Source: Rhizobiales bacterium dw_265
GTDB lineage: Bacteria; Pseudomonadota; Alphaproteobacteria; Micropepsales; Micropepsaceae
Length of the DNA: 64,000 nt
Assembly: GCA_018449595.1 (NCBI GenBank)
Contig: JAAVUU010000002.1
Span: 124,001 to 188,000, forward strand
Direction of reading: 5' to 3'
Shown: positions 1 through 64,000 of the stretch, one piece after another
How positions within the stretch are numbered: position 1 is the stretch's first letter
Layout: every line of letters begins with the position of its first letter
Position numbers and translations under genes: made by a program
The notes under the pieces: model-generated
Databases searched by the model: none
The model's input: the letters and a program-made list of their open reading frames with translations, nothing else
Told to the model about the DNA's origin: nothing

Positions 1-811
1 CGGTGGTGTGCGGGCCTGAGAGGGTGCGTCCGGCTTCGGCATCGCGCATCCGCCCGGCGGCGAAACCGGCGCGCAGGTCGTCGGCGGTGGACAGATGCAG
101 TTCGTCGGTCAGGGTGAGGGAGGCAGCGGGAAAGGCGCCGGCCTCTCCTCGTTCGGTCAGGGCGCGCGACAGTTTCTCGATCGTCTGGGCGCGCGCCTGG
201 GCGATGGCGATGCCGGCCTCCGCCATTTCATTTTCGAGGGCCTCCAGCCAGGCCGGATCGCGGGGTCCGTATTTCAACAGCCGCGCCCGCTCGCGCATCG
301 CGGTTTCGTAGCGGGTGGCGGCGCGGGCATGGCCGGCGTCGAAGCCCAACACCAGCCGGTCCAGGAAACGCCGCCGTCCGCCGGCGCTTTCGATGAACAG
401 CCGGTCCATCGCCGGGGTCAGCCAGATCAACTGCACGATGTCGCCCAGATCGGCGCTCGATCCTGCCGCCACGCCGTTCAGGCGCACTTGCCGCGAGGCC
501 GAAGCCTGGGTCAGGCCGGTGCCGATCTCATAATCGGTTTCGCCGCGCGCCACCGTGGCCGCCACCGCCCACAGCGTCTCCTGCGACGCCACGGGACCCT
601 TGCGGGTATGTTCGGAAAGCTTCGCGCCGCGTAAGCCGCGCCCCGGCGACAGCAGCGAGATGGCGTCCAGCACATTGGTCTTGCCCGCGCCATTGGGCCC
701 CGCCAGCACCACCGGCGCGCCGCTGACAGCGATCTCGCCGCTGCCATAGGAGCGGAAGTTGGTCAGCCGCAGCCGGGTCACCGCCAGGCGGGACGCCAAA
801 CCAACGCGCAT
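1..811 (-). CDS. recF: RecF, recombination mediator ATPase (partial, 3' end outside window)
   Basis: RecF is a cytosolic SMC-like ATPase that binds gapped DNA and works with RecO and RecR to load RecA. The first 270 residues are visible and the gene runs off the left edge. The N-terminus has the usual LTNFRSY strand, a Walker A GPNGAGKT at residues 38-45, and a SGPH signature close to the cut. The ATG at 811 lies 19 bp after the dnaN stop, giving the conserved dnaA-dnaN-recF order. Its partner recO is at 52987. The family assignment is secure; the C-terminal Walker B and signature motifs cannot be seen here. Confidence 0.95.
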   Translation of the reverse strand, partial: MRVGLASRLAVTRLRLTNFRSYGSGEIAVSGAPVVLAGPNGAGKTNVLDAISLLSPGRGLRGAKLSEHTRKGPVASQETLWAVAATVARGETDYEIGTGLTQASASRQVRLNGVAAGSSADLGDIVQLIWLTPAMDRLFIESAGGRRRFLDRLVLGFDAGHARAATRYETAMRERARLLKYGPRDPAWLEALENEMAEAGIAIAQARAQTIEKLSRALTERGEAGAFPAASLTLTDELHLSTADDLRAGFAAGRMRDAEAGRTLSGPHTT

Positions 812-830
812 GTCCAACGCAACCGTCAAA

Positions 831-1952
831 TCAGACTCTGAGCGGCATGAGGACATACAGCGTGCGCGTGTCCTCCGCGTCTTCGATGATGGCGGGCGAA
901 CCGGCATCCGACAAAAGGAAGCGCACTTCCTTGCCTTCGATCTGGCTGGTGATGTCCAGCAGGTAGCGGGCGTTGAAGCCGATCTCCAGGTTGCCGGCGC
1001 TGTAGGTCGCGCCGACATCCTCGGTGGCAGTGCCGGATTCCGGATTCACCACCGACAAGGTGACCTTGTCCTTGGACAGGTTCAGCTTCACGGCGCGGGT
1101 CTTGTCGGCGCTGATGGTGGAAACGCGGTCCACCGACTGGGCAAACTCCTTGGCTTCCAGCGCCAGGCTCTTGTCATTGCCCGAGGGGATGACGCGCTCA
1201 TAGGGCGGGAAATTGCCGTCAATCAGCTTGGAGGTCAGTTCGACGCCGTTGAAGCCGAACTGAATTTTTGTATCCGAAAGGGAAATGTCGATGGCGCCAT
1301 CGGCATCGTCCAGCAGCTTCATCAATTCGCCCACCGTCTTGCGCGGGATGATGACGCCGGGCATGTCGCCCGCGCCGTCGGGCAGTTCCAGTTCATAGCG
1401 GGCCAGGCGGTGGCCGTCGGTCGCCACGGCGCGCATCACCGGCGGCTTGGCGTCCTTGGCGGCGTGAACGTAAATGCCATTCAGGTAATAGCGGGTCTCT
1501 TCGGTGGAGATGGCGAAGCGCGTCTTGGAAATGATGCGCTTGAGGTCATCGGCCGCCAGGCGGAACTTGTGGGGCAGGGCGCCCGCCGCCATCTGGGGGA
1601 AATCCTCGCGCGGCAGGCAGCTGAGTTCGAAGCGCGAGGTGCCGGCCGACACCGCCAGCCGCCCGCCTTCGGACGACAGAAGTTCCACCTGCACCTGGGC
1701 GCCGTCGGGCAGCTTGCGCACGATGTCGTAGAGCATGTGGGCGGGGGCGGTGGCCGAGCCGTTGCGCAGCACATCGGCGGGCAGGCCTTCCACGATCTCG
1801 ATATCCAGGTCGGTGGCGGTGAGCTTGAGTTCGCCCTTGGCCGCCTCGATCAGCACATTGGACAGGATCGGGATGGTGTTGCGGCGCTCCACCACGCTCT
1901 GCACATGGCTCAGCGCCTTGAGGAATGCGCCGCGTTCGACGTTGATCTTCAT
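831..1952 (-). CDS. dnaN: DNA polymerase III beta subunit (sliding clamp)
   Basis: The beta clamp is a ring-shaped dimer that tethers DNA polymerase III and many repair proteins to DNA. The 373-residue product has the normal length and three clamp domains. It starts MKINVERGAFLKAL and ends in the clamp-typical YVLMPLRV. Family signatures visible include the VVERRNTIPILSNV segment near residue 20 and RAVATDGHRLA near residue 175. An open frame continues upstream, but the ATG at 1952 matches the family start. It lies 217 bp downstream of dnaA behind a strong terminator, so it probably has its own promoter. Confidence 0.97.
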   Translation of the reverse strand: MKINVERGAFLKALSHVQSVVERRNTIPILSNVLIEAAKGELKLTATDLDIEIVEGLPADVLRNGSATAPAHMLYDIVRKLPDGAQVQVELLSSEGGRLAVSAGTSRFELSCLPREDFPQMAAGALPHKFRLAADDLKRIISKTRFAISTEETRYYLNGIYVHAAKDAKPPVMRAVATDGHRLARYELELPDGAGDMPGVIIPRKTVGELMKLLDDADGAIDISLSDTKIQFGFNGVELTSKLIDGNFPPYERVIPSGNDKSLALEAKEFAQSVDRVSTISADKTRAVKLNLSKDKVTLSVVNPESGTATEDVGATYSAGNLEIGFNARYLLDITSQIEGKEVRFLLSDAGSPAIIEDAEDTRTLYVLMPLRV

Positions 1953-2101
1953 TTCGATGCCGCCTGTTTGCTGACCTGTTCCCGCGGCCCAACCGGCCCG
2001 GACACGCGGGTCAAAAACCCCGTTTTTCTTGTGTTTGGGAGAGCCGCTGACGGCCCCAAGACTCAAGTCCTGAAACCTAGCAGAAATATGACCATTAGGC
2101 C

Positions 2102-2141
2102 AAAAAAAACACACGGAAAACCGGAGTTTTCCGCGTGTTTT
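2102..2141 (-). terminator. Rho-independent terminator of dnaA
   Basis: Reading the minus strand out of dnaA, GGAAAAC pairs with GTTTTCC around a 4-nt loop. The stem extends through a further GTGTG-type segment with one mismatch and is followed directly by a run of eight T. This should stop most dnaA transcripts before dnaN. Confidence 0.85.
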
Positions 2142-2169
2142 CAGGCTCAAAAGGGGCCAATTCCGGCGT

Positions 2170-3627
2170 CTAAATCTCCGGCCGCCGCTGCAGCATCTGG
2201 CTGAGGAAATCCACCTCCTGGCGGAACAGCGCGTCCTCCAGCACCAGCGCCTCGATGCGGCGGCAGGCATGCAGCACCGTGGTATGGTCACGGCCGCCGA
2301 AGCGCCGACCGATCTCGGGCAGCGAACGGGTGGTCAGTTTGCGCGACAGGTACATGGCGACCTGGCGCGGACGGGCGACGCGCCGCGCGCGCTGGGGCGA
2401 GTGAAAGTCCTTGACGTCCAGCTTGTAGAATTCCGCGGTCTTCCTCTGGATGTCCTCGATCGAGGTCTTGGCGCCGGGCGCGCCGCGCAGGCCCACCGCT
2501 TCCTCGGCCACTTCCAGGGTCACCGGCTTCTTGGTGAGGTCGGCATAGGTGGCCAGCTTGGTAAAGACGCCGATCAACTCGCGCGGGCTGGCGTCTTCCA
2601 GGTCGGCGATGCGTTCCAGCACGCTTTGCGGCAGCACGACATCGGGCTTGTGGCGGCTGAATTCGGTGGCGCGCGATTTGAGGATCGCCAGCCGCGTGTC
2701 GCGGTCGGGCTTGTCCAGCCCGACGCACAGCCCGCCGGCAAGGCGCGACTTGACGTCGGCGCCCAGCCCTTCCAGCGCGGCGGGGGGGCGGTCGGCGGCG
2801 ATCACCACCCGCCGGCGCAGATCGGCAAAGGCGTTGACGGTGTAGAGGAACTCCGACGCCGTGGCGGCCGAACGGCAGATATGCTGCAGGTCGTCGATGA
2901 TCAGAACCTCGGCGGTGCGCAGCTCTTCCTTGAAGGCCAGCGTGTCCTTGCGATAGAGCGCGCCCAGGAAGTGGCGCATGAAATCCTCGGCCCGCAGGAA
3001 CAGCGTGCGCTTGCCGCGCTTGCGGAATTCCAGGGCGGCGGCGTTCAGCAGGTGGGTCTTGCCGAAGCCGAAACCGCCATGGATGTAGAGCAGCGGAATG
3101 TCGGTCTGCTGGCCGTCGGCGAAGCTGCGCGCCGCGCTGTGGCCGAACTGGTTGGCGGGGCCGGGAATGAAGCTGTCGAAGGTCTGCTGCGGATGCAGCA
3201 TGCGGTTCCACAGCCCGCGCGAGGTGTCGTCATCGCCCTGGCCGGTGCGCGCTTCGCCGCGCGGCGAGATGTAGGAAACGCTGGCGGGCGTCTCCAGGCC
3301 CTGATGCTGGGCCTCGCGCGGGATGGCGCCGCCGATGGACGGCGCCGGCGTGGCCGAGATCACGATCGCCAGCGAGGCGGGCGCGAAGCCTTCGGCGCGG
3401 AACGCCTGCTGCAGCCGGTCGACATAATGGTTGGCGACCCAGTTGCGCACGAACGGCTTGGCGGCGCCGATCTTCAGTTCGTCGGCGTCGAAGGATTCCA
3501 GGTTCAGCGGCGAGATCCAGGCGTCGAACACCGGATCGCCCAACTCGCGGCGCATCCGCTCGCGAACCGCCGCCCACGCCGCCCGCCAATCGGGCACTGT
3601 CTTTCCACTCACTTGCACCATGTCCAT
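2170..3627 (-). CDS. dnaA: Chromosomal replication initiator DnaA
   Basis: DnaA is the AAA+ ATPase that binds DnaA boxes and melts oriC. The 485-residue product has an N-terminal domain I (RMRRELGDPVFDAWI, about residues 24-38), a linker, Walker A GGFGFGKT at about 184-191, Walker B LIIDDL near 245, and a C-terminal helix-turn-helix whose GRDHTTVLHACR signature contacts DnaA boxes. Several positions differ from common DnaA consensus (GFGKT for GLGKT, DDLQHI for DDVQFI), so it looks somewhat diverged but intact. ATG 3627 and ATG 3621 are both possible starts. Confidence 0.96.
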   Translation of the reverse strand: MDMVQVSGKTVPDWRAAWAAVRERMRRELGDPVFDAWISPLNLESFDADELKIGAAKPFVRNWVANHYVDRLQQAFRAEGFAPASLAIVISATPAPSIGGAIPREAQHQGLETPASVSYISPRGEARTGQGDDDTSRGLWNRMLHPQQTFDSFIPGPANQFGHSAARSFADGQQTDIPLLYIHGGFGFGKTHLLNAAALEFRKRGKRTLFLRAEDFMRHFLGALYRKDTLAFKEELRTAEVLIIDDLQHICRSAATASEFLYTVNAFADLRRRVVIAADRPPAALEGLGADVKSRLAGGLCVGLDKPDRDTRLAILKSRATEFSRHKPDVVLPQSVLERIADLEDASPRELIGVFTKLATYADLTKKPVTLEVAEEAVGLRGAPGAKTSIEDIQRKTAEFYKLDVKDFHSPQRARRVARPRQVAMYLSRKLTTRSLPEIGRRFGGRDHTTVLHACRRIEALVLEDALFRQEVDFLSQMLQRRPEI

Positions 3628-3697
3628 TACCCACTTCGTTCGTTGTGTCTTGAGCCGGCAGGTTTTCCTGTCCGGTTACGCATTCGGATTTCGCTGC

Positions 3698-4129
3698 CTA
3701 GCCTTGCCTCCAGGGAAGGTTGGCGGCTTTCCAGCCATTGAGCTGCCCGCGATGGCCCTTGCCGTCGGGATCGCCTTCAAAGCCGCCGGCCACGTTGAAG
3801 GCCTGGGTGTAGCCGGCCCGCGTCAGCGCGATGGCGGCGGCCCGGGAGCGCGCCCCCGAGCGGCAGATCACCAGCACCGGAGCCGCCTTGTCCGCCCCCA
3901 GCGCGGCCTCGGCCTCGGCCACGAAGCCGGGATTTTGCGCGCCGGTCGGAAAGCCCTGCCATTCCACGCAATGGACGCGGCGGCCCAGGGCGGACAGGTC
4001 GGGCAGGCCGACAAAGTTCCATTCCGCCATGGTGCGGACGTCCAGCAGCTGGCCGCCGGCTTTCAGGCGGTCCCAGGCCTCGGGGGCGCTGACGTCACCG
4101 GCATAAGGGAGAGAAGAAGGAGCAGACAT
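3698..4129 (-). CDS. Rhodanese-like domain protein
   Basis: This is a single rhodanese domain of 143 residues with no signal peptide, so probably a cytosolic sulfurtransferase or persulfide carrier. The active-site loop CRSGARS holds the catalytic Cys at about residue 89, and the N-terminal LLDVRTMAEW is the conserved rhodanese DVR motif. ATG 4129 is preferred over an in-frame TTG two codons upstream. It lies between dnaA and the candidate origin region, transcribed towards dnaA. The sulfur acceptor is not evident from the context. Confidence 0.88.
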   Translation of the reverse strand: MSAPSSLPYAGDVSAPEAWDRLKAGGQLLDVRTMAEWNFVGLPDLSALGRRVHCVEWQGFPTGAQNPGFVAEAEAALGADKAAPVLVICRSGARSRAAAIALTRAGYTQAFNVAGGFEGDPDGKGHRGQLNGWKAANLPWRQG

Positions 4130-4535
4130 GGCCAACCTGTAGAGACAATTCGAGGACTGCCGGGGTCTTCGCCCAGCATAAAAACGTCACAATGGGAAGA
4201 ATTCAGGGGGATTTAGACGGTCGGAAGTATCCAGACATCTGCAGGGCGTTACCGAATACTTCCGTTTTACTTGTTCTAGTCTTCGGCATATTCAGCGTCC
4301 GCCCCATCCGTTGGTTAAGATACGCCCAGGCCGGTGAGCCCCACAAGAGAATAAATTGCGAACAAATGCCTGATTCGCAAAATTTTTCGCTTTTGTGAAT
4401 TGGTCTAACTCATTGTGACGTATACGGAAAAACTTCGTTCTTCATCAAACTTTTTTAAATCAGTCACTTAACCGGGAATTGATCCGTGCTGCGGTGCCGA
4501 AATGTGGCGGTTTGCGGACAATCAGCACACTGACA
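4130..4535. other. Candidate origin of replication (AT-rich gap upstream of dnaA locus)
   Basis: About 400 bp without a credible gene lies between the rhodanese gene and the rpsT terminator. From roughly 4340 to 4490 the sequence is far more AT-rich than its surroundings, with runs such as AAATTTTTCG and CTTTTTTAAAT. An imperfect inverted repeat ATTCGCAAAA / TTTTGTGAAT occurs near 4371-4400. In related alphaproteobacteria the origin lies close to dnaA and rpsT. I saw no perfect TTATCCACA box, so the origin call is inference; the gap could simply hold the dnaA promoter region. Confidence 0.35.
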
Positions 4536-4566
4536 AATAAAAAAGGCCCGGATTTGGCTCCGGGCC
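4536..4566 (-). terminator. Rho-independent terminator of rpsT
   Basis: On the minus strand GGCCCGGA and TCCGGGCC form an 8-bp stem around a 6-nt loop, followed by a run of T broken by one A. It sits 42 bp past the rpsT stop. Confidence 0.88.
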
Positions 4567-4607
4567 CTGCTATTTATTTGAATCCTTAAAGGATTCCAGC
4601 GGCTTGA

Positions 4608-4874
4608 TTACTTGGACAGTTTTGTGACGCGCTTGGTCAGGCGGGAAACCTTCCGCGCGCCGGTGTTCTTGTGCAGCACGCCCTTGGAAACGCCGCGCAT
4701 GATCTCCGGTTCCGCGGCCTTCAGGGCGGCCAGGGCGGCCTTGCTGTCGCCGGAGGCAATGGCTTCCTCGACCTTGCGGATGAAGCCGCGCACCCGGGTC
4801 TTGCGCGCCGTATTGATGGCGGTGCGCTTGGCGGTGGTGCGGGTGCGCTTCTTGGAGGAGGCGATATTGGGCAT
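4608..4874 (-). CDS. rpsT: 30S ribosomal protein S20
   Basis: S20 is a primary 16S rRNA-binding protein of the small subunit. The 88-residue, strongly basic product starts [18 protein letters not shown], which is diagnostic. ATG 4872-4874 was chosen over upstream in-frame codons because it gives the family-typical N-terminus. It is transcribed as a single gene with its own terminator. A gene for S20 beside dnaA is a common alphaproteobacterial arrangement. Confidence 0.96.
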
Positions 4875-4917
4875 CAGGAGTCCTTGAGATTCAGGCCGAA
4901 GAGGCGGGCATATACCC

Positions 4918-5406
4918 CTAGCCGGGCTGAGGGTCAACAAGAACGCTCGGCAGCTTGCGGCGACAGATCACCCATCCATACGCGCTGCCGGACGCCCAAC
5001 CCGCCAGAAGGTTGCAAGCCAACTTGGTCCACCATGGCAGGTGTAAGGCCATGTCCATAAATCCCAGCCAGAAGAAAGCCGGCGGCCCGGCCGTAAAGCC
5101 TGCGGGCACACCGTGCGTATAAAAAAGCCAGCCACACCAAGTATGTGCCGCGCCCGCACCCGCGCCTGCAATGGCAAAGGTGGTCCTGCCCGGTGCGATC
5201 AAATGGCCGATGAAAAATGCGAATCCCAGGAAAACCAGGGCATTCACGCCTCCGAACAAGGTCGCCACAAAAGGGATTGCGAGCATCCCGCCCAAGACGG
5301 TCCCCAAACCTACTGGCTGGACAAAGAGCCCCGCCAGCGAAAGGAGTTCCATAGAGACGGCGGGGGCAACGATGACCGCCAATATCAAAGCCGCCAGGCC
5401 GCGCAT
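4918..5406 (-). CDS. Hypothetical small integral membrane protein
   Basis: I do not recognise a named family. The 162-residue product has about four hydrophobic segments: roughly residues 5-33, 38-72, 75-90 and 105-125. Conserved-looking W and P residues stand at their ends, and a short basic segment (CRRK) lies near the C-terminus. The ATG is 2 bp after the stop of the enoyl-CoA hydratase gene upstream, so the two are almost certainly cotranscribed, but the neighbour gives no obvious functional link. Base composition is slightly less GC-rich than the flanking genes. Confidence 0.7.
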
Positions 5407-5408
5407 GG

Positions 5409-6179
5409 CTATTCGTCCTTGAAAACCGGCTTCCGCTTCTCGGCAAAAGCGGCCATGCCCTCTTTCTGGTCGGCAGTGGCGAACATGGCGTGGAACAGCC
5501 TTCGCTCGAAATGCAGGCCCTCGGCCAGGGTGGTTTCATAGGCGCGGTTGACCGCCTCCTTGACCATCTGGGCGGCGGGGGAGGACTGGGCGGCGATCTT
5601 GCGGGCCGCCTTCAGAGCTTCCTCCATCAGCATGTCCGCCGGCACCACCCGCGCCACCAACCCGCTGGCCTCGGCCTCGGCGGCGTCCATCACCCGCCCG
5701 GTCAGGCACAGGTCCATCGCCTTGGCCTTGCCCACTGCCCGGGTCAGCCGCTGGCTGCCGCCCAGGCCGGGCATGATGCCCAGGGTGATCTCCGGCTGGC
5801 CGAATTTGGCGGTCTCGGCGGCGATGACCAGGTCGCAGGCCAGCGCCAGTTCGCAGCCGCCGCCCAGGGCATGGCCCGCCACGGCCGCGATGATGGGCTT
5901 GCGGATGCGGGAGATGCGGTCCAGCTGGTTGCCGAACAGGTTTTCCCGGTACATGTCGGAATAGCTCTTGGGCGCCATCTCCTTGATGTCGGCCCCGGCG
6001 GCAAAGGCGCGCTCGCTGCCGGTGACGATCATGCAGCGCACCTCGGTCCCGGCGTCCCAGGCTTCCAGGGCGTCCGCCAGTTCGTTCAGCAGTTCGGTGT
6101 TCAGGGCGTTCAGCGCTTCGGGCCGGTTGAGGGTGGCGATGCCGACGGAGCCTTCGACTTTGGTGATGATCGTACTCAT
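5409..6179 (-). CDS. Enoyl-CoA hydratase/isomerase (crotonase family)
   Basis: Enoyl-CoA hydratases add water across trans-2-enoyl-CoA in fatty-acid beta-oxidation. The 256-residue product has the crotonase fold hallmarks: an oxyanion-hole segment [10 protein letters not shown] near residues 60-70, the first catalytic-Glu motif [11 protein letters not shown] and the second Glu in [13 protein letters not shown]. Both Glu are present, favouring a true hydratase of the EchA/short-chain type. ATG 6179 gives the family-like start [10 protein letters not shown]. It lies 7 bp downstream of mutM and 2 bp upstream of the membrane-protein gene. The physiological substrate is not shown by the context. 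Confidence 0.93.
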
Positions 6180-6186
6180 GGAAACC

Positions 6187-7059
6187 TCATGTCTGGCATT
6201 TCGGACAATAGAAGGTCGAACGGCCCGCCTGCACAATGCGCTTTACCGTCCCGGGACATTTGCTTTTACAAGGCAGGCCCTCGCGGCCATAGACCAGGAA
6301 ATGATGCTGGAAATTGCCGGGATCGCCGGTAGCCTGGGCATGGTCGCGCAGGGTCGAGCCGCCCGCCGCGATGGCGTCCTTCAAGACCTTCTTGATCGCG
6401 GTGACCAGGGCGGCGATCTGGTCTTGCTTCACCGCGCCCGCCAGCCGCTTGGGGGAAATTCCGGCGCGGAACAGCGCCTCGCAGACATAGATGTTGCCCA
6501 GCCCCGCCACCAGCCGCTGATCCAAGAGCGCCGACTTAATGGGCGTCTTCTTGCCGTCCAGCGCGGCGGTCAGGTATTTCGCGGTGAAGCCGGGCGACAA
6601 GGGCTCGATGCCGATGTCTTTGAACAGCTTGTCGTCGTCCAGATGCGCGGTTTCCACCAGGGTCATCAGCCCGAAGCGGCGGTGATCGTTGAAGACGATG
6701 CGCGCCGGGGCATCGGTCTCGAATACCACATGGTCATGCTTGCCGGTGCCCGCACCCTGTGGCGCCTTGTCGTAGACATAGTTGCCGATGCGCCGCTGTT
6801 TGCCTTCCGCGTAGACGCTCATGCGGCCCGACATGCCCAGATGGATTACCAGGGTCTCGCCCGAGTCCAGGTCGGCCAGCAGATACTTGGCCCGCCGCCG
6901 CAGCGTCTTCACCCTGCGGCCGCGCAGCCGGGCCGCGAAATCGCGCGGAAAGGGAATGCGCAGATCGCCCCGCCGCGTCTCGACCTGGGTCAGGGTATGG
7001 CCCTCCAGGACGGGGAGCAGCCCCAGGCGCACGGTCTCGACTTCGGGCAGTTCGGGCAA
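6187..7059 (-). CDS. mutM: Formamidopyrimidine-DNA glycosylase (Fpg/MutM)
   Basis: MutM excises 8-oxoguanine and ring-opened purines and then cleaves the abasic site. The N-terminal PELPEVET carries the catalytic Pro (exposed after Met removal) and Glu; Lys58 in RRAKYL is the conserved lesion-contacting lysine. The C-terminus has the four-cysteine zinc finger (CKSKC and CPKC) that binds DNA. At 290 residues it has the usual length. It is divergent from ubiE across a palindromic repeat, as near the origin of many alphaproteobacteria. Confidence 0.97.
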
Positions 7060-7070
7060 CGCTCACACCT

Positions 7071-7188
7071 CTTGTCATCCCGGCCAGGCGATGCGAAGCA
7101 TCGCGCCGCGCCGGGACCCATCGTACCGCTTGTACCATGGGTCCCGGATCGTCGCGGCGCTTTGCGCCGCTCGTCCGGGATGACAATA
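7071..7188. repeat. Intergenic palindromic repeat, family A (GTCATCCC type)
   Basis: Two inverted arms, each about 50 bp, begin TTGTCATCCCGG and end CCGGGATGACAA, meeting around a short centre with GGGACCCA / TGGGTCCC. Each arm contains its own small palindrome (GGCGATGCGAAGCATCGC and GCGGCGCTTTGCGCCGC). It fills the divergent mutM-ubiE gap. Related copies are near 28589, 42021, 42375 and 50008. Confidence 0.85.
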
Positions 7189-7205
7189 GTGTATGGTGCG
7201 GCCAG

Positions 7206-7967
7206 ATGACCAATTCTTCTGACAAAACCGCCAGTTTCGGTTTCCGCGACGTGCCCGAGGGCGAGAAGGAAGGCCTTGTCAAAGAGGTCTTCTCGTCGGT
7301 GGCGGCGCGCTATGACCTGATGAACGACCTGATGAGCGTTGGCGTCCACCGCATCTGGAAGGACGCGATGGTGGAATGGCTGAACCCGCGTCCCGGCTGG
7401 AAGACATTGGATGTCGCGGGCGGCACCGGCGACATCGCTTTCCGCATTGTGGACATGGCGCGGTCTCGCGGTGGCGTGGCACAGGTCACTGTCTGCGATA
7501 TCAATGCCCAGATGCTGGGCGAGGGCGTGCGCCGCGCCGGGGAGAAAGGCGAAACCGCCATCGAATGGGTGTGCGGCAATGCCGAGACGCTGCCCTTTCC
7601 CGACGCCAGTTTCGACGCCTATACCATCGCCTTCGGCATCCGCAACGTCACCCATATTGACGCGGCGCTGAAGGAAGCGCGCCGGGTGCTGAAACCCGGC
7701 GGGCGTTTCCTCTGCCTGGAATTTTCCAAGGTGGAAGTGCCGGGGCTGGACACTTTGTACGATGCCTATTCCTTCAAGCTGATGCCCAGGATCGGCGGCC
7801 TCGTCGCCAAGGATGAGGACAGCTATCGCTACCTGGCCGAAAGCATCCGGCGCTTTCCGCCCCAGGCGAAATTCGCCGCCATGATCGCGGACGCCGGGCT
7901 GGAGCAGGTCAAGGTGCGCAACCTGTCGGGCGGCATCGCCGCCATGCATTCGGCCTGGCGCCTGTGA
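7206..7967 (+). CDS. ubiE: Ubiquinone/menaquinone biosynthesis C-methyltransferase UbiE
   Basis: UbiE is a SAM-dependent methyltransferase acting on the C-2 position of the benzoquinol ring in ubiquinone synthesis (and on demethylmenaquinone where present). The 253-residue product carries the UbiE signature [18 protein letters not shown] near residue 37, SAM motif [10 protein letters not shown] near 70, and GIRNVTHI near 140. ATG 7206 is close to the family start. The ubiB ATG follows 1 bp after its stop, so the two form an operon for quinone synthesis. Confidence 0.97.
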
Positions 7968-7968
7968 A

Positions 7969-9462
7969 ATGAGCGTTGCCGCGTTCCGCCTTCTCCATGC
8001 CGCATGGCTGCTGGCCGGGCCCGCCCGGGCCTTCCGCGACAAAAAACCGGACGCGGGCACGCGGCTTTCGGCGGCGCTGGTGCGGCTGGGGCCGGCCTAT
8101 ATCAAGCTGGGCCAGATGCTGGCGACGCGGCCCGACATTGTCGGCGAAGACATGGCGCGTGCCCTGGAACATCTGCAGGACCGTCTGCCGCCTTTTCCCG
8201 ACGGCCAGGCCCGCGCCGAAATCGCGCGCGCCTTCGGCAAGCCGGTGGAGGCGCTGTTCTCCAGCTTCGGGGCGGCGCTGGCGGCGGCCTCCATCGCCCA
8301 GGTGCACCGTGCGCAGACAAGCGACACCCCGCCCGTGCGGGTGGCGGTCAAGATCCTGCGCCCCGACGTGCGTGCGCAATTCCTGCGCGACCTGGAGGCG
8401 CTGGCCTTCTTCGCCCGCACCGCCGAACGCTTTTCATCGGAAGCCCGGCGGTTGCGCTTCACCGCGCTGGTGGCGACGCTGGCGGAAAGCGTGGCGCTGG
8501 AACTGGACCTGCGCATGGAAGCGGCGGCGGCGTCCGAACTCTATGAACGCACACGTGGTGAGGCGGAATTCCGCGTGCCGCACATCGACTGGGCCCGCAC
8601 CGCGCAGTCGGTCCTGACCAGCGAATGGATTGACGGGGTGTCGGTGCGCGACCGCGCCGCCATTGCCGCCGCCGGGCGCGATCCCAGACAGGTGGCGGTG
8701 CTGGTGATGCGCAGCTTCCTGACCCAGGCGCTGCGCGACGGCTTCTTCCATGCCGACATGCACCCCGGCAACCTGTTCATTGACGGCGAAGGCCGGCTGG
8801 CGGCGGTGGATTTCGGCATCATGGGGCGGCTGGACGGCGAGATGCGCCGCTTCATGGCCGGCACCCTGGCGGGCTTCCTGCAGCGCGATTACATGCGCGT
8901 GGCGCAGCTTCATTACGACGTGGCCTTCGTGCCGCCGCATCATCCGATCGAGACATTCGCCCAGGCGCTGCGCGCCATCGGCGAGCCGATCTTCGGCCGT
9001 GGCGCGCGGGATGTTTCCATCGCCCGGCTGCTGGCGCAATTGTTCGAGACCACGCGCCGCTTCGACATGCAGGCCCAGCCGCAACTGATGCTGCTGCAAA
9101 AGACCATGGTGGTGGTGGAAGGCGTGTGCCGGGGGCTGGACCCCGACTTCGATATCTGGGAGGCGGCGCGTCCCGTCGCCGAGAAATGGGTGCATGAGAA
9201 TATGGGGCCGGAAGCGGCGCTGAACCGTGCGGGTGAAACCTTCGGCGCCCTGGGCCGGCTGGCGCAAGACCTGCCGCAACTGGTGAAGAATGCCGAGAAC
9301 CTGTCCCAGATGGTGTCGGAAGGCGGCGTGCGGCTGCATCCCGACACCGCCGCCCAGATCGCGGCGGAACAGGAGCGCCGCACCCGTCCGTGGCGCGCGG
9401 CGGTGGTGATAATCGCGTGTATCATCGCAGCGCTCTTATTTTTGCTCGCGCGCCACGGTTGA
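7969..9462 (+). CDS. ubiB: UbiB, ubiquinone biosynthesis accessory ATPase (ABC1/ADCK family)
   Basis: UbiB is a membrane-associated atypical kinase-like ATPase needed for assembly or lipid handling of the ubiquinone pathway. The 497-residue product has the family motifs KLGQ (about residue 44), the alanine-rich loop AAASIAQVH, ELDLRMEA, and the metal-binding HADMHPGNLF and DFGIMG segments. A C-terminal hydrophobic helix (VVIIACIIAALLFLL) should anchor it in the inner membrane. Its start lies 1 bp after ubiE, indicating translational coupling. Confidence 0.96.
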   Translation: MSVAAFRLLHAAWLLAGPARAFRDKKPDAGTRLSAALVRLGPAYIKLGQMLATRPDIVGEDMARALEHLQDRLPPFPDGQARAEIARAFGKPVEALFSSFGAALAAASIAQVHRAQTSDTPPVRVAVKILRPDVRAQFLRDLEALAFFARTAERFSSEARRLRFTALVATLAESVALELDLRMEAAAASELYERTRGEAEFRVPHIDWARTAQSVLTSEWIDGVSVRDRAAIAAAGRDPRQVAVLVMRSFLTQALRDGFFHADMHPGNLFIDGEGRLAAVDFGIMGRLDGEMRRFMAGTLAGFLQRDYMRVAQLHYDVAFVPPHHPIETFAQALRAIGEPIFGRGARDVSIARLLAQLFETTRRFDMQAQPQLMLLQKTMVVVEGVCRGLDPDFDIWEAARPVAEKWVHENMGPEAALNRAGETFGALGRLAQDLPQLVKNAENLSQMVSEGGVRLHPDTAAQIAAEQERRTRPWRAAVVIIACIIAALLFLLARHG

Positions 9463-9559
9463 TTTTGGTCGCACGGGCGACGTCCGTACGCTGGCGCTAC
9501 GGACCGCTGCGCTCGCCTGCCCGATGCTCCAGACGATCGTGCTGATCGCGCTGGCGGTT

Positions 9560-10966
9560 CTATACGGCGTGGTTCATCTTTTTTGAGCGGATGGCAAAGC
9601 GCGCGCCGAGCGTCACCGCCGCCACCAGCAGCCCGAAAGCCAGTCCCAGCCAGATGCCCAGGCCCTGCATGTGCAGGCCATAGCCCAGCAGGATGCACAT
9701 CGGCGCGCCCGCCAGCCAGTAACTCGCGCCGGCGATCCACATCGGCCCGCGCGCATCCTTCAACCCGCGCAAGCTCATCGAGGATGTGACCTGGATGCCG
9801 TCCACCAACTGAAAGGCGGCGGCGACATGCAGGAAGCTGACCGCCAGCGCCAGCACATCGGCATTGGCGGCAATGTCGGGCAGCCACAGGCTGGCGATCC
9901 GGCGCGGCCAGGCCAGCAGCACCACCGCCGTACAGCTCATGAAGATCATGGCCATGCCTATTGCGGTGAAGCCGGCGCGGCGCGCCGCCACCATGTCGCC
10001 CGCGCCCGCCGCCACCCCGACCCGCACCGCCGCCGCCAGCCCGATGCCAAGCGGAATCATGAAGGTGAGGGAGGGAATGGTGATGGCGATCTGGTGCGCC
10101 GCCAGCGACGCCAGCCCGAAGGTGCCCATCACCAGCGCCGCGCCGTTGAACAGCGCGATCTCGAACACCATGGTGACGCCGATGGGAACGCCCAGGCGGA
10201 ACAGTTCGGCAAAGCTTTGCCAGTGCGGCCGCCACAGCCGGTGCAGGATGCGGTAGCGGCCCAGCGCCGGCACCCGCAGCGCCAAAGTCAGCATCGCCAG
10301 GAAGCTGAAGATGTTGCTGGAGGCGCTGGCCAGGCCCGAACCGAACAGGCCCCATCGCGGCAATCCGAAATGCCCGAAGATCAGCGCATAATCGAGGCCC
10401 GCGTTCCACAGGATCGCCAGCAGGATGACGATCAGCGGCGGCACCGCCCGCGACAAAGCGGTGGAAAAGCTGCGCAGCACCTGAAAGCCCAGCGCGAAGG
10501 GCAGCCCCCAGGCCAGGCCCGACATGAACACCGAAGCGTCGGCGGCCAGCGCCGGTTCCTGTCCCAGGAACAGCAGGATCGGCCGGGTGAAGACCAGCAC
10601 CGCCAGCAGCGGCAGCGAACTGATCGCCACCGACCACAGACCCATGCGCACGGCAACGCGCACTTCCCTCTGGTCGCGTCCGCTGTCGCCATGCCTGCCC
10701 TGAATGTGCGCGATCACCGGCGACACCGCCATCGGCAAGCCGCTGCCCAACAGCCACACCAGGAAATAGACGGCATTGCCCAGCGCCGCCGCCGCCAGCG
10801 CCGCCTTGCTGAAATGGCCCAGCATCACCGTGTCGGTCGCCAGGATCACCATCTGCGCCAGCTGCGTCGCCGCCAGCGGAATCGCCAGGCGCAACAGTTC
10901 GCGCGCCTCCAGCCGCCAGGCGTGATGGGCGGCGCTGCGCGGGCCGGGCGAGGTGAGATCGGTCAT
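9560..10966 (-). CDS. MATE family multidrug efflux transporter (NorM type)
   Basis: MATE proteins export cationic drugs and metabolites in exchange for Na+ or H+. The 468-residue product has about 12 membrane segments in two related halves: the first begins ELLRLAIPLAATQLAQMV and the second FAELFRLGVPIGVTMVFE. The conserved MLGHFSKAALAAAALG segment near residue 47 is typical of NorM-type members. It converges on ubiB and diverges from the PAS_5 gene. The substrate is not predictable from sequence. Confidence 0.92.
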   Translation of the reverse strand: MTDLTSPGPRSAAHHAWRLEARELLRLAIPLAATQLAQMVILATDTVMLGHFSKAALAAAALGNAVYFLVWLLGSGLPMAVSPVIAHIQGRHGDSGRDQREVRVAVRMGLWSVAISSLPLLAVLVFTRPILLFLGQEPALAADASVFMSGLAWGLPFALGFQVLRSFSTALSRAVPPLIVILLAILWNAGLDYALIFGHFGLPRWGLFGSGLASASSNIFSFLAMLTLALRVPALGRYRILHRLWRPHWQSFAELFRLGVPIGVTMVFEIALFNGAALVMGTFGLASLAAHQIAITIPSLTFMIPLGIGLAAAVRVGVAAGAGDMVAARRAGFTAIGMAMIFMSCTAVVLLAWPRRIASLWLPDIAANADVLALAVSFLHVAAAFQLVDGIQVTSSMSLRGLKDARGPMWIAGASYWLAGAPMCILLGYGLHMQGLGIWLGLAFGLLVAAVTLGARFAIRSKKMNHAV

Positions 10967-11089
10967 TAAAATTTTCGGAAAAGCGTCTTTCGGGGTTTAA
11001 ACGCGATACAAGCCGCATCGTGCAATAGTTTGTCCCGGTTGGCAGCCATGCGCCGGGGGTGCGCTGTCCTTTGAAAGAAGGGACAAGGG

Positions 11090-11587
11090 ATGCGGACACT
11101 GGGTCTGGCCTGGGGAGATTCCCCGGACGGGTTTCACGAAATCGTCAGGGAGCGGGAGAAGCCGGCGCATCGCGGGGCGCGGCAACTGCTGGAAGCATGG
11201 CAGGCGCGCGAGGGCCGCTTTGTCGTCGGCCGCGATGTGCCGTCGCGCGGCCTGGCAAAGGTGCTGAGCGGGCTGGCGCTGTTTCAGCCGATCCTGCACG
11301 GCGATTTCCGGGTGCGGCTGGCGGGGTTGGCGCTGCGCCGCCGCTTCGGGCGCGACGTGACGGGCGAGAAGCTGTCCCAAGTGCTGGATGCGGCGCACTT
11401 CGTGCGCCATGCGATCCGGCTGCGGGCGCTGCTGGACACCGGCACGCCGCTGGTGGTGGAGACGCAGGTGATGGCGCAAGGCCGCCTGCAGATGTGCTAT
11501 GAGATGGTGGCGTTGCGAGTCTTTGCGCCCGACGGCGAGACGCCCTGGGTGATGAGCGGTATGTTCTTTCACGATTGGCGGCTTTGA
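11090..11587 (+). CDS. PAS_5-type (PF07310-like) sensor-domain protein
   Basis: The 165-residue product resembles the stand-alone PAS_5 proteins frequent in alphaproteobacteria. The pattern is an LLEAWQAREGR segment, VPSRGLAKVLSGLALFQPI, then FRVRLAGLALRRRFGRDVTGEKL, matching the characteristic 'G...GRDLTG' strand-turn. No output domain, signal peptide or membrane helix is seen, so the partner and ligand are unknown. The ATG has a good upstream AAGGGACAAGGG ribosome-binding region, and a clear terminator follows. The family assignment is from memory of the motif and is moderately secure. Confidence 0.72.
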   Translation: MRTLGLAWGDSPDGFHEIVREREKPAHRGARQLLEAWQAREGRFVVGRDVPSRGLAKVLSGLALFQPILHGDFRVRLAGLALRRRFGRDVTGEKLSQVLDAAHFVRHAIRLRALLDTGTPLVVETQVMAQGRLQMCYEMVALRVFAPDGETPWVMSGMFFHDWRL

Positions 11588-11609
11588 AAATGCCGAAAGG
11601 GCATTTTTA
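11587..11609 (+). terminator. Rho-independent terminator after the PAS_5 gene
   Basis: AAAATGCC and GGCATTTT form an 8-bp stem around a GAAAG loop with an extra trailing T. It begins at the last base of the PAS_5 stop codon. Confidence 0.8.
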
Positions 11610-11662
11610 AAGCCGCGGGCACAACCGGCGGCGGCAGATCGCCGGATGACAGGGGGGGCAGA

Positions 11663-12448
11663 ATGAAAAACATCGCCCATCGCGGCGGCGCGCAGCTGAT
11701 GCCTGAGAATACGCTGGCGGCTTTTGCAGACGCCATGGCGCGCGGCTGCGACGGCGCGGAACTGGACGTGCAGCTCTCCGCCGATGGCGTGGTGGTGGTG
11801 CATCACGATTACCGCCTCAACCCCGGCTATTGCCGCGGCCCGGACGGCCGCTGGCTGACCGGCGAAACGCCGCGCATCAAGGATCTCACCGTTGCGGAAT
11901 TGCAGGTTTATGACGTCGGCTGCCCGGCGCCGGCCGGCGATTATGCCTATGCCCATCCGCTGCTTGCGGCGGTGGATGGGGAACCGATCCCAACCCTGGC
12001 CGATGTGATCGCGCTGACGGAGGGAAAATTCCTGTTGTTCGTCGAACTGAAATCCGGCGCCAGCCCCGACAGCGCCGCTCCCGAGGCGCTGGCCGATGCG
12101 GCGCTGGCGGTCTGCGCCGGTCATCTCGAGCGTGTGATATTCGTCGGCTTCGACTGGCGCGGGCTGGTGCGGGTGCGCAAGCGGGCGCCCCAGGCGGCCT
12201 GCTGGTTCACCACCGACCGGCTGCACCGCGATTACCGCCCGATGCTGGATGCCATCAAGGCGGCGGGCGGGCAGGGCTGGTTTCCCCACCATGCCGACGC
12301 CACCGGGCTGGCGATCTCCGATGCCCATGCGCGGGGCCTGAAGATCGGCGCCTGGACCGTCAACCAGCCGGGCGACATGCGCCGGCTGACGGCGCAGGGG
12401 CTGGACGCGATCTGCACCGACCGGCCGGACCTTTTGCGCGCCGGCTGA
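11663..12448 (+). CDS. ugpQ: Glycerophosphodiester phosphodiesterase
   Basis: GDPD enzymes hydrolyse glycerophosphodiesters from phospholipid turnover to glycerol-3-phosphate and an alcohol. The 261-residue product starts with the catalytic HRGG motif, followed by PENTLAAF and the metal-binding GAELDVQLSADGVVVVHHD. The C-terminal WTVNQPGDM and TDRPDLL are also family-typical. There is no signal peptide, so it is the cytosolic UgpQ-like type. Glycerol-3-phosphate produced here could feed glpD (19562) or plsY (27927). The gene symbol follows the cytosolic family and is less certain than the function. Confidence 0.92.
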   Translation: MKNIAHRGGAQLMPENTLAAFADAMARGCDGAELDVQLSADGVVVVHHDYRLNPGYCRGPDGRWLTGETPRIKDLTVAELQVYDVGCPAPAGDYAYAHPLLAAVDGEPIPTLADVIALTEGKFLLFVELKSGASPDSAAPEALADAALAVCAGHLERVIFVGFDWRGLVRVRKRAPQAACWFTTDRLHRDYRPMLDAIKAAGGQGWFPHHADATGLAISDAHARGLKIGAWTVNQPGDMRRLTAQGLDAICTDRPDLLRAG

Positions 12449-12504
12449 GCGGGAACTATCCGCCCGCCAGGCCGTTGCCTGCCCGGATATTGCCGGAGGC
12501 TTTC

Positions 12505-12696
12505 ATGTCGCTTGTTTCCCTGATCGTCGTGCTGATCGTCGTCGGCGTGCTCTTGTGGCTGATCAACACCTACATTCCGATGGACGGCAAGATCAAATCC
12601 ATCCTCAACGCGGTGGTGGTGATCGCCGTGGTCATCTGGCTGCTGCAGGTATTCGGCCTGCTGGGTTCGCTCCAGGGAATCCGCGTCGGCAAATAA
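12505..12696 (+). CDS. Small Thivi_2564-type membrane protein
   Basis: This 63-residue protein is almost entirely two hydrophobic helices: residues 3-22 (SLIVVLIVVGVLLWLI) and 33-52 (SILNAVVVIAVVIWLL), joined by the hydrophilic YIPMDGKIK turn. The pattern INxYIPMD matches the small Thivi_2564 family known in proteobacteria, whose function is unknown. ATG 12505 is preferred to an upstream in-frame ATG because the family starts MSL. It converges on cysK, with only 3 bp between stops. Confidence 0.8.
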   Translation: MSLVSLIVVLIVVGVLLWLINTYIPMDGKIKSILNAVVVIAVVIWLLQVFGLLGSLQGIRVGK

Positions 12697-12699
12697 CGC

Positions 12700-13653
12700 C
12701 TACAGTCCTTCGAACAGCGCGGTGGACAGATAGCGTTCCGCGAAGCTGGGAATGATCGCGACGATGGTCTTGCCGTCGCTTTCGGGCCGCGCCGCCACTT
12801 CCAGCGCCGCCGCGACCGCCGCGCCCGACGAGATGCCGACCGGAATGCCTTCCTCCCGCGCCACCCGGCGGGCGGTTTCCAGCGCGGTCTCATTGGAAAT
12901 GGTGATGACCTCGTCGATCACCTTGCGGTCCAGGATGGCGGGCACGAAGCCCGCGCCGATGCCCTGGATCTTGTGCGGCCCCGGCGCGCCGCCCGACAGC
13001 ACCGGGCTGTCTTCCGGCTCCAGCGCGATCATCCTGACCGAGGGCTTCCTCTCCTTCAGCACCTGGCCGACGCCGGTGATGGTGCCGCCGGTGCCGACGC
13101 CGGAAATCACGATGTCCACCTTGCCTTCGGTGTCGTTCCAGATTTCCTCGGCCGTGGTGGTGCGATGGATTTCGGGATTGGCCGGGTTCTCGAACTGCTG
13201 CGGGATCACCGCGCCGGGATGGCTGGCCACCAGCTCATGGGCGCGGGCGATGGCGCCCTTCATGCCCTTGGCGGCTTCGGTCAGTTCGATCTCGGCCCCC
13301 AGGATCATCAGCATCTTGCGCCGTTCCAGCGACATGCTTTCCGGCATCACCAGGATCAGCTTGTAGCCCTTCGACGCCGCCACAAAGGCCAGCGCGATGC
13401 CGGTGTTGCCGCTGGTGGGTTCGATCAGCGTGGTCTTGCCAGGAGAGATGATGCCCTGTTTCTCCATCGCCTCGATCATGTTGACGCCGATGCGGTCCTT
13501 GACCGAGGACAGCGGATTGAAGAATTCCAGCTTCAGCAGCACATCGGCCTTTAGTCCGGCATTCATCCGTTTCAGCCGCACCAGCGGGGTGTCGCCGATG
13601 GTCTGGGTGATGCAGTCATAGATGCGGCCGCGGCCCGGTTTGCCCTGTTCCAT
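12700..13653 (-). CDS. cysK: Cysteine synthase A (O-acetylserine sulfhydrylase)
   Basis: CysK makes cysteine from O-acetylserine and sulfide using PLP. The 317-residue product has the PLP lysine (Lys52 in SSVKDRIG), the substrate loop TSGNTGIA, the phosphate-binding [10 protein letters not shown] loop and GISSGAA near the C-terminus. ATG 13653 gives the normal length; the longer open frame is not family-like. It is the last gene of coaBC-dut-rrf2-cysK, 46 bp downstream of an Rrf2 regulator gene that is a plausible controller. Confidence 0.96.
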
Positions 13654-13699
13654 GCTAGTCTCCTTTTTGGTCGCTCCGGCTGTTGCCGGCGCTCCGCTC

Positions 13700-14149
13700 C
13701 TAGATCGTGAAATCCGCACCAGTATCGGCGCCCAGTTCGACGCCCGCATGACGGGCGCGTTGGCAAAGGTCTTCGATGGTCACCGAATCCAGCCGGGTCA
13801 TCAACTCGTCCTGCAGGGTGGCGACAAAAGGCGCGACAATGCGCTGGCCCAGGTCGGAGCGCGGCGCGGTCTTTTCTTCCTCGTCCTCGATGGCTTCGGC
13901 CACCCGCACCACATCGCCCACCGAAATCCGGCGGCGCTCCCGCGCCAGGCGGTAGCCGCCGCGCGGGCCGCGCACACCCTTGAGGATGCCGGCGCGCACC
14001 AGCTGCTGCATCACCTGTTCCAGATAGCGCTGCGGCACGCCCTGGCGGGCGGTGATCTCTTTCGCTTGCACGGGTTCCGGCCGCGCATTGAAGGCGATGT
14101 CGATCACCGCCTCCAGGGCCAAAAGGGTTTTGCGCGACAGCTTCAGCAT
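13700..14149 (-). CDS. Rrf2 family transcriptional regulator
   Basis: Rrf2 proteins are dimeric winged-helix regulators. The 149-residue product begins [19 protein letters not shown] and carries the Rrf2 signature [27 protein letters not shown] over about residues 40-66. The three-cysteine cluster that binds Fe-S in IscR or RirA is absent (only one Cys, about residue 128), so it is more like the non-Fe-S CymR type, which controls cysteine metabolism in Firmicutes. It directly precedes cysK. Control of cysK is therefore a reasonable inference, unproven. Its ATG shares one base with the dut stop. Confidence 0.92.
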
Positions 14150-14601
14150 CAGCTTTTTACGGTCATGCCAGTGGAGCCGAAGCCGCCGGCGCCGCGCGCG
14201 CTGTCGCCCAGCGTCTCGACCTCGACCAGTTCGGCCTGTTCATGGCGAGCGATCACCATCTGGGCGATCTTGTGGCCGCGCTGGATGACGAAAGCCTCGG
14301 CGCCATGGTTGATCAGGATGGCCTTGATCTCGCCGCGATAGTCGCTGTCGATGGTGCCGGGGCTGTTGAGGCAGGTGACGCCGTGATTCAGCGCCAGGCC
14401 GGAGCGCGGCCGCACCTGGGCCTCGAAACCCGGCGGCAGTTCGATGGCGATGCCGGTGGGCACGGCCAGGCGCTGGCCGGGCAACAGTTCGATTTCCTCG
14501 TCAATCGCCGCCAGCAGGTCGAGCCCCGCCGAGCCCTGTGTGGCGTAATGGGGCAGGGGGAATTCCAGGGCATGCGGCAGCTTCTTGATTCCAACCTTCA
14601 C
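14149..14601 (-). CDS. dut: dUTP diphosphatase (dUTPase)
   Basis: Dut hydrolyses dUTP to dUMP, keeping uracil out of DNA and supplying dTMP synthesis. The 150-residue trimeric-type product contains all five motifs: [37 protein letters not shown] and the C-terminal [10 protein letters not shown]. It starts at a GTG that overlaps the coaBC stop by 4 bp (GTGA), the classic coaBC-dut coupling. A uracil-DNA glycosylase at 42821 acts on the consequences of dUTP misincorporation. Confidence 0.97.
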
Positions 14602-15791
14602 GCGGCACCTTTGAGTTTTTCGATGATGGCCGCGACCAGTCGCGCGCCGACCTGCGCCTTGGTCATGTCGGGCCAGTCCTGGACGCCGCTTTCGCTGACC
14701 AGATGCACCTGGTTGTGGTCGCCGCCCATCACATCGCCGGAGACGTCATTGGCGATGATCCAGTCCGCGCCCTTGCGCGCGCGCTTGGCGACGGCATTGG
14801 CCACCACGTCATCGGTTTCGGCGGCGAAGCCGATCAGCAGGCGCGGGCGCTGGGCATGCTGCGCCAGGGTGGCGAGGATGTCGGGATTCTCCACCAGCTT
14901 GATCAGCGGCACGACGCGATCCACCGATTTCTTGATCTTGCTGTTGGCGGCGATGTCAGGCCGCCAGTCGGCCACCGCTGCCGCCATCACCGCCACATCG
15001 GCGGGCAGGGCGGCTTCCACTGCCGCCAGCATCTCGCGCGCCGTGGTGACGCGCTGAAGCTTCACGCCATGCGGCGGCGCGATCTCGACCGGGCCGGAAA
15101 CAAGCGTCGTCTCGGCCCCCGCCCGCGCCAGGGCGTCGGCGATGGCATAGCCCTGCCGGCCGCTGGAATGATTGCCAAGAAAACGCACCGGGTCCACCGG
15201 CTCATGCGTCGGGCCCGCCGTCACCAGCGCCTTCACGCCATGAAGCGGCCCGCCGCGCGCCGCCAGCGCCTGCTGGATGGCGGCCACGATCTCCAGCGGC
15301 TCGGCCATGCGGCCGGGGCCATATTCGCCGCAGGCCATCTCGCCGTCATTGGGGCCGACGAACAGCACGCCGTCTTTTTCCAGTTGGGCGCGGTTGCGTC
15401 GGACGGAGGCGCTCTCCCACATCCGCACATTCATCGCCGGCGCCATCAACACCGCCTTGTCTGTCGCCAGCAAGGTGGTCGAGGCCAGGTCGCCCGCCAA
15501 CCCGTTCGCCATCTTTCCCATCAGGTCGGCGGTGGCGGGCGCCACCACCACCAGGTCGGCGCTGCGCGACAGCTGGATATGGCCCATCTCGGCTTCATCG
15601 GTCAGGCTGAACAGATCGCTGTAAACCTTCTCACCCGTCAGCGCCGACACCGACAAGGGCGTGATGAATTCCGCCCCCGCCCTGGTCAGGACGGCGCGCG
15701 TGCGGATGCCGTGCTCCGCCAGCCGGCGCACCAGTTCCAGCGACTTGTAGGCGGCGATGCCGCCGCCGATGACCAGAAGAATGCTCCGCAC
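14598..15791 (-). CDS. coaBC: Bifunctional phosphopantothenoylcysteine decarboxylase/synthetase
   Basis: CoaBC carries out two steps of coenzyme A synthesis: CoaB ligates cysteine to 4'-phosphopantothenate, then CoaC decarboxylates the product with FMN. The N-terminal flavoprotein half has GGGIAAYKS, the APAMNVRMW motif and a [12 protein letters not shown] active-site flap. The C-terminal half has [22 protein letters not shown] and the KIKK nucleotide-binding loop. I chose GTG 15791, just ahead of [10 protein letters not shown], rather than an in-frame TTG at 15836. It heads the coaBC-dut-rrf2-cysK operon; CoaA substrates link to acpS at 50157. Confidence 0.95.
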
Positions 15792-15925
15792 GGGAAATCC
15801 ACGATTGATCGCTGGAGTATATAGCAAATCACGCAAGCCGCGTGTAGTTATTGTGTAACCACATGATATTATGAGATGAATATTCGGTTAAGCGGACGTT
15901 CATCCTCGCCTGCCATACTCTGGAC

Positions 15926-16138
15926 ATGCCCATGTCCACCGGCGATCTTTACCGTCTGGCCTCCGACCTCGCCGCCGAGCATGGCGCCGCCGCCAGCGAT
16001 TATGCCAGCCGCGCGGTGATGACCCTGGAAGCCGAAGGCAGCCATGAGCGGGCGCAGTTCTGGTTCGTGATGCTGGTGCTGCTGGGCGACATCAATTCCG
16101 GGCGCATCGACCCCGACGCGCGCATTTCTATCCACTAG
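15926..16138 (+). CDS. Hypothetical protein
   Basis: The 70-residue product is not one I recognise. It is soluble and predicted helical, with an Ala-rich N-terminal half and a hydrophobic stretch FWFVMLVLLGDI near residues 47-58. Codon use resembles the neighbours. Starts at 15926 or 15932 are possible. It precedes the esterase gene by 53 bp and may be cotranscribed. It has no signal peptide and no clear motif. Confidence 0.6.
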   Translation: MPMSTGDLYRLASDLAAEHGAAASDYASRAVMTLEAEGSHERAQFWFVMLVLLGDINSGRIDPDARISIH

Positions 16139-16191
16139 CCCAAACGTCCTGGATATGCGTTAGGATTCCGCCGCACAGCGCTGGGATTTTC

Positions 16192-17133
16192 ATGCCGCTC
16201 GATCCGATGGTGAAAGCCTTTCTCGACCGGGCGGCGGCGATCCCGCGTCCCAAGGATTGGGACGTGCCGCCCGCCATCACCCGCCAGTCCTTTGCCGCCA
16301 TGATGGGACTGGTCGGCCCCAAGGACGTGCCAGTCGGCAAGGTGGAGAATTTCGTCATTCCCGGTCCCGGCGGCGACATCCGCGCCCGCTCCTATGCGCC
16401 GGTCGCGGCGGCGGGGCCGCTGGCGACGCTGATCTATTTCCACGGCGGCGGCTTTGTTGCCGGCGACCTCGAAAGCCATGACGGCCTCGCCCGCCTGTTC
16501 GCGGCGGAAGGATCGTTCCGCGTCATCTCGGTGGAGTACCGCCTGGCGCCAGAGCATGTCTTTCCCGCGGCGGTGGACGATGCCTGGGCGGCGGTGCAAT
16601 GGATCGAACAGAATGCCGCCGGGATCGGCGTGGATGCCGGCCGCATCGCGGTGGGCGGCGACAGCGCTGGCGGCACGCTGGCCGCTGTCGTCACCCAACT
16701 GGCGCGGGATAAAGGCGGGCTGAAGATCGCCTGTCAGCTGTTGATGTTCCCCAACACCCTGATCGGCGGCGAGACCGCGTCGCTGAACGAATTCGCGGTG
16801 GGCTATTTCCTGGAACGCCGCGCCATCGAATATTTCAACAGCCTGTATGCCCCGCCGGGCGTGGACCGCAATGCGCCCATGGTCTCGCCGCTGAAGGCGA
16901 AAGATTTTTCCGGCCTGCCGCCGGCCTATGTGATGCTGGCCGGCTATGACCCGCTGCATGACGAGGGGCTGGCCTATGGCGAAAAGCTGCGCGCGGCGGG
17001 GGTGAAGGTCACCATCGCGGATTATGCCGACATGGTGCATTGCTTCATCTATCTGCAGACGGTGCTGCCCCAGGCGCATGATGCGGTGATAGAAGCCGCC
17101 CGCGCCGTGCGCGAGGCGCTCGCCGCGGCTTGA
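16192..17133 (+). CDS. Alpha/beta hydrolase, hormone-sensitive-lipase (family IV) esterase
   Basis: This 313-residue protein belongs to the bacterial HSL-type carboxylesterases, which hydrolyse short to medium acyl esters. The HGGG oxyanion-hole motif is at about residue 83, the nucleophile serine is in GDSAGG near 160, and the remaining triad members are probably Asp in GYDPLHDEG and His in DMVHCF. There is no signal peptide, so it acts in the cytosol. The natural substrate is unknown. It converges on the AGPS-like gene. Confidence 0.92.
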   Translation: MPLDPMVKAFLDRAAAIPRPKDWDVPPAITRQSFAAMMGLVGPKDVPVGKVENFVIPGPGGDIRARSYAPVAAAGPLATLIYFHGGGFVAGDLESHDGLARLFAAEGSFRVISVEYRLAPEHVFPAAVDDAWAAVQWIEQNAAGIGVDAGRIAVGGDSAGGTLAAVVTQLARDKGGLKIACQLLMFPNTLIGGETASLNEFAVGYFLERRAIEYFNSLYAPPGVDRNAPMVSPLKAKDFSGLPPAYVMLAGYDPLHDEGLAYGEKLRAAGVKVTIADYADMVHCFIYLQTVLPQAHDAVIEAARAVREALAAA

Positions 17134-17159
17134 CGCGGCCATCCAAAAAAAGCCGCCGC

Positions 17160-18686
17160 CTAGCCCGGCGTGAGAATGTCCTTGGGATCGAGCGTCTGCT
17201 TGAGGCCCTGCAGCGCTTCGGTTTCCAGGGCACTGGCCGATGCGGCGACCGCTTTCAGCCCGGCGTCGTGAATGGCCTCAGCCTGCGCGACATCGCCGTC
17301 CAGCAGGCGCGGATAGAGATAGGTGAATCTGAGCATGGCGCGATCTGGCCAGGCTTGCGCGACATGGCACAGCACAAGGCCATGGGCGCGCGACAGCGGC
17401 ACATGGGCGCGCATGGCTTGCCGCAGCGCGGCGCGTACCGTGACATACAGCGTCGGCAGATCGGCCCAGCGGGCGGCGGCAGTGATCTGCCCGACGCCGA
17501 CGCCGCGATCCAGCAGGGCGTCGCGGCGATAGCCTTCCGCGAAACGCTGCCCCGCCCATTTGCGGTCCACCCCCAGCGCCAGCGCGCCCGAGCGTTTGGC
17601 CAGGGCATCGAATTGCCTGCGCGCCTTCTGGACCTCGGCGGCGCTGCCGGCAAAGCCTGCCAGCATCTGCGCCGCCTTGCCGTCGAAGCGGCGCATCGCC
17701 AGCCAGGCATCGAACAGCCGGGCGGCCACATCCCAGCGATGATGCGCCAGGGCGCGGGCAAAGCGGGTTTCGCCGTCATCCGACAGCCGCAGCATGGTGT
17801 GCGGCAATCCGGTGCGCTGGGCCTCGCGGATCGCCGCCAGCCCGCTGGCGAAATCGGGAAACAGATAGCCGCGATGTTCTTGCGCCGCGGGCAGGGCGCG
17901 GATACGCACCGTGGCCAGGGTGATGACCCCCAGCGCGCCGCGCGAACCCGGCAGCATCTGGGTCAGTTCGCCTGCCGGTGCCAGCAGGCCGCGCGGCGTC
18001 GCCACCCGCACCCCCGCCAGCCAGTCGGCGGCCCGGCCATAGCGCGCCGCTTCCTGGCCGGGTTCGTCCGCCGCGATCCAGCCGCCCAGGGTGGAGAATT
18101 CAAAATTATCCGGCCGGTGCCCCAGGGTCATGCCGCGCGCCGCCAGTTGGTGCTCCAGTTCCGGCCCGGTGATGCCCGCTTCGGCCTGGGCCAATCCCGA
18201 CACCGTGTCCACCGACATCACCCGCGACAGCGCCGACAGGTCCAGGCTTACCACCGCCGCATGGGCGCCGGGGTCGGCGCCGTCCAGCGCCGCGCCATGG
18301 CCGAAGGGCGTCACCGCGATGCCCAGTTCGGCACACAGCGCCAGTAGCGCCAGCACCTGTTCCTCGCTGCGGGGATACAGCACCGCATCGGGCGCCGCCG
18401 ACAGATCGCCGCCGCGCAGCTTGAGCAGCGCGACGCCGCGCCCGGCGGTGTGCGAGGCGCGCGCGAAATCGTCCCGCTTGACGCTGGCGATGGCGGCCAG
18501 GCGGCCGGCGGCGTCTTCCGTCAGGCGCGAGGCGGGCAGGGACAGGCTGGCCAGCTCGCGCGGCGGCGTCGCCAGCAGCGCGGGCATGGCGAAGGCGTCG
18601 GCCAGCCAGCGCCAGGCCGTGTCGGGCAATGTGTCGGCGCGGCTGGTCAATCCCCAGCCGTTCCAGCGAATCCGGTGCGGTTCCAT
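17160..18686 (-). CDS. FAD-linked oxidase, alkylglycerone-phosphate synthase-like
   Basis: The 508-residue product has the VAO-type FAD domain and closely follows the AGPS-like family: N-terminal RWNGWG, then DAVLYPRSEEQVLALL, and GHRPDNFEFSTLGGWIA. Eukaryotic AGPS replaces the acyl chain of acyl-DHAP with a fatty alcohol to make ether lipids. The usual PFGGGTS flavin-pyrophosphate loop here reads PFGHGAALDG, which may affect FAD binding. It is the third gene of glpD-kinase-AGPS-like, 27 bp after the kinase. The reaction is inferred only from the family, and an unrelated flavin oxidation is possible. Confidence 0.8.
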   Translation of the reverse strand: MEPHRIRWNGWGLTSRADTLPDTAWRWLADAFAMPALLATPPRELASLSLPASRLTEDAAGRLAAIASVKRDDFARASHTAGRGVALLKLRGGDLSAAPDAVLYPRSEEQVLALLALCAELGIAVTPFGHGAALDGADPGAHAAVVSLDLSALSRVMSVDTVSGLAQAEAGITGPELEHQLAARGMTLGHRPDNFEFSTLGGWIAADEPGQEAARYGRAADWLAGVRVATPRGLLAPAGELTQMLPGSRGALGVITLATVRIRALPAAQEHRGYLFPDFASGLAAIREAQRTGLPHTMLRLSDDGETRFARALAHHRWDVAARLFDAWLAMRRFDGKAAQMLAGFAGSAAEVQKARRQFDALAKRSGALALGVDRKWAGQRFAEGYRRDALLDRGVGVGQITAAARWADLPTLYVTVRAALRQAMRAHVPLSRAHGLVLCHVAQAWPDRAMLRFTYLYPRLLDGDVAQAEAIHDAGLKAVAASASALETEALQGLKQTLDPKDILTPG

Positions 18687-18713
18687 GCCGCGCGAGATTA
18701 ACGGAAAACCGGC

Positions 18714-19565
18714 TCACACACGCAGGTTGATCGCAGCAGGGTAAATTTCGAATGTCGCCGGCAGGATGCCCGCGCTTTCGCCGTCGGTTTCCACATCCAC
18801 CGGGCCGGATGTGTCCAAGGTTGGGGCAGCGGTCAGCCGGGCCGAGCGCAGCTTGCGCGCCTTTTCGGTCTTCTGGCCGGTCAGGCTTTTCTGGCTGCCA
18901 TCCAGCACCGAAAGGTCGAATTGTCCCCCCCGGGGCGAGACGCCGACACTGGCGATGCCGGCGATCTCGTCATAGCCGTCCGCCATCAGCCGCACCCGGC
19001 AGGCCCGCCAGCGCCACAGGGTGGCGCGGCGATGCAACCAGGCGGCGAAGCCATGGCCCAGCAGCCGCGCGATGCGCGCCCCGCCCAGGGCGCGGGCGAT
19101 GCTGGCCGACAGGCCGAACGAGGCCGCGCCCAGGAAATAGCGCGTCACCGGCGCGCCGGTGGCGCTGACGCAGGACACCCGCCCGATATCCACCTTGCGG
19201 ATGCGCGCGTCCTTCAGATGCGCCACGCCCGCCTGCCAGCCGGGCAGCACGCCGAACTTGCGGCACAGCTGGCTGTCATGGCCGCTATGGACAAAGCTGA
19301 ACACCGCATCCGGCGACACCGCCACGCCATGATCGTAGAAACCGTTGACCGCTTCGTTGATGGTGCCGTCGCCGCCCACCGCGACGATTTCCATATGACC
19401 GTCGCGCAGCGCGTCGCGCACCATATGCGCGGCCTGGGCGGGCGCGGTGGTGACGAAGAAGGACATCAGCGGAAAGACGCGTTCCAGCGCCTGTTCGATC
19501 TCCTGCCAGTCGCGGCCGGTCCTGCCGCCGGCGGAGTTGGGATTGAACACGACAAAGGCCGTCAT
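18714..19565 (-). CDS. Diacylglycerol/lipid kinase catalytic-domain protein
   Basis: This 283-residue protein carries the DAGK catalytic domain: FNPNSAGG at the N-terminus and the ATP-binding GGDGTINEAVNG at about residues 64-75. It probably phosphorylates a diacylglycerol-like or related lipid, as in the YegS/DgkB group. Its ATG overlaps the glpD stop by 4 bp (ATGA) and it is followed by the AGPS-like gene, so the three are one transcription unit centred on glycerol-3-phosphate, DHAP and glycerolipids. The C-terminal half is the usual beta-sandwich and shows no transmembrane helix. Confidence 0.9.
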   Translation of the reverse strand: MTAFVVFNPNSAGGRTGRDWQEIEQALERVFPLMSFFVTTAPAQAAHMVRDALRDGHMEIVAVGGDGTINEAVNGFYDHGVAVSPDAVFSFVHSGHDSQLCRKFGVLPGWQAGVAHLKDARIRKVDIGRVSCVSATGAPVTRYFLGAASFGLSASIARALGGARIARLLGHGFAAWLHRRATLWRWRACRVRLMADGYDEIAGIASVGVSPRGGQFDLSVLDGSQKSLTGQKTEKARKLRSARLTAAPTLDTSGPVDVETDGESAGILPATFEIYPAAINLRV

Positions 19566-21160
19566 GCCGCCACCTTGTAGAGGTGACCCAGCCCCGCAAT
19601 TTCCCGCGCGGTCTTGTCCGCGCTCCAGCCCAGATGCGCCGCCATCATCGCGGCGACTTTCTGGATCGCCGCCGGATTGGGCGGGCCGAACTGGCCGATG
19701 GCGGTGCGCCGCATCACCATGTCTTCCAGGGTCAGCGCCATTTCTTCCTTCAGCGCGAAACCGACCTGGGCCGGGGTGTCGCCGCTTTCGCCCAGCTTGA
19801 TGAGGTCGGTCAGGCGCGCGCCTTTCAAGGCTTGCGGCAGCCGCGCTCCCAGCATATGCGCCAGGTTGCGCATGGAGGAGATGCCGGGCCAGGTCTTCTG
19901 ATAGCCCTTCACCATCTCCTCGAAACGATCGAAGCGGCCACCGGGCAAGGCTGTGGCGGCGGTGGCGCAGGCGGGGGCTTTTTTGCCCAGCTTCGCCACC
20001 AGCGCATCGGTGATCTTTTCGGCCAGGTCGCGCGAGGTGGTCCATTTGCCGCCCAGCGCCGAGAACACGCCGTCCAGATGTTCCGGCGCATGATCCACCA
20101 GTTCGGAGCGGCGGCTGACATTGTAACTGTCCTTGGAGCCGTCGCTGACCAGCGGTCGCAGGCCGGCATAGAAGAACTCCACCGTATCGAGTTGGGCGGA
20201 CGGCAGGTATTTGCGAAAGGACCCGATCAGGCTTTCGATATCGCCTTGCGTCACCGCCACGCTGGCCGGATCGCCAGTGAAGGGTGTGTCGGTTGTCGCC
20301 AATAATGTATGGCCGCGCCAGGGCAGGGCGAACAGATGGCCGCTGCCCGCCTCGATTGTCAGGGCCGCTTTGCCGATCTGCGGCACCAGCAGGTGGATGC
20401 CCTTGGAGCGGATCAGCCTGTGCGCCGCCTGCTGGCCGCTGGCCTGTTCCAGGAACAGGTCGGCCCAGGGACCGGCGGCCACCACCACGGTGCGGGCGCG
20501 GATGTCGAAGCGCGCATCGGTCATCGTGTCCCGTACCGTGCAGCCCTCGACCTTGCCGTCGCGCAGCAGCAGTTTTTCGGCGGCGACGTAATTGGCGATG
20601 GCCGCGCCCTGGGCGTCGGCGTCGATCAGGTTTTCCAGCGCGATGCGTTCGGGCGCATACATCTGGGCGTCGTGATATTCGAACACGCCTTCGAAGCCGT
20701 CACCGTCCAGCACCGGCTCGCGCGCCAATGCCGCGCGCTTGCCGATCCAGCGATGGCCCGGCAGTTTCTCGCTGACGCCGCGATTGCGGTCGAAGGACAG
20801 CAGGTCATACAGCGCCAGCCCGGCTTTCAGCTTCAGCCGCTCGCCCAGGCCCGCGCCATACAGCGGCAAAAGGAAGGGCAGCGGCCGCACCAGGTGCGGC
20901 GCGATCCGCATCAGGTTGCGGCGCTCCGCCAGGCTTTCGCGCACCAGCGCAAATTCCAGGTTTTTCAGATAACGCAGGCCGCCATGGGCCAGCTTGGAAC
21001 TGTGGGCCGAGGTGGCGGAAGCAAAATCCCGCGCCTCGACCAGCGCCACCGAAAGCCCGCGCATGGCGGCATCGCGCGCGGTGAAGCAGCCGGTGGCGCC
21101 GCCGCCGATGATCAGGACGTCGAAAGTTTCGCTGGAAAGTCTTTGAAGGTCGCGCTGCAT
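19562..21160 (-). CDS. glpD: Glycerol-3-phosphate dehydrogenase/oxidase
   Basis: GlpD is a membrane-associated flavoenzyme that oxidises glycerol-3-phosphate to DHAP and passes electrons to quinone. The 532-residue product has an N-terminal FAD Rossmann motif VLIIGGGATGCFTARDA, the family signature SSKLAHGGLRYL near residue 55, and PWADLFLEQASG. The C-terminal DAO_C domain begins around residue 400. It heads the cluster with the lipid kinase and AGPS-like genes and could supply DHAP for them; quinone comes from the UbiE/UbiB pathway. Confidence 0.95.
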   Translation of the reverse strand: MQRDLQRLSSETFDVLIIGGGATGCFTARDAAMRGLSVALVEARDFASATSAHSSKLAHGGLRYLKNLEFALVRESLAERRNLMRIAPHLVRPLPFLLPLYGAGLGERLKLKAGLALYDLLSFDRNRGVSEKLPGHRWIGKRAALAREPVLDGDGFEGVFEYHDAQMYAPERIALENLIDADAQGAAIANYVAAEKLLLRDGKVEGCTVRDTMTDARFDIRARTVVVAAGPWADLFLEQASGQQAAHRLIRSKGIHLLVPQIGKAALTIEAGSGHLFALPWRGHTLLATTDTPFTGDPASVAVTQGDIESLIGSFRKYLPSAQLDTVEFFYAGLRPLVSDGSKDSYNVSRRSELVDHAPEHLDGVFSALGGKWTTSRDLAEKITDALVAKLGKKAPACATAATALPGGRFDRFEEMVKGYQKTWPGISSMRNLAHMLGARLPQALKGARLTDLIKLGESGDTPAQVGFALKEEMALTLEDMVMRRTAIGQFGPPNPAAIQKVAAMMAAHLGWSADKTAREIAGLGHLYKVAA

Positions 21161-21195
21161 GGCGCGCGAAAGCTACAACTCAAATAAGCGGATGC

Positions 21196-21363
21196 CTACT
21201 TGATCTTGCCTTCCTTGAATTCGACATGCTTGCGCAGCACCGGATCGTACTTCTTGATCGAGAACTTCTCGGTCATGGTACGGGTGTTCTTCTTGGCGAC
21301 GTAAAAGAAGCCGGTCTTGCCTTCGCTGTTGAGGCGGATCTTGGCAGTGGTGGGCTTCGCCAT
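21196..21363 (-). CDS. rpmG: 50S ribosomal protein L33
   Basis: L33 is a 55-residue, lysine-rich large-subunit protein. The translated sequence begins [20 protein letters not shown] and ends [10 protein letters not shown], both diagnostic, with [16 protein letters not shown] in the middle. It lacks the CxxC zinc ligands, so it is the zinc-independent (C-minus) paralogue. It lies 90 bp after rnr on the same strand. The gene is short and easily missed. Confidence 0.95.
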
Positions 21364-21453
21364 GGGTATGCTCCGGAAAATGCAAGTCGAGGGGGCGGGT
21401 AATGGCCTGCCGAACCCAGTTCTGTCAAGAACTTAGGCCTGGACCGGCGGTTT

Positions 21454-23697
21454 TCAGCGCTTTTTTGGCTTGAAACGGGTCTTGTCGGGCCGTTTTCCGG
21501 GCTTGCCGGGGCGTTTGGGGCCGCGCGCGGGCGGGGCCTCCTCGCTGCCGCCTTCCAGCGAGAATCGCAATCCCCCGGTGATGGGGGCTGCTTCCAGCAG
21601 CTTCACCCGCAGCACCTGGCCCATGCCGAAGCTGACATGGCTGCGGCTTCCCACCAGCGCCTGGCGCTTTTCGTCATGCTGGAAAAAATCCGCGCCCAGC
21701 GAGCGGATGGGGATCAGCCCTTCCGCGCCCGACTCCGCCAGCCGCACGAACAGCCCGAAGCGGGTGACGCCGGTGACGCGGGCATCGAATGTCTCGCCCA
21801 GGCGATCCTCCATGAAGGCGGCGACATAGCGGTCGGTGGAATCGCGTTCCGCCGCCATGGCGCGGCGCTCGGTCATGGTGATGTGTTCGGCGATGGCCGG
21901 CAGGGTGGCGATCTCGCGGTCGGTCAAGCCGTCTTCTCCCAGTTCAAAAGCCCGGATCAACGCGCGATGCACGATCAGGTCGGCATAGCGGCGGATGGGC
22001 GAGGTGAAGTGGGCATACCTGGCCAGGTTCAGGCCGAAATGGCCGATGTTCGCGGGATCATAGATCGCCTGCGCCTGGCTGCGCAGCACCACGTCATTCA
22101 TCACCGCCTCGTGCGTCGTGCCCTTGGCGGTGGAGAGGATGCGGTTGAACACGCCGGGCTGGATCACCTGGCCCTTGGCGAAGCTGATATTGAGGGTGCG
22201 CAGGAAATCGCTGAAGGCGAACAGCTTCTCTTTCGAGGGGGTGTCGTGCACCCGGTAGATCAGCGGCGTGCGCTTATGTTCCAAGGCTTCCGCCGCGGCG
22301 ACATTGGCCAGCACCATGAATTCCTCGATCAGCTTCATGGATTCCAGCCGCTCGCGATAGGCGATGGAGGCGACCTTGCCGTCGGCGCCCAGGATGACGC
22401 GCCGCTCGGGCAGGTCCAGGTCCAGCGGATCGCGCTTGCCGCGCGCCACGATCAGCGACTGGTACGCCGCCCACACATCGGCCAGGGTTTTCTTCACGGT
22501 ATCGGACATGCCCGCATGCGGATTGCCGTCGAACGCCGCCTGGGCCTGGGCATAGGTCAGCCGCGCCGCCGAGCGCATCACCGCCCGCAGGAAGGCGTGC
22601 GATTTCTTGTGGCCGTGTTTGTCGAACACCATGCGCGCCACCAGGCAGGCGCGGTCCACGTTTTCGCGCAGCGAACACAAATCCGCCGACAGTTCTTCCG
22701 GCAGCATCGGCACAACCCGGTCGGGAAAATAGGCGCTGTTGCCGCGCTTGAAGGCTTCCTTGTCCAGCGCCGAGCCGGGGGTGACGTAATGGGCGACATC
22801 GGCGATAGCGACCAGGACGATATGGCCGTTCCTGTTGGCGGCATCGTCGTCGGGCCCCGCCCACACCGCATCGTCATGGTCGCGGGCATCGGGCGGATCA
22901 ATCGTCACCAGCGGAATGGCGCGCAGGTCGGTGCGGCCACGCGCATCAATGGGCTGCGCGGCCTTGGCCTGGTCAATCACCGCCTGCGGGAATTCGGTGG
23001 GAATGCCATGGTCGTGAATGGCGATCAGGCTGATGGTCTTGGGGCTGTCCATGCTGCCGATGCGTTCGACAACCTTGACCCGTGAAAAACCCGCCAGCCG
23101 CCCGCCGGTGGGTTCGGCGGCGACCAGTTCGTTATGGACCGCGCCGTTCAGGTCGCTTTTGTCCAGCGCATATTCGGTGCGCTCCTTCTTGTTGATCGGC
23201 ACCAGCCGCCAGCCGGTGGCGGGGGCATCGCGCAACACGCCGATCAGCCGGGTGCTGGTTTCCGCCTCCAGCCGGCGGATGACCTTGGCTTCATAGGCCT
23301 CGCCGCGCTTTTCCAGCCGCGCCAGCAGCCGGTCGCCGGGGCCGGGCGCCGAGCCATCCTTGGGCGGGATGACATAGATGGTGGGCGGTTCCTCATTGCT
23401 GTCCCAGGCGAGCGGCCGGGCCAGCACTTCGCCGTCTTCGTCAACGCCTGTGATCTCGACGATGCCGACCTCCGGCAGTTCGCCGCGTTTGACGAAGCCC
23501 TGTTTCTGGCGGCCTGCGATGGCGCCTTCGGCTTCGAGTTCTTTCAGGATGCGCTTGAGATGGATGCGGTCGGAGCCTTTCAGGCCCAGCAGCCGCGCCA
23601 GGTCGCGCTTGTTGGCGCCGGCATTCGTCGCCAGCAGTTCGAGCACCCGTGCCTTGTCCAGGGCGCGTGTGTTGGTGGGTGATTTATCTTTCTTCAA
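21454..23697 (-). CDS. rnr: Ribonuclease R
   Basis: RNase R is a processive 3'-to-5' exoribonuclease that degrades structured RNA and helps in trans-translation with SmpB (41532). The 747-residue product has an N-terminal winged-helix segment, cold-shock-like domains, an RNB catalytic domain with the metal-binding DPPDARDHDDAV motif near residue 270, a C-terminal S1 domain near 640-715, and a basic Lys/Arg tail. The start is a TTG 5 bp after the topA stop, so topA and rnr are coupled. Other in-frame starts would truncate the winged helix. Confidence 0.95.
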   Translation of the reverse strand: MKKDKSPTNTRALDKARVLELLATNAGANKRDLARLLGLKGSDRIHLKRILKELEAEGAIAGRQKQGFVKRGELPEVGIVEITGVDEDGEVLARPLAWDSNEEPPTIYVIPPKDGSAPGPGDRLLARLEKRGEAYEAKVIRRLEAETSTRLIGVLRDAPATGWRLVPINKKERTEYALDKSDLNGAVHNELVAAEPTGGRLAGFSRVKVVERIGSMDSPKTISLIAIHDHGIPTEFPQAVIDQAKAAQPIDARGRTDLRAIPLVTIDPPDARDHDDAVWAGPDDDAANRNGHIVLVAIADVAHYVTPGSALDKEAFKRGNSAYFPDRVVPMLPEELSADLCSLRENVDRACLVARMVFDKHGHKKSHAFLRAVMRSAARLTYAQAQAAFDGNPHAGMSDTVKKTLADVWAAYQSLIVARGKRDPLDLDLPERRVILGADGKVASIAYRERLESMKLIEEFMVLANVAAAEALEHKRTPLIYRVHDTPSKEKLFAFSDFLRTLNISFAKGQVIQPGVFNRILSTAKGTTHEAVMNDVVLRSQAQAIYDPANIGHFGLNLARYAHFTSPIRRYADLIVHRALIRAFELGEDGLTDREIATLPAIAEHITMTERRAMAAERDSTDRYVAAFMEDRLGETFDARVTGVTRFGLFVRLAESGAEGLIPIRSLGADFFQHDEKRQALVGSRSHVSFGMGQVLRVKLLEAAPITGGLRFSLEGGSEEAPPARGPKRPGKPGKRPDKTRFKPKKR

Positions 23698-23702
23698 TTG
23701 TC

Positions 23703-26384
23703 TTATTCGCCTGCCATCTCGGGCTCTCTTTTGCCGGAGCCGGGAGATTTGCTCTTGGGGGCGGCAGCTTTCTTTGTCTTGGTGGTGGTTTTGGCAGCCG
23801 CCTTTTTCTTGGGCGCAGCCTTCTTTTCCGCTTTCGGAGCTTTCGCCTTCACAGCCTTGGCGGGCTTCTTTTTCTTGCCGCCCTTGGCGGCACGTTCGGC
23901 GATCAGCGCCAGCGCCTGTTCCAGGGTCACGCTGTCGGGCTCGGTGCCTTCGGGCAGGGTGGCATTGGTCTCGCCATCGCTGGCATAGGCGCCGAACTTG
24001 CCCTTGAAGATCTTGATCGGCTTGCCGTCCGGTGCCGCGCCCAGATCCTTCAAGGCCTGCGCCCCACGGCGGCCCGGCCCCTTGGCCTTCTTTTCGGCAA
24101 TGAGAGTCACCGCATGGTTCAGCCCGATGTCGAACACATCTTCCGGCGAGGGCAGGGAGGCATAGATGCCGTCGTGATAGACGTAAGGCCCGAAGCGCCC
24201 GAAGTTCGCCGTGATCTTCTTGCCGTCTTCGGGATGCAGCCCGACTTCGCGCGGCAGCGACAGCAGCTTCACGGCCATCTCCAGGTCCACGTCGCTTTTG
24301 TCGGTGCCCTTGGGCAAGCCGCTGCGCTTGGGCTTGTCGCCGTCGCCACGCTGCACATAGGGCCCGAAACGGCCCGTGCGCAACGTGATCATGTCTTCGC
24401 TATCGGGGAACAGGCCGATCTCCACCGGGCCGGCATCGCCTTCGCCCGGCTTGGCGCCGATCTGGCGGGTGAACTTGCATTCGGGATAGTTGGAGCAACC
24501 GACAAAAGCGCCGAAGCGGCCCAGTTTCAAATTCAACCGGCCATCCGCGCAGGACGGGCATTTGCGCGGGTCCGCGCCGTCATCGCCATGCGGGAAGATG
24601 TGCGGCGCCAGCACCGCTTCCAGCTCGTCGATCACATGGGTGATGCGCAGGTCTTTCGTCTCGCCCACGGCGGCGGAGAATTCCGTCCAGAAATCGCGCA
24701 ACAGTTTCTTCCAGTTCAGGTCGCCGGCCGAGACTTCGTCCAGCTTCTCTTCCAGGTCGGCGGTGAAGTCGTATTCGACATAGCGCTTGAAGAAGCTGTT
24801 CAGGAAGGTGGTGACCAGCCTGCCTTTGTCTTCCGGTATGAAGCGCTGGCGGTCCATCCGCACATAGGCGCGGTCGCGCAGGGTGGACAGGATCGAGGCA
24901 TAGGTCGAGGGGCGGCCGATGCCCAGTTCTTCCATCTTCTTGACCAGGCTGGCTTCGGAATAGCGCGGCGGCGGCTCGGTGAAATGCTGCGCCGGATTGA
25001 CCTGCTCCACCTTGGTGGCGTCGCCCGCCGCCAGCTTGGGCAGGCGCGAGCCGTCTTCTTCGGACGTGTCGCCCCGGAGGGGCGCGGAATTATCGTCCTG
25101 GCCTTCTAAGTATAATGTCAGAAAGCCGTCGAACAGCGTGACGGTGCCGGTGGCGCGCAGCACGATCTGCTTGTCGGCCGACAGCACATCCACCGTGGTG
25201 CGTTCCTGTTCGGCCGATTCCATCTGGCTGGCGACGGCGCGCTTCCAGATCAGTTCATACAGGCGGGCGGCATCGCCATCGAGATAGCGGGCCACTTCCT
25301 CCGGGGTGCGGGCAAAGCTGGTGGGCCGCACCGCTTCATGGGCTTCCTGGGCGTTCTTGGCCTTGCTGACATAGACGCGCGGCGCGGACGGCACATAGCG
25401 GGCGCCGTATTTCTGGCCGATGACCTGGCGGGCTTCGTTGACCGCTTCGGGCACCATGGTGATGCCGTCGGTTCGCATATAGGTAATCAGGCCGACGGTT
25501 TCGCCGCCGATCTCCACGCCTTCATACAGGCCCTGTGCGATCTGCATGGTGCGTTTGGCGTTGAAGCCCAGCTTGCGGCTGGCTTCCTGCTGCAGCGACG
25601 AGGTGATGAAGGGTGGGGAAGGATTGCGCCTGACCGGCTTGGCCTCGACGCTGGCCACCCGGAAGGTCTGGGCATTGATGGCGGCGACGGCGCGGTCGGC
25701 ATCGGCCTGGTTGGCCAGGGACAGTTTCTCGACCTTCTTGCCGTCGAGCTGGATCAGCCGGCCGACAAAGTTCCCGCTGGCCGCCGACAGGTCGGCATCG
25801 ATGGACCAGTATTCCTGCGCCTTGAAGGCTTCGATTTCCTGCTCGCGCTCCACCACCAGGCGCAGCGCCACCGATTGCACCCGCCCGGCCGAACGCGCGC
25901 CCGGCAGCTTGCGCCACAACACCGGCGACAGGGTAAAGCCCACCAGATAGTCCAGCGCCCGGCGGGCCAGATAGGCATCCACCAGTTCCACGTTCAGTTG
26001 GCGGGGGTGCGCGATGGCCTCCATCACCGCCGACTTGGTGATGGCGTTGAACGCCACCCGCTCGACCGGCATGTCCTTCAGCAGGCCCTTGGCCTTGAGC
26101 ACTTCCAGGATGTGCCAGGAAATCGCCTCGCCCTCGCGGTCGGGGTCGGTGGCCAGGATCAACTTGTCGGCGCCCTTCACGGCGGCGGCGATATCCTTGA
26201 TCTTGGAGGCGGCCCGGGCGTCCACATCCCAGGTCATGGCGAAATCCTCGTCCGGCTTGACCGAGCCGTCCTTGGACGGCAGGTCGCGGATATGCCCGAA
26301 GCTGGCCAGCACTTTATAATTGCTGCCCAGATACTTGTTGATGGCTTTGACCTTGCCGGGGGATTCGACGATGAGGACGTTCAT
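23703..26384 (-). CDS. topA: DNA topoisomerase I
   Basis: TopA relaxes negative supercoils by cutting one strand. The 893-residue product has an N-terminal Toprim domain with LILATDPDREGEAISWH near residue 88, and the active-site Tyr in GLITYMRTDG near 310. A C-terminal zinc-ribbon module contains CPSC and a paired Cys, followed by further GRFG repeats (GRFGAFVG, GRFGPYVQ, GRFGPYVYH). It ends in a Lys/Ala-rich tail of about 60 residues typical of alphaproteobacterial TopA. It is cotranscribed with rnr. Confidence 0.97.
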   Translation of the reverse strand: MNVLIVESPGKVKAINKYLGSNYKVLASFGHIRDLPSKDGSVKPDEDFAMTWDVDARAASKIKDIAAAVKGADKLILATDPDREGEAISWHILEVLKAKGLLKDMPVERVAFNAITKSAVMEAIAHPRQLNVELVDAYLARRALDYLVGFTLSPVLWRKLPGARSAGRVQSVALRLVVEREQEIEAFKAQEYWSIDADLSAASGNFVGRLIQLDGKKVEKLSLANQADADRAVAAINAQTFRVASVEAKPVRRNPSPPFITSSLQQEASRKLGFNAKRTMQIAQGLYEGVEIGGETVGLITYMRTDGITMVPEAVNEARQVIGQKYGARYVPSAPRVYVSKAKNAQEAHEAVRPTSFARTPEEVARYLDGDAARLYELIWKRAVASQMESAEQERTTVDVLSADKQIVLRATGTVTLFDGFLTLYLEGQDDNSAPLRGDTSEEDGSRLPKLAAGDATKVEQVNPAQHFTEPPPRYSEASLVKKMEELGIGRPSTYASILSTLRDRAYVRMDRQRFIPEDKGRLVTTFLNSFFKRYVEYDFTADLEEKLDEVSAGDLNWKKLLRDFWTEFSAAVGETKDLRITHVIDELEAVLAPHIFPHGDDGADPRKCPSCADGRLNLKLGRFGAFVGCSNYPECKFTRQIGAKPGEGDAGPVEIGLFPDSEDMITLRTGRFGPYVQRGDGDKPKRSGLPKGTDKSDVDLEMAVKLLSLPREVGLHPEDGKKITANFGRFGPYVYHDGIYASLPSPEDVFDIGLNHAVTLIAEKKAKGPGRRGAQALKDLGAAPDGKPIKIFKGKFGAYASDGETNATLPEGTEPDSVTLEQALALIAERAAKGGKKKKPAKAVKAKAPKAEKKAAPKKKAAAKTTTKTKKAAAPKSKSPGSGKREPEMAGE

Positions 26385-26567
26385 CTAGGAAACAGTACCT
26401 AATATTGGGGTGTGACGGGCTTACTTGGGGTCGGACAGACGATCTTCAACCGGGGTTTCTCAAATGGGGCGGGACACTGGTCGAAGCCGCCGCCGCCTGT
26501 CAACGCCAGGAAGATGACAGGAATACATCCTATGGTTGCTGTTAAGGGATTTTTTCCGGATTTGTGA

Positions 26568-26606
26568 AACCATAAGTTGTAATCCTGCGGCGGCCTTCTT
26601 ATGGTT
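26568..26606 (+). promoter_or_regulatory. Inverted repeat enclosing the start codon of a small gene
   Basis: AACCATAAG (26568-26576) and CTTATGGTT (26598-26606) are perfect 9-bp complements separated by 21 nt, and the ATG at 26601 is inside the right arm. It could be an operator or an RNA hairpin that hides the start codon. Its function is inference. Confidence 0.4.
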
Positions 26607-26876
26607 AATCCGCAAAAGGTTTCCGAATCTGTAATGGCCATTCCCCAGCAAAAGCCGCGCTTTGTGTTGCCGGACGCGGTCGGCGTCCCGATCTCCGCGC
26701 TGGACTCCACAAGATACACAGCGGACGTGCTGGAAAATTTGCGAAAAATAGCCTCCGGGCAGGGCCAGACGGTGCTGGCGCATCTGCTGGAACTGGCCCA
26801 GGCGGAAACAAAATTGCTGATCCGGCACTACCAGGCCGCCGAGGCTCAGGACCAGGCTACCCTGTTGCCGGGCTGA
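26601..26876 (+). CDS. Hypothetical protein
   Basis: The 91-residue product is unrecognised. The N-terminal half is polar (MVNPQKVSESVMAIPQQK) and the C-terminal half (about residues 44-85) is an amphipathic helix rich in Leu, Ala and Gln that could form a coiled coil. ATG 26601 lacks a clear ribosome-binding site, while ATG 26634 is an alternative. It overlaps the 3' end of dprA on the opposite strand by about 31 bp. The gene-like codon pattern supports it, but no function can be assigned. Confidence 0.58.
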   Translation: MVNPQKVSESVMAIPQQKPRFVLPDAVGVPISALDSTRYTADVLENLRKIASGQGQTVLAHLLELAQAETKLLIRHYQAAEAQDQATLLPG

Positions 26877-27943
26877 CGCGCACAGCGCCCGGCCAGTTCC
26901 AGTTCCAGGATCACGGTCAGAACGGCGGCGGCGGGCGCGCCGGTCTGGCGGATCAGTTCGTCAATCTCCACCGGGGCCGGGCCCAGGGCTTCCTCGATCC
27001 GGCCACGGATGCGGTCGGCCTCGGCTTCCAGGGCTTGCGGCGTGGGCGGGGTGATCGGCGCCTCGGGTTCGCGGAAGCCCGCGCCCAGCATCGGCGCCAG
27101 CACCGCCAATATGTCCTGCGCGCTTTCGGTCAGGGTGGCGCCTTCGCGGATCAGCCGGTTGGCGCCGCGCGCGCGCGGGTCCAGCGGCGAACCCGGCACC
27201 GCGAATATCTCGCGGCCCTGTTCCAGGGCGTATTGGGCGGTGATCAGCGAGCCGGATTTCTCCGCCGCCTCCACCACCACCACGCCGCGCGAAAGGCCGG
27301 AGATGATGCGGTTGCGGCGGGGGAAGTGGCGCGCCTGGGGCGCTTCGCCCAGCCGCATCTCCGAAACGATCGCGCCCTGGTTCCTGATCGCGGCGTACAG
27401 CTTGTCATTCTCCGGCGGATAGACGATGTCCACGCCGCCCGCCACCACCGCCACGGTGCCGACCGCCAGCGCCGCCTCATGGGCCGCCGCGTCAATGCCG
27501 CGCGCCAGGCCCGACACCACCACCAGCCCGGCAAAGCCCAGGTCGCGCGACAGCATGTCGGCGAACTTGCGCGCCAGGGCCGATGCGTTGCGGGCGCCGA
27601 CAATGGCGACCATCTCCTTTTTCAGCAGGTGGGGATGGCCCAGCACGCTGATAAGCGGCGGCGGCGCTTCCAGCGCGGCCAGGCCAGCGGGGTATTCGGC
27701 TTCGCAGGATGCGATCATGCGCCCGCCCCGTTTCGTCAGCGCGTCGAGTTCGCGTTCGGCCTCGCGCGGATCGGGCAGTACGAAGGATTTGCCGCCGCCG
27801 CGCTTCGCCATGCGCGGCAGTTCTTCCAAAGCGGCTGAGGCCGAGCCGAAGCGCGCGATCAGGGCATGGAAGGTGACGGGGCCGACATGCTCGGTGCGCG
27901 ACAGGCGCAGCCAGGCGCGGCGTTCGCTATCGCTGAGTTGCAC
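26846..27943 (-). CDS. dprA: DNA processing protein DprA (Smf)
   Basis: DprA binds incoming single-stranded DNA during transformation and loads RecA. The product (365 residues from the GTG at 27943) has an N-terminal SAM-like region, a Rossmann-like DNA-binding core with VAIVGARNASALA, VVVSGLARGIDAAAHEAAL and FPRRNRIISGLS, and a C-terminal winged-helix domain (about the last 60 residues). GTG 27943 has a GGAG site upstream; a TTG at 27970 is also possible. Either start overlaps the plsY end, giving coupling. Confidence 0.95.
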   Translation of the reverse strand: MQLSDSERRAWLRLSRTEHVGPVTFHALIARFGSASAALEELPRMAKRGGGKSFVLPDPREAERELDALTKRGGRMIASCEAEYPAGLAALEAPPPLISVLGHPHLLKKEMVAIVGARNASALARKFADMLSRDLGFAGLVVVSGLARGIDAAAHEAALAVGTVAVVAGGVDIVYPPENDKLYAAIRNQGAIVSEMRLGEAPQARHFPRRNRIISGLSRGVVVVEAAEKSGSLITAQYALEQGREIFAVPGSPLDPRARGANRLIREGATLTESAQDILAVLAPMLGAGFREPEAPITPPTPQALEAEADRIRGRIEEALGPAPVEIDELIRQTGAPAAAVLTVILELELAGRCARQPGNRVAWS

Positions 27944-28559
27944 CTGCGGCTCCGCTGGTTTTGGAACCAATACGTGGCTCCTCGCCGCGGATAAGCCGGC
28001 GGATATTGTCCCGATGCATGTAATAAATCAGAAGCGACAGGATCAGCGCCAACGTCGCGTATGCGTCACGGTGAAACAAAAGAAAGAAGGCCGACGACAG
28101 CGCGATGGCGATCAGCGCCGACAGGGACGAGATGCGCCAGACAAAGGCCGCGCCCAGCCAGGTCGCCGCCACCAGCGCCCCCACCGGCCAATACAGTCCG
28201 AAACAGACACCCAGGAAAGTCGCCACGCCCTTGCCGCCCTTGAAGCGCAGCCACACCGGGAACATATGGCCCAGCACCGCGCCCAGGCCGGCGAACACTT
28301 CGGTTTCGTGAAACAGGAAATGCCGCGCGACCAGCACCGCCGCCGCGCCTTTCAGCCCGTCGCACACCAGCGTCGCCGCCGCCGCCCATTTCTTGCCGGT
28401 GCGCAGCACATTGGTGGCACCGATATTGCCCGAGCCGATCTTGCGCACATCGCCCGCGCCCGACAGATGCGCGAAGAACAGGCCGGACGGGATGGAGCCC
28501 AGCAGATAGCCAAGCAGCAGCGCCTCGGCCGCGGTTTTTATGAAAGCGTCCTCACCCAT
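27927..28559 (-). CDS. plsY: Acyl-phosphate:glycerol-3-phosphate acyltransferase PlsY
   Basis: PlsY is an integral membrane enzyme that starts phospholipid synthesis by acylating glycerol-3-phosphate from acyl-phosphate. The 210-residue product has five hydrophobic segments and the conserved cytosolic motifs GSIPSGLFFA, GSGNIGATNVLR and FKGGKGVATFLG. ATG 28559 was chosen; an in-frame ATG at 28595 lies inside a palindromic repeat. It follows the pyrC' gene by 66 bp and overlaps dprA. Confidence 0.95.
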   Translation of the reverse strand: MGEDAFIKTAAEALLLGYLLGSIPSGLFFAHLSGAGDVRKIGSGNIGATNVLRTGKKWAAAATLVCDGLKGAAAVLVARHFLFHETEVFAGLGAVLGHMFPVWLRFKGGKGVATFLGVCFGLYWPVGALVAATWLGAAFVWRISSLSALIAIALSSAFFLLFHRDAYATLALILSLLIYYMHRDNIRRLIRGEEPRIGSKTSGAAGATQR

Positions 28560-28588
28560 GGCCGCGACGATGCCAGCCTTTGGCTCAC

Positions 28589-28625
28589 CTGTCATCCCCG
28601 GCGAGCATTGCGCGGCAGCGCAATG
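28589..28625. repeat. Palindromic repeat, family A (single arm)
   Basis: One arm begins CTGTCATCCCCGGCGAGC and contains the small palindrome CATTGCGCGGCAGCGCAATG. It matches the left arms at 42021 and 50008 but has no facing right arm. It sits between pyrC' and plsY. Confidence 0.7.
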
Positions 28626-29933
28626 TTAGTTTGCTGCCCGCTCAAACACACATTCGCCGCCCACAAAAGTCCGCACCGCCCGGCCCTGGAAGCGGTGGCC
28701 GTCGAAGGCGGTGTTGTGGGCGCGCGACGCCAGTTGTTCGGCATCCACCACAAAGGGTTCGCCTTCGTCCAGCAGCACCAGGTCGGCGGCCGCGCCCTTC
28801 GACAGGGTGCCGCCGGCCAGCCCGAAGATGCGCGCCGGGGCGGCGGTCAGGGCAGACAGGACATGCGGCAGCGATTGCCCCCCATGCACCAGCGACAGCG
28901 CCGCGGGCAGCAAGGTTTCCAGTCCCACCGTGCCGGCGGCGGCGCTGGCGAAAGGCTGGCGCTTGGTGTCGGCGCCCTGCGGCTCATGGCTGGAAACGAT
29001 AACGTCGATCACCCCCGACGCCACGCCCTCGATCATGGCGGCGCGGTCGGCTTCGGCGCGCAGCGGCGGGCGCACCTTGCGGAAGGTGAGATAGGCCCCG
29101 ACATCCAGCTCGTTCAGCATCAGGTGATGGGCGCTGACGCCGCAGGTGATGGGCAAGCCGCGCGCCTTGGCGGCGGCGATCACCTCCAGGCTGGCGCGGG
29201 TGGAAACCTGGCCGATATGAAGCCGCGCCCCGGTCAGTTCGGCCAGGCGGATGTCACGCTCCACCATCAGAACCTCGGCCATGGCGGGGGCGGCGGGCAG
29301 GCCCAGCCGCGTGGCGAATTCGCCTTCGGTGGCCGATGTGTCCTTCACCAGTTCGGGATCTTCGGCATGGCTGATGACCAGCGCATTGAAAGTGGCGGCA
29401 TAGGACATGGCGCGGCGCAACACGCGGGCATTGGCGATGCTGCGGTCGCCGTCTGTAAAGGCCACGGCTCCTGCTTCTTGAAGAAGTCCGATCTCGGTCA
29501 TGGTCTCGCCCAACAGTCCGCGCGTCAGGGCAGCGCAAGGCAGCACCCGCACCCTGGCGGTGGCGGCGGCGCGGCGCAGCAGGAAATCCACCAGCGACGG
29601 CTCGTCGATCACCGGATCGGTGTTGGGCATCACGATCATGGAGGTGACGCCGCCGGCCGCTGCCGCCGCGCTGGCGGATTCCAGGCTCTCGCGATGTTCC
29701 GCGCCCGGTTCTCCGGTAAAAACACGCGCATCAATAAGTCCCGGCGCCAAGACCAGGCCATGGCAGTTGATGACTTCGGGATCGCCCGGCTCGGCATCGT
29801 TGAACAGGCGCGGGCCAATGTCGGCAATGCGGCCATTCTCGACCAGCAAGCCGCCTTTCACGTCCAGCCCGTTGGCAGGGTCTATCAGCCGTGCGTTGCG
29901 AAAGGCGATGCGCCCGCTTCGCGAAGAGATCAT
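28626..29933 (-). CDS. pyrC: Dihydroorotase-like protein PyrC', probably non-catalytic
   Basis: The 435-residue product has the class I dihydroorotase fold and length, but the catalytic residues are missing. The DxHxHxREPG motif reads [10 protein letters not shown], so both metal-binding His and the substrate Arg are gone. The HVST-type His is Gln in LHIGQVST, and the catalytic Asp of TDHAPH is replaced in SSHEPQ. Such PyrC' proteins are known beside pyrB, where they support aspartate transcarbamoylase assembly. Its ATG overlaps the pyrB stop by 4 bp. An active dihydroorotase must then be encoded elsewhere. Confidence 0.9.
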
Positions 29934-30877
29934 GACAGCCCCCGTGAAAGGGCATCCAGGATGGCCATGCGGATGGCGACGCCCATCTCCACCTGTTCCG
30001 AGATCAGGCTGACCTGCACGTCGTCGGCGATGTCCGAGGCAATCTCCACCCCCCGGTTCATCGGCCCCGGATGCATCACCAGCGCGCCGGGTTTGGCATA
30101 GGCCAGCTTGGCGCGGTCCAGGCCATAGAAGCGGAAATATTCCCGCGCCGAGGGCACGAAGGCGCCCGACATGCGCTCCAATTGCAGCCGCAGCATCATC
30201 ACAATGTCCGCACCCGCCAATCCCGTCTTCATGTCGGTATGGATTTCCACCCCGAAGCGCTCGGCATCGGCGGGCAGCAGGGTCCTGGGCGCCACCAGCC
30301 GCACCCGGGCCCCCATCATCGAGAGCAAGTGCAGGTTCGACCGCGCCACGCGGCTGTGCAGCACGTCGCCGCAGATGGCGACCACCAGATTTTCGAAGCC
30401 ACCCAGCCGCCTGCGGATGGTCAGCGCGTCCAGCAGCGCCTGGGTGGGATGTTCATGGGCGCCGTCGCCGGCATTGATGACGCTGCAGTCCAGCTTCTGC
30501 GACAGCAGCAGCGCCGCCCCCGCATCCTGGTGGCGCACCACCAATATGTCGGGCCGCATGGCGTTGAGGGTCGAGGCCGTGTCGATCAGGGTCTCGCCCT
30601 TGGAGACCGAACTGGTCTTGACGCTCATGTTGAGCACATCCGCGCCCAGCCGCTTGCCCGCCAGTTCGAAGGACGACTGGGTGCGGGTCGAGGCCTCGAA
30701 GAACAGGTTGATGAGCGTGCGGCCGCGCAGCAGGGCGGTCTTCTTGTCGGTGGCGCGGCCCTGCACGACATAGGTCTCGGCCAGGTCGAGCAGCGCGGTG
30801 ACGTCGAAGGGCGATAGCCCTTCGATCCCCAGCAGATGCTTGGACGGCAGGATCGGTGCGGCGCTCGGCGATGTCAT
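29930..30877 (-). CDS. pyrB: Aspartate carbamoyltransferase catalytic subunit
   Basis: PyrB joins carbamoyl phosphate and aspartate, the committed step of pyrimidine synthesis. The 315-residue product has the carbamoyl-phosphate loop [13 protein letters not shown] near residue 60, HPTQALLD near 143 and [11 protein letters not shown] near the C-terminus. ATG 30877 was chosen from a longer open frame because it gives the family length. It is coupled to pyrC'; pyrE lies at 48051. No pyrI-like regulatory subunit gene is adjacent. Confidence 0.97.
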
Positions 30878-30930
30878 TAAAGTGGGGCTTATAAGCGGTG
30901 ATGTGGAGTGCGGCAAGGGATCATACACAC

Positions 30931-31065
30931 AATTGTCATGGCCCGCCGGAGAGCGGGCCACCCAGTTGGGGACAATCTGGCTGCTGCCGAAAGAAATATC
31001 GCGCCAATGGTGAAAACCGCGCGGTATCATCTGGGTGGCCCGCATTTGCGGGCCATGACAATTGG
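30931..31065. repeat. Palindromic repeat, family B (GTCATGGCCCGC type)
   Basis: The ends AATTGTCATGGCCCGC and GCGGGCCATGACAATT are perfect inverted complements. Each arm holds a GGGCCACCCAG / CTGGGTGGCCCG segment, with about 60 bp of unique sequence between. It fills the gap upstream of pyrB. A closely similar copy is at 45087. Confidence 0.88.
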
Positions 31066-31086
31066 AACAACGATCGCCGGTGGCGC

Positions 31087-31494
31087 TTAATTTCCACTCG
31101 CGGACTTGTCCTGGGTGATGCGCGAACCCCGGTTGATGCAGCCGAAATCCTTGATGCCGGCGGCATTGACCTGGGGGGGCAGGGGGCAAAGCTCGAAAGT
31201 CCCGGTGATGCGGGTGTGCATGGAATTGGTCTTGCTTTGCCAGTAAAGCCAGTTCTGCATCACCACCGGGGCGATATCGGCATTGCTGTCGGGCGGCGCT
31301 TTGACGATGACGTGGGTGCCGTCGTCCAGGTCCAGGGTGACGCCGACGCCGCTGGTCAGCCCCAGGCTGCCCTTGACCATGCGGCACTGGCCGGTGAGGG
31401 CGGGGCTGCGCTTGCAGGTGACTTCCGCCGCCGACGCGCCGACTGGTGACAGCGCCGGAATCAGCAGGAATATCGCCGCAAGCCGCCTAGCCAC
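31087..31494 (-). CDS. Hypothetical secreted protein
   Basis: The 135-residue product has a signal peptide ([20 protein letters not shown], probable cleavage after ASA) and four cysteines in the mature part, so it is likely periplasmic and disulfide-bonded. I do not recognise a family; the middle resembles a small beta-barrel ([17 protein letters not shown]). The GTG start overlaps the end of the MFS gene by 8 bp, so the two are coupled and it may assist that transporter or process its substrate. Confidence 0.72.
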
Positions 31495-32758
31495 CGCTCA
31501 TCTCCTCCAGGGTCTTGCCCGCGGGTTCGGGCAGGAACAGCACGCCGATCAAGGTAATCGGTATTGCGGCCAGCAGCCACTGGATCGCGGGGCCGTGGCC
31601 GCCCAGCCTGTCGTAAAGATGGCCTTCCAGCGCCAGGGCCAGGGCGCCCGCCCCGATCTCGATCAGATAGCGGATGCCGCCGATGGTGGCGCGATAATGG
31701 GTCGGCACGATCTCCAGCGCAAAACCCGCCACCAGCGTATCGCCGGCAAAGAAGCCGAAGAAGGCCACGATCCATAGCGGCGGGATCGCCCAGGCGGGGG
31801 TGGCGCTGCTGTAAAAGAAGAAGAAGCAGATCGCGGCCAGGCTGACGATGGCCAGCGCCATGGGCCGCCTGCCGAAGCGGTCCGACAGCCGCCCCGACAC
31901 GATCGCCAGCCCCAGCCCGATCAACCCGCCGGGGATCAGCAGCGCCGTCACCTGGCCGGGCGAATAGTGCCAGGCATCCTGCAGGTATTTCTGCGCCAGC
32001 ACGGTGGCGGGCGAGATGGAAAAGCCGAAGGCCCCCGCCGCGGTCAGCACCGTGAGGATGCGGACGGGATATTGCCGCGCGATGTCGCGCAGCAGGTCCA
32101 GGATGGCCACGGGCTTCAAACCCGCCTCGCCCTGCACCGCGAAGCGCTTGGTCTCGGGCAGGCGGCGGCGCAGGAAGGCCACCAGGAACAGCGGCACCGC
32201 GCCGATGACATACATGGCGCGCCAGCCATAGGGCATCACATTCACCGCCGCGAAGGCCAGCGCCGCGAAGCCCGCGCCCAGGAAGTCGAAGGCGACGATG
32301 GTGGAATTGGCCCAGCCGCGCGCCCTGGCGGTGATTTCCTCGGCGATCACCACAAAGCACAGCATCTCCTCGGCATAGCCGAAGATGCGGGTGAAGAACT
32401 GCGCCCAGACGAAAGCGTCATAGCCGGTGGTGAAGGCGGTCACGAGCGTAAAGACCGCCTGGCCGAAGATGGTGACCAGCAGCAGGCGGCGGCGTCCCAC
32501 CAGGTCGGCGCTGGCCGCCAGCAGCATGGCGAAGATGGCGGCGATGCGGAAATAGGCGGCGGTCAGCCCGACCTGGTTCTCGGCGATATGCAGGCTTTTC
32601 TGGATCTGCGGAATCGCCAGGCCATAGACATTCATGTCATAGCCGGCGAACAGGGCGGCGACGCCCACCAGCAGGAAGATGCGCTCGGTGCGCCGGTCGA
32701 TCTGCACGGGCGGGCGCAGCAGCCACAGGAAGCGGGCCGGTTTGGAATCTTCGGTCAT
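31487..32758 (-). CDS. MFS transporter (sugar/metabolite:H+ symporter-like)
   Basis: This 423-residue major facilitator protein has about 12 membrane segments. The loop 2-3 signature is [10 protein letters not shown] near residue 86, its repeat in the second half is [11 protein letters not shown] near 275, and PETKRF closes the sixth helix as in sugar-porter-like members. The substrate is unknown. The ATG overlaps the ruvX stop by 4 bp, and the downstream secreted-protein gene overlaps its end, giving a three-gene unit. Confidence 0.9.
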
Positions 32759-33216
32759 CTGAGGTTCCTGAGCCTGTCCAGCGCGCCCTGCAGGATGTAG
32801 GCGGCCGCCATTTTGTCCACCACGTCATCCCGGCGGCGGCGCGAGGCGTCCGCCTCCAGCAGGGTCCGGGTCACGGCGCTGGTGGAAAGCCGCTCATCCT
32901 GCAATACGACAGGCAGCGGCGAATGGTTTGCCCAGTTGCGGCTGAAAGCCCGGGCCGACTGGGCCGAGGGGCCGTCGGAGCCGTCCATGTTCAGGGGCAG
33001 GCCCACCACCAGGCCGCCGACCCCCTGCGCACTTATTATAATGTCGAGCCGGGCGGCGTCGGCGGCGAATTTGCCCCGTTTCAGGACCTGCATCGGGGTG
33101 GCGATGGAGCAGAGGGTGTCGGACAGGGCCAGGCCGATGGTCTTTTCCCCCAGGTCCAGGCCCAAAAGCCGCAGGCCGGGGGCGATTTTCAGCTCCTCCA
33201 GCGCGACGACCGTCAC
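32755..33216 (-). CDS. ruvX: Putative pre-16S rRNA nuclease / Holliday junction resolvase-like YqgF
   Basis: YqgF/RuvX is an RNase H-fold nuclease linked to maturation of the 16S rRNA 5' end and, by homology, to resolvases. The motif [17 protein letters not shown] has the first catalytic Asp, [13 protein letters not shown] the middle strand, and [10 protein letters not shown] the Glu-containing strand; a C-terminal DD ([13 protein letters not shown]) completes the site. I chose GTG 33216, which has GGGGGAG just upstream; an in-frame ATG at 33267 would add 17 non-family residues. It diverges from gatC. Confidence 0.92.
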
Positions 33217-33292
33217 AATTGTCTCCCCCGGCTTGCCTCCGCCCCCCTCGATTGGTAGGCAACACACCCCTACCTAACACAGCAGGAACCCC

Positions 33293-33580
33293 ATGTCCGT
33301 CGACAAGGACACCGTGCGACGCATCGCCAAACTGGCCCGTCTGGCCGTGCCGGAAACCCGGCTGGAACCCATGGCCGGGGAGTTGAACGGCATCTTCCAA
33401 TGGGTGGAGATGCTGGGCGAGGTGAATGTCGAGGGCGTGCCCGCCATGACCTCGGTGGTGGCCCAGAAGCTGAAATGGCGCGAGGATGTGGTGACCGATG
33501 GCGGCCAGGCCGCCGCCGTCACCGCCAATGCGCCGGATGGCGAGGACAATTTCTTCGTCGTGCCCAAGGTGGTTGAGTAA
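33293..33580 (+). CDS. gatC: Aspartyl/glutamyl-tRNA amidotransferase subunit C
   Basis: GatC stabilises the GatCAB amidotransferase. The 95-residue product has the normal length, with the [19 protein letters not shown] start and the conserved [14 protein letters not shown] end. It is the first gene of gatC-gatA-gatB; its stop overlaps the gatA start (TAATG). The presence of GatCAB implies that Gln-tRNA and/or Asn-tRNA are made by the indirect transamidation route. Confidence 0.96.
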
Positions 33581-35061
33581 TGTCCGATCTGATCAGCATG
33601 ACCCTGGCCGAGGCGCGCGACGCCATCCGGGCCAAAAAACTTTCCTCCCGCGAACTGACCGGCGCTTTCGTGACGGCCATCGAAGCGGCGCGGCCGCTGA
33701 ACGCCTTCATCACCGAGGCGGGCGAACAGGCCCTGGCCGCCGCTGACGCCGCCGACAAGCGCATCGCCGCCGGCACCATGGGCGATCTGGAGGGCCTGCC
33801 GCTGGCGATCAAGGATCTGTTCTGCACCAAGGGCGTGAGGACCACGGCGGCGTCGAAGATTCTGGGCAACTTCATCCCGCCCTATGAATCCACCGTCACC
33901 CAGAATCTGTGGGACGCCGGCGCGGTGATGCTGGGCAAGACCAACCTGGACGAATTCGCCATGGGCTCGTCCAACGAGACCAGCCATTTCGGCCCGGTGT
34001 TCAATCCCTGGCGCGCCAGCAACTCCAACGCCAACCTCGTGCCGGGCGGCTCGTCGGGCGGTTCGTCGGCCGCTGTCGCCGCCGACCTTTGCCTGGCTGC
34101 CACCGGCACCGACACCGGCGGCTCGATCCGCCAGCCCGCCGCCATCACCGGGCGGGTCGGCCTCAAGCCCACCTATGGCCGCTGCTCGCGCTTCGGCATC
34201 GTGGCTTTCGCCTCGTCGCTCGACCAGGCCGGCCCCATGACCAAGACGGTGCGCGACGCCGCCATCATGCTGAAGACCATGGCCTCGGTGGACCCGAAAG
34301 ATTCCACCAGCATGGATGTGCCGGTGCCCGATTACGAAAAGCTGCTGGAAGGCGGCATCAAGGGCCTGCGCATCGGCATCCCCAAGGAATACCGCGTCGA
34401 GGGCGCCGCCGCCGAGGTCGATGCGCTGTGGACCAAGGGCGCGGACTGGCTGAAGGCGCAGGGCGCGGAGATTGTCGAGGTCTCGCTGCCCCACACCAAA
34501 TACGCGCTGCCCACCTATTACATCGTCGCCCCCGCCGAGGCTTCGTCCAACCTGGCGCGCTATGATGGGGTCAAGTTCGGCTATCGCGCCCCCAAGGCCC
34601 GCGACATCACCGACCTGTATGAGCGCAGCCGGGGCGAGGGCTTCGGCGCCGAAGTGCAGCGACGCATCCTGATCGGTACCTATGTGCTGTCGGCGGGCTA
34701 TTACGACGCTTATTACTCCAAAGCCCAGAAGCTGCGCACGCTCATCAAGCGCGATTTCGAGCAGGCGTTTGAAAAGTGCGACGTGCTGCTGACGCCCTCG
34801 ACCCCGGGACCGGCCTTTGCGGTGGGCGCCAAGACCAGCGACCCGCTGGAGATGTACCTGCAGGATGTCTTCACCGTGACGGTGAACCTGGCCGGGCTGC
34901 CCGGCATTTCGGTGCCCGCCGGGCTTACCTCCAATGGGTTGCCGCTGGGCCTGCAGCTGATCGGCAAGGCCTTTGACGAGGCGACCCTGCTGCGCGCCGC
35001 CTTGGCGGTGGAAACCGCCGCCGACTTCAAACATTCCCCCGCCAAATGGTGGTCCGTATGA
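33580..35061 (+). CDS. gatA: Aspartyl/glutamyl-tRNA amidotransferase subunit A
   Basis: GatA is the amidase subunit that releases ammonia from glutamine for transfer to misacylated tRNA. The 493-residue product has the amidase-signature catalytic triad: Lys78 in [10 protein letters not shown], the cis-Ser in [13 protein letters not shown] near residue 153, and the nucleophile in [13 protein letters not shown] near 178. It overlaps gatC by one base and gatB by 4 bp, so all three subunits are coupled. Confidence 0.97.
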
Positions 35062-36566
35062 ACGCACCTGTGAAGAACAAGCTCCTCAAAGGCGAAACCG
35101 GCGACTGGGAGATCGTGATCGGCATGGAAGTCCATGCCCAGGTTCTGTCCAACTCCAAGCTGTTCTCCGGCGCTTCCACCGAATTCGGGGCCGAGCCCAA
35201 CAGCCAGGTGTCGTTCATTGATGCCGGCTTCCCCGGCATGCTGCCCGTCATCAATGCGAAATGCATCGAACAGGCGGTTCGCACCGGGCTGGGCCTGAAG
35301 GCGCAGATCAACCTGCGTTCGCTTTTTGACAGGAAGAACTATTTCTACCCCGATCTTCCCCAGGGCTATCAGATCAGCCAGTACAAAGACCCCATCGTGG
35401 GCGAGGGCGAGGTGCTGATCGACCTCAAGGACGGCGAAACCATCCAGGTCGGCATCGAGCGGCTGCATCTGGAGCAGGATGCCGGCAAGAGCCTGCACGA
35501 CCAGCACCCCGACAGCAGCTTCGTGGACCTCAACCGTTCGGGCATCGCCCTGATGGAGATCGTCACCAAGCCGCATATGCGCACCAGCGAGGAGGCCGCC
35601 GCCTTCCTGAAGAAGCTGCGCGCCATCGTGCGCTATCTGGGTACCTGCGACGGCAACATGGATGAAGGCTCGATGCGCGCCGACGTCAATGTCTCGGTCT
35701 GCCGGGCGGGCGGCTATGAAAAGTTCCGCGCCGACGGCAGTTTCAAGCATCTGGGCACCCGTTGCGAGATCAAGAACGTCAATTCCATGCGCTTCATCGC
35801 CCAGGCGGTGGAGTATGAGGCCCGCCGCCAGATCGAGGTGATCGAGGGCGGCGGCGCCATCCGCCAGGAAACCCGGCTGTATGACAGCAAGCTGGGCGAG
35901 ACCCGCTCCATGCGCTCCAAGGAAGAGGCGCACGACTACCGCTACTTCCCCGATCCCGACCTGTTGCCGCTGGAACTGGACGCGGGGTGGGTCGAAGCCA
36001 TCAAGGCGACGCTGCCGGAACTGCCCGACGAGAAGAAGGCCCGCTTCATGGCGGCCGGATTGTCGGCCTATGACGCCTCGGTGCTGGTGGCGGAGCGCGA
36101 ACTGGCCGACTTTTATGAAGAACTGGCGAAGGGCGTGGATGCCAAGGCCGCCGCCAACTGGCTGAACAACGAAATCCTGGGCCGTTTGAACCGTGACGGC
36201 TTGTCAATCGCCGAGGTTCCGGTCACGGCGGGCGCCAACAACGCCATCATCCAGATGGTCGCGGACAAAACCATCTCCGGCAAGATCGCCAAGGATCTCT
36301 TGGACATCGTGTGGAGCGAAGGCGGCGACCCGCGTGCGGTGGTGGAGGCGCGCGGCATGAAGCAGGTGACCGACACCGGCGCGATCGACGCCGCCATCGA
36401 AGCGGTGATCGCCGCCAACCCCGACAAGGTGGAAGAGGTGAAGGCGAAGCCGAAGCTCGCCGCCTGGTTTGTCGGTCAGGTGATGAAGCAGACGGGTGGA
36501 AAAGCGAACCCTGCGGCCGTCAACGCCGCGCTCAAGACCCGACTCAATCTGCCCGACGAGGGGTGA
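35058..36566 (+). CDS. gatB: Aspartyl/glutamyl-tRNA amidotransferase subunit B
   Basis: GatB binds the misacylated tRNA and activates its carboxylate with ATP. The 502-residue product has the signature [11 protein letters not shown] near residue 20, then [15 protein letters not shown]. The bacterial GatB family signature region includes [16 protein letters not shown] near 158, and the helical YqeY-like tail comes last. ATG 35058 overlaps the gatA stop. A large imperfect hairpin follows the stop. Confidence 0.97.
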
Positions 36567-36569
36567 TTC

Positions 36570-36617
36570 GCACAAAATGCGATTTTCGCGGAGCGGGTCC
36601 GCGGAAATCGCGCATTT
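36570..36617 (+). terminator. Large imperfect hairpin after gatB
   Basis: The AAAATGCG...TCGCGGA arm pairs with TCCGCGGAAATCGCGCATTTT around a short GCGGG loop, with a 2-base bulge. It begins 4 bp after the gatB stop. No long T run follows, so it may stabilise or process the mRNA rather than terminate by itself. Confidence 0.5.
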
Positions 36618-36802
36618 TGCTCCGTACACAGAATGATGCATTTGGCCCTTGTAAAACGGGGGTTTCCTGCATTTTGCGATTTTGGGGCATTTTCAAAAGT
36701 CAAGGTGGAGTTGCAATTCAAAATGCAACTAATTCATATTGATGACGTTTTGGGGGGCGACCCAAGTCGTTCAGACCCGAACAAACGATAGAGGAGTTCA
36801 TC

Positions 36803-36880
36803 ATGGCTGCGAAGAAAAAGGCCAAGAAGGCCACTAAGAAGGTTGCGAAGAAGAAGGTTGCCAAGAAGAAGAAGAAGTAA
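36803..36880 (+). CDS. 25-residue lysine-rich peptide (histone-tail-like)
   Basis: The translated product is 25 residues with 15 Lys, 6 Ala, 2 Val, 1 Thr and 1 Met, arranged as repeats of KKA and KKVA. This resembles the C-terminal tail of histone H1 and bacterial H1-like proteins, so DNA or RNA binding is a reasonable guess. A strong ribosome-binding site (GAGGAG) lies 7 bp ahead of the ATG, and a small TGACC/GGTCA hairpin with a following T-rich stretch comes right after the stop. It stands alone between gatB and a GST gene. A fragment of a larger gene is the main alternative. Confidence 0.68.
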   Translation: MAAKKKAKKATKKVAKKKVAKKKKK

Positions 36881-36882
36881 TT

Positions 36883-36904
36883 GACCTCGGTCAGTTAGTT
36901 TTTC
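36883..36904 (+). terminator. Weak terminator after the lysine-rich peptide gene
   Basis: TGACC and GGTCA form a 5-bp stem with a 2-nt loop, or a slightly opened variant, followed by TTAGTTTTT. The stem is short, so this is tentative. Confidence 0.4.
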
Positions 36905-37060
36905 GGCTTGCCCTGATCATTCACTCAGGGTGCATCCGATGCTTAAAGCGAAGGCCGCGGTCCCCCTTTGGGGTACTGCGGCCAAGCTGTTTCTGGCCCC
37001 TTGCTCTGGCCCCCGGCATCCCCCATCTGTTTGCATAGCAGCAGCGCAAGGGGACGGGTC

Positions 37061-37801
37061 ATGGCGAAGAAATCCACCACAAAGCGTGTGAAAAGGGCCG
37101 CGCCAAAGGCGCACAAGCCCGCCAGGCCCATCGCTCTTTATTATTGGCCAACCCCCAACGGCCACAAGGTCAGCATCCTGCTGGAGGAGCTGGGGGTGCC
37201 TTATGACCTGCACCCCATCAATATCGGCAAGGGCGAACAGTTCGCGCCGGGCTTCCTGAAAATCTCCCCCAACAACCGCATGCCCGCCATCATGGACCCC
37301 GGCGGGCCGGGCGGGCGGCCCATCTCGGTCTTCGAGTCGGGCGCGATCCTGCAGTATCTCGGCCGCAAATACGGCCGCTTCTATCCGGCGGAGGAGCGCG
37401 CCCGGGTGGCGGTGGAGCAATGGCTGTTCTGGCAGGTCGGCGGCCTGGGGCCGATGGCGGGGCAGGCCAACCACTTTCTGAATTATACCGCCGAAGACCT
37501 GCCCTATCCCAGGAAGCGCTACACCGACGAGGTCAATCGCCTGTTCGGGGTGATGGAGCGGCAGCTGGCGACCAGGAAGTTTCTCGCCGGGGCTTATTCC
37601 ATCGCCGACATGGCCTGCTATTCCTGGGTCAAGTCCTCGACGCGCTTCCAGCCGCTGGACGAATTCCCCCATCTGGCCGCCTGGCTGGAACGGCTGGGCA
37701 AGCGCAAGGCGGTCGTCCGCGGCATGGCGGTGGGCGCGGAGTTGCGCCGGCCGATGACGGATGCGGAGAAGGCCGTGCTGTTCGGGCAGCGGGCGCGGTA
37801 A
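37061..37801 (+). CDS. Glutathione S-transferase (YghU/YfcG-like) with basic N-terminal extension
   Basis: This 246-residue protein has the thioredoxin-like GST N-domain (IALYYWPTPNGHKVSILLEELG, broken as IALYYW then PNGHKV) and the nu-class NRMPAIMDP and ESGAILQYL glutathione-binding segments, followed by an all-helical C-domain. YghU-type enzymes have disulfide-bond reductase activity. The first 22 residues are rich in Lys and Arg and precede the normal GST start, which is unusual. They resemble the lysine-rich peptide encoded about 180 bp upstream. ATG 37061 has AAGGGGAC upstream. Confidence 0.92.
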   Translation: MAKKSTTKRVKRAAPKAHKPARPIALYYWPTPNGHKVSILLEELGVPYDLHPINIGKGEQFAPGFLKISPNNRMPAIMDPGGPGGRPISVFESGAILQYLGRKYGRFYPAEERARVAVEQWLFWQVGGLGPMAGQANHFLNYTAEDLPYPRKRYTDEVNRLFGVMERQLATRKFLAGAYSIADMACYSWVKSSTRFQPLDEFPHLAAWLERLGKRKAVVRGMAVGAELRRPMTDAEKAVLFGQRAR

Positions 37802-37806
37802 TCCCT

Positions 37807-37913
37807 CATTGCCATGGTCCCCTTTACGTGGGCCATCCCGGGGCAAGCGTGCGGGTGATCGAAGGTTTGCCCTGTTGCTCTGGATGGCCCGGGCAGGCCG
37901 GGCCATGACATTG
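37807..37913. repeat. Palindromic repeat, family B variant
   Basis: The left end TTGCCATGGTCCCC leads to GGGCCATCCCGG, and the right side runs GGATGGCCCGGGCAGG to CCGGGCCATGACATTGG. The two sides are partial inverted complements. It fills the gap after the GST gene and looks like a degenerate member of the type at 30931 and 45087. Confidence 0.65.
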
Positions 37914-38040
37914 GTATTAGCACTTCCTTCACCGCGCCTAACGCGTCTTAGCAATTAAGGCTAACGCCCGTTTACCGCGTCTTAGCTTCTCTCGCGCAAA
38001 CATCACGACGCGCGAAAGGCGGTTCGCCTGCACGCGCCGG

Positions 38041-38328
38041 ATGAGGGAAGGTGTCGTGGCCTGCATAGATGTGGATTCGCTGGCGCAATATGAGCGCGAT
38101 GCCAGGGAGGGACGCGCCGACGCGCTGTACAATCTCGGCCTGGCCTATTCCACCGGCCAGGGCGTGACCACCGACCTGGTCGCCGCCCACAAATGGTTCA
38201 ACCTGGCCGCGGTGCGCGGCGTGGAAGCCGCCAAGACCTGGCGCAACCAGCTGGCCGGGGAAATGGCGCCGTCCCAGATCGCGGAAGCGCAACGCCTGGC
38301 CCGCGAATGGCTGAATATCTTCCGATAA
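38041..38328 (+). CDS. Sel1-repeat protein
   Basis: The 95-residue product contains one clear Sel1-like repeat: DALYNLGLAYSTGQGV followed by AAHKWFNLAAVRG, plus a partial second helix pair. Such repeats mediate protein-protein contacts. It has no signal peptide, and the partner is unknown. ATG 38041 is open, but a GTG at 38056 has a better-spaced GGGAAGG upstream. It sits between two palindromic repeats and is probably its own transcription unit. Confidence 0.8.
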   Translation: MREGVVACIDVDSLAQYERDAREGRADALYNLGLAYSTGQGVTTDLVAAHKWFNLAAVRGVEAAKTWRNQLAGEMAPSQIAEAQRLAREWLNIFR

Positions 38329-38332
38329 TCCT

Positions 38333-38411
38333 GTCATTCCCGCGCACGCGGGAAGCCAACTGTTCTTTCACTGACGGTTTCAAAGCTGGATACCCGCTTT
38401 CGCGGGTATGA
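38333..38411. repeat. Palindromic repeat, family C (GTCATTCCCGCG type)
   Basis: The left arm TGTCATTCCCGCGCACGCGGGAA and the right arm TACCCGCTTTCGCGGGTATGACA are inverted, each with its own CCCGCG hairpin. The centre is about 36 bp. It lies between the convergent Sel1 and slt genes and may act as a bidirectional terminator. Confidence 0.75.
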
Positions 38412-38414
38412 CAA

Positions 38415-40508
38415 TCAGTTTTTCGCCAGCACCGGCATGCTTGGCGCGTTCGGCGCATACAAGTCCGGCAGAATCCGCAGCGGCACGTCCCGGCCCGCCA
38501 GCCGCGCCCGATAGACCTCGGTATTCTCCAACACCCTCTGCACGTAATTGCGGGTCTCGTTGAACGGGATCTGCTCGATCCAGTCCAGCGGATCGGTACT
38601 GCGCGGGTCGCCGAAACGCGCCAGCCATTTCTTCACATTGTTGGGCCCGGCATTATACGACGCCGCCGCCAGCACCAGCGAGCCGCCATAGCGGTCCAGG
38701 TGGCCGCGATATTCCGTCATGCCCAGCTGCATGTTGTAGGCGGTGTCGTCCAGCAGGGCCGCGGGCCGATAGGGCAGCGCCGCCTGCTTGGCGGCCACCT
38801 TGGCGCTGGCCGGCATCATCTGCATCAGGCCGCGCGCCCCCGCGCTAGACACCGCATAGGCGTCGAACTCCGTCTCCTGGCGGATCAGCCCCAGCACCAG
38901 CGCCGCATCGGGCGCCGTGCCCGGCCCCGGATAGGAAGGCAGCGCGATCACCGGATGGGTGAATTGCGGCAGGTAAGCGCCGGCATAGCTGGCGGTCTTG
39001 GCCAGCCGCACCGCGATCTCGGGATAGCCCCATTCGTTCAGCAGGATCATCAGCCGCTTCAACCGGCGCGGCGCGGCGCTTTCGTCCACCGCGCGGTCCA
39101 CAAAGACGCGCAGGCTGCCCGCCTGGCCCAGGTCGGCCAGCGCCTTCATCTGCGGCATCAGCGGATCGCTTTCCAGTTCGGATACCGGCGCGGCCTCCAC
39201 CGGCGTGTCGCTGAGATGCAGGGTCGGCGCCGGATCGGTATGGGCCAGCGCGATCTGGCCATAGAAGGTCTCGGGCCAGGCCGCCGCCTGCCGGTAATGA
39301 TTCAGCGCGCTCTGGGTGTCGTTCAGCGCCTCATAGGCGCGGCCCTGCCAGTATTGCGCCCGGCTCTTGCTGATCGGGCGGGTGACGCCGGCTTCCAGCC
39401 GCTGGAAATAGATCAGCGCGATATGGGGGTCCTTGTAGAAGCGCAGGGCGATGAAGCCCGCCAGGAACTGCTGCTCGGCATACTGGTCGCCGGCGGTGAA
39501 GCCGGCGCGGCGCACCAGGCTCAGCGCCAGGCGCGGATCGCCCGACGCCAGGGCGTCGCGCGCCTGCACATTGACCTCGGCCCACCAGCGCGCCGCATGC
39601 GCCTGCGCCAGCGTCTCGCCCGGGATGCGCAGCAGCAGGTCATGGGCCTCATTGTCCCGCCCGGCCACGCGCAGGGCATGGGTCCAGTCGAACAGGAAGC
39701 CGGGATCGTCGCGGTCGCGCAGCCCGTCCACCACGGCCTGGGCGCGCGGCAGGCCCTGGCTTTGCAACGCGATGCGGGCATTGGCGACCTCGGCGCCGGC
39801 GGCATCCACGCGGGAGAGTTCGCGCCTGGCGGCGGTGATCTCGCCGCGCCACAGCAACGCGTCCAGCCGGGCGCGGTCGCTGTCGGGCGTCAGATAGGCG
39901 CCGTCCTTCTGCACGATGGCCAGTTCTGTGGCGGTGTCGAAGCTGCCGTCGGACCAGCCGGCGCGGATCAACGCCGCGCCGCGCGCCTTTTCGCCTGTCG
40001 CCACCAGCGCCTCGCCCAGCCGCACTTTACCAATGGAGGAATTGGGCGTCTTCGATCCGAACCAGGCGACGACCGTGGCGGGTGGCAGGTCGGGCGTAAT
40101 GGCGGCCTCGGCGCGTACCTGCAGGGTGCCGCGCAGCGGCCAGCCGGCCGCATCCTTCATCACCGCATCGATCTCGGCAAAGGTCGCGCCCGAGTTGCGG
40201 TCCAGCGCATAGCGCCATTCCACAAGCCGCTGGGCGGCGCTGTTCTGCCCCTGGCTGGCCAGGTTGCGCGCCGCCACCCAGTCGCCGCGCCCCGCCGCCT
40301 CGAAGGCGCGGCTGAACAGGTCATGGTCGGAGGCCGAAAGGGCGCGCAGCCGGGCCGGGCGGGGGCCGATGGGGCCATCGCTGGAGCCGTCGGCGATGGG
40401 CTGCATCATCACCACATCGCCGCTGCGGCTGAGGCCGGATGGAAGCGTCTGGGCGGCGGCCACCGCCACCAAAGCCGTGGAAAGCAGGAAGGCACGCAGA
40501 AAAGGCAT
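38415..40508 (-). CDS. slt: Soluble lytic murein transglycosylase
   Basis: Slt cleaves peptidoglycan glycan strands to 1,6-anhydromuropeptides in the periplasm. The 697-residue product has a signal peptide (MPFLRAFLLSTALVAVAAAQ), a long alpha-superhelical doughnut domain (about 40-500), and a C-terminal SLT domain with the catalytic Glu in LIRQETEFD followed by SSAGARGLMQMMP and AASYNAGPNNV. The last 40 residues have the family-typical PFNETRNYVQRVLEN. Its ATG is about 115 bp from dapA, in divergent orientation. Confidence 0.95.
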   Translation of the reverse strand: MPFLRAFLLSTALVAVAAAQTLPSGLSRSGDVVMMQPIADGSSDGPIGPRPARLRALSASDHDLFSRAFEAAGRGDWVAARNLASQGQNSAAQRLVEWRYALDRNSGATFAEIDAVMKDAAGWPLRGTLQVRAEAAITPDLPPATVVAWFGSKTPNSSIGKVRLGEALVATGEKARGAALIRAGWSDGSFDTATELAIVQKDGAYLTPDSDRARLDALLWRGEITAARRELSRVDAAGAEVANARIALQSQGLPRAQAVVDGLRDRDDPGFLFDWTHALRVAGRDNEAHDLLLRIPGETLAQAHAARWWAEVNVQARDALASGDPRLALSLVRRAGFTAGDQYAEQQFLAGFIALRFYKDPHIALIYFQRLEAGVTRPISKSRAQYWQGRAYEALNDTQSALNHYRQAAAWPETFYGQIALAHTDPAPTLHLSDTPVEAAPVSELESDPLMPQMKALADLGQAGSLRVFVDRAVDESAAPRRLKRLMILLNEWGYPEIAVRLAKTASYAGAYLPQFTHPVIALPSYPGPGTAPDAALVLGLIRQETEFDAYAVSSAGARGLMQMMPASAKVAAKQAALPYRPAALLDDTAYNMQLGMTEYRGHLDRYGGSLVLAAASYNAGPNNVKKWLARFGDPRSTDPLDWIEQIPFNETRNYVQRVLENTEVYRARLAGRDVPLRILPDLYAPNAPSMPVLAKN

Positions 40509-40637
40509 GGCTGGCCTTGTTGAAAATCGCAGGAGAGCTTAGACGAACCACCCCGCGCCGGGGCATAATGGGCCTTCAAAAGGGGGGCAACAATGTGACC
40601 CCAAGAAGAAATCCGCAAAAAGAAAATGAGAACTTCC

Positions 40638-41531
40638 ATGACCGCGATCCGCGACCGCATCAAAGGCTCCATTCCCGCCCTGATCACGCCCTTCAAGGAC
40701 GGCAAGGTGGACGAGGCCGCGTTCCGCAAGCTGGTGTCGTGGCAGATCGCCGAAGGCTCCAGCGGGCTGGTTCCCTGCGGCACCACCGGCGAATCGCCCA
40801 CCCTCAGCCATGAAGAGCACATGCGGGTGATCGAGATCTGCGTCGAGGAAGCGGCCAGCCGGGTGCCGGTGATCGCGGGCACCGGCTCCAACGCCACCGA
40901 CGAGGCCATCGCCCTGACCCGCCACGCCAGGGAGGTGGGCTGCGACGCCGTGCTGTCGGTGACCGGCTATTACAACAAGCCGTCGCAGGAAGGCCAGTAT
41001 CGCCACTTCATGGCGATTGCCGAGGCGGTGGACATTCCGATCCTGCTCTACAACATCCCCGGCCGCGCCATTGTCGAGATCACGGTGGAGACCATGGCCC
41101 GGCTGGCGAAGCACAAAAACATCATCGGGGTGAAGGACGCCACCGCCAACCTGATGCGGCCCAGCCGCGAGAGGAACGCCATCGGCCCCGACTGGCTGCT
41201 GATCTCGGGCGAGGACGGCACGGCGCTGGGCTACAATGCCCATGGCGGCTCCGGTTGCATCTCGGTCACCGCCAATGTCGCGCCCCGGCTGTGCGCGGAG
41301 TTCCAGGCCGCGACCCTGGCGGGCGACTTCGCCACGGCGCGCGACTACCAGGCCCGGCTGATGCCGTTGCATGACGCCATGTTCTGCGAGCCGTCGCCCG
41401 CGCCGGCCAAGTTCGGCGCCTCGCTGCTGGGCCTGTGCAGCCCGGAGGTGCGCCTGCCGCTGGTGGAAGCGACCGACGCGGCGCGCGCCCAGGTGAAGGC
41501 GGCGATGCAGGGCGCTGGTTTGAAAGTCTAG
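40638..41531 (+). CDS. dapA: 4-hydroxy-tetrahydrodipicolinate synthase
   Basis: DapA condenses pyruvate with aspartate semialdehyde in lysine and meso-diaminopimelate synthesis. From ATG 40638 the product is 297 residues, with GTTGE at 48-52, catalytic Tyr in LLYNIPGR near 138, and the Schiff-base Lys166 in [10 protein letters not shown]. An in-frame ATG at 40626 would add four residues; I favour the downstream one for family fit. smpB starts directly after the stop, so they form an operon. Diaminopimelate feeds the peptidoglycan remodelled by slt. Confidence 0.95.
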
Positions 41532-42005
41532 ATGGCTAAGAAGAAGGAAGACGGCTTCAAGATCATCGCCGACAACCGCAAGGCGCGTTACGCCTATGCG
41601 ATCGACGAGACGCTGGAGGCCGGGATCATGCTGATGGGCTCGGAGGTCAAGTCGCTGCGCAGCGGCAAGACCACCATTGGCGAGGCCTATGCCCATGCCA
41701 AGGATGGCGAGTTGTGGCTGGTCAACAGCTATATCCCCGAATACCTGCAAGCCAACCGGATGAATCACGAGCCCAAGCGCACGCGCAAGCTGCTGGTTCA
41801 TAAGCGCGAGGCCGCGCGCCTGGCCGCCGCCATCCAGCGCGAGGGCATGACGCTCATTCCGCTGAAGCTCTATTTCAACGCCAAGGGCAAGGCCAAGATC
41901 GAACTGGGCGTCGCCAAGGGCAAGAAACTGCACGACAAGCGCGCCACCGAAAAGGACCGCGACTGGCAGCGCGACAAGGCGCGGCTGATGCGGGCCAAGG
42001 GGTAA
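41532..42005 (+). CDS. smpB: SsrA-binding protein SmpB
   Basis: SmpB binds tmRNA and brings it to stalled ribosomes for trans-translation. The 157-residue product has the beta-barrel core with [19 protein letters not shown] and NSYIPEY, and a basic C-terminal tail ([19 protein letters not shown]) that mimics mRNA in the decoding channel. Its ATG follows the dapA stop with no gap. No tmRNA gene was recognised in the window. Confidence 0.97.
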
Positions 42006-42020
42006 GGCACGCCTTGCCAT

Positions 42021-42074
42021 GCTTGTCATCCCCGGCGAGCAATGCGCAGCATTGCGAGGGAAGGGGACCCAGAC
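42021..42074. repeat. Palindromic repeat family A, left arm of the GIY-YIG element
   Basis: The arm starts CTTGTCATCCCCGGCGAGC, includes the palindrome AATGCGCAGCATT and ends GGGAAGGGGACCCAG. Its inverted partner is at 42375-42429, and a GIY-YIG reading frame lies between. Confidence 0.82.
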
Positions 42075-42371
42075 TTGCACCGCGAACACCGCTATTTCGT
42101 CTATATGCTCGCCAGTCGGCGCAATGGCACCTTGTATATCGGCGTACCAATGACTTGAGCCGCCGCGTGGGTGAACATAAAGACAAGATCATTCCGGGCT
42201 TTACGCGCAATTATGGGGTGGACATTCTGGTCTGGCATGAAATGCATGAAAGCATTGATGCCGCCATTGCCCGCGAAAAACAGATCAAAGGCTGGAATCG
42301 CGCCTGGAAAAATCCGCTTGATCGAGAAAGACAATTCCGGCTGGAATGATCTGGCACCGGGCCTGATTTAG
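42075..42371 (+). pseudogene. GIY-YIG nuclease-domain gene, broken by two compensating frameshifts
   Basis: Pieces of one GIY-YIG (UvrC-N/YhbQ-like) domain appear in two frames. Frame 1 from TTG 42075 reads HREHRYFVYMLASRRNG then TLYIG (the GIY-YIG strands). About one base is missing near 42144, after which frame 2 reads TNDLSRRVGEHKDKI and GWNRAWK. One extra A in the A-run at 42308-42312 then returns to frame 1, ending IEKDNSGWNDLAPGLI at TAG 42371. In frame 1 an early TGA follows the first shift. With both corrected it would be about 98 residues, the usual size for this single-domain type. Either a real pseudogene or two sequencing errors would explain it. Confidence 0.8.
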
Positions 42372-42374
42372 GCA

Positions 42375-42429
42375 CCTGGGTTCCCTTCCCCCCACGCCGC
42401 GACGCGGCGCTCGGCCGGGAATGACATTG
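42375..42429. repeat. Palindromic repeat family A, right arm of the GIY-YIG element
   Basis: It runs CTGGGTTCCCTTCCCC, then a CGCCGCGACGCGGCG palindrome, then CGGCCGGGAATGACAT. This is the inverted counterpart of the arm at 42021 and closely matches the right half of the repeat at 50008. Confidence 0.82.
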
Positions 42430-42439
42430 AGAGGCGAAA

Positions 42440-42820
42440 ATGCTCGACCATATCGGTATCGGCGTCACGGATTTCGGACGCGCCAGGCAGTTCTACATCC
42501 ATGCCCTGGCGCCGCTGGGCATCGAGGTGGTGATGGAGGTCACCGCCGAGCAGACCGGCGGCGAACCTGCCTGCGGCCTGGGCGAGGGCGGCAAGCCCTA
42601 TTTCTGGATCGGGGTCGGCGCGGTGGCCCGCGTCCATGTCGCATTCACCGCCAGAACCCGCGCCGATGTGGACTCGTTCTACAAATCCGCCTTGGCGGCG
42701 GGCGGCCGCGACAATGGTCCGCCGGGGCTTCGGCCGCACTATCACGCCAACTTTTATGGTGCCTTTGTGCTGGACCCCGACGGCCACAATATCGAGGCCG
42801 TGTGCCACACGCCGGAATGA
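42440..42820 (+). CDS. VOC family (glyoxalase/dioxygenase-fold) protein
   Basis: The 126-residue product is a single vicinal-oxygen-chelate domain pair. It starts MLDHIGIGVTDFGRARQFY and ends in the typical FVLDPDGHNIEAVCH. His3 (DHIG) and the Glu in NIEAV are standard metal-ligand positions. Specific activity cannot be assigned; related proteins are often annotated as glyoxalase/bleomycin-resistance proteins. Its stop abuts the stop of the convergent uracil-DNA glycosylase gene with no bases between. Confidence 0.9.
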   Translation: MLDHIGIGVTDFGRARQFYIHALAPLGIEVVMEVTAEQTGGEPACGLGEGGKPYFWIGVGAVARVHVAFTARTRADVDSFYKSALAAGGRDNGPPGLRPHYHANFYGAFVLDPDGHNIEAVCHTPE

Positions 42821-43459
42821 TTAAAGGCCCGCCAGCTTTTTCGCCTTGCCGACAACATCCTCGAACATCCGCGTCGTCAGCACGCCGGTATTGGTGTTGT
42901 AGCGCGAGCAGTGATAGCTGGAGATCAGCTTGAAGCGGCCGATGTCATAGACCCCGCCATGTTTGAAGGGATGGGCGCCGATCTTCGCGTCAAGCGTCTT
43001 CAGCGTCGAGTCATGGGCGATCTTGCCCAGCGCCAAAATCACTTTCACATTGGGCAGGGTGTCGAGTTCGGAAATCAGGAACCGGCGGCAGGTCTTGATC
43101 TCGCCGGGTTCGGGCTTGTTCTGCGGCGGCACGCAGCGCACCGCATTGGCGATGCGGCAATCCACCAGTTCCAGACCGTCATCGGGCCGCTCGTCATAGA
43201 CGCCGCGCGCCAGCCCATGCTTCAGCAGGGTGGCGTACAGAAGATCGCCCGCCCAGTCGCCGGTGAAAGGCCGCCCGGTGCGGTTGGCGCCCTGCAGCCC
43301 CGGCGCCAGGCCCGCGATCAGCAGCCGCGCCGCCAGCGGCCCGAAGCTGGGCACCGGGCCATTGAACCAGCCGGGGTGCTTCTTGCGGTTGTCGTGGCGG
43401 AACGCCGCCAGGCGCGGGCAGAGCGGGCAATCGTGCGGCGGTTCTTCGGGGCGCTTCAT
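42821..43459 (-). CDS. Uracil-DNA glycosylase, family 5 (UdgB-like), Fe-S type
   Basis: Family 4/5 UDGs remove uracil (family 5 also hypoxanthine and other deaminated bases) and hold a 4Fe-4S cluster. The cluster cysteines are probably Cys11, Cys14, Cys109 and Cys124. Motif A reads GLAPGLQGANRTGRPFTGD, which lacks the Asp/Asn of families 1 and 4 and marks family 5. Motif B is HCSRYNTNTG near residue 185. At 212 residues it is typical. It works downstream of the dUTPase role of dut. Confidence 0.92.
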   Translation of the reverse strand: MKRPEEPPHDCPLCPRLAAFRHDNRKKHPGWFNGPVPSFGPLAARLLIAGLAPGLQGANRTGRPFTGDWAGDLLYATLLKHGLARGVYDERPDDGLELVDCRIANAVRCVPPQNKPEPGEIKTCRRFLISELDTLPNVKVILALGKIAHDSTLKTLDAKIGAHPFKHGGVYDIGRFKLISSYHCSRYNTNTGVLTTRMFEDVVGKAKKLAGL

Positions 43460-43491
43460 GGTCCCGACCTAAAGCGCCGCGCCTGCCGAGT

Positions 43492-44055
43492 CTAGGCCTG
43501 CACGAAGGCGGGCGCGCCGGTCTTGCCGCCCTCGCGGGCGATCTGACTTTTCAGGTCTTCCAGCTCGATGAAATTGTCGGCTTGGCGGCGCAGTTCGTCC
43601 GACACCATGGGGGGCGAGGTGCGGATCGTGCTCACCACGCTGACCCGGCGGCCCTTGCGCTGCACCGCCTCGACCAGGCGGCGGAAATCGCCATCGCCGG
43701 AAAAGATCACCACATGGTCCACCACATGCGCCATCTCCATCACGTCAATGGCCAGTTCGATGTCCATGTTGCCCTTGACCCGGCGGCGGCCCTGGGCGTC
43801 GGTGAATTCCTTCAGCGGCTTGGTCACCACCGAAAAGCCGTTGTAATCCAGCCAGTCCACCAGCGGCCGCAGCGGCGAGAATTCCTGGTCTTCGGCCACG
43901 GCGGTGTAATAGAACGCCCGGACCAGCGTGCCCTTGCGCGCGAACAGTTCCAAGAGCCGCTTGTAATCAATGTCGAACTGCAATCCCTTGGCCGCGCCAT
44001 ACAAGTTGGCGCCGTCAATGAACAATGCGAGCTTCTCGGCCGGATAAAAAAGCAT
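43492..44055 (-). CDS. NYN domain (LabA/DUF88) protein
   Basis: NYN domains are PIN-like, metal-dependent ribonuclease folds. The 187-residue product has the acidic site residues in LALFIDGANLYGAAKG (Asp14 region), NMDIELAIDVME, and VIFSGDGDFRRLVEAV, matching the LabA-like subgroup. It is probably a cytosolic nuclease with unknown RNA targets. It diverges from folK with 47 bp between starts. Confidence 0.9.
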   Translation of the reverse strand: MLFYPAEKLALFIDGANLYGAAKGLQFDIDYKRLLELFARKGTLVRAFYYTAVAEDQEFSPLRPLVDWLDYNGFSVVTKPLKEFTDAQGRRRVKGNMDIELAIDVMEMAHVVDHVVIFSGDGDFRRLVEAVQRKGRRVSVVSTIRTSPPMVSDELRRQADNFIELEDLKSQIAREGGKTGAPAFVQA

Positions 44056-44102
44056 ATGACCTCCAGTATGAAAGGCCGTCGCACTTCAAGCGGTGCGGGG
44101 CC

Positions 44103-44588
44103 ATGATCCTGATCGCGCTAGGCGCCAACCTGCCGTCCCCTGCCGGGCCGCCGGCGGCGACGCTTCGGGCGGCGCTCGCCCGGCTGGAACGGCGCGGGGT
44201 GAAAATCCTGTGTATTTCTTCTTTCTATGAAACCCCGGCCTGGCCAGATCCCTCCGATCCGCCCTTCGTCAACGCGGTTGCCACCGTCAAGACCTGCCTC
44301 CAACCCGTTGAACTTCTGGCGCTTTTGCATGGCGTGGAAACGGATTTCGGGCGAATGCGTTCCGTGCCTAATGCCCCGCGCAGCCTGGATATTGACCTGC
44401 TGGATCATAACGGTTGTGTCATGACCGGCGGGCCCATCCTGCCGCACCCACGCATCGCCGAACGCGGCTTTGTCCTGGTTCCCCTGGCCGAAATCGCCCC
44501 GGATTGGCGCCATCCGGTGACGGGACAGGGGGTGAAGGGCCTGCTGGCCGGGCTGCCGGACGTAGGGGCCGTGCGCAGATTGCCCTAG
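44103..44588 (+). CDS. folK: 2-amino-4-hydroxy-6-hydroxymethyldihydropteridine pyrophosphokinase
   Basis: FolK transfers pyrophosphate from ATP to the pterin in folate synthesis. The 161-residue product starts MILIALGANLPSP, has SSFYETPAWPDP, and carries the signature RSLDIDLLDHNG plus LPHPRIAERGFVLVPLAEIAP, with the Mg-binding Asp pair in DIDL. ATG 44103 was chosen because it begins the conserved first strand. It is followed by rpoZ. Confidence 0.95.
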   Translation: MILIALGANLPSPAGPPAATLRAALARLERRGVKILCISSFYETPAWPDPSDPPFVNAVATVKTCLQPVELLALLHGVETDFGRMRSVPNAPRSLDIDLLDHNGCVMTGGPILPHPRIAERGFVLVPLAEIAPDWRHPVTGQGVKGLLAGLPDVGAVRRLP

Positions 44589-44691
44589 CAACGGGACGGG
44601 CTTTTCTGCTATTCCCGGCCAAATCCCTGATGGCGGCGGCTTTTCGGGCCGCTAACCTATTGAATTTTCTACCTAGAATACAAGGATACCC

Positions 44692-45075
44692 ATGGCCCGC
44701 GTCACCGTCGAAGACTGCGTAGACAAGATTCCCAACCGCTTTGACCTGGTCCTGGCCGCGGGTTTCCGCGCCCGCCAGCTGTCGGGCGGCGCCGAACCGA
44801 TGCTGGAACGCGATCGCGACAAGAACCCGGTGGTGGCGCTGCGCGAGATCGCCGCCCGCCTGATCAAGCCGGAGGATTCCAAGGAAGATTACATCCGCTC
44901 GCTGCAGAAGCATGCGGAAGTGGACGAGCCGGAAGAGTCCCGCCCCGAGGCCGACGACCGCGAGGACCCCTCGCATCGCCAGGTCACCGAGGAAGAGCTG
45001 CTGCGCGCCCTGACCACCGAGGCCCAGCGCCGCGCCGAGCCGCAGCCGGAACCGGAAGCCGACTACGAGGAGTGA
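44692..45075 (+). CDS. rpoZ: RNA polymerase omega subunit
   Basis: Omega helps RpoC fold and contributes to the (p)ppGpp site on RNA polymerase. The 127-residue product starts [20 protein letters not shown], which is diagnostic, and keeps [10 protein letters not shown]. The C-terminal 50 residues are acidic (rich in Glu and Pro), typical of alphaproteobacterial omega. It is followed by the gene for the (p)ppGpp enzyme, a conserved arrangement. Confidence 0.97.
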
Positions 45076-45086
45076 GCCGCCCCACC

Positions 45087-45222
45087 TTTGTCATGGCCCG
45101 CCGGAGTGCGGGCCACCCAGGTGACGGATACGTGGTGATGCCAGCGTGGCTGAGACGCTGCGAAAACTCTGACGGCGGAGCGTGAGCCCCCTGGGTGGCC
45201 CGCATTTGCGGGCCATGACAGG
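45087..45222. repeat. Palindromic repeat, family B
   Basis: TTTGTCATGGCCCGCCGGAG and the right end CATTTGCGGGCCATGACAGG are inverted, with GCGGGCCACCCAGG / CCTGGGTGGCCCGC inside and about 60 bp between. The arms closely match those at 30931-31065. It lies between rpoZ and rsh. Confidence 0.88.
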
Positions 45223-45289
45223 TGTGTTTTCCGTTTTCCTGACCCTCTTTAGGTTCTGATTTGCGGTTTATCTGCCTATATTTGGGCAG

Positions 45290-47512
45290 ATGAGTACCCA
45301 CGTTCCCGCCCCCCCGGCTGAAAAGCCCGCCATAGCCCCGCCGCCCGCGCGCGGCCGCCGCCGGCTGATGCGCCAGACCGACCTGGTCGAGCGGGTGCTG
45401 GCCTATGATCCCCAGGCCGACGAGGCCCTGCTCAACAAGGCTTACGTCTACGCCATGACGGCGCATGGCAAGCAGTTCCGCGCCTCGGGCGATCCCTATT
45501 TCGCCCATCCGCTGGAAGTGGCGGCCATCCTCACCGACCTCAAGCTCGACGTGCCCACCATCGTGACGGCGCTGCTGCACGACACCATCGAGGACACGCT
45601 GGTCACCTATGAGGATGTGAAGGAAAAGTTCGGCGAGGAGATCGCCAACCTGGTCGACGGCGTCACCAAGCTGTCGCAGCTGGAAGTCTTTTCCGAACGC
45701 ACCAAGCAGGCGGAGAATTTCCGCAAGCTGATGCTGGCGATCACCAGCGACATCCGCGTGCTGCTGGTCAAGCTGGCCGACCGGCTGCACAACATGCGCA
45801 CGCTCGGTTACATCGAAAAGCCCGAAAAGCGCCGCCGCATCGCCCAGGAGACGGTGGACATCTATGCCCCGCTGGCGGGCCGCATCGGCATGCAGAACAT
45901 GCGCGAGGAACTGGAAGACCTGGCCTTCGCCGAACTGGACCCCGAGGCGCGCAACTCCATCGTCACGCATTTTGCGCGTCTGGACATGGTCGGTGGCGAC
46001 CGTGTCGGCCGCATCGCCGACCAGATCAAGCGCAAGCTGGCCGAGCATGGCATGGAAGCCTGGGTCTATGGCCGGGGCAAGCGGCCCTTCTCGATCTGGC
46101 GCAAGCTGCAGACCAAGAAGCTATCGTTCGAGCAACTGTCCGACATTTTCGGCTTCCGTGTCATCGTCGGCTCCACCGCCGACTGCTATCGCGCCCTGGG
46201 CATCATCCACACAAGCTGGCAGATGGTGCCGGAACGCTTCAAGGATTTCATCTCCACCCCCAAGCCCAACGGCTATCGCAGCATCCACACCACGGTGTAC
46301 GGCCCGGAAAAGCAGCGCGTCGAAATCCAGATCCGCACCCAGGAGATGCACGACATCGCCGAGCGCGGCGTCGCCGCCCACTGGCGCTACCGCGAGCATG
46401 TGCCCCAGGACGGCGCCGGGTCGGACAGCGTCACCTATGGCTGGCTGCGCGACATGGTGGACCTGCTGGAAAGGGGCGACACGGCGGAAGAGGCGCTGGA
46501 ACATTCCAAGCTGGCGCTCTACCAGGACCAGGTCTTCTGCTTCACCCCCAAGGGTTCGCTGATCTCGCTGCCCAAGGGCGCGACGCCGATTGATTTTGCC
46601 TATGCCGTGCATACCGATCTGGGCAACAGCGCGGTCGGCGCCAAGGTCAACGGCAACCATGTCGCCTTGCATACGCCGCTCAAGAATGGCGACCAGGTGG
46701 AGATCATCCGCTCCCGCAATGCCGCGCCGTCGCCGATGTGGGAACAGTTCGTGGTCACCGGCCGGGCGCGCGCCGAAATCCGCCGCTTCCTGCGACACGC
46801 CCAGCGCGACGAGCATGTGAAGTTCGGACGCAAGATACTGGAAAAGACCTTTGGCGACGAGGGGCGCGAACTGACCGACAAGGGCATCGAGGCGGTGGCG
46901 AAAAAGCTGCGTCTGGCCAAGGCCGAGGATGTCTATGCCGATGTCGGGCGCGGCGCGCTGCGCGGCCCGGAAGTGCTGCAGGCGGTGTTCCCCGAACTCA
47001 AGCGCACCGGCAAGGTCGCCAAGGCCGTGGTGCCCGGCGAGAAGAAGCCGATCTCGATCCGCGGCCTGACCGAGGGCATTTCCTACAACCTGGCCCAGTG
47101 CTGCCATCCGCTGCCGGGCGACCGCATCGTGGGCATCCGCACCCCGGACGAGGGCCTGATGATCCACACCATCGACTGCGCCGAACTGGACAAGGCCCAG
47201 ACCATGGACAACTGGTTGGACGTGGCCTGGGGCAGGGGCGCATCGGACATGGGGCTGTCGGTGGCGCGCATCCTGGTCCGGGTGAAGAACGAGCCCGGCA
47301 GCCTGGCGACGGCGATGGCGGCGATCGCGGCCAATGGCGGCAACATCTTCAACATGAAGGTGACCAACCGCAATCCGCTCTATTTCGAATTCATGGTGGA
47401 TGTGGAAGTGCGCGACGTGGCGCATTTGCAGAATATCCTGGGCGCGCTACGGGTATCGGACGCGGTCGAATCGGTGGACCGCATGCGCGAATCTGAACAG
47501 TCGGCGGCGTGA
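45290..47512 (+). CDS. rsh: Bifunctional (p)ppGpp synthetase/hydrolase (RSH)
   Basis: This 740-residue enzyme makes and degrades the alarmone (p)ppGpp. Domains in order are the HD hydrolase (about 55-160, with the metal-binding LLHDTIEDT), the synthetase (about 245-360, with STPKPNGYRSIHTTVYGP), TGS (about 400-465), a conserved-cysteine region (AQCCHPLPGDRIVGI) and a C-terminal ACT domain (about 660-735). Both HD and synthetase motifs look intact, so it is predicted to be bifunctional. It follows rpoZ, whose product forms part of the ppGpp-binding site. Confidence 0.97.
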   Translation: MSTHVPAPPAEKPAIAPPPARGRRRLMRQTDLVERVLAYDPQADEALLNKAYVYAMTAHGKQFRASGDPYFAHPLEVAAILTDLKLDVPTIVTALLHDTIEDTLVTYEDVKEKFGEEIANLVDGVTKLSQLEVFSERTKQAENFRKLMLAITSDIRVLLVKLADRLHNMRTLGYIEKPEKRRRIAQETVDIYAPLAGRIGMQNMREELEDLAFAELDPEARNSIVTHFARLDMVGGDRVGRIADQIKRKLAEHGMEAWVYGRGKRPFSIWRKLQTKKLSFEQLSDIFGFRVIVGSTADCYRALGIIHTSWQMVPERFKDFISTPKPNGYRSIHTTVYGPEKQRVEIQIRTQEMHDIAERGVAAHWRYREHVPQDGAGSDSVTYGWLRDMVDLLERGDTAEEALEHSKLALYQDQVFCFTPKGSLISLPKGATPIDFAYAVHTDLGNSAVGAKVNGNHVALHTPLKNGDQVEIIRSRNAAPSPMWEQFVVTGRARAEIRRFLRHAQRDEHVKFGRKILEKTFGDEGRELTDKGIEAVAKKLRLAKAEDVYADVGRGALRGPEVLQAVFPELKRTGKVAKAVVPGEKKPISIRGLTEGISYNLAQCCHPLPGDRIVGIRTPDEGLMIHTIDCAELDKAQTMDNWLDVAWGRGASDMGLSVARILVRVKNEPGSLATAMAAIAANGGNIFNMKVTNRNPLYFEFMVDVEVRDVAHLQNILGALRVSDAVESVDRMRESEQSAA

Positions 47513-47514
47513 GT

Positions 47515-48006
47515 ATGCTTGTGAGAGATGCTATTTGCATATCACTCGTGTTTGCCGCCGGTATTGCTAATTCGGCTCTGGCTCAAAAGATCGCGGATCG
47601 GTCGGGTCAAAACCCTTTCGGGTTAAGCCGAGGTGAAATTGATAACGCGCTAAAGGATTGCGACAACGGCAGCGAATCTGTGATCGCGATTTGCGCTGGG
47701 GACAAATTCCGTCGTGTAGAGACGATTTATCAACAAGCGGAGCGGGATGCGCACAACGCCCTTTCTTCGTCGCCAGAAACGCAAAAGGCGATCGAAAGTG
47801 CTGATCGTGCTTTCGAGCGGTTCCGAGAGGCGACCTGTAACTTCGAGATTTCGGGGGACAGAATGGGCAGGATGGCAACCGGCATCCAGTATGGTTGCCT
47901 GGAGAGCTATACAAAGCGCCGGGCAAAAGCGCTTGCAGCATTTGCGGCGTGCGAGAAAACAGGTGACTGCCAAATGCCCAATTTGCTTTACCTTGATGAA
48001 AATTGA
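47515..48006 (+). CDS. DUF1311/LprI-like secreted protein
   Basis: The 163-residue product has an N-terminal signal peptide (about 24 residues, ending NSALAQ) and a mature part with six cysteines. The CLESYTKRRAKALAAF region and paired cysteines resemble the DUF1311 (LprI lysozyme-inhibitor-like) family. Its codon use is noticeably less GC-biased than rsh and pyrE on either side, which suggests later insertion into this otherwise conserved gene order. ATG 47515 was chosen; a GTG at 47509 overlaps the rsh stop. Confidence 0.75.
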   Translation: MLVRDAICISLVFAAGIANSALAQKIADRSGQNPFGLSRGEIDNALKDCDNGSESVIAICAGDKFRRVETIYQQAERDAHNALSSSPETQKAIESADRAFERFREATCNFEISGDRMGRMATGIQYGCLESYTKRRAKALAAFAACEKTGDCQMPNLLYLDEN

Positions 48007-48050
48007 GATGGCTTGATCACAATCAAGCCGAATTTGTGAAAGAGACAGGA

Positions 48051-48635
48051 ATGAACGTCGAACAGGTTTTGAACGAATTCAAAAAGTCTGGGGCACTCCT
48101 GGAGGGTCATTTCATCCTCTCCAGCGGGCTACATTCCGACAAGTTCCTGCAGAAGGCGCTGGTGTTTCAGGACGCCAAACGCACCGCCAAACTGTGCAAG
48201 GCGCTGGCCGCCAAGGTGAAGGCGGAAGTGAAGGACGAGATCACCGCCATCGTCTCGCCCGCCGTGGGCGGCATCGTGCCGGGCTATGAGATGGGTCGCC
48301 AATTGGGCCTGCCCGCCATGTATGTCGAACGGGTCGAGGGCGAATTCCAATTGCGCCGCAACTTCACCCTGAAGAAGGGCCAGAAGGTTCTGATGGTGGA
48401 AGACATCGTCTCCACCGGCGTCTCGTCGCGCGAATGTATCGCCGCCATCAGGAAGACCGGCGCGAAAGTCGTCGCCGCCTGTTGCCTGATCGACCGCAGC
48501 GCCGGCAAGGCCAAGGTCGGGGTGCCGCTGATCGCGCTGGCGGAATGGAAAGTGCAGGCCTGGCCCGCCGACAAGCTGCCGCCGCATCTTCGCAACATTC
48601 CCGCCGTCAAGCCGGGCAGCCGAGGACTTGCGTGA
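48051..48635 (+). CDS. pyrE: Orotate phosphoribosyltransferase
   Basis: PyrE joins orotate to PRPP to make OMP. The 194-residue product has the PRPP-binding loop VLMVEDIVSTGVSSRE near residue 120 and the SGLHSDKF segment near 26. ATG 48051 has AGACAGGA ahead of it and gives the family start (MNVEQVLNEF). It completes, with pyrB and pyrC' at 28.6-30.9 kb, part of the pyrimidine pathway visible here. Confidence 0.96.
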   Translation: MNVEQVLNEFKKSGALLEGHFILSSGLHSDKFLQKALVFQDAKRTAKLCKALAAKVKAEVKDEITAIVSPAVGGIVPGYEMGRQLGLPAMYVERVEGEFQLRRNFTLKKGQKVLMVEDIVSTGVSSRECIAAIRKTGAKVVAACCLIDRSAGKAKVGVPLIALAEWKVQAWPADKLPPHLRNIPAVKPGSRGLA

Positions 48636-48655
48636 CCGGAAAGCGCAGCCGGAAT

Positions 48656-49015
48656 TTATAACGCGGCGGCCAGGTCAAGCTGTTGCGCGAGCCGGTTCAA
48701 CCGTTTGTCCCGCGTCCAGAGAGACGCTCCCGGCGTCAGCCGCACGGATGCCAGCAGGTGCACATCGACATAGCCGATGCCGGACAATTTCTCGTTTTCA
48801 ATGAAATGCATGACCTCCACAGGGGAGGCGACGGCGGCCTGCGGCTGCTTTTGCAACATGCGGACCACAAGGGCGCGCTGCCGCAAATGCCCAAGCGCAA
48901 TCTCCCCGATAACGAAAGGATGCACCAGGACATTGCCCGCGCCAAGACGCGCGACCAGCGCATCGTCCGCGCGGCGCAGATGGTCGATCCATATGGAGGC
49001 GTCGGCAAGGATCAC
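48656..49015 (-). CDS. vapC: VapC-type PIN-domain toxin
   Basis: PIN-domain VapC toxins are Mg-dependent ribonucleases that cut tRNA or rRNA. The 119-residue product starts MILADASIWIDHLR with the first acidic residue, has Glu in VIGEIALG, Asp in GYVDVHLLAS and the C-terminal TRDKRLNRLA. All four acidic positions appear present, so it may be active. The GTG start overlaps the vapB stop by 4 bp, the normal antitoxin-toxin arrangement. Confidence 0.92.
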   Translation of the reverse strand: MILADASIWIDHLRRADDALVARLGAGNVLVHPFVIGEIALGHLRQRALVVRMLQKQPQAAVASPVEVMHFIENEKLSGIGYVDVHLLASVRLTPGASLWTRDKRLNRLAQQLDLAAAL

Positions 49016-49209
49016 GCGGGTTTGGAGCGCCGCCGCGGCGCCGCACTGGCCCTCGGATCGCTTCCACCGAGCAAAGCGAGGCGCCGCGCCGCCTCGCGGG
49101 CGATCAGCGCCCGCAGCGCCTCATGGATGACGCCCGACTTCTCCCGGATGCCGGTATATTCCTGCGCCTGGGCCAGGAGCGCGTCGTCGAGGGCAAGCGT
49201 GGTGCGCAT
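49012..49209 (-). CDS. vapB: VapB-type antitoxin (ribbon-helix-helix)
   Basis: The 65-residue product begins MRTTLALDDALLAQAQEYTG, the N-terminal strand and first helix of a VapB/type II antitoxin DNA-binding domain, followed by IHEALRALIAREAARRLA. The C-terminal tail is basic and Pro/Ser-rich and would wrap VapC. It precedes vapC with a 4-bp overlap and is probably autoregulated. The pair is inserted between pyrE and pdxJ. Confidence 0.9.
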   Translation of the reverse strand: MRTTLALDDALLAQAQEYTGIREKSGVIHEALRALIAREAARRLALLGGSDPRASAAPRRRSKPA

Positions 49210-49282
49210 GGGGGTGTCCAGAACCGAGCATGGAAAATAGCATCAAATGATGCCATATTCAATGCCTGAAGAGAGCCCGCCC

Positions 49283-49999
49283 ATGACCCTGCGCCTTGGC
49301 GTCAACATCGATCACGTCGCCACGGTGCGCAATGCGCGCGGCGGCGACAATCCCGATCCGGTACGCGCCGCGCTGCTGGCGCAGGCCGCCGGGGCCGACG
49401 GCATCACCGCCCATCTGCGCGAAGACCGCCGTCATATCCGTGACGAAGACATTGTCGCGCTGACACGCGGATTGAAAATCCCGCTCAATCTGGAAATGGC
49501 GGCGACCGGCGAGATGCTTGTCATCGCGCTGAAGGCCAGGCCCCATGCCGCCTGCATCGTGCCGGAGAAGCGCGAGGAACGCACCACCGAGGGCGGCATT
49601 GACGCGGCGGGCCAATACGATCGCCTTCAACCCATCGTCTCCTCCCTGGGCGCGGCCAATATCCGCGTTTCCATGTTCGTCGAACCCGACCGCCGCCAGC
49701 TGGACGCCAGCAAGGCGCTGGGCGCGCCGGTGGTGGAATTGCACACCGGCGCCTATGCCCATGCGCCGGCTGGGGCGGAACGCGACCGCATCCGCGACGC
49801 CGCCGAATATGGCGCGTCCATCGGGCTGGAAATCCACGCCGGCCACGGCTTGACCTTTGATAACGTCAAACCCATCGCCGCCATCCCGCAGATCCGCGAA
49901 CTCAATATCGGCCATTTCCTGATCGGCGAGGCGATCTTCATCGGCCTGGACACCGCGATCAGAAAGATGCGGGCGCTGATGAATGAGGCGCGGACATGA
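49283..49999 (+). CDS. pdxJ: Pyridoxine 5'-phosphate synthase
   Basis: PdxJ condenses 1-deoxyxylulose-5-phosphate with 3-amino-2-oxopropyl phosphate to form pyridoxine phosphate. The 238-residue TIM-barrel product starts MTLRLGVNIDHVATVRNARG and has DGITAHLREDRRHI, the EIHAGHGL strand, and the C-terminal ELNIGHFLIGEA phosphate-binding motif. ATG 49283 was chosen; the extra upstream codons lack family similarity. It is followed by acpS across a palindromic repeat. Confidence 0.97.
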   Translation: MTLRLGVNIDHVATVRNARGGDNPDPVRAALLAQAAGADGITAHLREDRRHIRDEDIVALTRGLKIPLNLEMAATGEMLVIALKARPHAACIVPEKREERTTEGGIDAAGQYDRLQPIVSSLGAANIRVSMFVEPDRRQLDASKALGAPVVELHTGAYAHAPAGAERDRIRDAAEYGASIGLEIHAGHGLTFDNVKPIAAIPQIRELNIGHFLIGEAIFIGLDTAIRKMRALMNEART

Positions 50000-50007
50000 T
50001 TATCCCA

Positions 50008-50148
50008 CTTGTCATCCCCGGCGAGCGGCGCATCGTCGGATGCGGCGCGAGGGAAGGGGACCCAGGCTGCTGCTACCTGTCTGGTGGTGAAAGCCTGGGT
50101 TCCCTTCCCCTCGCATTGCTCGCGCAATGCTCGGCCGGGAATGACAGG
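50008..50148. repeat. Palindromic repeat, family A (paired arms, no gene inside)
   Basis: The left arm CTTGTCATCCCCGGCGAGC...GGGAAGGGGACCCAGGC faces the right arm GCCTGGGTTCCCTTCCCC...CGGCCGGGAATGACAGG with only about 25 bp between. The arms match those at 42021 and 42375, which there enclose a GIY-YIG gene. It lies between pdxJ and acpS. Confidence 0.88.
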
Positions 50149-50156
50149 AGAGCCAA

Positions 50157-50567
50157 ATGATCCTGGGCCTGGGCAACGACCTGATCGACATCCGCCGCAT
50201 CGAAAAGACCATCGCCGCCCATGGCGAGCGGTTCCTGGCCCGCGTCTACACCGACATCGAGCGGGCCAAGTCGGAACGCCGCGCCGGTACGCCGGTCGGC
50301 CGCGCCGCCAGCTATGCCAAGCGCTTCGCCGCCAAGGAGGCCTGTGCCAAGGCCCTGGGAACCGGGCTGAACCATGGCGTCTACTGGCGCGACATGGGGG
50401 TGGTGAACCTGCCGGGCGGCAAGCCGACCATGGCGCTGACCGGCGGCGCCCTGAAAAGGCTGGAAAAAATCACCCCGCCGGGCCATCGCGCCCAGATCGA
50501 CCTGACCATCACCGACGATTTTCCGCTGGCCCAGGCCATCGTCATCATCTCGGCGGTTAAAGATTAA
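50157..50567 (+). CDS. acpS: Holo-[acyl-carrier-protein] synthase
   Basis: AcpS transfers 4'-phosphopantetheine from CoA to acyl-carrier protein. The 136-residue product starts [16 protein letters not shown] with the Mg-binding Asp in GNDLIDI, and has the catalytic Glu in [16 protein letters not shown]. It belongs to the conserved pdxJ-acpS-lepB-rnc-era order. Its CoA comes from the CoaBC pathway. Confidence 0.96.
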
Positions 50568-50637
50568 CCCCGAAATCCTTGACAGGGCGGGGCGGCTGCC
50601 CCTTTTGTCCCCCAGCAAACCGCAAAAAAGCAGGACG

Positions 50638-51399
50638 ATGAGCAGCAAGAGCGCGGCCAAGCCGCAAGAAGGCGAATCCTGGGGGGAACTCGCCAAGACG
50701 GTGATCTATGCCGGCCTGATCGCCATCGTGATCCGCACCTTCTTCTTCCAGCCCTTCAACATCCCCTCGGCCTCGATGGAGGCGACCCTGCTGGTGGGCG
50801 ATTACCTGTTCGTGGAGAAATTCTCCTACGGCTACAGCCGCTACACTTTCCCCTTCGGCGGCTGGCCGTTCGGCGATGCCCTGCATGGCCGTTATTTCGC
50901 GCATGGGCCCACCCGCGGCGACGTCATCGTCTTCAAATATCCGCAGGACAATACCACCGACTTCATCAAGCGGCTGATCGGCATGCCGGGCGACACCATC
51001 CAGATGAAGGACGGCCGCCTCTATATCAACGGCAGGATCGTGCCGCGCCGCCGCGTCGCCGACTATGTCGAGAAGATCGACGGCCAGGACAATCATGTGC
51101 CGCAGTACGAAGAGACCCTGCCGGGCGGCAAGACCTATCTGACGCTGGACCGCGATCCCGAAGGCCCGCTGGACAATACCGAGGAATTCCACGTTCCCGC
51201 CGATCACTATTTCATGATGGGCGACAACCGCGACAACAGCGACGACTCGCGCCAGGCGGTGGGCTATGTCCCGGCCGAGAACCTGGAAGGCAAGGCGATG
51301 ATCCGCTTCTTCTCCACCGACGGCTCGGCGCGGGTGTGGGAAGTGTGGAAGTGGCCGCTGGCCGTGCGCTATTCGCGCATACTTACATTGGTCAAGTAA
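50638..51399 (+). CDS. lepB: Signal peptidase I
   Basis: LepB removes signal peptides at the outer face of the inner membrane. The 253-residue product has one N-terminal membrane helix (about 21-38), the nucleophile Ser46 in NIPSASMEATL, the general-base Lys111 in FIKRLIGMPGD, and box E GDNRDNSDDSR near residue 200. ATG 50638 has AGGA just upstream. Likely clients in this window include the secreted proteins at 31087, 38415 and 47515. rnc begins 4 bp after its stop. Confidence 0.97.
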   Translation: MSSKSAAKPQEGESWGELAKTVIYAGLIAIVIRTFFFQPFNIPSASMEATLLVGDYLFVEKFSYGYSRYTFPFGGWPFGDALHGRYFAHGPTRGDVIVFKYPQDNTTDFIKRLIGMPGDTIQMKDGRLYINGRIVPRRRVADYVEKIDGQDNHVPQYEETLPGGKTYLTLDRDPEGPLDNTEEFHVPADHYFMMGDNRDNSDDSRQAVGYVPAENLEGKAMIRFFSTDGSARVWEVWKWPLAVRYSRILTLVK

Positions 51400-51403
51400 C
51401 GCC

Positions 51404-52066
51404 TTGGTCGACGCGCTTTCCGCCAAGCTCGGACACACCTTCCACGACCCCGCGCTGTTGAAGCGCGCCCTGACCCATGCCAGCGCCGATGCGGTGACCT
51501 CGAACGAGCGGCTGGAATTCCTGGGCGACCGGGTGCTGGGGCTGATCGTGGCGGAGAAACTGCACGCGCTGTATCCGGCCGATCCCGAAGGCGCGCTGGC
51601 CTTGAAGTTCAATGCGCTGGCGCGCGGCGCGGCCTGCGCCAGGGCGGCGGCTGAGGCCGGACTGGCCGAGCATGTGATCCTGGCCAATTCGGAAAAGGCC
51701 GGCGGCGGCCGCGACAAGCCCGCCATCCTGTCGGGTATGTGCGAGGCGGTGATCGCCGCGCTTTATCTGGATGGCGGCATGGATGCGGCGCGCGCATTTG
51801 TCGAGCGCTATTGGGCGGGCCAGTTCGAGGATTTCAGCCAGGACATGCGCGACGCCAAGACCCGGCTGCAGGAATGGGCGCAGGCCCGGCCGGGAAAAGA
51901 CGCGCCGGTCTATGCCTTGAAGGAACGCAGCGGGCCCGACCATGCGCCGCGCTTTATCGTCGAGGTCAGGGTTGCCGGTTTCGATGCCGTGACGGGCGAG
52001 GGCGGCTCCAAGCGCCAGGCCGAACAGGATGCGGCGACCAAACTGCTGGCGGTGGTGGAACCATGA
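51404..52066 (+). CDS. rnc: Ribonuclease III, with a substituted conserved active-site Asp
   Basis: RNase III cuts double-stranded RNA, including rRNA precursors. The 220-residue product has the signature NERLEFLGDRVLGL (Glu and Asp of the first motif present) and a C-terminal dsRNA-binding domain (about 150-218). In the second motif the usual LxDxxEA reads LSGMCEA, so the conserved Asp equivalent to E. coli Asp114 is Gly while the essential Glu remains. The start is TTG at 51404, 4 bp after lepB. era overlaps its end by 4 bp. Confidence 0.95.
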   Translation: MVDALSAKLGHTFHDPALLKRALTHASADAVTSNERLEFLGDRVLGLIVAEKLHALYPADPEGALALKFNALARGAACARAAAEAGLAEHVILANSEKAGGGRDKPAILSGMCEAVIAALYLDGGMDAARAFVERYWAGQFEDFSQDMRDAKTRLQEWAQARPGKDAPVYALKERSGPDHAPRFIVEVRVAGFDAVTGEGGSKRQAEQDAATKLLAVVEP

Positions 52067-52983
52067 CGACGCGCTGCGGTTTTGCCGCCATCATCGGCGC
52101 CCCCAATGCCGGCAAGTCCACGCTGATCAATGCGCTGGTCGGCACCAAGGTCGCCATCGTCTCGCCCAAGGTGCAGACCACCCGCATGCCGGTGCGCGGC
52201 ATTGCCATGGCGGGCGAAACCCAGATCGTGTTCGTGGATACGCCGGGCATCTTCCGCCCGCGCCGCCGCCTGGACCGCGCCATGGTCACCAGCGCCTGGT
52301 CGGGGGCCGAGGAAGCCGACTGCATCCTGTTGATCGTGGATGCCGCCGACCTGACGGCAAACGCCAACAGCCTGGGCGCGCGCGACACCATGGCGATCCT
52401 GGAAGGGTTGAAGGACGGCAAGGCCAAGAAGAAGGCGCTGATCCTCAACAAGATCGACGGCATGAAGCGCACCGACCTGTTGCCGCTGGTCGAGCGTTTC
52501 CATGCCGAAGGCGTGTTCGAGGATGTGTTCCTGGTCTCGGCGCTGAAGGGCGAGGGCGTGGCCGATGTGGCAAGCTGGGTGGCGGCGCGGATGCCGGAAG
52601 GGCCGTGGCTGTACCCGGAAGACCAGGCCGCCGATATTCCCTCGCGTCTGCTGGCGGCGGAAGTGACGCGCGAGAAGATCTATCTGCGCCTGCATGACGA
52701 ATTGCCGTACAGCAGCGCCGTGGAAACCGAGAAGTGGGAAGAACGCCGTGACGGCTCGGTCAGGATCGACCAGATCATCTATGTCCAGCGCGACGGCCAG
52801 AAGGCGATCGTGCTGGGCAAGGGCGGCGCCACCATCAAGAAGCTCGGTGAGCTGGCGCGCGAGGAACTGGAAACCCTGTTCGGCCGCCGCGTCCACCTGT
52901 TCCTGTTCGTCAAGGTGCGCGAGGACTGGGCCGAGAACAGCGAACACTACAAAGAAATCGGCCTCGACTATCCGAAAGAATAG
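52063..52983 (+). CDS. era: GTPase Era
   Basis: Era is an essential GTPase that binds the 3' end of 16S rRNA during 30S assembly. The 306-residue product has G1 GAPNAGKS near residue 12, G3 DTPG near 59, G4 NKID near 127, and a C-terminal KH domain containing VLGKGGATIKKLG. Its ATG overlaps the rnc stop (ATGA). The lepB-rnc-era-recO run is the standard order. Confidence 0.97.
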   Translation: MTTRCGFAAIIGAPNAGKSTLINALVGTKVAIVSPKVQTTRMPVRGIAMAGETQIVFVDTPGIFRPRRRLDRAMVTSAWSGAEEADCILLIVDAADLTANANSLGARDTMAILEGLKDGKAKKKALILNKIDGMKRTDLLPLVERFHAEGVFEDVFLVSALKGEGVADVASWVAARMPEGPWLYPEDQAADIPSRLLAAEVTREKIYLRLHDELPYSSAVETEKWEERRDGSVRIDQIIYVQRDGQKAIVLGKGGATIKKLGELAREELETLFGRRVHLFLFVKVREDWAENSEHYKEIGLDYPKE

Positions 52984-52986
52984 CGG

Positions 52987-53727
52987 ATGGAGTGGTCTGA
53001 CGACGCCATCGTGTTGTCCTCCCGTGCCCATGGCGAGACCGGCGCGATCCTGGAACTCTTGACCCGCGATCATGGCCGCCATGCCGGGCTGGTGCGCGGC
53101 GGCGCCTCGCGCCGGATCAAGCCGACCTTGCAACCGGGCAACAGCGTGCATGTCGGGTGGCGGGCGCGGCTGGAAGAACATCTGGGCAGCTTTACCTGCG
53201 AACTGGCGCGGGCCCGCGCCGGTGAATTGATGGACAGCCGCGACACCCTGACCGGCCTCAACGCCTTTTCCGCCATGACCAGCGCCGCCATGCCGGAACG
53301 CGAGGCCCATGCCACGGTGTTCGCAGGGGGCGAAATCCTGCTGGACGAGATGATGACCGGCGACACCGCCCACTGGCTGCCGCTGTATGTGCGCTGGGAG
53401 GCGGGCCTCTTGGAGGCGCTGGGCTTCGGGCTGGATCTCAGCGAATGCGCCGCCACCGGCGCCAGGACCGACCTGATCTATGTCTCGCCCAGGACCGGCC
53501 GCGCCGTGTCGCGCGACGCGGCGGGCATCTATGCATCGCGCCTGTTCCGGCTTCCCGGATTCCTGATGGGCAACGACAATGACCAGGCCCATGGCGATGA
53601 AATCGCCGCCGGGCTGGCGCTGACCGGGCATTTCCTGCTGGAACGTGTGCTCAGGCCGCACGGCAAGGACATGCCGCCTGCGAGAATACGCCTCGACGCC
53701 ATTGTCCCCGAATCATCTAAAAGCTGA
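52987..53727 (+). CDS. recO: DNA repair protein RecO
   Basis: RecO anneals single strands and helps RecR and RecF load RecA. The 246-residue product starts MEWSDDAIVLSSRAHGETGAI, the OB-fold N-domain, followed by LVRGGASRRIKPTLQPGN, and has a helical C-domain. The zinc cysteines of some RecO proteins are largely absent. It starts 3 bp after era, with parC beginning 3 bp after its stop. Its partner recF is at the left edge. Confidence 0.94.
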   Translation: MEWSDDAIVLSSRAHGETGAILELLTRDHGRHAGLVRGGASRRIKPTLQPGNSVHVGWRARLEEHLGSFTCELARARAGELMDSRDTLTGLNAFSAMTSAAMPEREAHATVFAGGEILLDEMMTGDTAHWLPLYVRWEAGLLEALGFGLDLSECAATGARTDLIYVSPRTGRAVSRDAAGIYASRLFRLPGFLMGNDNDQAHGDEIAAGLALTGHFLLERVLRPHGKDMPPARIRLDAIVPESSKS

Positions 53728-53730
53728 GCC

Positions 53731-55971
53731 ATGGTTGCCGTACCCGACGAAATCCGTTCCGAACCCCTCAGCAAGGCGCTGGCCGAGCGTTACCTGGCCT
53801 ATGCGCTGTCCACCATCACCCAGCGCGCGCTGCCCGACGCCCGCGACGGGCTGAAGCCGGTGCATCGCCGCATCCTGTTCGGCATGCGGCTGCTCAGGCT
53901 GGACCCCGGCACCGGCTTCAAGAAATCCGCCAAGGTGGTGGGCGATGTGATGGGCTCGTTCCATCCCCATGGCGACCAGGCGATCTATGACGCGCTGGTG
54001 CGGCTGGCGCAGGAATTTTCCGTGCGCTATCCGCTGGTGGACGGGCAGGGCAATTTCGGCAATGTCGATGGCGATAACGCCGCCGCCATGCGCTACACCG
54101 AAAGCCGCATGACCGAGGCGGCCAAGGCGCTGCTGGACGGGCTGGACGAGGATGCGGTGGATTTCCGCACCACCTATGACGGCGAAACCCAGGAGCCGGT
54201 GGTGCTGCCGGCCGCTTTTCCGAACCTGCTGGCGAACGGCAGCAACGGCATCGCGGTGGGCATGGCGACCTCGATCCCGCCGCACAATCTGGGCGAACTG
54301 GTCGCCGCCACCATCGCCCTTATTGAAAACCCGGGCATCCAGGACCGGAGCCTTTTGAAGTTCGTCAAGGGGCCCGACTTTCCCACCGGCGGCATCGTGG
54401 TGGAAGACCAGGCCAGCATGGCCGAAGCCTACAGGACCGGGCGCGGCAGTTTCCGCGTCCGCGCCCGCTGGGAAAAAGAGGAAGGCCAGCGTGGCGCCTG
54501 GCAGATCGTCGTCACCGAAATTCCCTATCAGGTGCAGAAGTCCAAGCTGATCGAGCGCATTGCCGAACTGCTGGAACAGAAGAAGCTGCCGCTGCTGGAC
54601 GATATCCAGGATGAAAGCGCCGAAGACATCCGCATCGTGCTGACGCCCAAGAGCCGCACGGTCGAACCCGACATCCTGATGGAACAACTGTTCCGCGCCA
54701 GCGACCTGGAAGCGCGCCTGCCGCTGAACATGAATGTGCTGGACAAGGGCCTGATCCCGCGCGTCATGAGCCTGAAGGAGGTTCTGGCCGCCTTCGCCGC
54801 CCATCGCCGCGAGGTGCTGGAGCGCCGCTCGGCCTACCGCCTGGAAAAAATCGCGGCGCGGCTTGAGCTTCTGGAAGGCTATCTCGCCGTCTTCCTGAAC
54901 CTCGACAAGGTCATCAAGATCATCCGCACCGAGGACGAGCCCAAGCCGGTGCTGATCAAGGCCTTCAAGCTGACCGAGAACCAGGCCGAAGCCATCCTCA
55001 ACATGCGGCTGCGCAGCTTGCGCAAGCTGGAAGAGATGGAGATCCGCGGCGAGCATACTTCGCTGACCAAGGAACAGGCCGAACTGACGAAACTGCTCAA
55101 ATCCGAGAAGCTGAAATCCGAAAAGCTGATCGCGGAACTGCGCGAGGTTGACGCCAGGTTCGGTTTGAAGACCGCGCTGGGCAAGCGCCGCACCGAAATC
55201 GCCAAGGCCGCCCATGTCGCCGAAATGACGGCGCTGGCAGAGCATGTCGAGGAAACCGCCAATGCGGTGGTGCAGGAACCGATCACCGTCGTCATGTCGC
55301 AGAAGGGCTGGCTGCGCGCTCTCAAGGGCCATGTCGAACCGTCCAAGGACGACAAATACCGCGAAGGCGATCGCGCCCGCTTCTGGTTCCCGGCCCAGAC
55401 CACCGACCGGATCATGATGTTCGCCACCGATGGCCGTTTCTATACCCTGGACGGCAGCAGGCTGCCCGGCGGGCGCGGCAATGGCGAAGCCATCCGCAGC
55501 TTCATCGACCTGCCGCCGGAAGCCGACATCGTCACCATGTTCGTGCATCTGCCGGGCCGCAAGCTGCTGGTCGCCGCCACCTCGGGACACGGCTTCATCA
55601 CCAGCGAAGACGACGCCGTCGCCATGACCAAGAAGGGCAAGCAGGTGATGAATGTGAAGCCAGGGGTGGAGGCGGTGTCCTGCCGCCCCGTTGCCGGCGA
55701 CCATGTCGCGGTGGTGGGCGAGAATCGCAAGCTGCTGATCTTCAAGCTGGAAGAAGTGCCCGAACTGGGCCGCGGGCAGGGCGTATTCCTGCAGCGCTAC
55801 AAGGATGGCGTCCTGGTGGATGCCGCCGCTTTCACTTGGAAAGAGGGCCTGAAGGACGAGAACAACAAGCTGTTCGGCCCGTCCGACCTGAAGGACTGGC
55901 GCGGCGAGCGTTCCCAGGCGGGCCGCATCGCGCCGCGCGGCTGGGCCAAATCCGGGAAATTTGGCGGCTGA
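53731..55971 (+). CDS. parC: DNA topoisomerase IV subunit A
   Basis: ParC with ParE decatenates daughter chromosomes. The 746-residue product has the ParC/GyrA N-domain with [20 protein letters not shown], the catalytic Tyr in [10 protein letters not shown] near residue 122, and a C-terminal beta-propeller. The GyrA-box is absent or degenerate, which with the length favours ParC over GyrA. The quinolone-determining segment around residues 80-90 ([11 protein letters not shown]) looks normal. It is the last gene of the lepB operon. Confidence 0.95.
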
Positions 55972-55986
55972 CGTGGTTAACCACGT
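55971..55986. promoter_or_regulatory. Perfect 16-bp palindrome, possible operator
   Basis: ACGTGGTTAACCACGT is fully symmetric and begins at the last base of the parC stop codon, about 80 bp ahead of the L,D-transpeptidase start. There is no loop, so a protein-binding site is more likely than a terminator. Confidence 0.45.
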
Positions 55987-55999
55987 ATGGCAAATCTGT

Positions 56000-56026
56000 T
56001 GTCCCGGATCGGGACAGTTGTTTTTG
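56000..56026 (+). terminator. Probable parC terminator
   Basis: TGTCCCG and CGGGACA form a 7-bp stem with a GAT loop, followed by GTTGTTTTT. It overlaps the -35 region of the next promoter. Confidence 0.55.
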
Positions 56027-56039
56027 CCTCCGTTATAAT
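56011..56039 (+). promoter_or_regulatory. Candidate sigma-70 promoter for the L,D-transpeptidase gene
   Basis: A perfect TATAAT (56034-56039) lies 17 bp after GGGACA (4 of 6 matches to TTGACA), 26 bp before the ATG. The -35 is inside the parC terminator stem. Confidence 0.5.
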
Positions 56040-56065
56040 CAGGCTGTCACGCGCGCCCGGTTGTC

Positions 56066-57100
56066 ATGTCCGCCCTTCGGTTCCTGTCTTTATCCGCCCT
56101 CGCATCGGCGTCGGTCTTTGTCGTGGCCGCGACGCTTTGCACCCATCCGGGGCTGCTGCGCCAAACCTGGGGAAGCGGCGCGCCGTCCGATCCCGTCGTG
56201 CGCCTGGAACTATCGCCGCAGCCAGACCCGCCGGTGCCGCATCACACGGTCCAGGCAACAGATGACAGGCTGACCGACCCGGCTTTCTCCGCCAGCGCCA
56301 CCGTCACCATCCGGCCCGACCTGTCGCCGGAGTCCGCCCCGGTGCCGGAGCCGAAACTGGTCAGGCCGCAAATGCCCAGCCTGCCGCAATTCGACATCGC
56401 GCGCGCGACGCCGGTCATTCCCGAGCCGCCGCCGCTTACCCGGGCGCCGCACAGCCGGGCCGAAGCCGCCGCGTTGCGCCTGAAGGCCGGCCTCACGCCC
56501 GAGATGCTGCGGAATTTCGACCTCTTCCTGTTCGTCAGCAAGGCCGAGCGCGGCCCGCTGGCGCAGCGCATGATGGTGTTCCGCAAGGAGGCCGGCGGTC
56601 TGACCCTGGTCTACGACTGGGCCGCCTCGACGGGCCGCGAGCGCGACGAGATTTCCCCGCGCGGCAGAAGCACCTTCACCGCCACGCCCAAGGGCTTCTA
56701 CGAACTCGACCCCGACCGCATGTACCGCCGCTATCATTCGTTTAGCTGGGACCAGGACATGCCGCACGCCATGTTCTTCAACTGGGAACGCCAGGGATTG
56801 CAGACCGGCCTGGCCATCCATGCCGCCACCGGCGACGACATCGCCCGGCTGGGCAGCCGCGCCAGCGCCGGTTGCGTGCATCTGTCGCCGCAAAACGCCA
56901 CCACGCTGTACGATCTGATCCGCGCGGATTATCGCGGGAGCGCGCCGCGCTTCGCCTACAATGACGACACCCAGACCATGAGCAATCGCGGCGACCTGAT
57001 GCATCGCCGGGACGGCAGCCTGAAAATGGCGGACGGCTATCGCGTGCTGGTGGACATCGAGGACTATGGCGGCAGCGATATGGTTGCCTCGCTTAATTAG
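56066..57100 (+). CDS. L,D-transpeptidase (YkuD) family protein
   Basis: YkuD enzymes form 3-3 peptidoglycan cross-links or attach proteins to the wall. The 344-residue product has an N-terminal hydrophobic signal/anchor (about residues 5-25), a Pro-rich linker to about 130, then the catalytic domain. The motif HAATGDDIARLGSRASAGCV carries the His and the nucleophile Cys (SxGCVxL, with CVHL here). It is likely periplasmic. It works on the same polymer as slt. Confidence 0.92.
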   Translation: MSALRFLSLSALASASVFVVAATLCTHPGLLRQTWGSGAPSDPVVRLELSPQPDPPVPHHTVQATDDRLTDPAFSASATVTIRPDLSPESAPVPEPKLVRPQMPSLPQFDIARATPVIPEPPPLTRAPHSRAEAAALRLKAGLTPEMLRNFDLFLFVSKAERGPLAQRMMVFRKEAGGLTLVYDWAASTGRERDEISPRGRSTFTATPKGFYELDPDRMYRRYHSFSWDQDMPHAMFFNWERQGLQTGLAIHAATGDDIARLGSRASAGCVHLSPQNATTLYDLIRADYRGSAPRFAYNDDTQTMSNRGDLMHRRDGSLKMADGYRVLVDIEDYGGSDMVASLN

Positions 57101-57146
57101 CGCGAGCGGCGCATTCCGCGCCGCGACCCTCGGCATCCACCAGCTT

Positions 57147-57235
57147 CCTTCCCCCTTTGATGCGAAGCATCAGGAAGGGGGAAGGTGCCGCAACGAGGTG
57201 TTTGCGGAACGCAAACCCGAGTTGCGACGGATGGG
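57147..57235. repeat. Palindromic intergenic repeat, family D
   Basis: CCTTCCCCCTTTGATGC and GCATCAGGAAGGGGGAAGG are inverted around GAA, followed by GTGTTTGCGGAACGCAAAC (another dyad) and GTTGCGACGGATGG. Only one copy is in the window. It lies after the L,D-transpeptidase gene and may act as a terminator region. Confidence 0.65.
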
Positions 57236-57245
57236 GGTAAACAAA

Positions 57246-57326
57246 TTAAGCGTGGCCCGTCACAAGCCAGAGAATGATGATGATCGGCAGCGGAATGCCG
57301 ATAGCCCATAGCAAGACAGAGCGCAT
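57246..57326 (-). CDS. 26-residue small membrane peptide
   Basis: The translated product begins MRSVLLWAIGIPLPIIIILW and has one hydrophobic helix covering most of its length, with a central GIPLPIII segment. A GGGAGG ribosome-binding site stands 6 bp ahead of the ATG. Similar very short proteins with an LLWxxGIPxPIII pattern are common in proteobacteria and generally unannotated; this recognition is from memory. It lies alone upstream of rlmB, convergent with the L,D-transpeptidase gene. Its role is unknown. Confidence 0.72.
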   Translation of the reverse strand: MRSVLLWAIGIPLPIIIILWLVTGHA

Positions 57327-57390
57327 GAAATCCTCCCACGATGTGGGAAGATAACAACGGTTTCAGGCTGGGGTTCCCGCCGGGAAAACT

Positions 57391-58284
57391 TCAGGATCGT
57401 CTCAATTCGTACAATGCAATCGCCGCTGCATTTGAGACGTTGAGACTCTCCACGGTCTTCGAGATCGGGATGAAGGCCGAGGCTTCGCAATGTTCGCGCA
57501 CCAGGCGGCGGATGCCGGCGCCTTCCGAACCCAAGACCAGCGCCACATCGCCCGTGGGCACGGCCTCGGCCAGGCTCGATTCGCCGTCGCCGGCCAGGGC
57601 GATGCGCCAGAAGCCCAGTTCGGCCAACTGGTCCAGGGTGCGCGCGATGTTCACGACCTCGACATAGGGGATCAGGTCCAGCGCCCCCGATGCCGCCTTG
57701 GCCAGGGCCCCCGACTGGGGCGGGGCATTGCGGTCCTGCACCACGACGGCGGTGACGCCAAAGGCGGCGGCGGTGCGCAGGATGGCGCCGACATTATGGG
57801 GGTCCGATAGCTGGTCCAGCACCAGGATGATGCGGCGGGTCTCGGTCCCGGCCTCGGCCAGGATTTCGTCCAATTCGCGGGATTTCAGCGGCCAGGCTTC
57901 CAGCGCCGCGCCCTGGTGGACGGCGCCCGCCGGCAGCAGCCGGTCTATGGCGCCGGGTTCCAGGGTTTCGACCGGGACTCGCTTCAACAGTTTCTCGCCC
58001 AGGGTTTCGATGGCGCGAGGGGTCAGGCAAGCCCGGCCCAGCCTGCGGCGGGGGTTTGCCAGGGCCGCCTCCACCGCATGCAGGCCATACAGCCATTGCC
58101 CGCCGCCAGAAACATGTGGGGAACCATGGGGGCGGGGCTCCGGGCGGGCGGCGCGCGGCGCGGGCTTGGGCGCGGCGGTGCGATGGCCGGTTTTCTCAGG
58201 CTTTCCGTGGCTTTTTGGCGGAGCAGGGCGGCGGGTCTTGCCGAAATCCCGGCCCTGTTTGCCGGAGGGCTTTTTGGGGCGCAT
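57391..58284 (-). CDS. rlmB: TrmH/RlmB family RNA 2'-O-ribose methyltransferase
   Basis: SpoU-class enzymes methylate ribose 2'-OH; RlmB modifies G2251 of 23S rRNA. The 297-residue product has a basic, low-complexity N-terminal extension (about 55 residues), a substrate-binding domain (WLYGLHAVEAAL), and the knotted SpoU domain with motif 1 DQLSDPHNVGAILRTA, motif 2 ALVLGSEGAGI and motif 3 ISKTVESLNVSNAAAI. RlmB is the best fit; TrmH-type activity on tRNA cannot be excluded. It diverges from the tRNA-Tyr gene. Confidence 0.92.
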   Translation of the reverse strand: MRPKKPSGKQGRDFGKTRRPAPPKSHGKPEKTGHRTAAPKPAPRAARPEPRPHGSPHVSGGGQWLYGLHAVEAALANPRRRLGRACLTPRAIETLGEKLLKRVPVETLEPGAIDRLLPAGAVHQGAALEAWPLKSRELDEILAEAGTETRRIILVLDQLSDPHNVGAILRTAAAFGVTAVVVQDRNAPPQSGALAKAASGALDLIPYVEVVNIARTLDQLAELGFWRIALAGDGESSLAEAVPTGDVALVLGSEGAGIRRLVREHCEASAFIPISKTVESLNVSNAAAIALYELRRS

Positions 58285-58360
58285 GCCGCGCTTATATAGG
58301 AGTGCGGATGGGGGTAAAGACGGCGGGGCGAAATCCTTGGATTTGCGCGGAAAACGTCAC

Positions 58361-58389
58361 TTGACACCCCGGTCCCTTTTGACAATAAC
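58361..58389 (+). promoter_or_regulatory. Candidate promoter for the tRNA-Tyr/tRNA-Gly/tuf unit
   Basis: A perfect TTGACA (58361-58366) is followed after 17 bp by AATAAC (58384-58389). It stands about 120 bp before tRNA-Tyr in the direction of transcription. Confidence 0.42.
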
Positions 58390-58510
58390 CCGCGATCCGC
58401 AGCCACACCTTTCTGGAGGCATTCTTAAAACTCGTCCCCTTGCCACGGACGAGAACAGCAGCGCCGGCCGGTGACAGGTTACCCAACCCGTTGATGCAGT
58501 TGGACAAATT

Positions 58511-58595
58511 GGAGGGGTGCCCGAGTGGCTAAAGGGGACGGACTGTAAATCCGTTGGCTACGCCTACGCTGGTTCGAATCCAGCCCCCTCCACCA
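58511..58595 (+). tRNA. trnY: tRNA-Tyr (GTA)
   Basis: An 85-nt class II tRNA: acceptor GGAGGGG pairs with CCCCTCC, the anticodon loop ACTGTAAAT gives GTA, and there is a long variable arm and a GGTTCGAATCC T-arm. The CCA end is encoded. It is the first of two tRNAs ahead of tuf. Confidence 0.96.
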
Positions 58596-58652
58596 TCCTT
58601 TAGAGATGGACCGACGGTGACGCGAAGAGGAAGGACGAAGGAAGTCGAAGTG

Positions 58653-58726
58653 GCGGGTGTAGCTCAATGGTAGAGCAACAGCCTTCCAAGCTGATGACGA
58701 GGGTTCGATTCCCTTCACCCGCTCCA
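58653..58726 (+). tRNA. trnG: tRNA-Gly (TCC)
   Basis: A 74-nt tRNA with acceptor GCGGGTG / CACCCGC, anticodon TCC in CCTTCCAAG, and T-arm GGGTTCGATTCCC. CCA is encoded. The tRNA-Tyr, tRNA-Gly, tuf order is a common bacterial arrangement. Confidence 0.96.
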
Positions 58727-58755
58727 GCCCTTCAGCTGGCAGGACAATGAATACC

Positions 58756-58842
58756 CCGCGAAAGCGGCCCCGTCCGCGAAAGCGGACAAAAAACAGAAGG
58801 TCCGCGAAAGCGGACAAAAAACAAAAGGTCCGCAGCGCGGAC
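58756..58842 (+). repeat. Tandem hairpin array with 28-nt period in the tuf leader
   Basis: GTCCGCGAAAGCGGAC occurs at 58772 and 58800, a variant GTCCGCAGCGCGGAC at 58828, and the core CCGCGAAAGCGG at 58756. The last three are exactly 28 nt apart, separated by AAAAAACAGAAG-like linkers. In RNA each of the first three cores would close on a GAAA tetraloop. The array lies between tRNA-Gly and tuf, in the presumed common transcript. Confidence 0.85.
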
Positions 58843-58878
58843 TGAAGACGCAGTAGAACGCACAAGGACAACCGAGTT

Positions 58879-60069
<1,191 letters not shown>

Positions 60070-60076
60070 CCGCGTA

Positions 60077-60224
60077 GCGGTCATCCCCCGTCCCCACGCT
60101 GTCGCTAGGGGACTGTCCGGGGGATCCAGTTTGAAGAGTGAGTGTGTTGGTGGAAGTAAGTAACTGGGTGGCCCGCACGCGCTGCGGCCGGAACAAGTTC
60201 CGGCCTTGCTGGCGGGCCATGACG
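60077..60224. repeat. Composite palindromic region after tuf
   Basis: The left part (60077-60125) has CATCCCCCGTCCCC facing GGGGACTGTCCGGGGGAT and may serve as the tuf terminator. The right part (60164-60224) has CTGGGTGGCCCGC and GGCGGGCCATGACGAT, a family B arm enclosing GCCGGAACAAGTTCCGGC. It appears to combine halves of two repeat types. Confidence 0.6.
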
Positions 60225-60231
60225 ATTATGC

Positions 60232-60307
60232 AGGAGTGTAGCTCAGCTGGTAGAGCATCGGTCTCCAAAACCGAGGGCCGTGGGTTCGAGTCCCCCCGCT
60301 CCTGCCA
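60232..60307 (+). tRNA. trnW: tRNA-Trp (CCA)
   Basis: A 76-nt tRNA with acceptor AGGAGTG / CGCTCCT (one G-T type pair), anticodon CCA in GTCTCCAAAAC, and T-arm GTGGGTTCGAGTCCCCC. CCA is encoded at the 3' end. It precedes secE by 16 bp, the conserved position. Confidence 0.96.
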
Positions 60308-60323
60308 ATATTGAAGAGTAGAC

Positions 60324-60584
60324 ATGGCTGACGTGACGAAAAAGACGGTGGTTGAGGCGGGCGCGGAAGCGCCCGTCGTGCGCCGCCGCACGTCTCCGAT
60401 GCAGTTCCTGTCGGAAGTGCGCCGCGAGATGAGCAAGGTCACCTGGCCGAGCTGGAAGGAAACCTGGCTCACCACCATGATGGTTTTCATCATGGTCGGA
60501 CTGACCATGGTGTTCTTTGCGGTGGTGGACTCGGTCCTCAACTATGGCGAGATGCTGTTGATCGGCGCCCGGAGGCTGTTCTGA
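60324..60584 (+). CDS. secE: Preprotein translocase subunit SecE
   Basis: SecE stabilises SecY in the inner-membrane translocon. The 86-residue product has the conserved cytosolic helix FLSEVRREMSKVTWPSWKET and one membrane helix (MMVFIMVGLTMVFFAVVDSV). The single-helix short form is usual for alphaproteobacteria. Its stop overlaps the nusG start (TGATG). Confidence 0.96.
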   Translation: MADVTKKTVVEAGAEAPVVRRRTSPMQFLSEVRREMSKVTWPSWKETWLTTMMVFIMVGLTMVFFAVVDSVLNYGEMLLIGARRLF

Positions 60585-61141
60585 TGAGTGAAGCTGGCAC
60601 CAAGACCGTTGCCGACGCCAAGTGGTACATCGTCCACACCTACTCGAATTTCGAGAAGAAGGTGAAGGAGGAGGTCCTGCGCCAGGCCAGGCTGCAGGAA
60701 CTGGAAGACCTGATCGCCGATGTGATCGTGCCGACCGAGGACGTGATCGAGGTGCGCCGCGGCCAGAAGGTCAATTCGGAACGCAAGTTCCTGCCCGGCT
60801 ATGTGCTGCTCCACGCCAAGCTGACCGACGAGGTTTATCACCTGGTCAAGAATGTGGCCAAGGTCACCGGCTTCCTGGGCCAGAACAACAAGCCGATGCC
60901 GCTGCGCCAGGGCGAAGTGGACCGCATCCTCAACCAGGTCACCGAGGGCGCGGAACATCCCAAATCCACCATCACCTTCGAGATCGGCGAGCAGGTGCGG
61001 GTGGCCGACGGTCCCTTCACCTCCTTCACCGGCACGGTGGAAGAGGTGGACGAAGACCGCAGCCGCGTGAAGGTCGCCGTTTCGATCTTCGGCCGGGCGA
61101 CCCCGGTCGAGCTGGAATACACGCAGGTCGAGAAGATGTGA
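60584..61141 (+). CDS. nusG: Transcription termination/antitermination factor NusG
   Basis: NusG binds RNA polymerase and links it to Rho or the ribosome. The 185-residue product has the NGN domain (WYIVHTYSNFEKKVKEEV start, FLPGYVLLHAKL) and a C-terminal KOW domain with GEQVRVADGPFTSFTGTVEE. It is coupled to secE and followed by rplK. Confidence 0.97.
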   Translation: MSEAGTKTVADAKWYIVHTYSNFEKKVKEEVLRQARLQELEDLIADVIVPTEDVIEVRRGQKVNSERKFLPGYVLLHAKLTDEVYHLVKNVAKVTGFLGQNNKPMPLRQGEVDRILNQVTEGAEHPKSTITFEIGEQVRVADGPFTSFTGTVEEVDEDRSRVKVAVSIFGRATPVELEYTQVEKM

Positions 61142-61232
61142 GTGCCCCCGCGGGGGCTTGTAGAGTGAAGTCGTGCGGGAGGAGTTTCGGCTCCGTTGGA
61201 ACCGCTAAGCCGCAAAAAGGAGGCGGCGAGAC

Positions 61233-61661
61233 ATGGCAAAGAAAGTAACCGGTTACATCAAGCTGCAGGTGCCCGCGGGCGCGGCCAATCCGTCGCCGCC
61301 CATCGGCCCGGCTTTGGGCCAGCGCGGCCTGAACATCATGGAATTCTGCAAGGCGTTCAACGCCAAGACGCAGGACATGGAAAAGAGCATGCCGATCCCG
61401 GTGGTCATCACCGTGTTCTCGGACAAGTCCTTCACCTTCGAGATGAAGACGCCGCCGGCGTCCTATTTCATCAAGAAGGCGGCCAAGCTGACCTCGGGCT
61501 CCAAGGCCCCGGGCATTTCCAGCGCCGGCTCGATCACCCGCGCCCAGGTGCGCGAGATCGCCGAAGCCAAGATGAAGAACCTGAACGCCAATGACGTCGA
61601 GAACGCGATGCTGATGATCGAGGGCTCCGCCCGCTCGATGGGCATCACGGTGAGGGACTAA
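61233..61661 (+). CDS. rplK: 50S ribosomal protein L11
   Basis: L11 forms the GTPase-associated centre with 23S rRNA and is needed for RelA-type activation. The 142-residue product starts [20 protein letters not shown], has [19 protein letters not shown], and ends in SARSMGITV. The rplA gene starts 5 bp later. Confidence 0.98.
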
Positions 61662-61666
61662 CCGCC

Positions 61667-62371
61667 ATGACCTCCAAGCGTTTCAAGAAAGCCGTCGAAG
61701 GCGTTGACGCCAACAAGAGCTACTCCGTGGAAGAAGCGGTCAAGCTGATCAAGTCGCGCGCCACCGCCAAGTTCGACGAGACCATCGAACTGTCGCTCAA
61801 CCTGGGCGTCGATCCCAAGCATGCCGACCAGATGGTGCGCGGCGTGGTTTCGCTGCCGTCCGGCACCGGCCGCAGCTTGCGCGTCGCGGTGTTCGCCAAG
61901 GGCGCCAAGGCGGAAGAGGCCCGCAAGGCCGGCGCCGACCTGGTGGGCGCCGAAGAACTCGCCGCCGAAGTCACGGCCGGCAAGATCGACTTCGACCGCT
62001 GCATCGCCACCCCGGACATGATGGGCATCGTCGGCCGCCTGGGCAAGGTTCTGGGCCCGCGCAACCTGATGCCCAACCCCAAGGTCGGCACGGTGACCAT
62101 GGATGTCACCCAGGCGATCAAGGACGCCAAGGGCGGCGCCGTGGAGTTCCGCGTCGAGAAGGCCGGCATCGTGCAGGCCGGCGTCGGCAAGGCCAGCTTC
62201 ACCGAGGACGCCATCACCGCCAACGTCAAGGCGTTCGTCGATGCCGTCATCAAGGCCAGGCCCTCGGGCGCCAAGGGCAACTATATGAAGAAGATTTCTC
62301 TCTCCTCCACCATGGGTCCGGGCGTGAAGATCGCGCTCGCCTCGGTGGGCGCGGGGAACGCGGCGGTCTAA
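61667..62371 (+). CDS. rplA: 50S ribosomal protein L1
   Basis: L1 builds the mobile stalk near the E site and, in many bacteria, represses its own operon by binding the mRNA. The 234-residue product has the L1 signature [18 protein letters not shown] near residue 125 and [20 protein letters not shown] near 38. It follows rplK closely, with a long leader before rplJ. Confidence 0.98.
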
Positions 62372-62612
62372 TGGCCGTCTTTGATTAATGGCTTCAATCC
62401 TGACGGATTGAAGCGGTGAATTCTCGCGGACGATCGCGAGAAACTGTCCGAGACTGCTGGAGGCCGCGAGGTCTTAAAAGTTCCAGCACAGACAGGGAAT
62501 GGACCGAAATTCGGAAAGCGATTTCCGCAGATCGGGTTTGGACCCTGGGGCAGAATTTGAGCAACAGGGTAGGGCACGGGATCGTCACCGGGCCTTACGT
62601 TAGGAGAGCAAA
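62372..62612 (+). promoter_or_regulatory. rplJL leader, probable L10(L12) autoregulatory region
   Basis: This 241-nt gene-free stretch precedes rplJ. It contains CTTCAATCC / GGATTGAAG (62392-62413), TTCTCGCG / CGCGAGAA (62417-62440) and further possible pairings. L10 leaders where the L10-L12 complex represses translation occupy this place in many bacteria. The hairpins are seen; the regulation is inferred. Confidence 0.6.
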
Positions 62613-63128
62613 GTGGAAAAAGCCAAAAAGGCGGAAGTCGTTGAAGACCTGAACACGGTCTTCTCGAAGGCCGGCTCCGTGGTGGTCGCCCACTATTCCG
62701 GCATGACGGTGGCTCAGATGAGCGATCTTCGCGCGCGCATGGGCGCGGCGGGGGCTTCGTTTCGTGTGGCCAAGAACCGCCTGGCGGTGCGCGCTCTGAA
62801 AGGAACGCCGATTGAAGGCATTTCGCACCTCTTCAAGGGGCCGACCGGCATCGCTGTCAGCGACGATCCGGTTGCCGCTTCGAAGGTTGCGGCGGCCTAC
62901 GCCAAGGACAACGACAAGCTCGTGATCCTGGGCGGTTCGGTGGGGGCAACGGCCCTGGATGCGAACGGCGTCAAGGCGCTCGCAACCCTGCCGTCGCTCG
63001 ATGAACTGCGTGGCAAGATCGTGGGCCTGCTTGTGGCGCCCGCGACCAAGATCGCCGGGATTGTCCAAGCCCCGGCCGGTCAGCTTGCCCGTGTCATCGG
63101 CGCCTATTCCCAGAAAGATGCCGCTTAA
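62613..63128 (+). CDS. rplJ: 50S ribosomal protein L10
   Basis: L10 anchors L7/L12 dimers to the ribosome. The 171-residue product starts at GTG with TAGGAGAG upstream and begins [20 protein letters not shown], with [13 protein letters not shown] and [14 protein letters not shown]. The C-terminal helix that binds L12 is present. It is translated together with rplL, 57 bp on. Confidence 0.97.
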
Positions 63129-63185
63129 GCGACAACCATTACAACGTAAACATCCAAACCTGAACCAACTCAAGGAACTTTAGAA

Positions 63186-63560
<375 letters not shown>

Positions 63561-63618
63561 CAAGGAGCGCTCTCGGGTTGAAAAACTCCGTTTGCGTGCA
63601 TATTTCGTTCACCCACCC

Positions 63619-63646
63619 CCCAGTGGCGATTCGCATCGCCACTGGG
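63619..63646 (+). promoter_or_regulatory. Strong rplL-rpoB intergenic hairpin (attenuator or processing site)
   Basis: CCCAGTGGCGAT and ATCGCCACTGGG are perfect 12-bp complements around a TCGC loop, 58 bp after rplL. No T run follows directly. Attenuators and RNase III sites are known at this position in E. coli; here the role is inferred. Confidence 0.65.
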
Positions 63647-63740
63647 CGCGGTGGCTTTTGCCATTGATTTGAATGCTGGTTCCCACCCTCCAGTTTCCAG
63701 CTGGGGCAAAACGGCCTCTGGGCCGTAAAGGACTATCGGA

Positions 63741-64000
63741 ATGACTCTTTCCTTCACCGGCCGCAAACGCCTTCGCAAGACCTTCGGCAAGATCCAGGAG
63801 ATCGCGCAGATGCCGAACCTCATCGAGGTTCAGCGCACGTCCTACGATCAGTTCCTGCAGCTGGTGAAGGGCGATGTCCGCAAGGATGAAGGCCTGGAAG
63901 CGGTATTCCGCCAGGTGTTCCCGATCAAGGATTTCTCGGAATCCTCACTGCTGGAATATGTGGATTACCACTTCGAGGAACCCAAGTACGACGTCGAGGA
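63741..64000 (+). CDS. rpoB: RNA polymerase beta subunit (partial, 5' end only)
   Basis: RpoB is the large catalytic-core subunit of RNA polymerase. Only the first 86 codons are in the window. The N-terminus [18 protein letters not shown] and the following [17 protein letters not shown] are diagnostic. It follows rplL across a 180-bp gap holding a strong hairpin. Confidence 0.97.

Follow-up and report, generated by a model that had tools for sequence, protein, structure and literature searches.

The DNA examined here is a stretch of 64,000 nucleotides, referred to as the window, from an alphaproteobacterial genome of 4.2 Mb in 21 contigs. It contains a small unit in which two repeat arms in inverted orientation enclose a sole coding segment, which matches the GIY-YIG nucleases (Table 1). 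The unit sits between smpB (41532-42005) and a VOC-type gene (42440-42820), and an 'empty' pair of arms of the same family is found elsewhere in the window, next to genes that look like pdxJ and acpS. We take these four neighbours to be what their names say on the basis of recognition alone. The left arm carries the outer tag TGTC, a lower stem TCCCC/GGGGA, an apical stem GCAATGC/GCATTGC that is specific to this copy, and an inner tail ACCCAG that points toward the gene; it folds into a lower stem of 5 pairs and an apical stem of 7 pairs, separated by an internal loop. The two arms of the unit are not near-identical, as their apical stems differ. Because of these different tips, the unit (locus L006) reaches a generic inverted-arm score of only 13, under the threshold of 16 used below, and it was recognised through the conserved base of its arms and not through this score. 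A repeat finder returned no inverted pair at the window unit.

Table 1. Positions of the GIY-YIG unit and of the REP features within the window
Feature	Position	Strand	Sequence or remark
REP dimer, second family	30935..31059		GTCATGGCCCG...CGGGCCACCCA
Single REP, second family	37881..37909	-	
Left arm (core)	42024..42072	+	TGTCATCCCC...GGGACCCAG
GIY-YIG single-domain nuclease gene	42075..42371 (approx.)	+	PF01541 match 42146-42310
Right arm (core), inverted relative to left arm	42376..42426	-	TGTCATTCCC...GGGAACCCAG; outer end ATGACA
REP dimer, second family	45090..45219		
'Empty' REP dimer (REPIN-like), window arm family	50010..50146		arms 50010-50065 (+) and 50095-50146 (-); 29-base spacer

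A first-pass annotation of the window had claimed inverted arms at 42021 and 42375 enclosing one GIY-YIG segment, and an 'empty' form of these arms at 50008-50148 with about 25 bp between them. Both claims held, the latter with the limits and the spacer given in Table 1. The claim of a single-domain GIY-YIG nuclease held with a correction. Frameshifts are present near 42146 and near 42310, with both ends of the gene (its start assumed to be the TTG codon at 42075) sharing a frame that differs from that of the middle part, 42146-42310. It is therefore likely that this copy is dead and represents a pseudogene, unless the frameshifts are assembly errors. The gene meets the profile criterion of the GIY-YIG superfamily: the window copy scores 35.4 bits against PF01541 (cut-off 22.6), and a relative with an open frame scores 72.1 bits. 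Three open-frame relatives (L001, L002 and L003) are present in the source genome, each within its own inverted arms, together with a truncated copy (L007) that has one arm of the window type. In the protein tree described below, the window protein clusters with proteins from other species whose genes have arms of this type.

The 15-base inner core of the arms, GGGAAGGGRACCCAG, occurs four times in the window compared to 0.36 expected copies, and none of 100 shuffles reached this number. Up to two mismatches were permitted in this count; all four matches are exact. Genome-wide, 37 copies of the core were found with at most one mismatch, compared to one for the reversed pattern. Among these, 24 form 12 inward pairs 43-45 bases apart, two belong to the window unit (318 bases apart, as one long pair) and 11 are solitary, so that 'empty' dimers outnumber gene-bearing pairs of this family by 12 to 1 in the source genome. 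The dimer spacer measures 28-30 bases and is partly conserved, based on the 11 of 20 fetched REP places that were recognised as dimers by pattern. The genome also contains 158 copies of a second REP family (GTCATGGCCCG...CGGGCCAYCCA), five of them inside the window, and none of its reversed pattern. Facing pairs are also numerous in this family, judged from part of its copies, and its arm type also encloses the GIY-YIG units L001 and L002. By eye, over the first 100 of the 158 places, its dimers show few discrete spacings and mostly consist of two unlike arms; L001 and L002 have two like arms each and differ in this respect from most second-family dimers. The motif TCGAAGG was counted 22 times in the window, with nine expected, and carries no weight in the argument.

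Pairing within the arms was assessed in 34 copies of the window family from the source genome. All share the same base (GTCATYCCCGGC ... GGGAAGGGRACCCAG), and they carry 30 different eight-base stem sequences at the tip. Pairing over these eight positions amounts to 93%, compared to a mean of 71% and a maximum of 78% when the 3' sides were dealt among the copies in 1000 deals. Three or four types of Watson-Crick pairs are represented at seven of these positions. The folding energy of single arms was modestly better than that of shuffled sequences (z -0.3 to -2.2 for four arms), which is not decisive. The hairpin pairing is shown, and it is supported by covariation rather than by folding energy. 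The covarying tips point to recognition or regeneration of a folded strand, although this is inferred from sequence alone. In the same arms, the base following GTCAT covaries with the last base of the inner AAGGGR (C-G in 20, T-A in 12 and other combinations in two arms), lengthening the paired part toward the foot of the arm.

The association of arms with GIY-YIG genes was examined beyond the source genome. GIY-YIG matches were obtained in 39 of 41 alphaproteobacterial genomes (25 of the same genus and 16 of the same class). When the left flank was compared to the right flank, 500 bases each, inverted arms with a score of at least 16 were found at 53 of 103 non-UvrC loci in those genomes, compared to 0 of 31 uvrC-like loci and 7 of 384 combinations of left and right flanks from different genomes. 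Two of 105 non-UvrC loci had been excluded for lying too near contig ends. Loci with an open frame of at least 600 residues were regarded as uvrC-like; L056 (615 residues) was kept as non-UvrC by hand, the other gene in its genome being longer, and six UvrC-like rows were not fetched. Not all of the 53 armed loci are REP-like, as some arms were labelled 'other', and about half of the non-UvrC genes, mostly of other subfamilies, lack arms. One genome (G008) has twelve GIY-YIG matches, several of them with different arms.

When named genomes were scanned widely for proteins related to the armed ones, at least 592 relatives were confirmed, of which 80 were kept. According to their record titles, many of which denote metagenome bins, these 80 come from several classes of Proteobacteria, from Bacteroidota, candidate phyla, Chloroflexi, Planctomycetota and others. 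Flanking arms were detected for 60 of 79 of these genes (one locus was too short to be counted), compared to 4 of 418 shifted positions in the same loci. An inward GTC-hairpin-CYA signature was present on both sides at 52 of the 80 loci, on one side at 18 and on neither at 10, whereas the controls had it on both sides in 1 and on one side in 22 of 419 cases. Of 127 unit ends, 125 have C or T immediately before GTC, and the unit length falls between 349 and 442 bp in 52 of 64 measured units. These data show the association across many phyla. The first-pass annotation had named as a refuting outcome that arms and GIY-YIG genes are found together no more often than expected; this did not hold, as their co-occurrence is far above the controls.

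The reverse search used only the arms. With arm sequence and spacing derived from known units, 60 genomes of the same genus were searched for two facing arms 295-325 bases apart, resulting in nine places in seven genomes and none for the reversed pattern. All nine enclose a GIY-YIG gene, five already known and four not; no such facing pair without a GIY-YIG gene turned up. In 398 genomes searched phylum-wide with another common arm, three of five places at 300-330 bases contained the gene, as did two of three at 400-430 bases, one of which is a unit also found at 300-330. The arms-only test thus gives a clean result within the genus and a weaker one phylum-wide. Of eight genomes with the cognate GIY-YIG clade, five contained dimers of the window family, compared to none of eight genomes without this clade. 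This comparison rests on 16 hand-picked genomes of one genus, a small and related sample, and the strict dimer pattern used was missing in three of the eight genomes holding the clade.

A tree of 104 of the 105 non-UvrC GIY-YIG proteins (one shorter than 60 residues was dropped) parts arm-bearing from arm-less subfamilies. For this tree, arms were labelled at a score of at least 14, which leaves one doubtful CGTC label (L004) in an arm-less clade. Arms of the type CCTGAG...CGAAGG occupy nine of ten rows of one well supported clade. CGTC-type arms are nearly confined to one side of the tree, where they account for 46 of 60 rows and 11 rows are labelled 'none'; the split itself is weakly supported. 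Arms are rare in two further clades, in which 13 of 15 and 11 of 13 rows have none. On the tree, 18 label changes are required, compared to 44 for shuffled labels. Arm similarity correlates with protein similarity between different genomes, with r = 0.44 and a maximum of 0.16 in 2000 permutations; 48 of the 53 armed units entered this comparison, those whose arms were unclassified or very short having been left out. When arms were shuffled within genomes, r had a mean of 0.05 and a largest value of 0.31. For the CGTC class alone, r was 0.39 (39 units; largest permutation 0.24). These results show that the arm sequence tracks the protein clade and not the host genome. Seven loci (L053, L068, L077, L091, L062, L063 and L076) form a second, separate GIY-YIG clade with another type of repeat, CACCCTGAGC...GTCGAAGG and CGTCATCCTGAGG...CGAAGGAT. 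It is possible that this clade with its own repeats is a sister system with its own enzyme.

Where DNA similarity between units stops also points to the arms as the ends of the units. A DNA match covering the gene was found for 199 pairs of armed units; in 29 of them similarity extends from arm to arm, with both ends of the similarity no more than 10 bases from the outer ends. In 110 pairs similarity is lost inside the unit on both sides, making them uninformative on the ends, and in four pairs the match runs more than 100 bases beyond an arm, probably reflecting shared sites. Direct repeats beside 64 units were seen in 2, 2 and 3 units at k = 1, 2 and 3 (expected 1.0, 0.9 and 0.7), and none were found at k = 4 to 8. 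Similarity extends far past the arms between L001 and L042 and between L002 and L052; units can thus be kept in place by descent in two species of the genus, which speaks against frequent movement.

Occupied and empty forms of orthologous sites were observed on related plasmids. On a plasmid of Azospirillum lipoferum 4B, a unit lies between sufB and sufC, and it is absent in the four relatives examined (A. ramasamyi, A. oryzae, Azospirillum sp. B510 and A. thermophilum). Because the sequence around the insertion has diverged, its ends are not exact. At this locus (L169, plasmid AZO_p3), a full REP dimer stands on each side of the GIY-YIG gene, splitting the suf operon. In Sphingobium, seven plasmid records are occupied between fnrL and a response-regulator gene, four of them inspected in sequence. 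By eye, no CGTC hairpin or GIY-YIG gene is present at the fnrL site in TomTYG72, TomTYG65 and S. herbicidovorans. TomTYG64 and TomTYG74 (L261 and L262) have a lone hairpin there with an outward tag at both ends; that of TomTYG64, CGTCACCCCGGGTCAAGCCCGGGGTGACG, resembles the outer half of each arm. This hairpin may be a remnant of a deletion between short arm repeats, perhaps an excision scar, or an earlier form. In Shinella, the unit is present in WSC3-e, WSD5-1 and HZN7 and absent in three others examined; here the whole repeat cluster is present or absent together with the gene, and the ends are again not exact.

Other sites were less informative. At the hflX-mazG site of Sinorhizobium, hit lengths had suggested an occupied/empty difference, but the two strains compared, Ak57 and K101, both carry the gene and are not polymorphic there. 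For the Bradyrhizobium unit L240, no joined flanks were found in 240 genomes of the class under a very strict limit, with the genus perhaps unsampled, and for Rhizobium CIAT894 (L172) the flank search gave no other record spanning the site. At the window's own site, smpB is present in 30 of 31 genomes of the same genus, and only the window genome has the unit among the 12 stretches downstream of smpB that were available from these 30 loci. A VOC match begins 5 bases past the last smpB codon in G014. A different REP hairpin follows smpB in G016 (L144) and a different REP dimer in G044 (L146); this intergenic spot seems to be hit repeatedly. A second refuting outcome named by the first-pass annotation, the lack of any occupied/empty polymorphism, thus did not hold, because related plasmids differ, and orthologous presence and absence is shown. 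That annotation had also asked for precise ends, and in this point the support is incomplete: no fully nucleotide-exact empty site was obtained among the orthologous sites compared.

The putative enzyme was characterised in the relatives of the window gene. Residues Y4, Y15, R25, H29, E62 and N81 are invariant in an alignment of 30 relatives picked from the 80 loci, from which three picked rows had been excluded, two of them for a stop codon. The catalytic roles of Tyr, Tyr, Arg, His, Glu and Asn are known from work on I-TevI and UvrC. The relatives meet the catalytic-residue criterion for GIY-YIG enzymes (conserved Tyr, Tyr, Arg and Glu); the window copy itself is frameshifted. A predicted structural model of the enzyme has a pLDDT of 94.5, and its nearest folds, At-HIGLE and Slx1, the UPF0213 protein BH0048 and I-TevI, are tied at Z 6.3-7.1. 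By sequence, the nearest solved relatives are UPF0213 proteins. No NCBIfam family exceeded its cut-off for the four proteins tried. Slx1-type enzymes are generally known as structure-selective nucleases, and the literature describes them as such (PMC9071465). The predicted Slx1-like fold would fit the hairpin evidence, but a shared fold does not show a function.

The arms correspond to a known class of repeats. CGTC-tagged REPs were described by Di Nocera, De Gregorio and Rocco in 2013 as one of two large REP super-families; they are found mainly in alphaproteobacteria and also in other phyla (PMC3733652). The arms around the GIY-YIG genes share with them the outer CGTC or TGTC tag, a palindromic stem starting with AT, an unpaired CCA tail, the arrangement as facing dimers and the mostly alphaproteobacterial distribution that includes other phyla. 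The window arms (TGTCAT...ACCCAG) meet the criteria of tag, stem and CCA tail, and that of mostly facing dimers, with 24 of 37 arms of the family in facing pairs. The criterion of an 8-9 bp stem with a loop of 4-5 bp is not met by the left arm of the window; in contrast to such stems, that of the window family is longer, consists of two parts and ends in a tip specific to each copy. Many other arms at GIY-YIG loci do fit the short form. We therefore regard the window arms as a long-stemmed variant of CGTC-tagged REPs. The survey names A. lipoferum and Neisseria (PMC3733652), and we found GIY-YIG loci with such repeats in A. lipoferum and N. gonorrhoeae (L242). According to that survey, transposase genes do not accompany CGTC repeats, and a dedicated transposase appears to be lacking; the authors suggested that the CGTC transposase died out or that many transposases serve these repeats (PMC3733652). 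In contrast to this account, the CGTC repeats described here enclose GIY-YIG nuclease genes. No link between GIY-YIG proteins and REPs was found in titles and beginnings of abstracts of the open-access literature searched, which did not include preprints and does not establish priority. The main text of a REP survey from 2025 (PMC12306157) does not contain the words 'transposase', 'RAYT' or 'nuclease'.

The first-pass annotation had likened the unit to REP-associated transposases. This is apt for the architecture, a nuclease gene between REPs with dimers elsewhere, and not for membership. REPtrons of the RAYT/TnpA-REP type, with GTAG REPs and REPINs (PMC2817692, PMC3116915, PMC8266576), likewise have a small nuclease gene flanked by REPs and non-autonomous REP dimers elsewhere in the genome. 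However, their HUH/Y1 tyrosine transposase is replaced here by a GIY-YIG protein and the tag is TGTC/CGTC instead of GTAG; with enzyme family and tag both failing, the unit is REPtron-like in layout but not a RAYT. The folded REP is recognised in vitro by the cognate TnpA-REP enzyme (PMC8266576); a comparable recognition by the GIY-YIG protein is proposed by analogy and has no biochemical evidence. With homing endonucleases of the I-TevI type, the GIY-YIG proteins share the catalytic fold (Z 6.3), conserved catalytic residues and, by inference, selfish spread. On the other hand, the 95-residue protein has no separate DNA-binding domain, an intron is absent, and the gene of the unit carries its own palindromic ends. 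Standalone prokaryotic Slx1-like/UPF0213 proteins (PMC1564403; PDB 1zg2, 1ywl) also consist of a single minimal domain, but the arm-less GIY-YIG subfamilies of the same genomes are separate clades, and arms mark mainly two groups of the GIY-YIG tree. TIRYT units, Y1 transposases with long inverted ends (PMC3733652), have inverted ends of their own as well, and such Y1 genes occur in the same genus; the TIRYT-like ends found here are of the GGGGACACT or GGGGTCAGA type and unrelated to the GIY-YIG arms. Three Y1 genes with their own inverted ends (G000:C15:128284-128604, L314; L310; L311) resemble TIRYT units. The short direct target duplication that defines DDE-type MITEs and insertion sequences is not met.

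In the explanation that we favour, with moderate confidence, the unit is mobile, and the hairpin ends are the cognate substrate of its nuclease, which would spread the 'empty' dimers as well. The window feature would be a decayed copy of such a minimal mobile unit, a single-domain GIY-YIG gene between inverted CGTC-type REPs. The nuclease is proposed to recognise the folded form of its own arm type and probably to cut or nick at the pyrimidine-GTC foot of the hairpin, in DNA that is single-stranded during replication or extruded. Host replication or repair would then copy the unit into a new intergenic site without target duplication, and 'empty' dimers with the matching arm type would be served in trans by the same nuclease. 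All of this, from binding and cutting to the copying route, movement and mobilisation in trans, is inferred, as there are no cleavage, binding or movement data. The claim of the first-pass annotation that GIY-YIG proteins help to spread or maintain the repeats is supported in this sense, as a wide association with the action itself inferred. As far as is known, GIY-YIG enzymes are hydrolytic and would not join DNA ends alone. This gap in DNA joining counts against the explanation.

The main rival, which remains possible, is a homing nuclease that lives inside REP dimers while the repeats spread by other means. A free-standing GIY-YIG gene would insert into the dimer spacer, cut empty dimers there and be copied into them by double-strand-break repair with the arms as homology. 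Free-standing GIY-YIG homing nucleases exist. The window unit has the same unlike left and right arms as dimers such as that at 50010-50146, and a nuclease specific to one arm type would likewise match arm to clade. However, by eye, the spacer of the empty dimers is unlike the sequence just inside the arms of the window unit, and the arms of L001 and L002 are alike although most second-family dimers have unlike arms (over part of the copies, also judged by eye). Homing also leaves the mover of the dimers unexplained and does not account for window-family dimers being found only in genomes with the cognate clade. A homing element would be expected to insert at one conserved target whose empty allele its enzyme cuts; the GIY-YIG units lie in many different places, which by itself does not decide for or against homing. 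It is unlikely that the protein is instead a resident nuclease with a host function, which trims or resolves REP cruciforms and hairpins or limits their number, with the arms as its binding sites or as terminators and the unit not mobile. The fold matches to structure-selective Slx1-type nucleases and the units kept in the same place in two species speak for this view, and the Y1 enzyme of REP systems has been termed a domesticated transposase (PMC8266576). Against it stand the patchy presence at orthologous sites, the many paralogues in a genome such as G008, the decayed and truncated copies L006 and L007, and the similarity that stops at the arms.

Movement of the arms by a RAYT-like Y1 transposase, with the GIY-YIG gene as a passenger between REPs, is very unlikely. 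Y1 matches were present in 6 of the 16 genomes compared: a Y1 gene in the source genome and in four of 15 relatives searched, and weaker fragments in one more. However, a motif search found none of six Y1 loci enclosed by an arm pair of these types, three genomes (G013, G016 and G024, of which G016 is 82% complete) have dimers without a Y1 match, and the 2013 survey found no Y1 gene flanked by CGTC repeats (PMC3733652). A RAYT or TIRYT as mover is thus unsupported, the six Y1 loci lying elsewhere and showing no pair of these arms by motif. A chance or compositional origin, in which common intergenic repeats flank a small gene by accident, could draw on the frequency of the repeats (158 arms of one family in the source genome). 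It is contradicted by the shifted controls, the uvrC-like controls and the arms-only searches and is all but excluded; chance association as such is ruled out by the shifted, mismatched-flank and uvrC-like controls.

Returning to the mobile unit, the GIY-YIG enzyme is, by inference, a strong candidate for the mover of CGTC REPs, which have no known mover. A bolder reading can be put forward, which taken as a whole we consider no more likely to be right than wrong. It would see here a new class of prokaryotic mobile elements, whose sole protein is a 95-residue GIY-YIG nuclease and whose ends are CGTC-type hairpins. Such an element would move although it encodes no DDE, HUH, tyrosine or serine recombinase, and would range over Proteobacteria, Bacteroidota and several candidate phyla. 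The enzyme would be the long-missing mover of CGTC REPs, with the CCTGAG...CGAAGG clade as a sister system. It would read the hairpin shape together with a short conserved base, and the stem tips would for this reason drift freely and yet stay paired.

In plasmid records, such genes are mostly labelled 'GIY-YIG nuclease family protein' or 'hypothetical protein', or carry no label. A specific, conserved and testable enzyme candidate makes the movement of CGTC REPs an experimental question. If the proposal is true, GIY-YIG nucleases would join the enzymes that sustain REP populations, and a role would be assigned to a large set of small genes, with at least 592 relatives confirmed. It would also provide a second, independent system in which to study the persistence of populations of tiny sequences in bacterial chromosomes.
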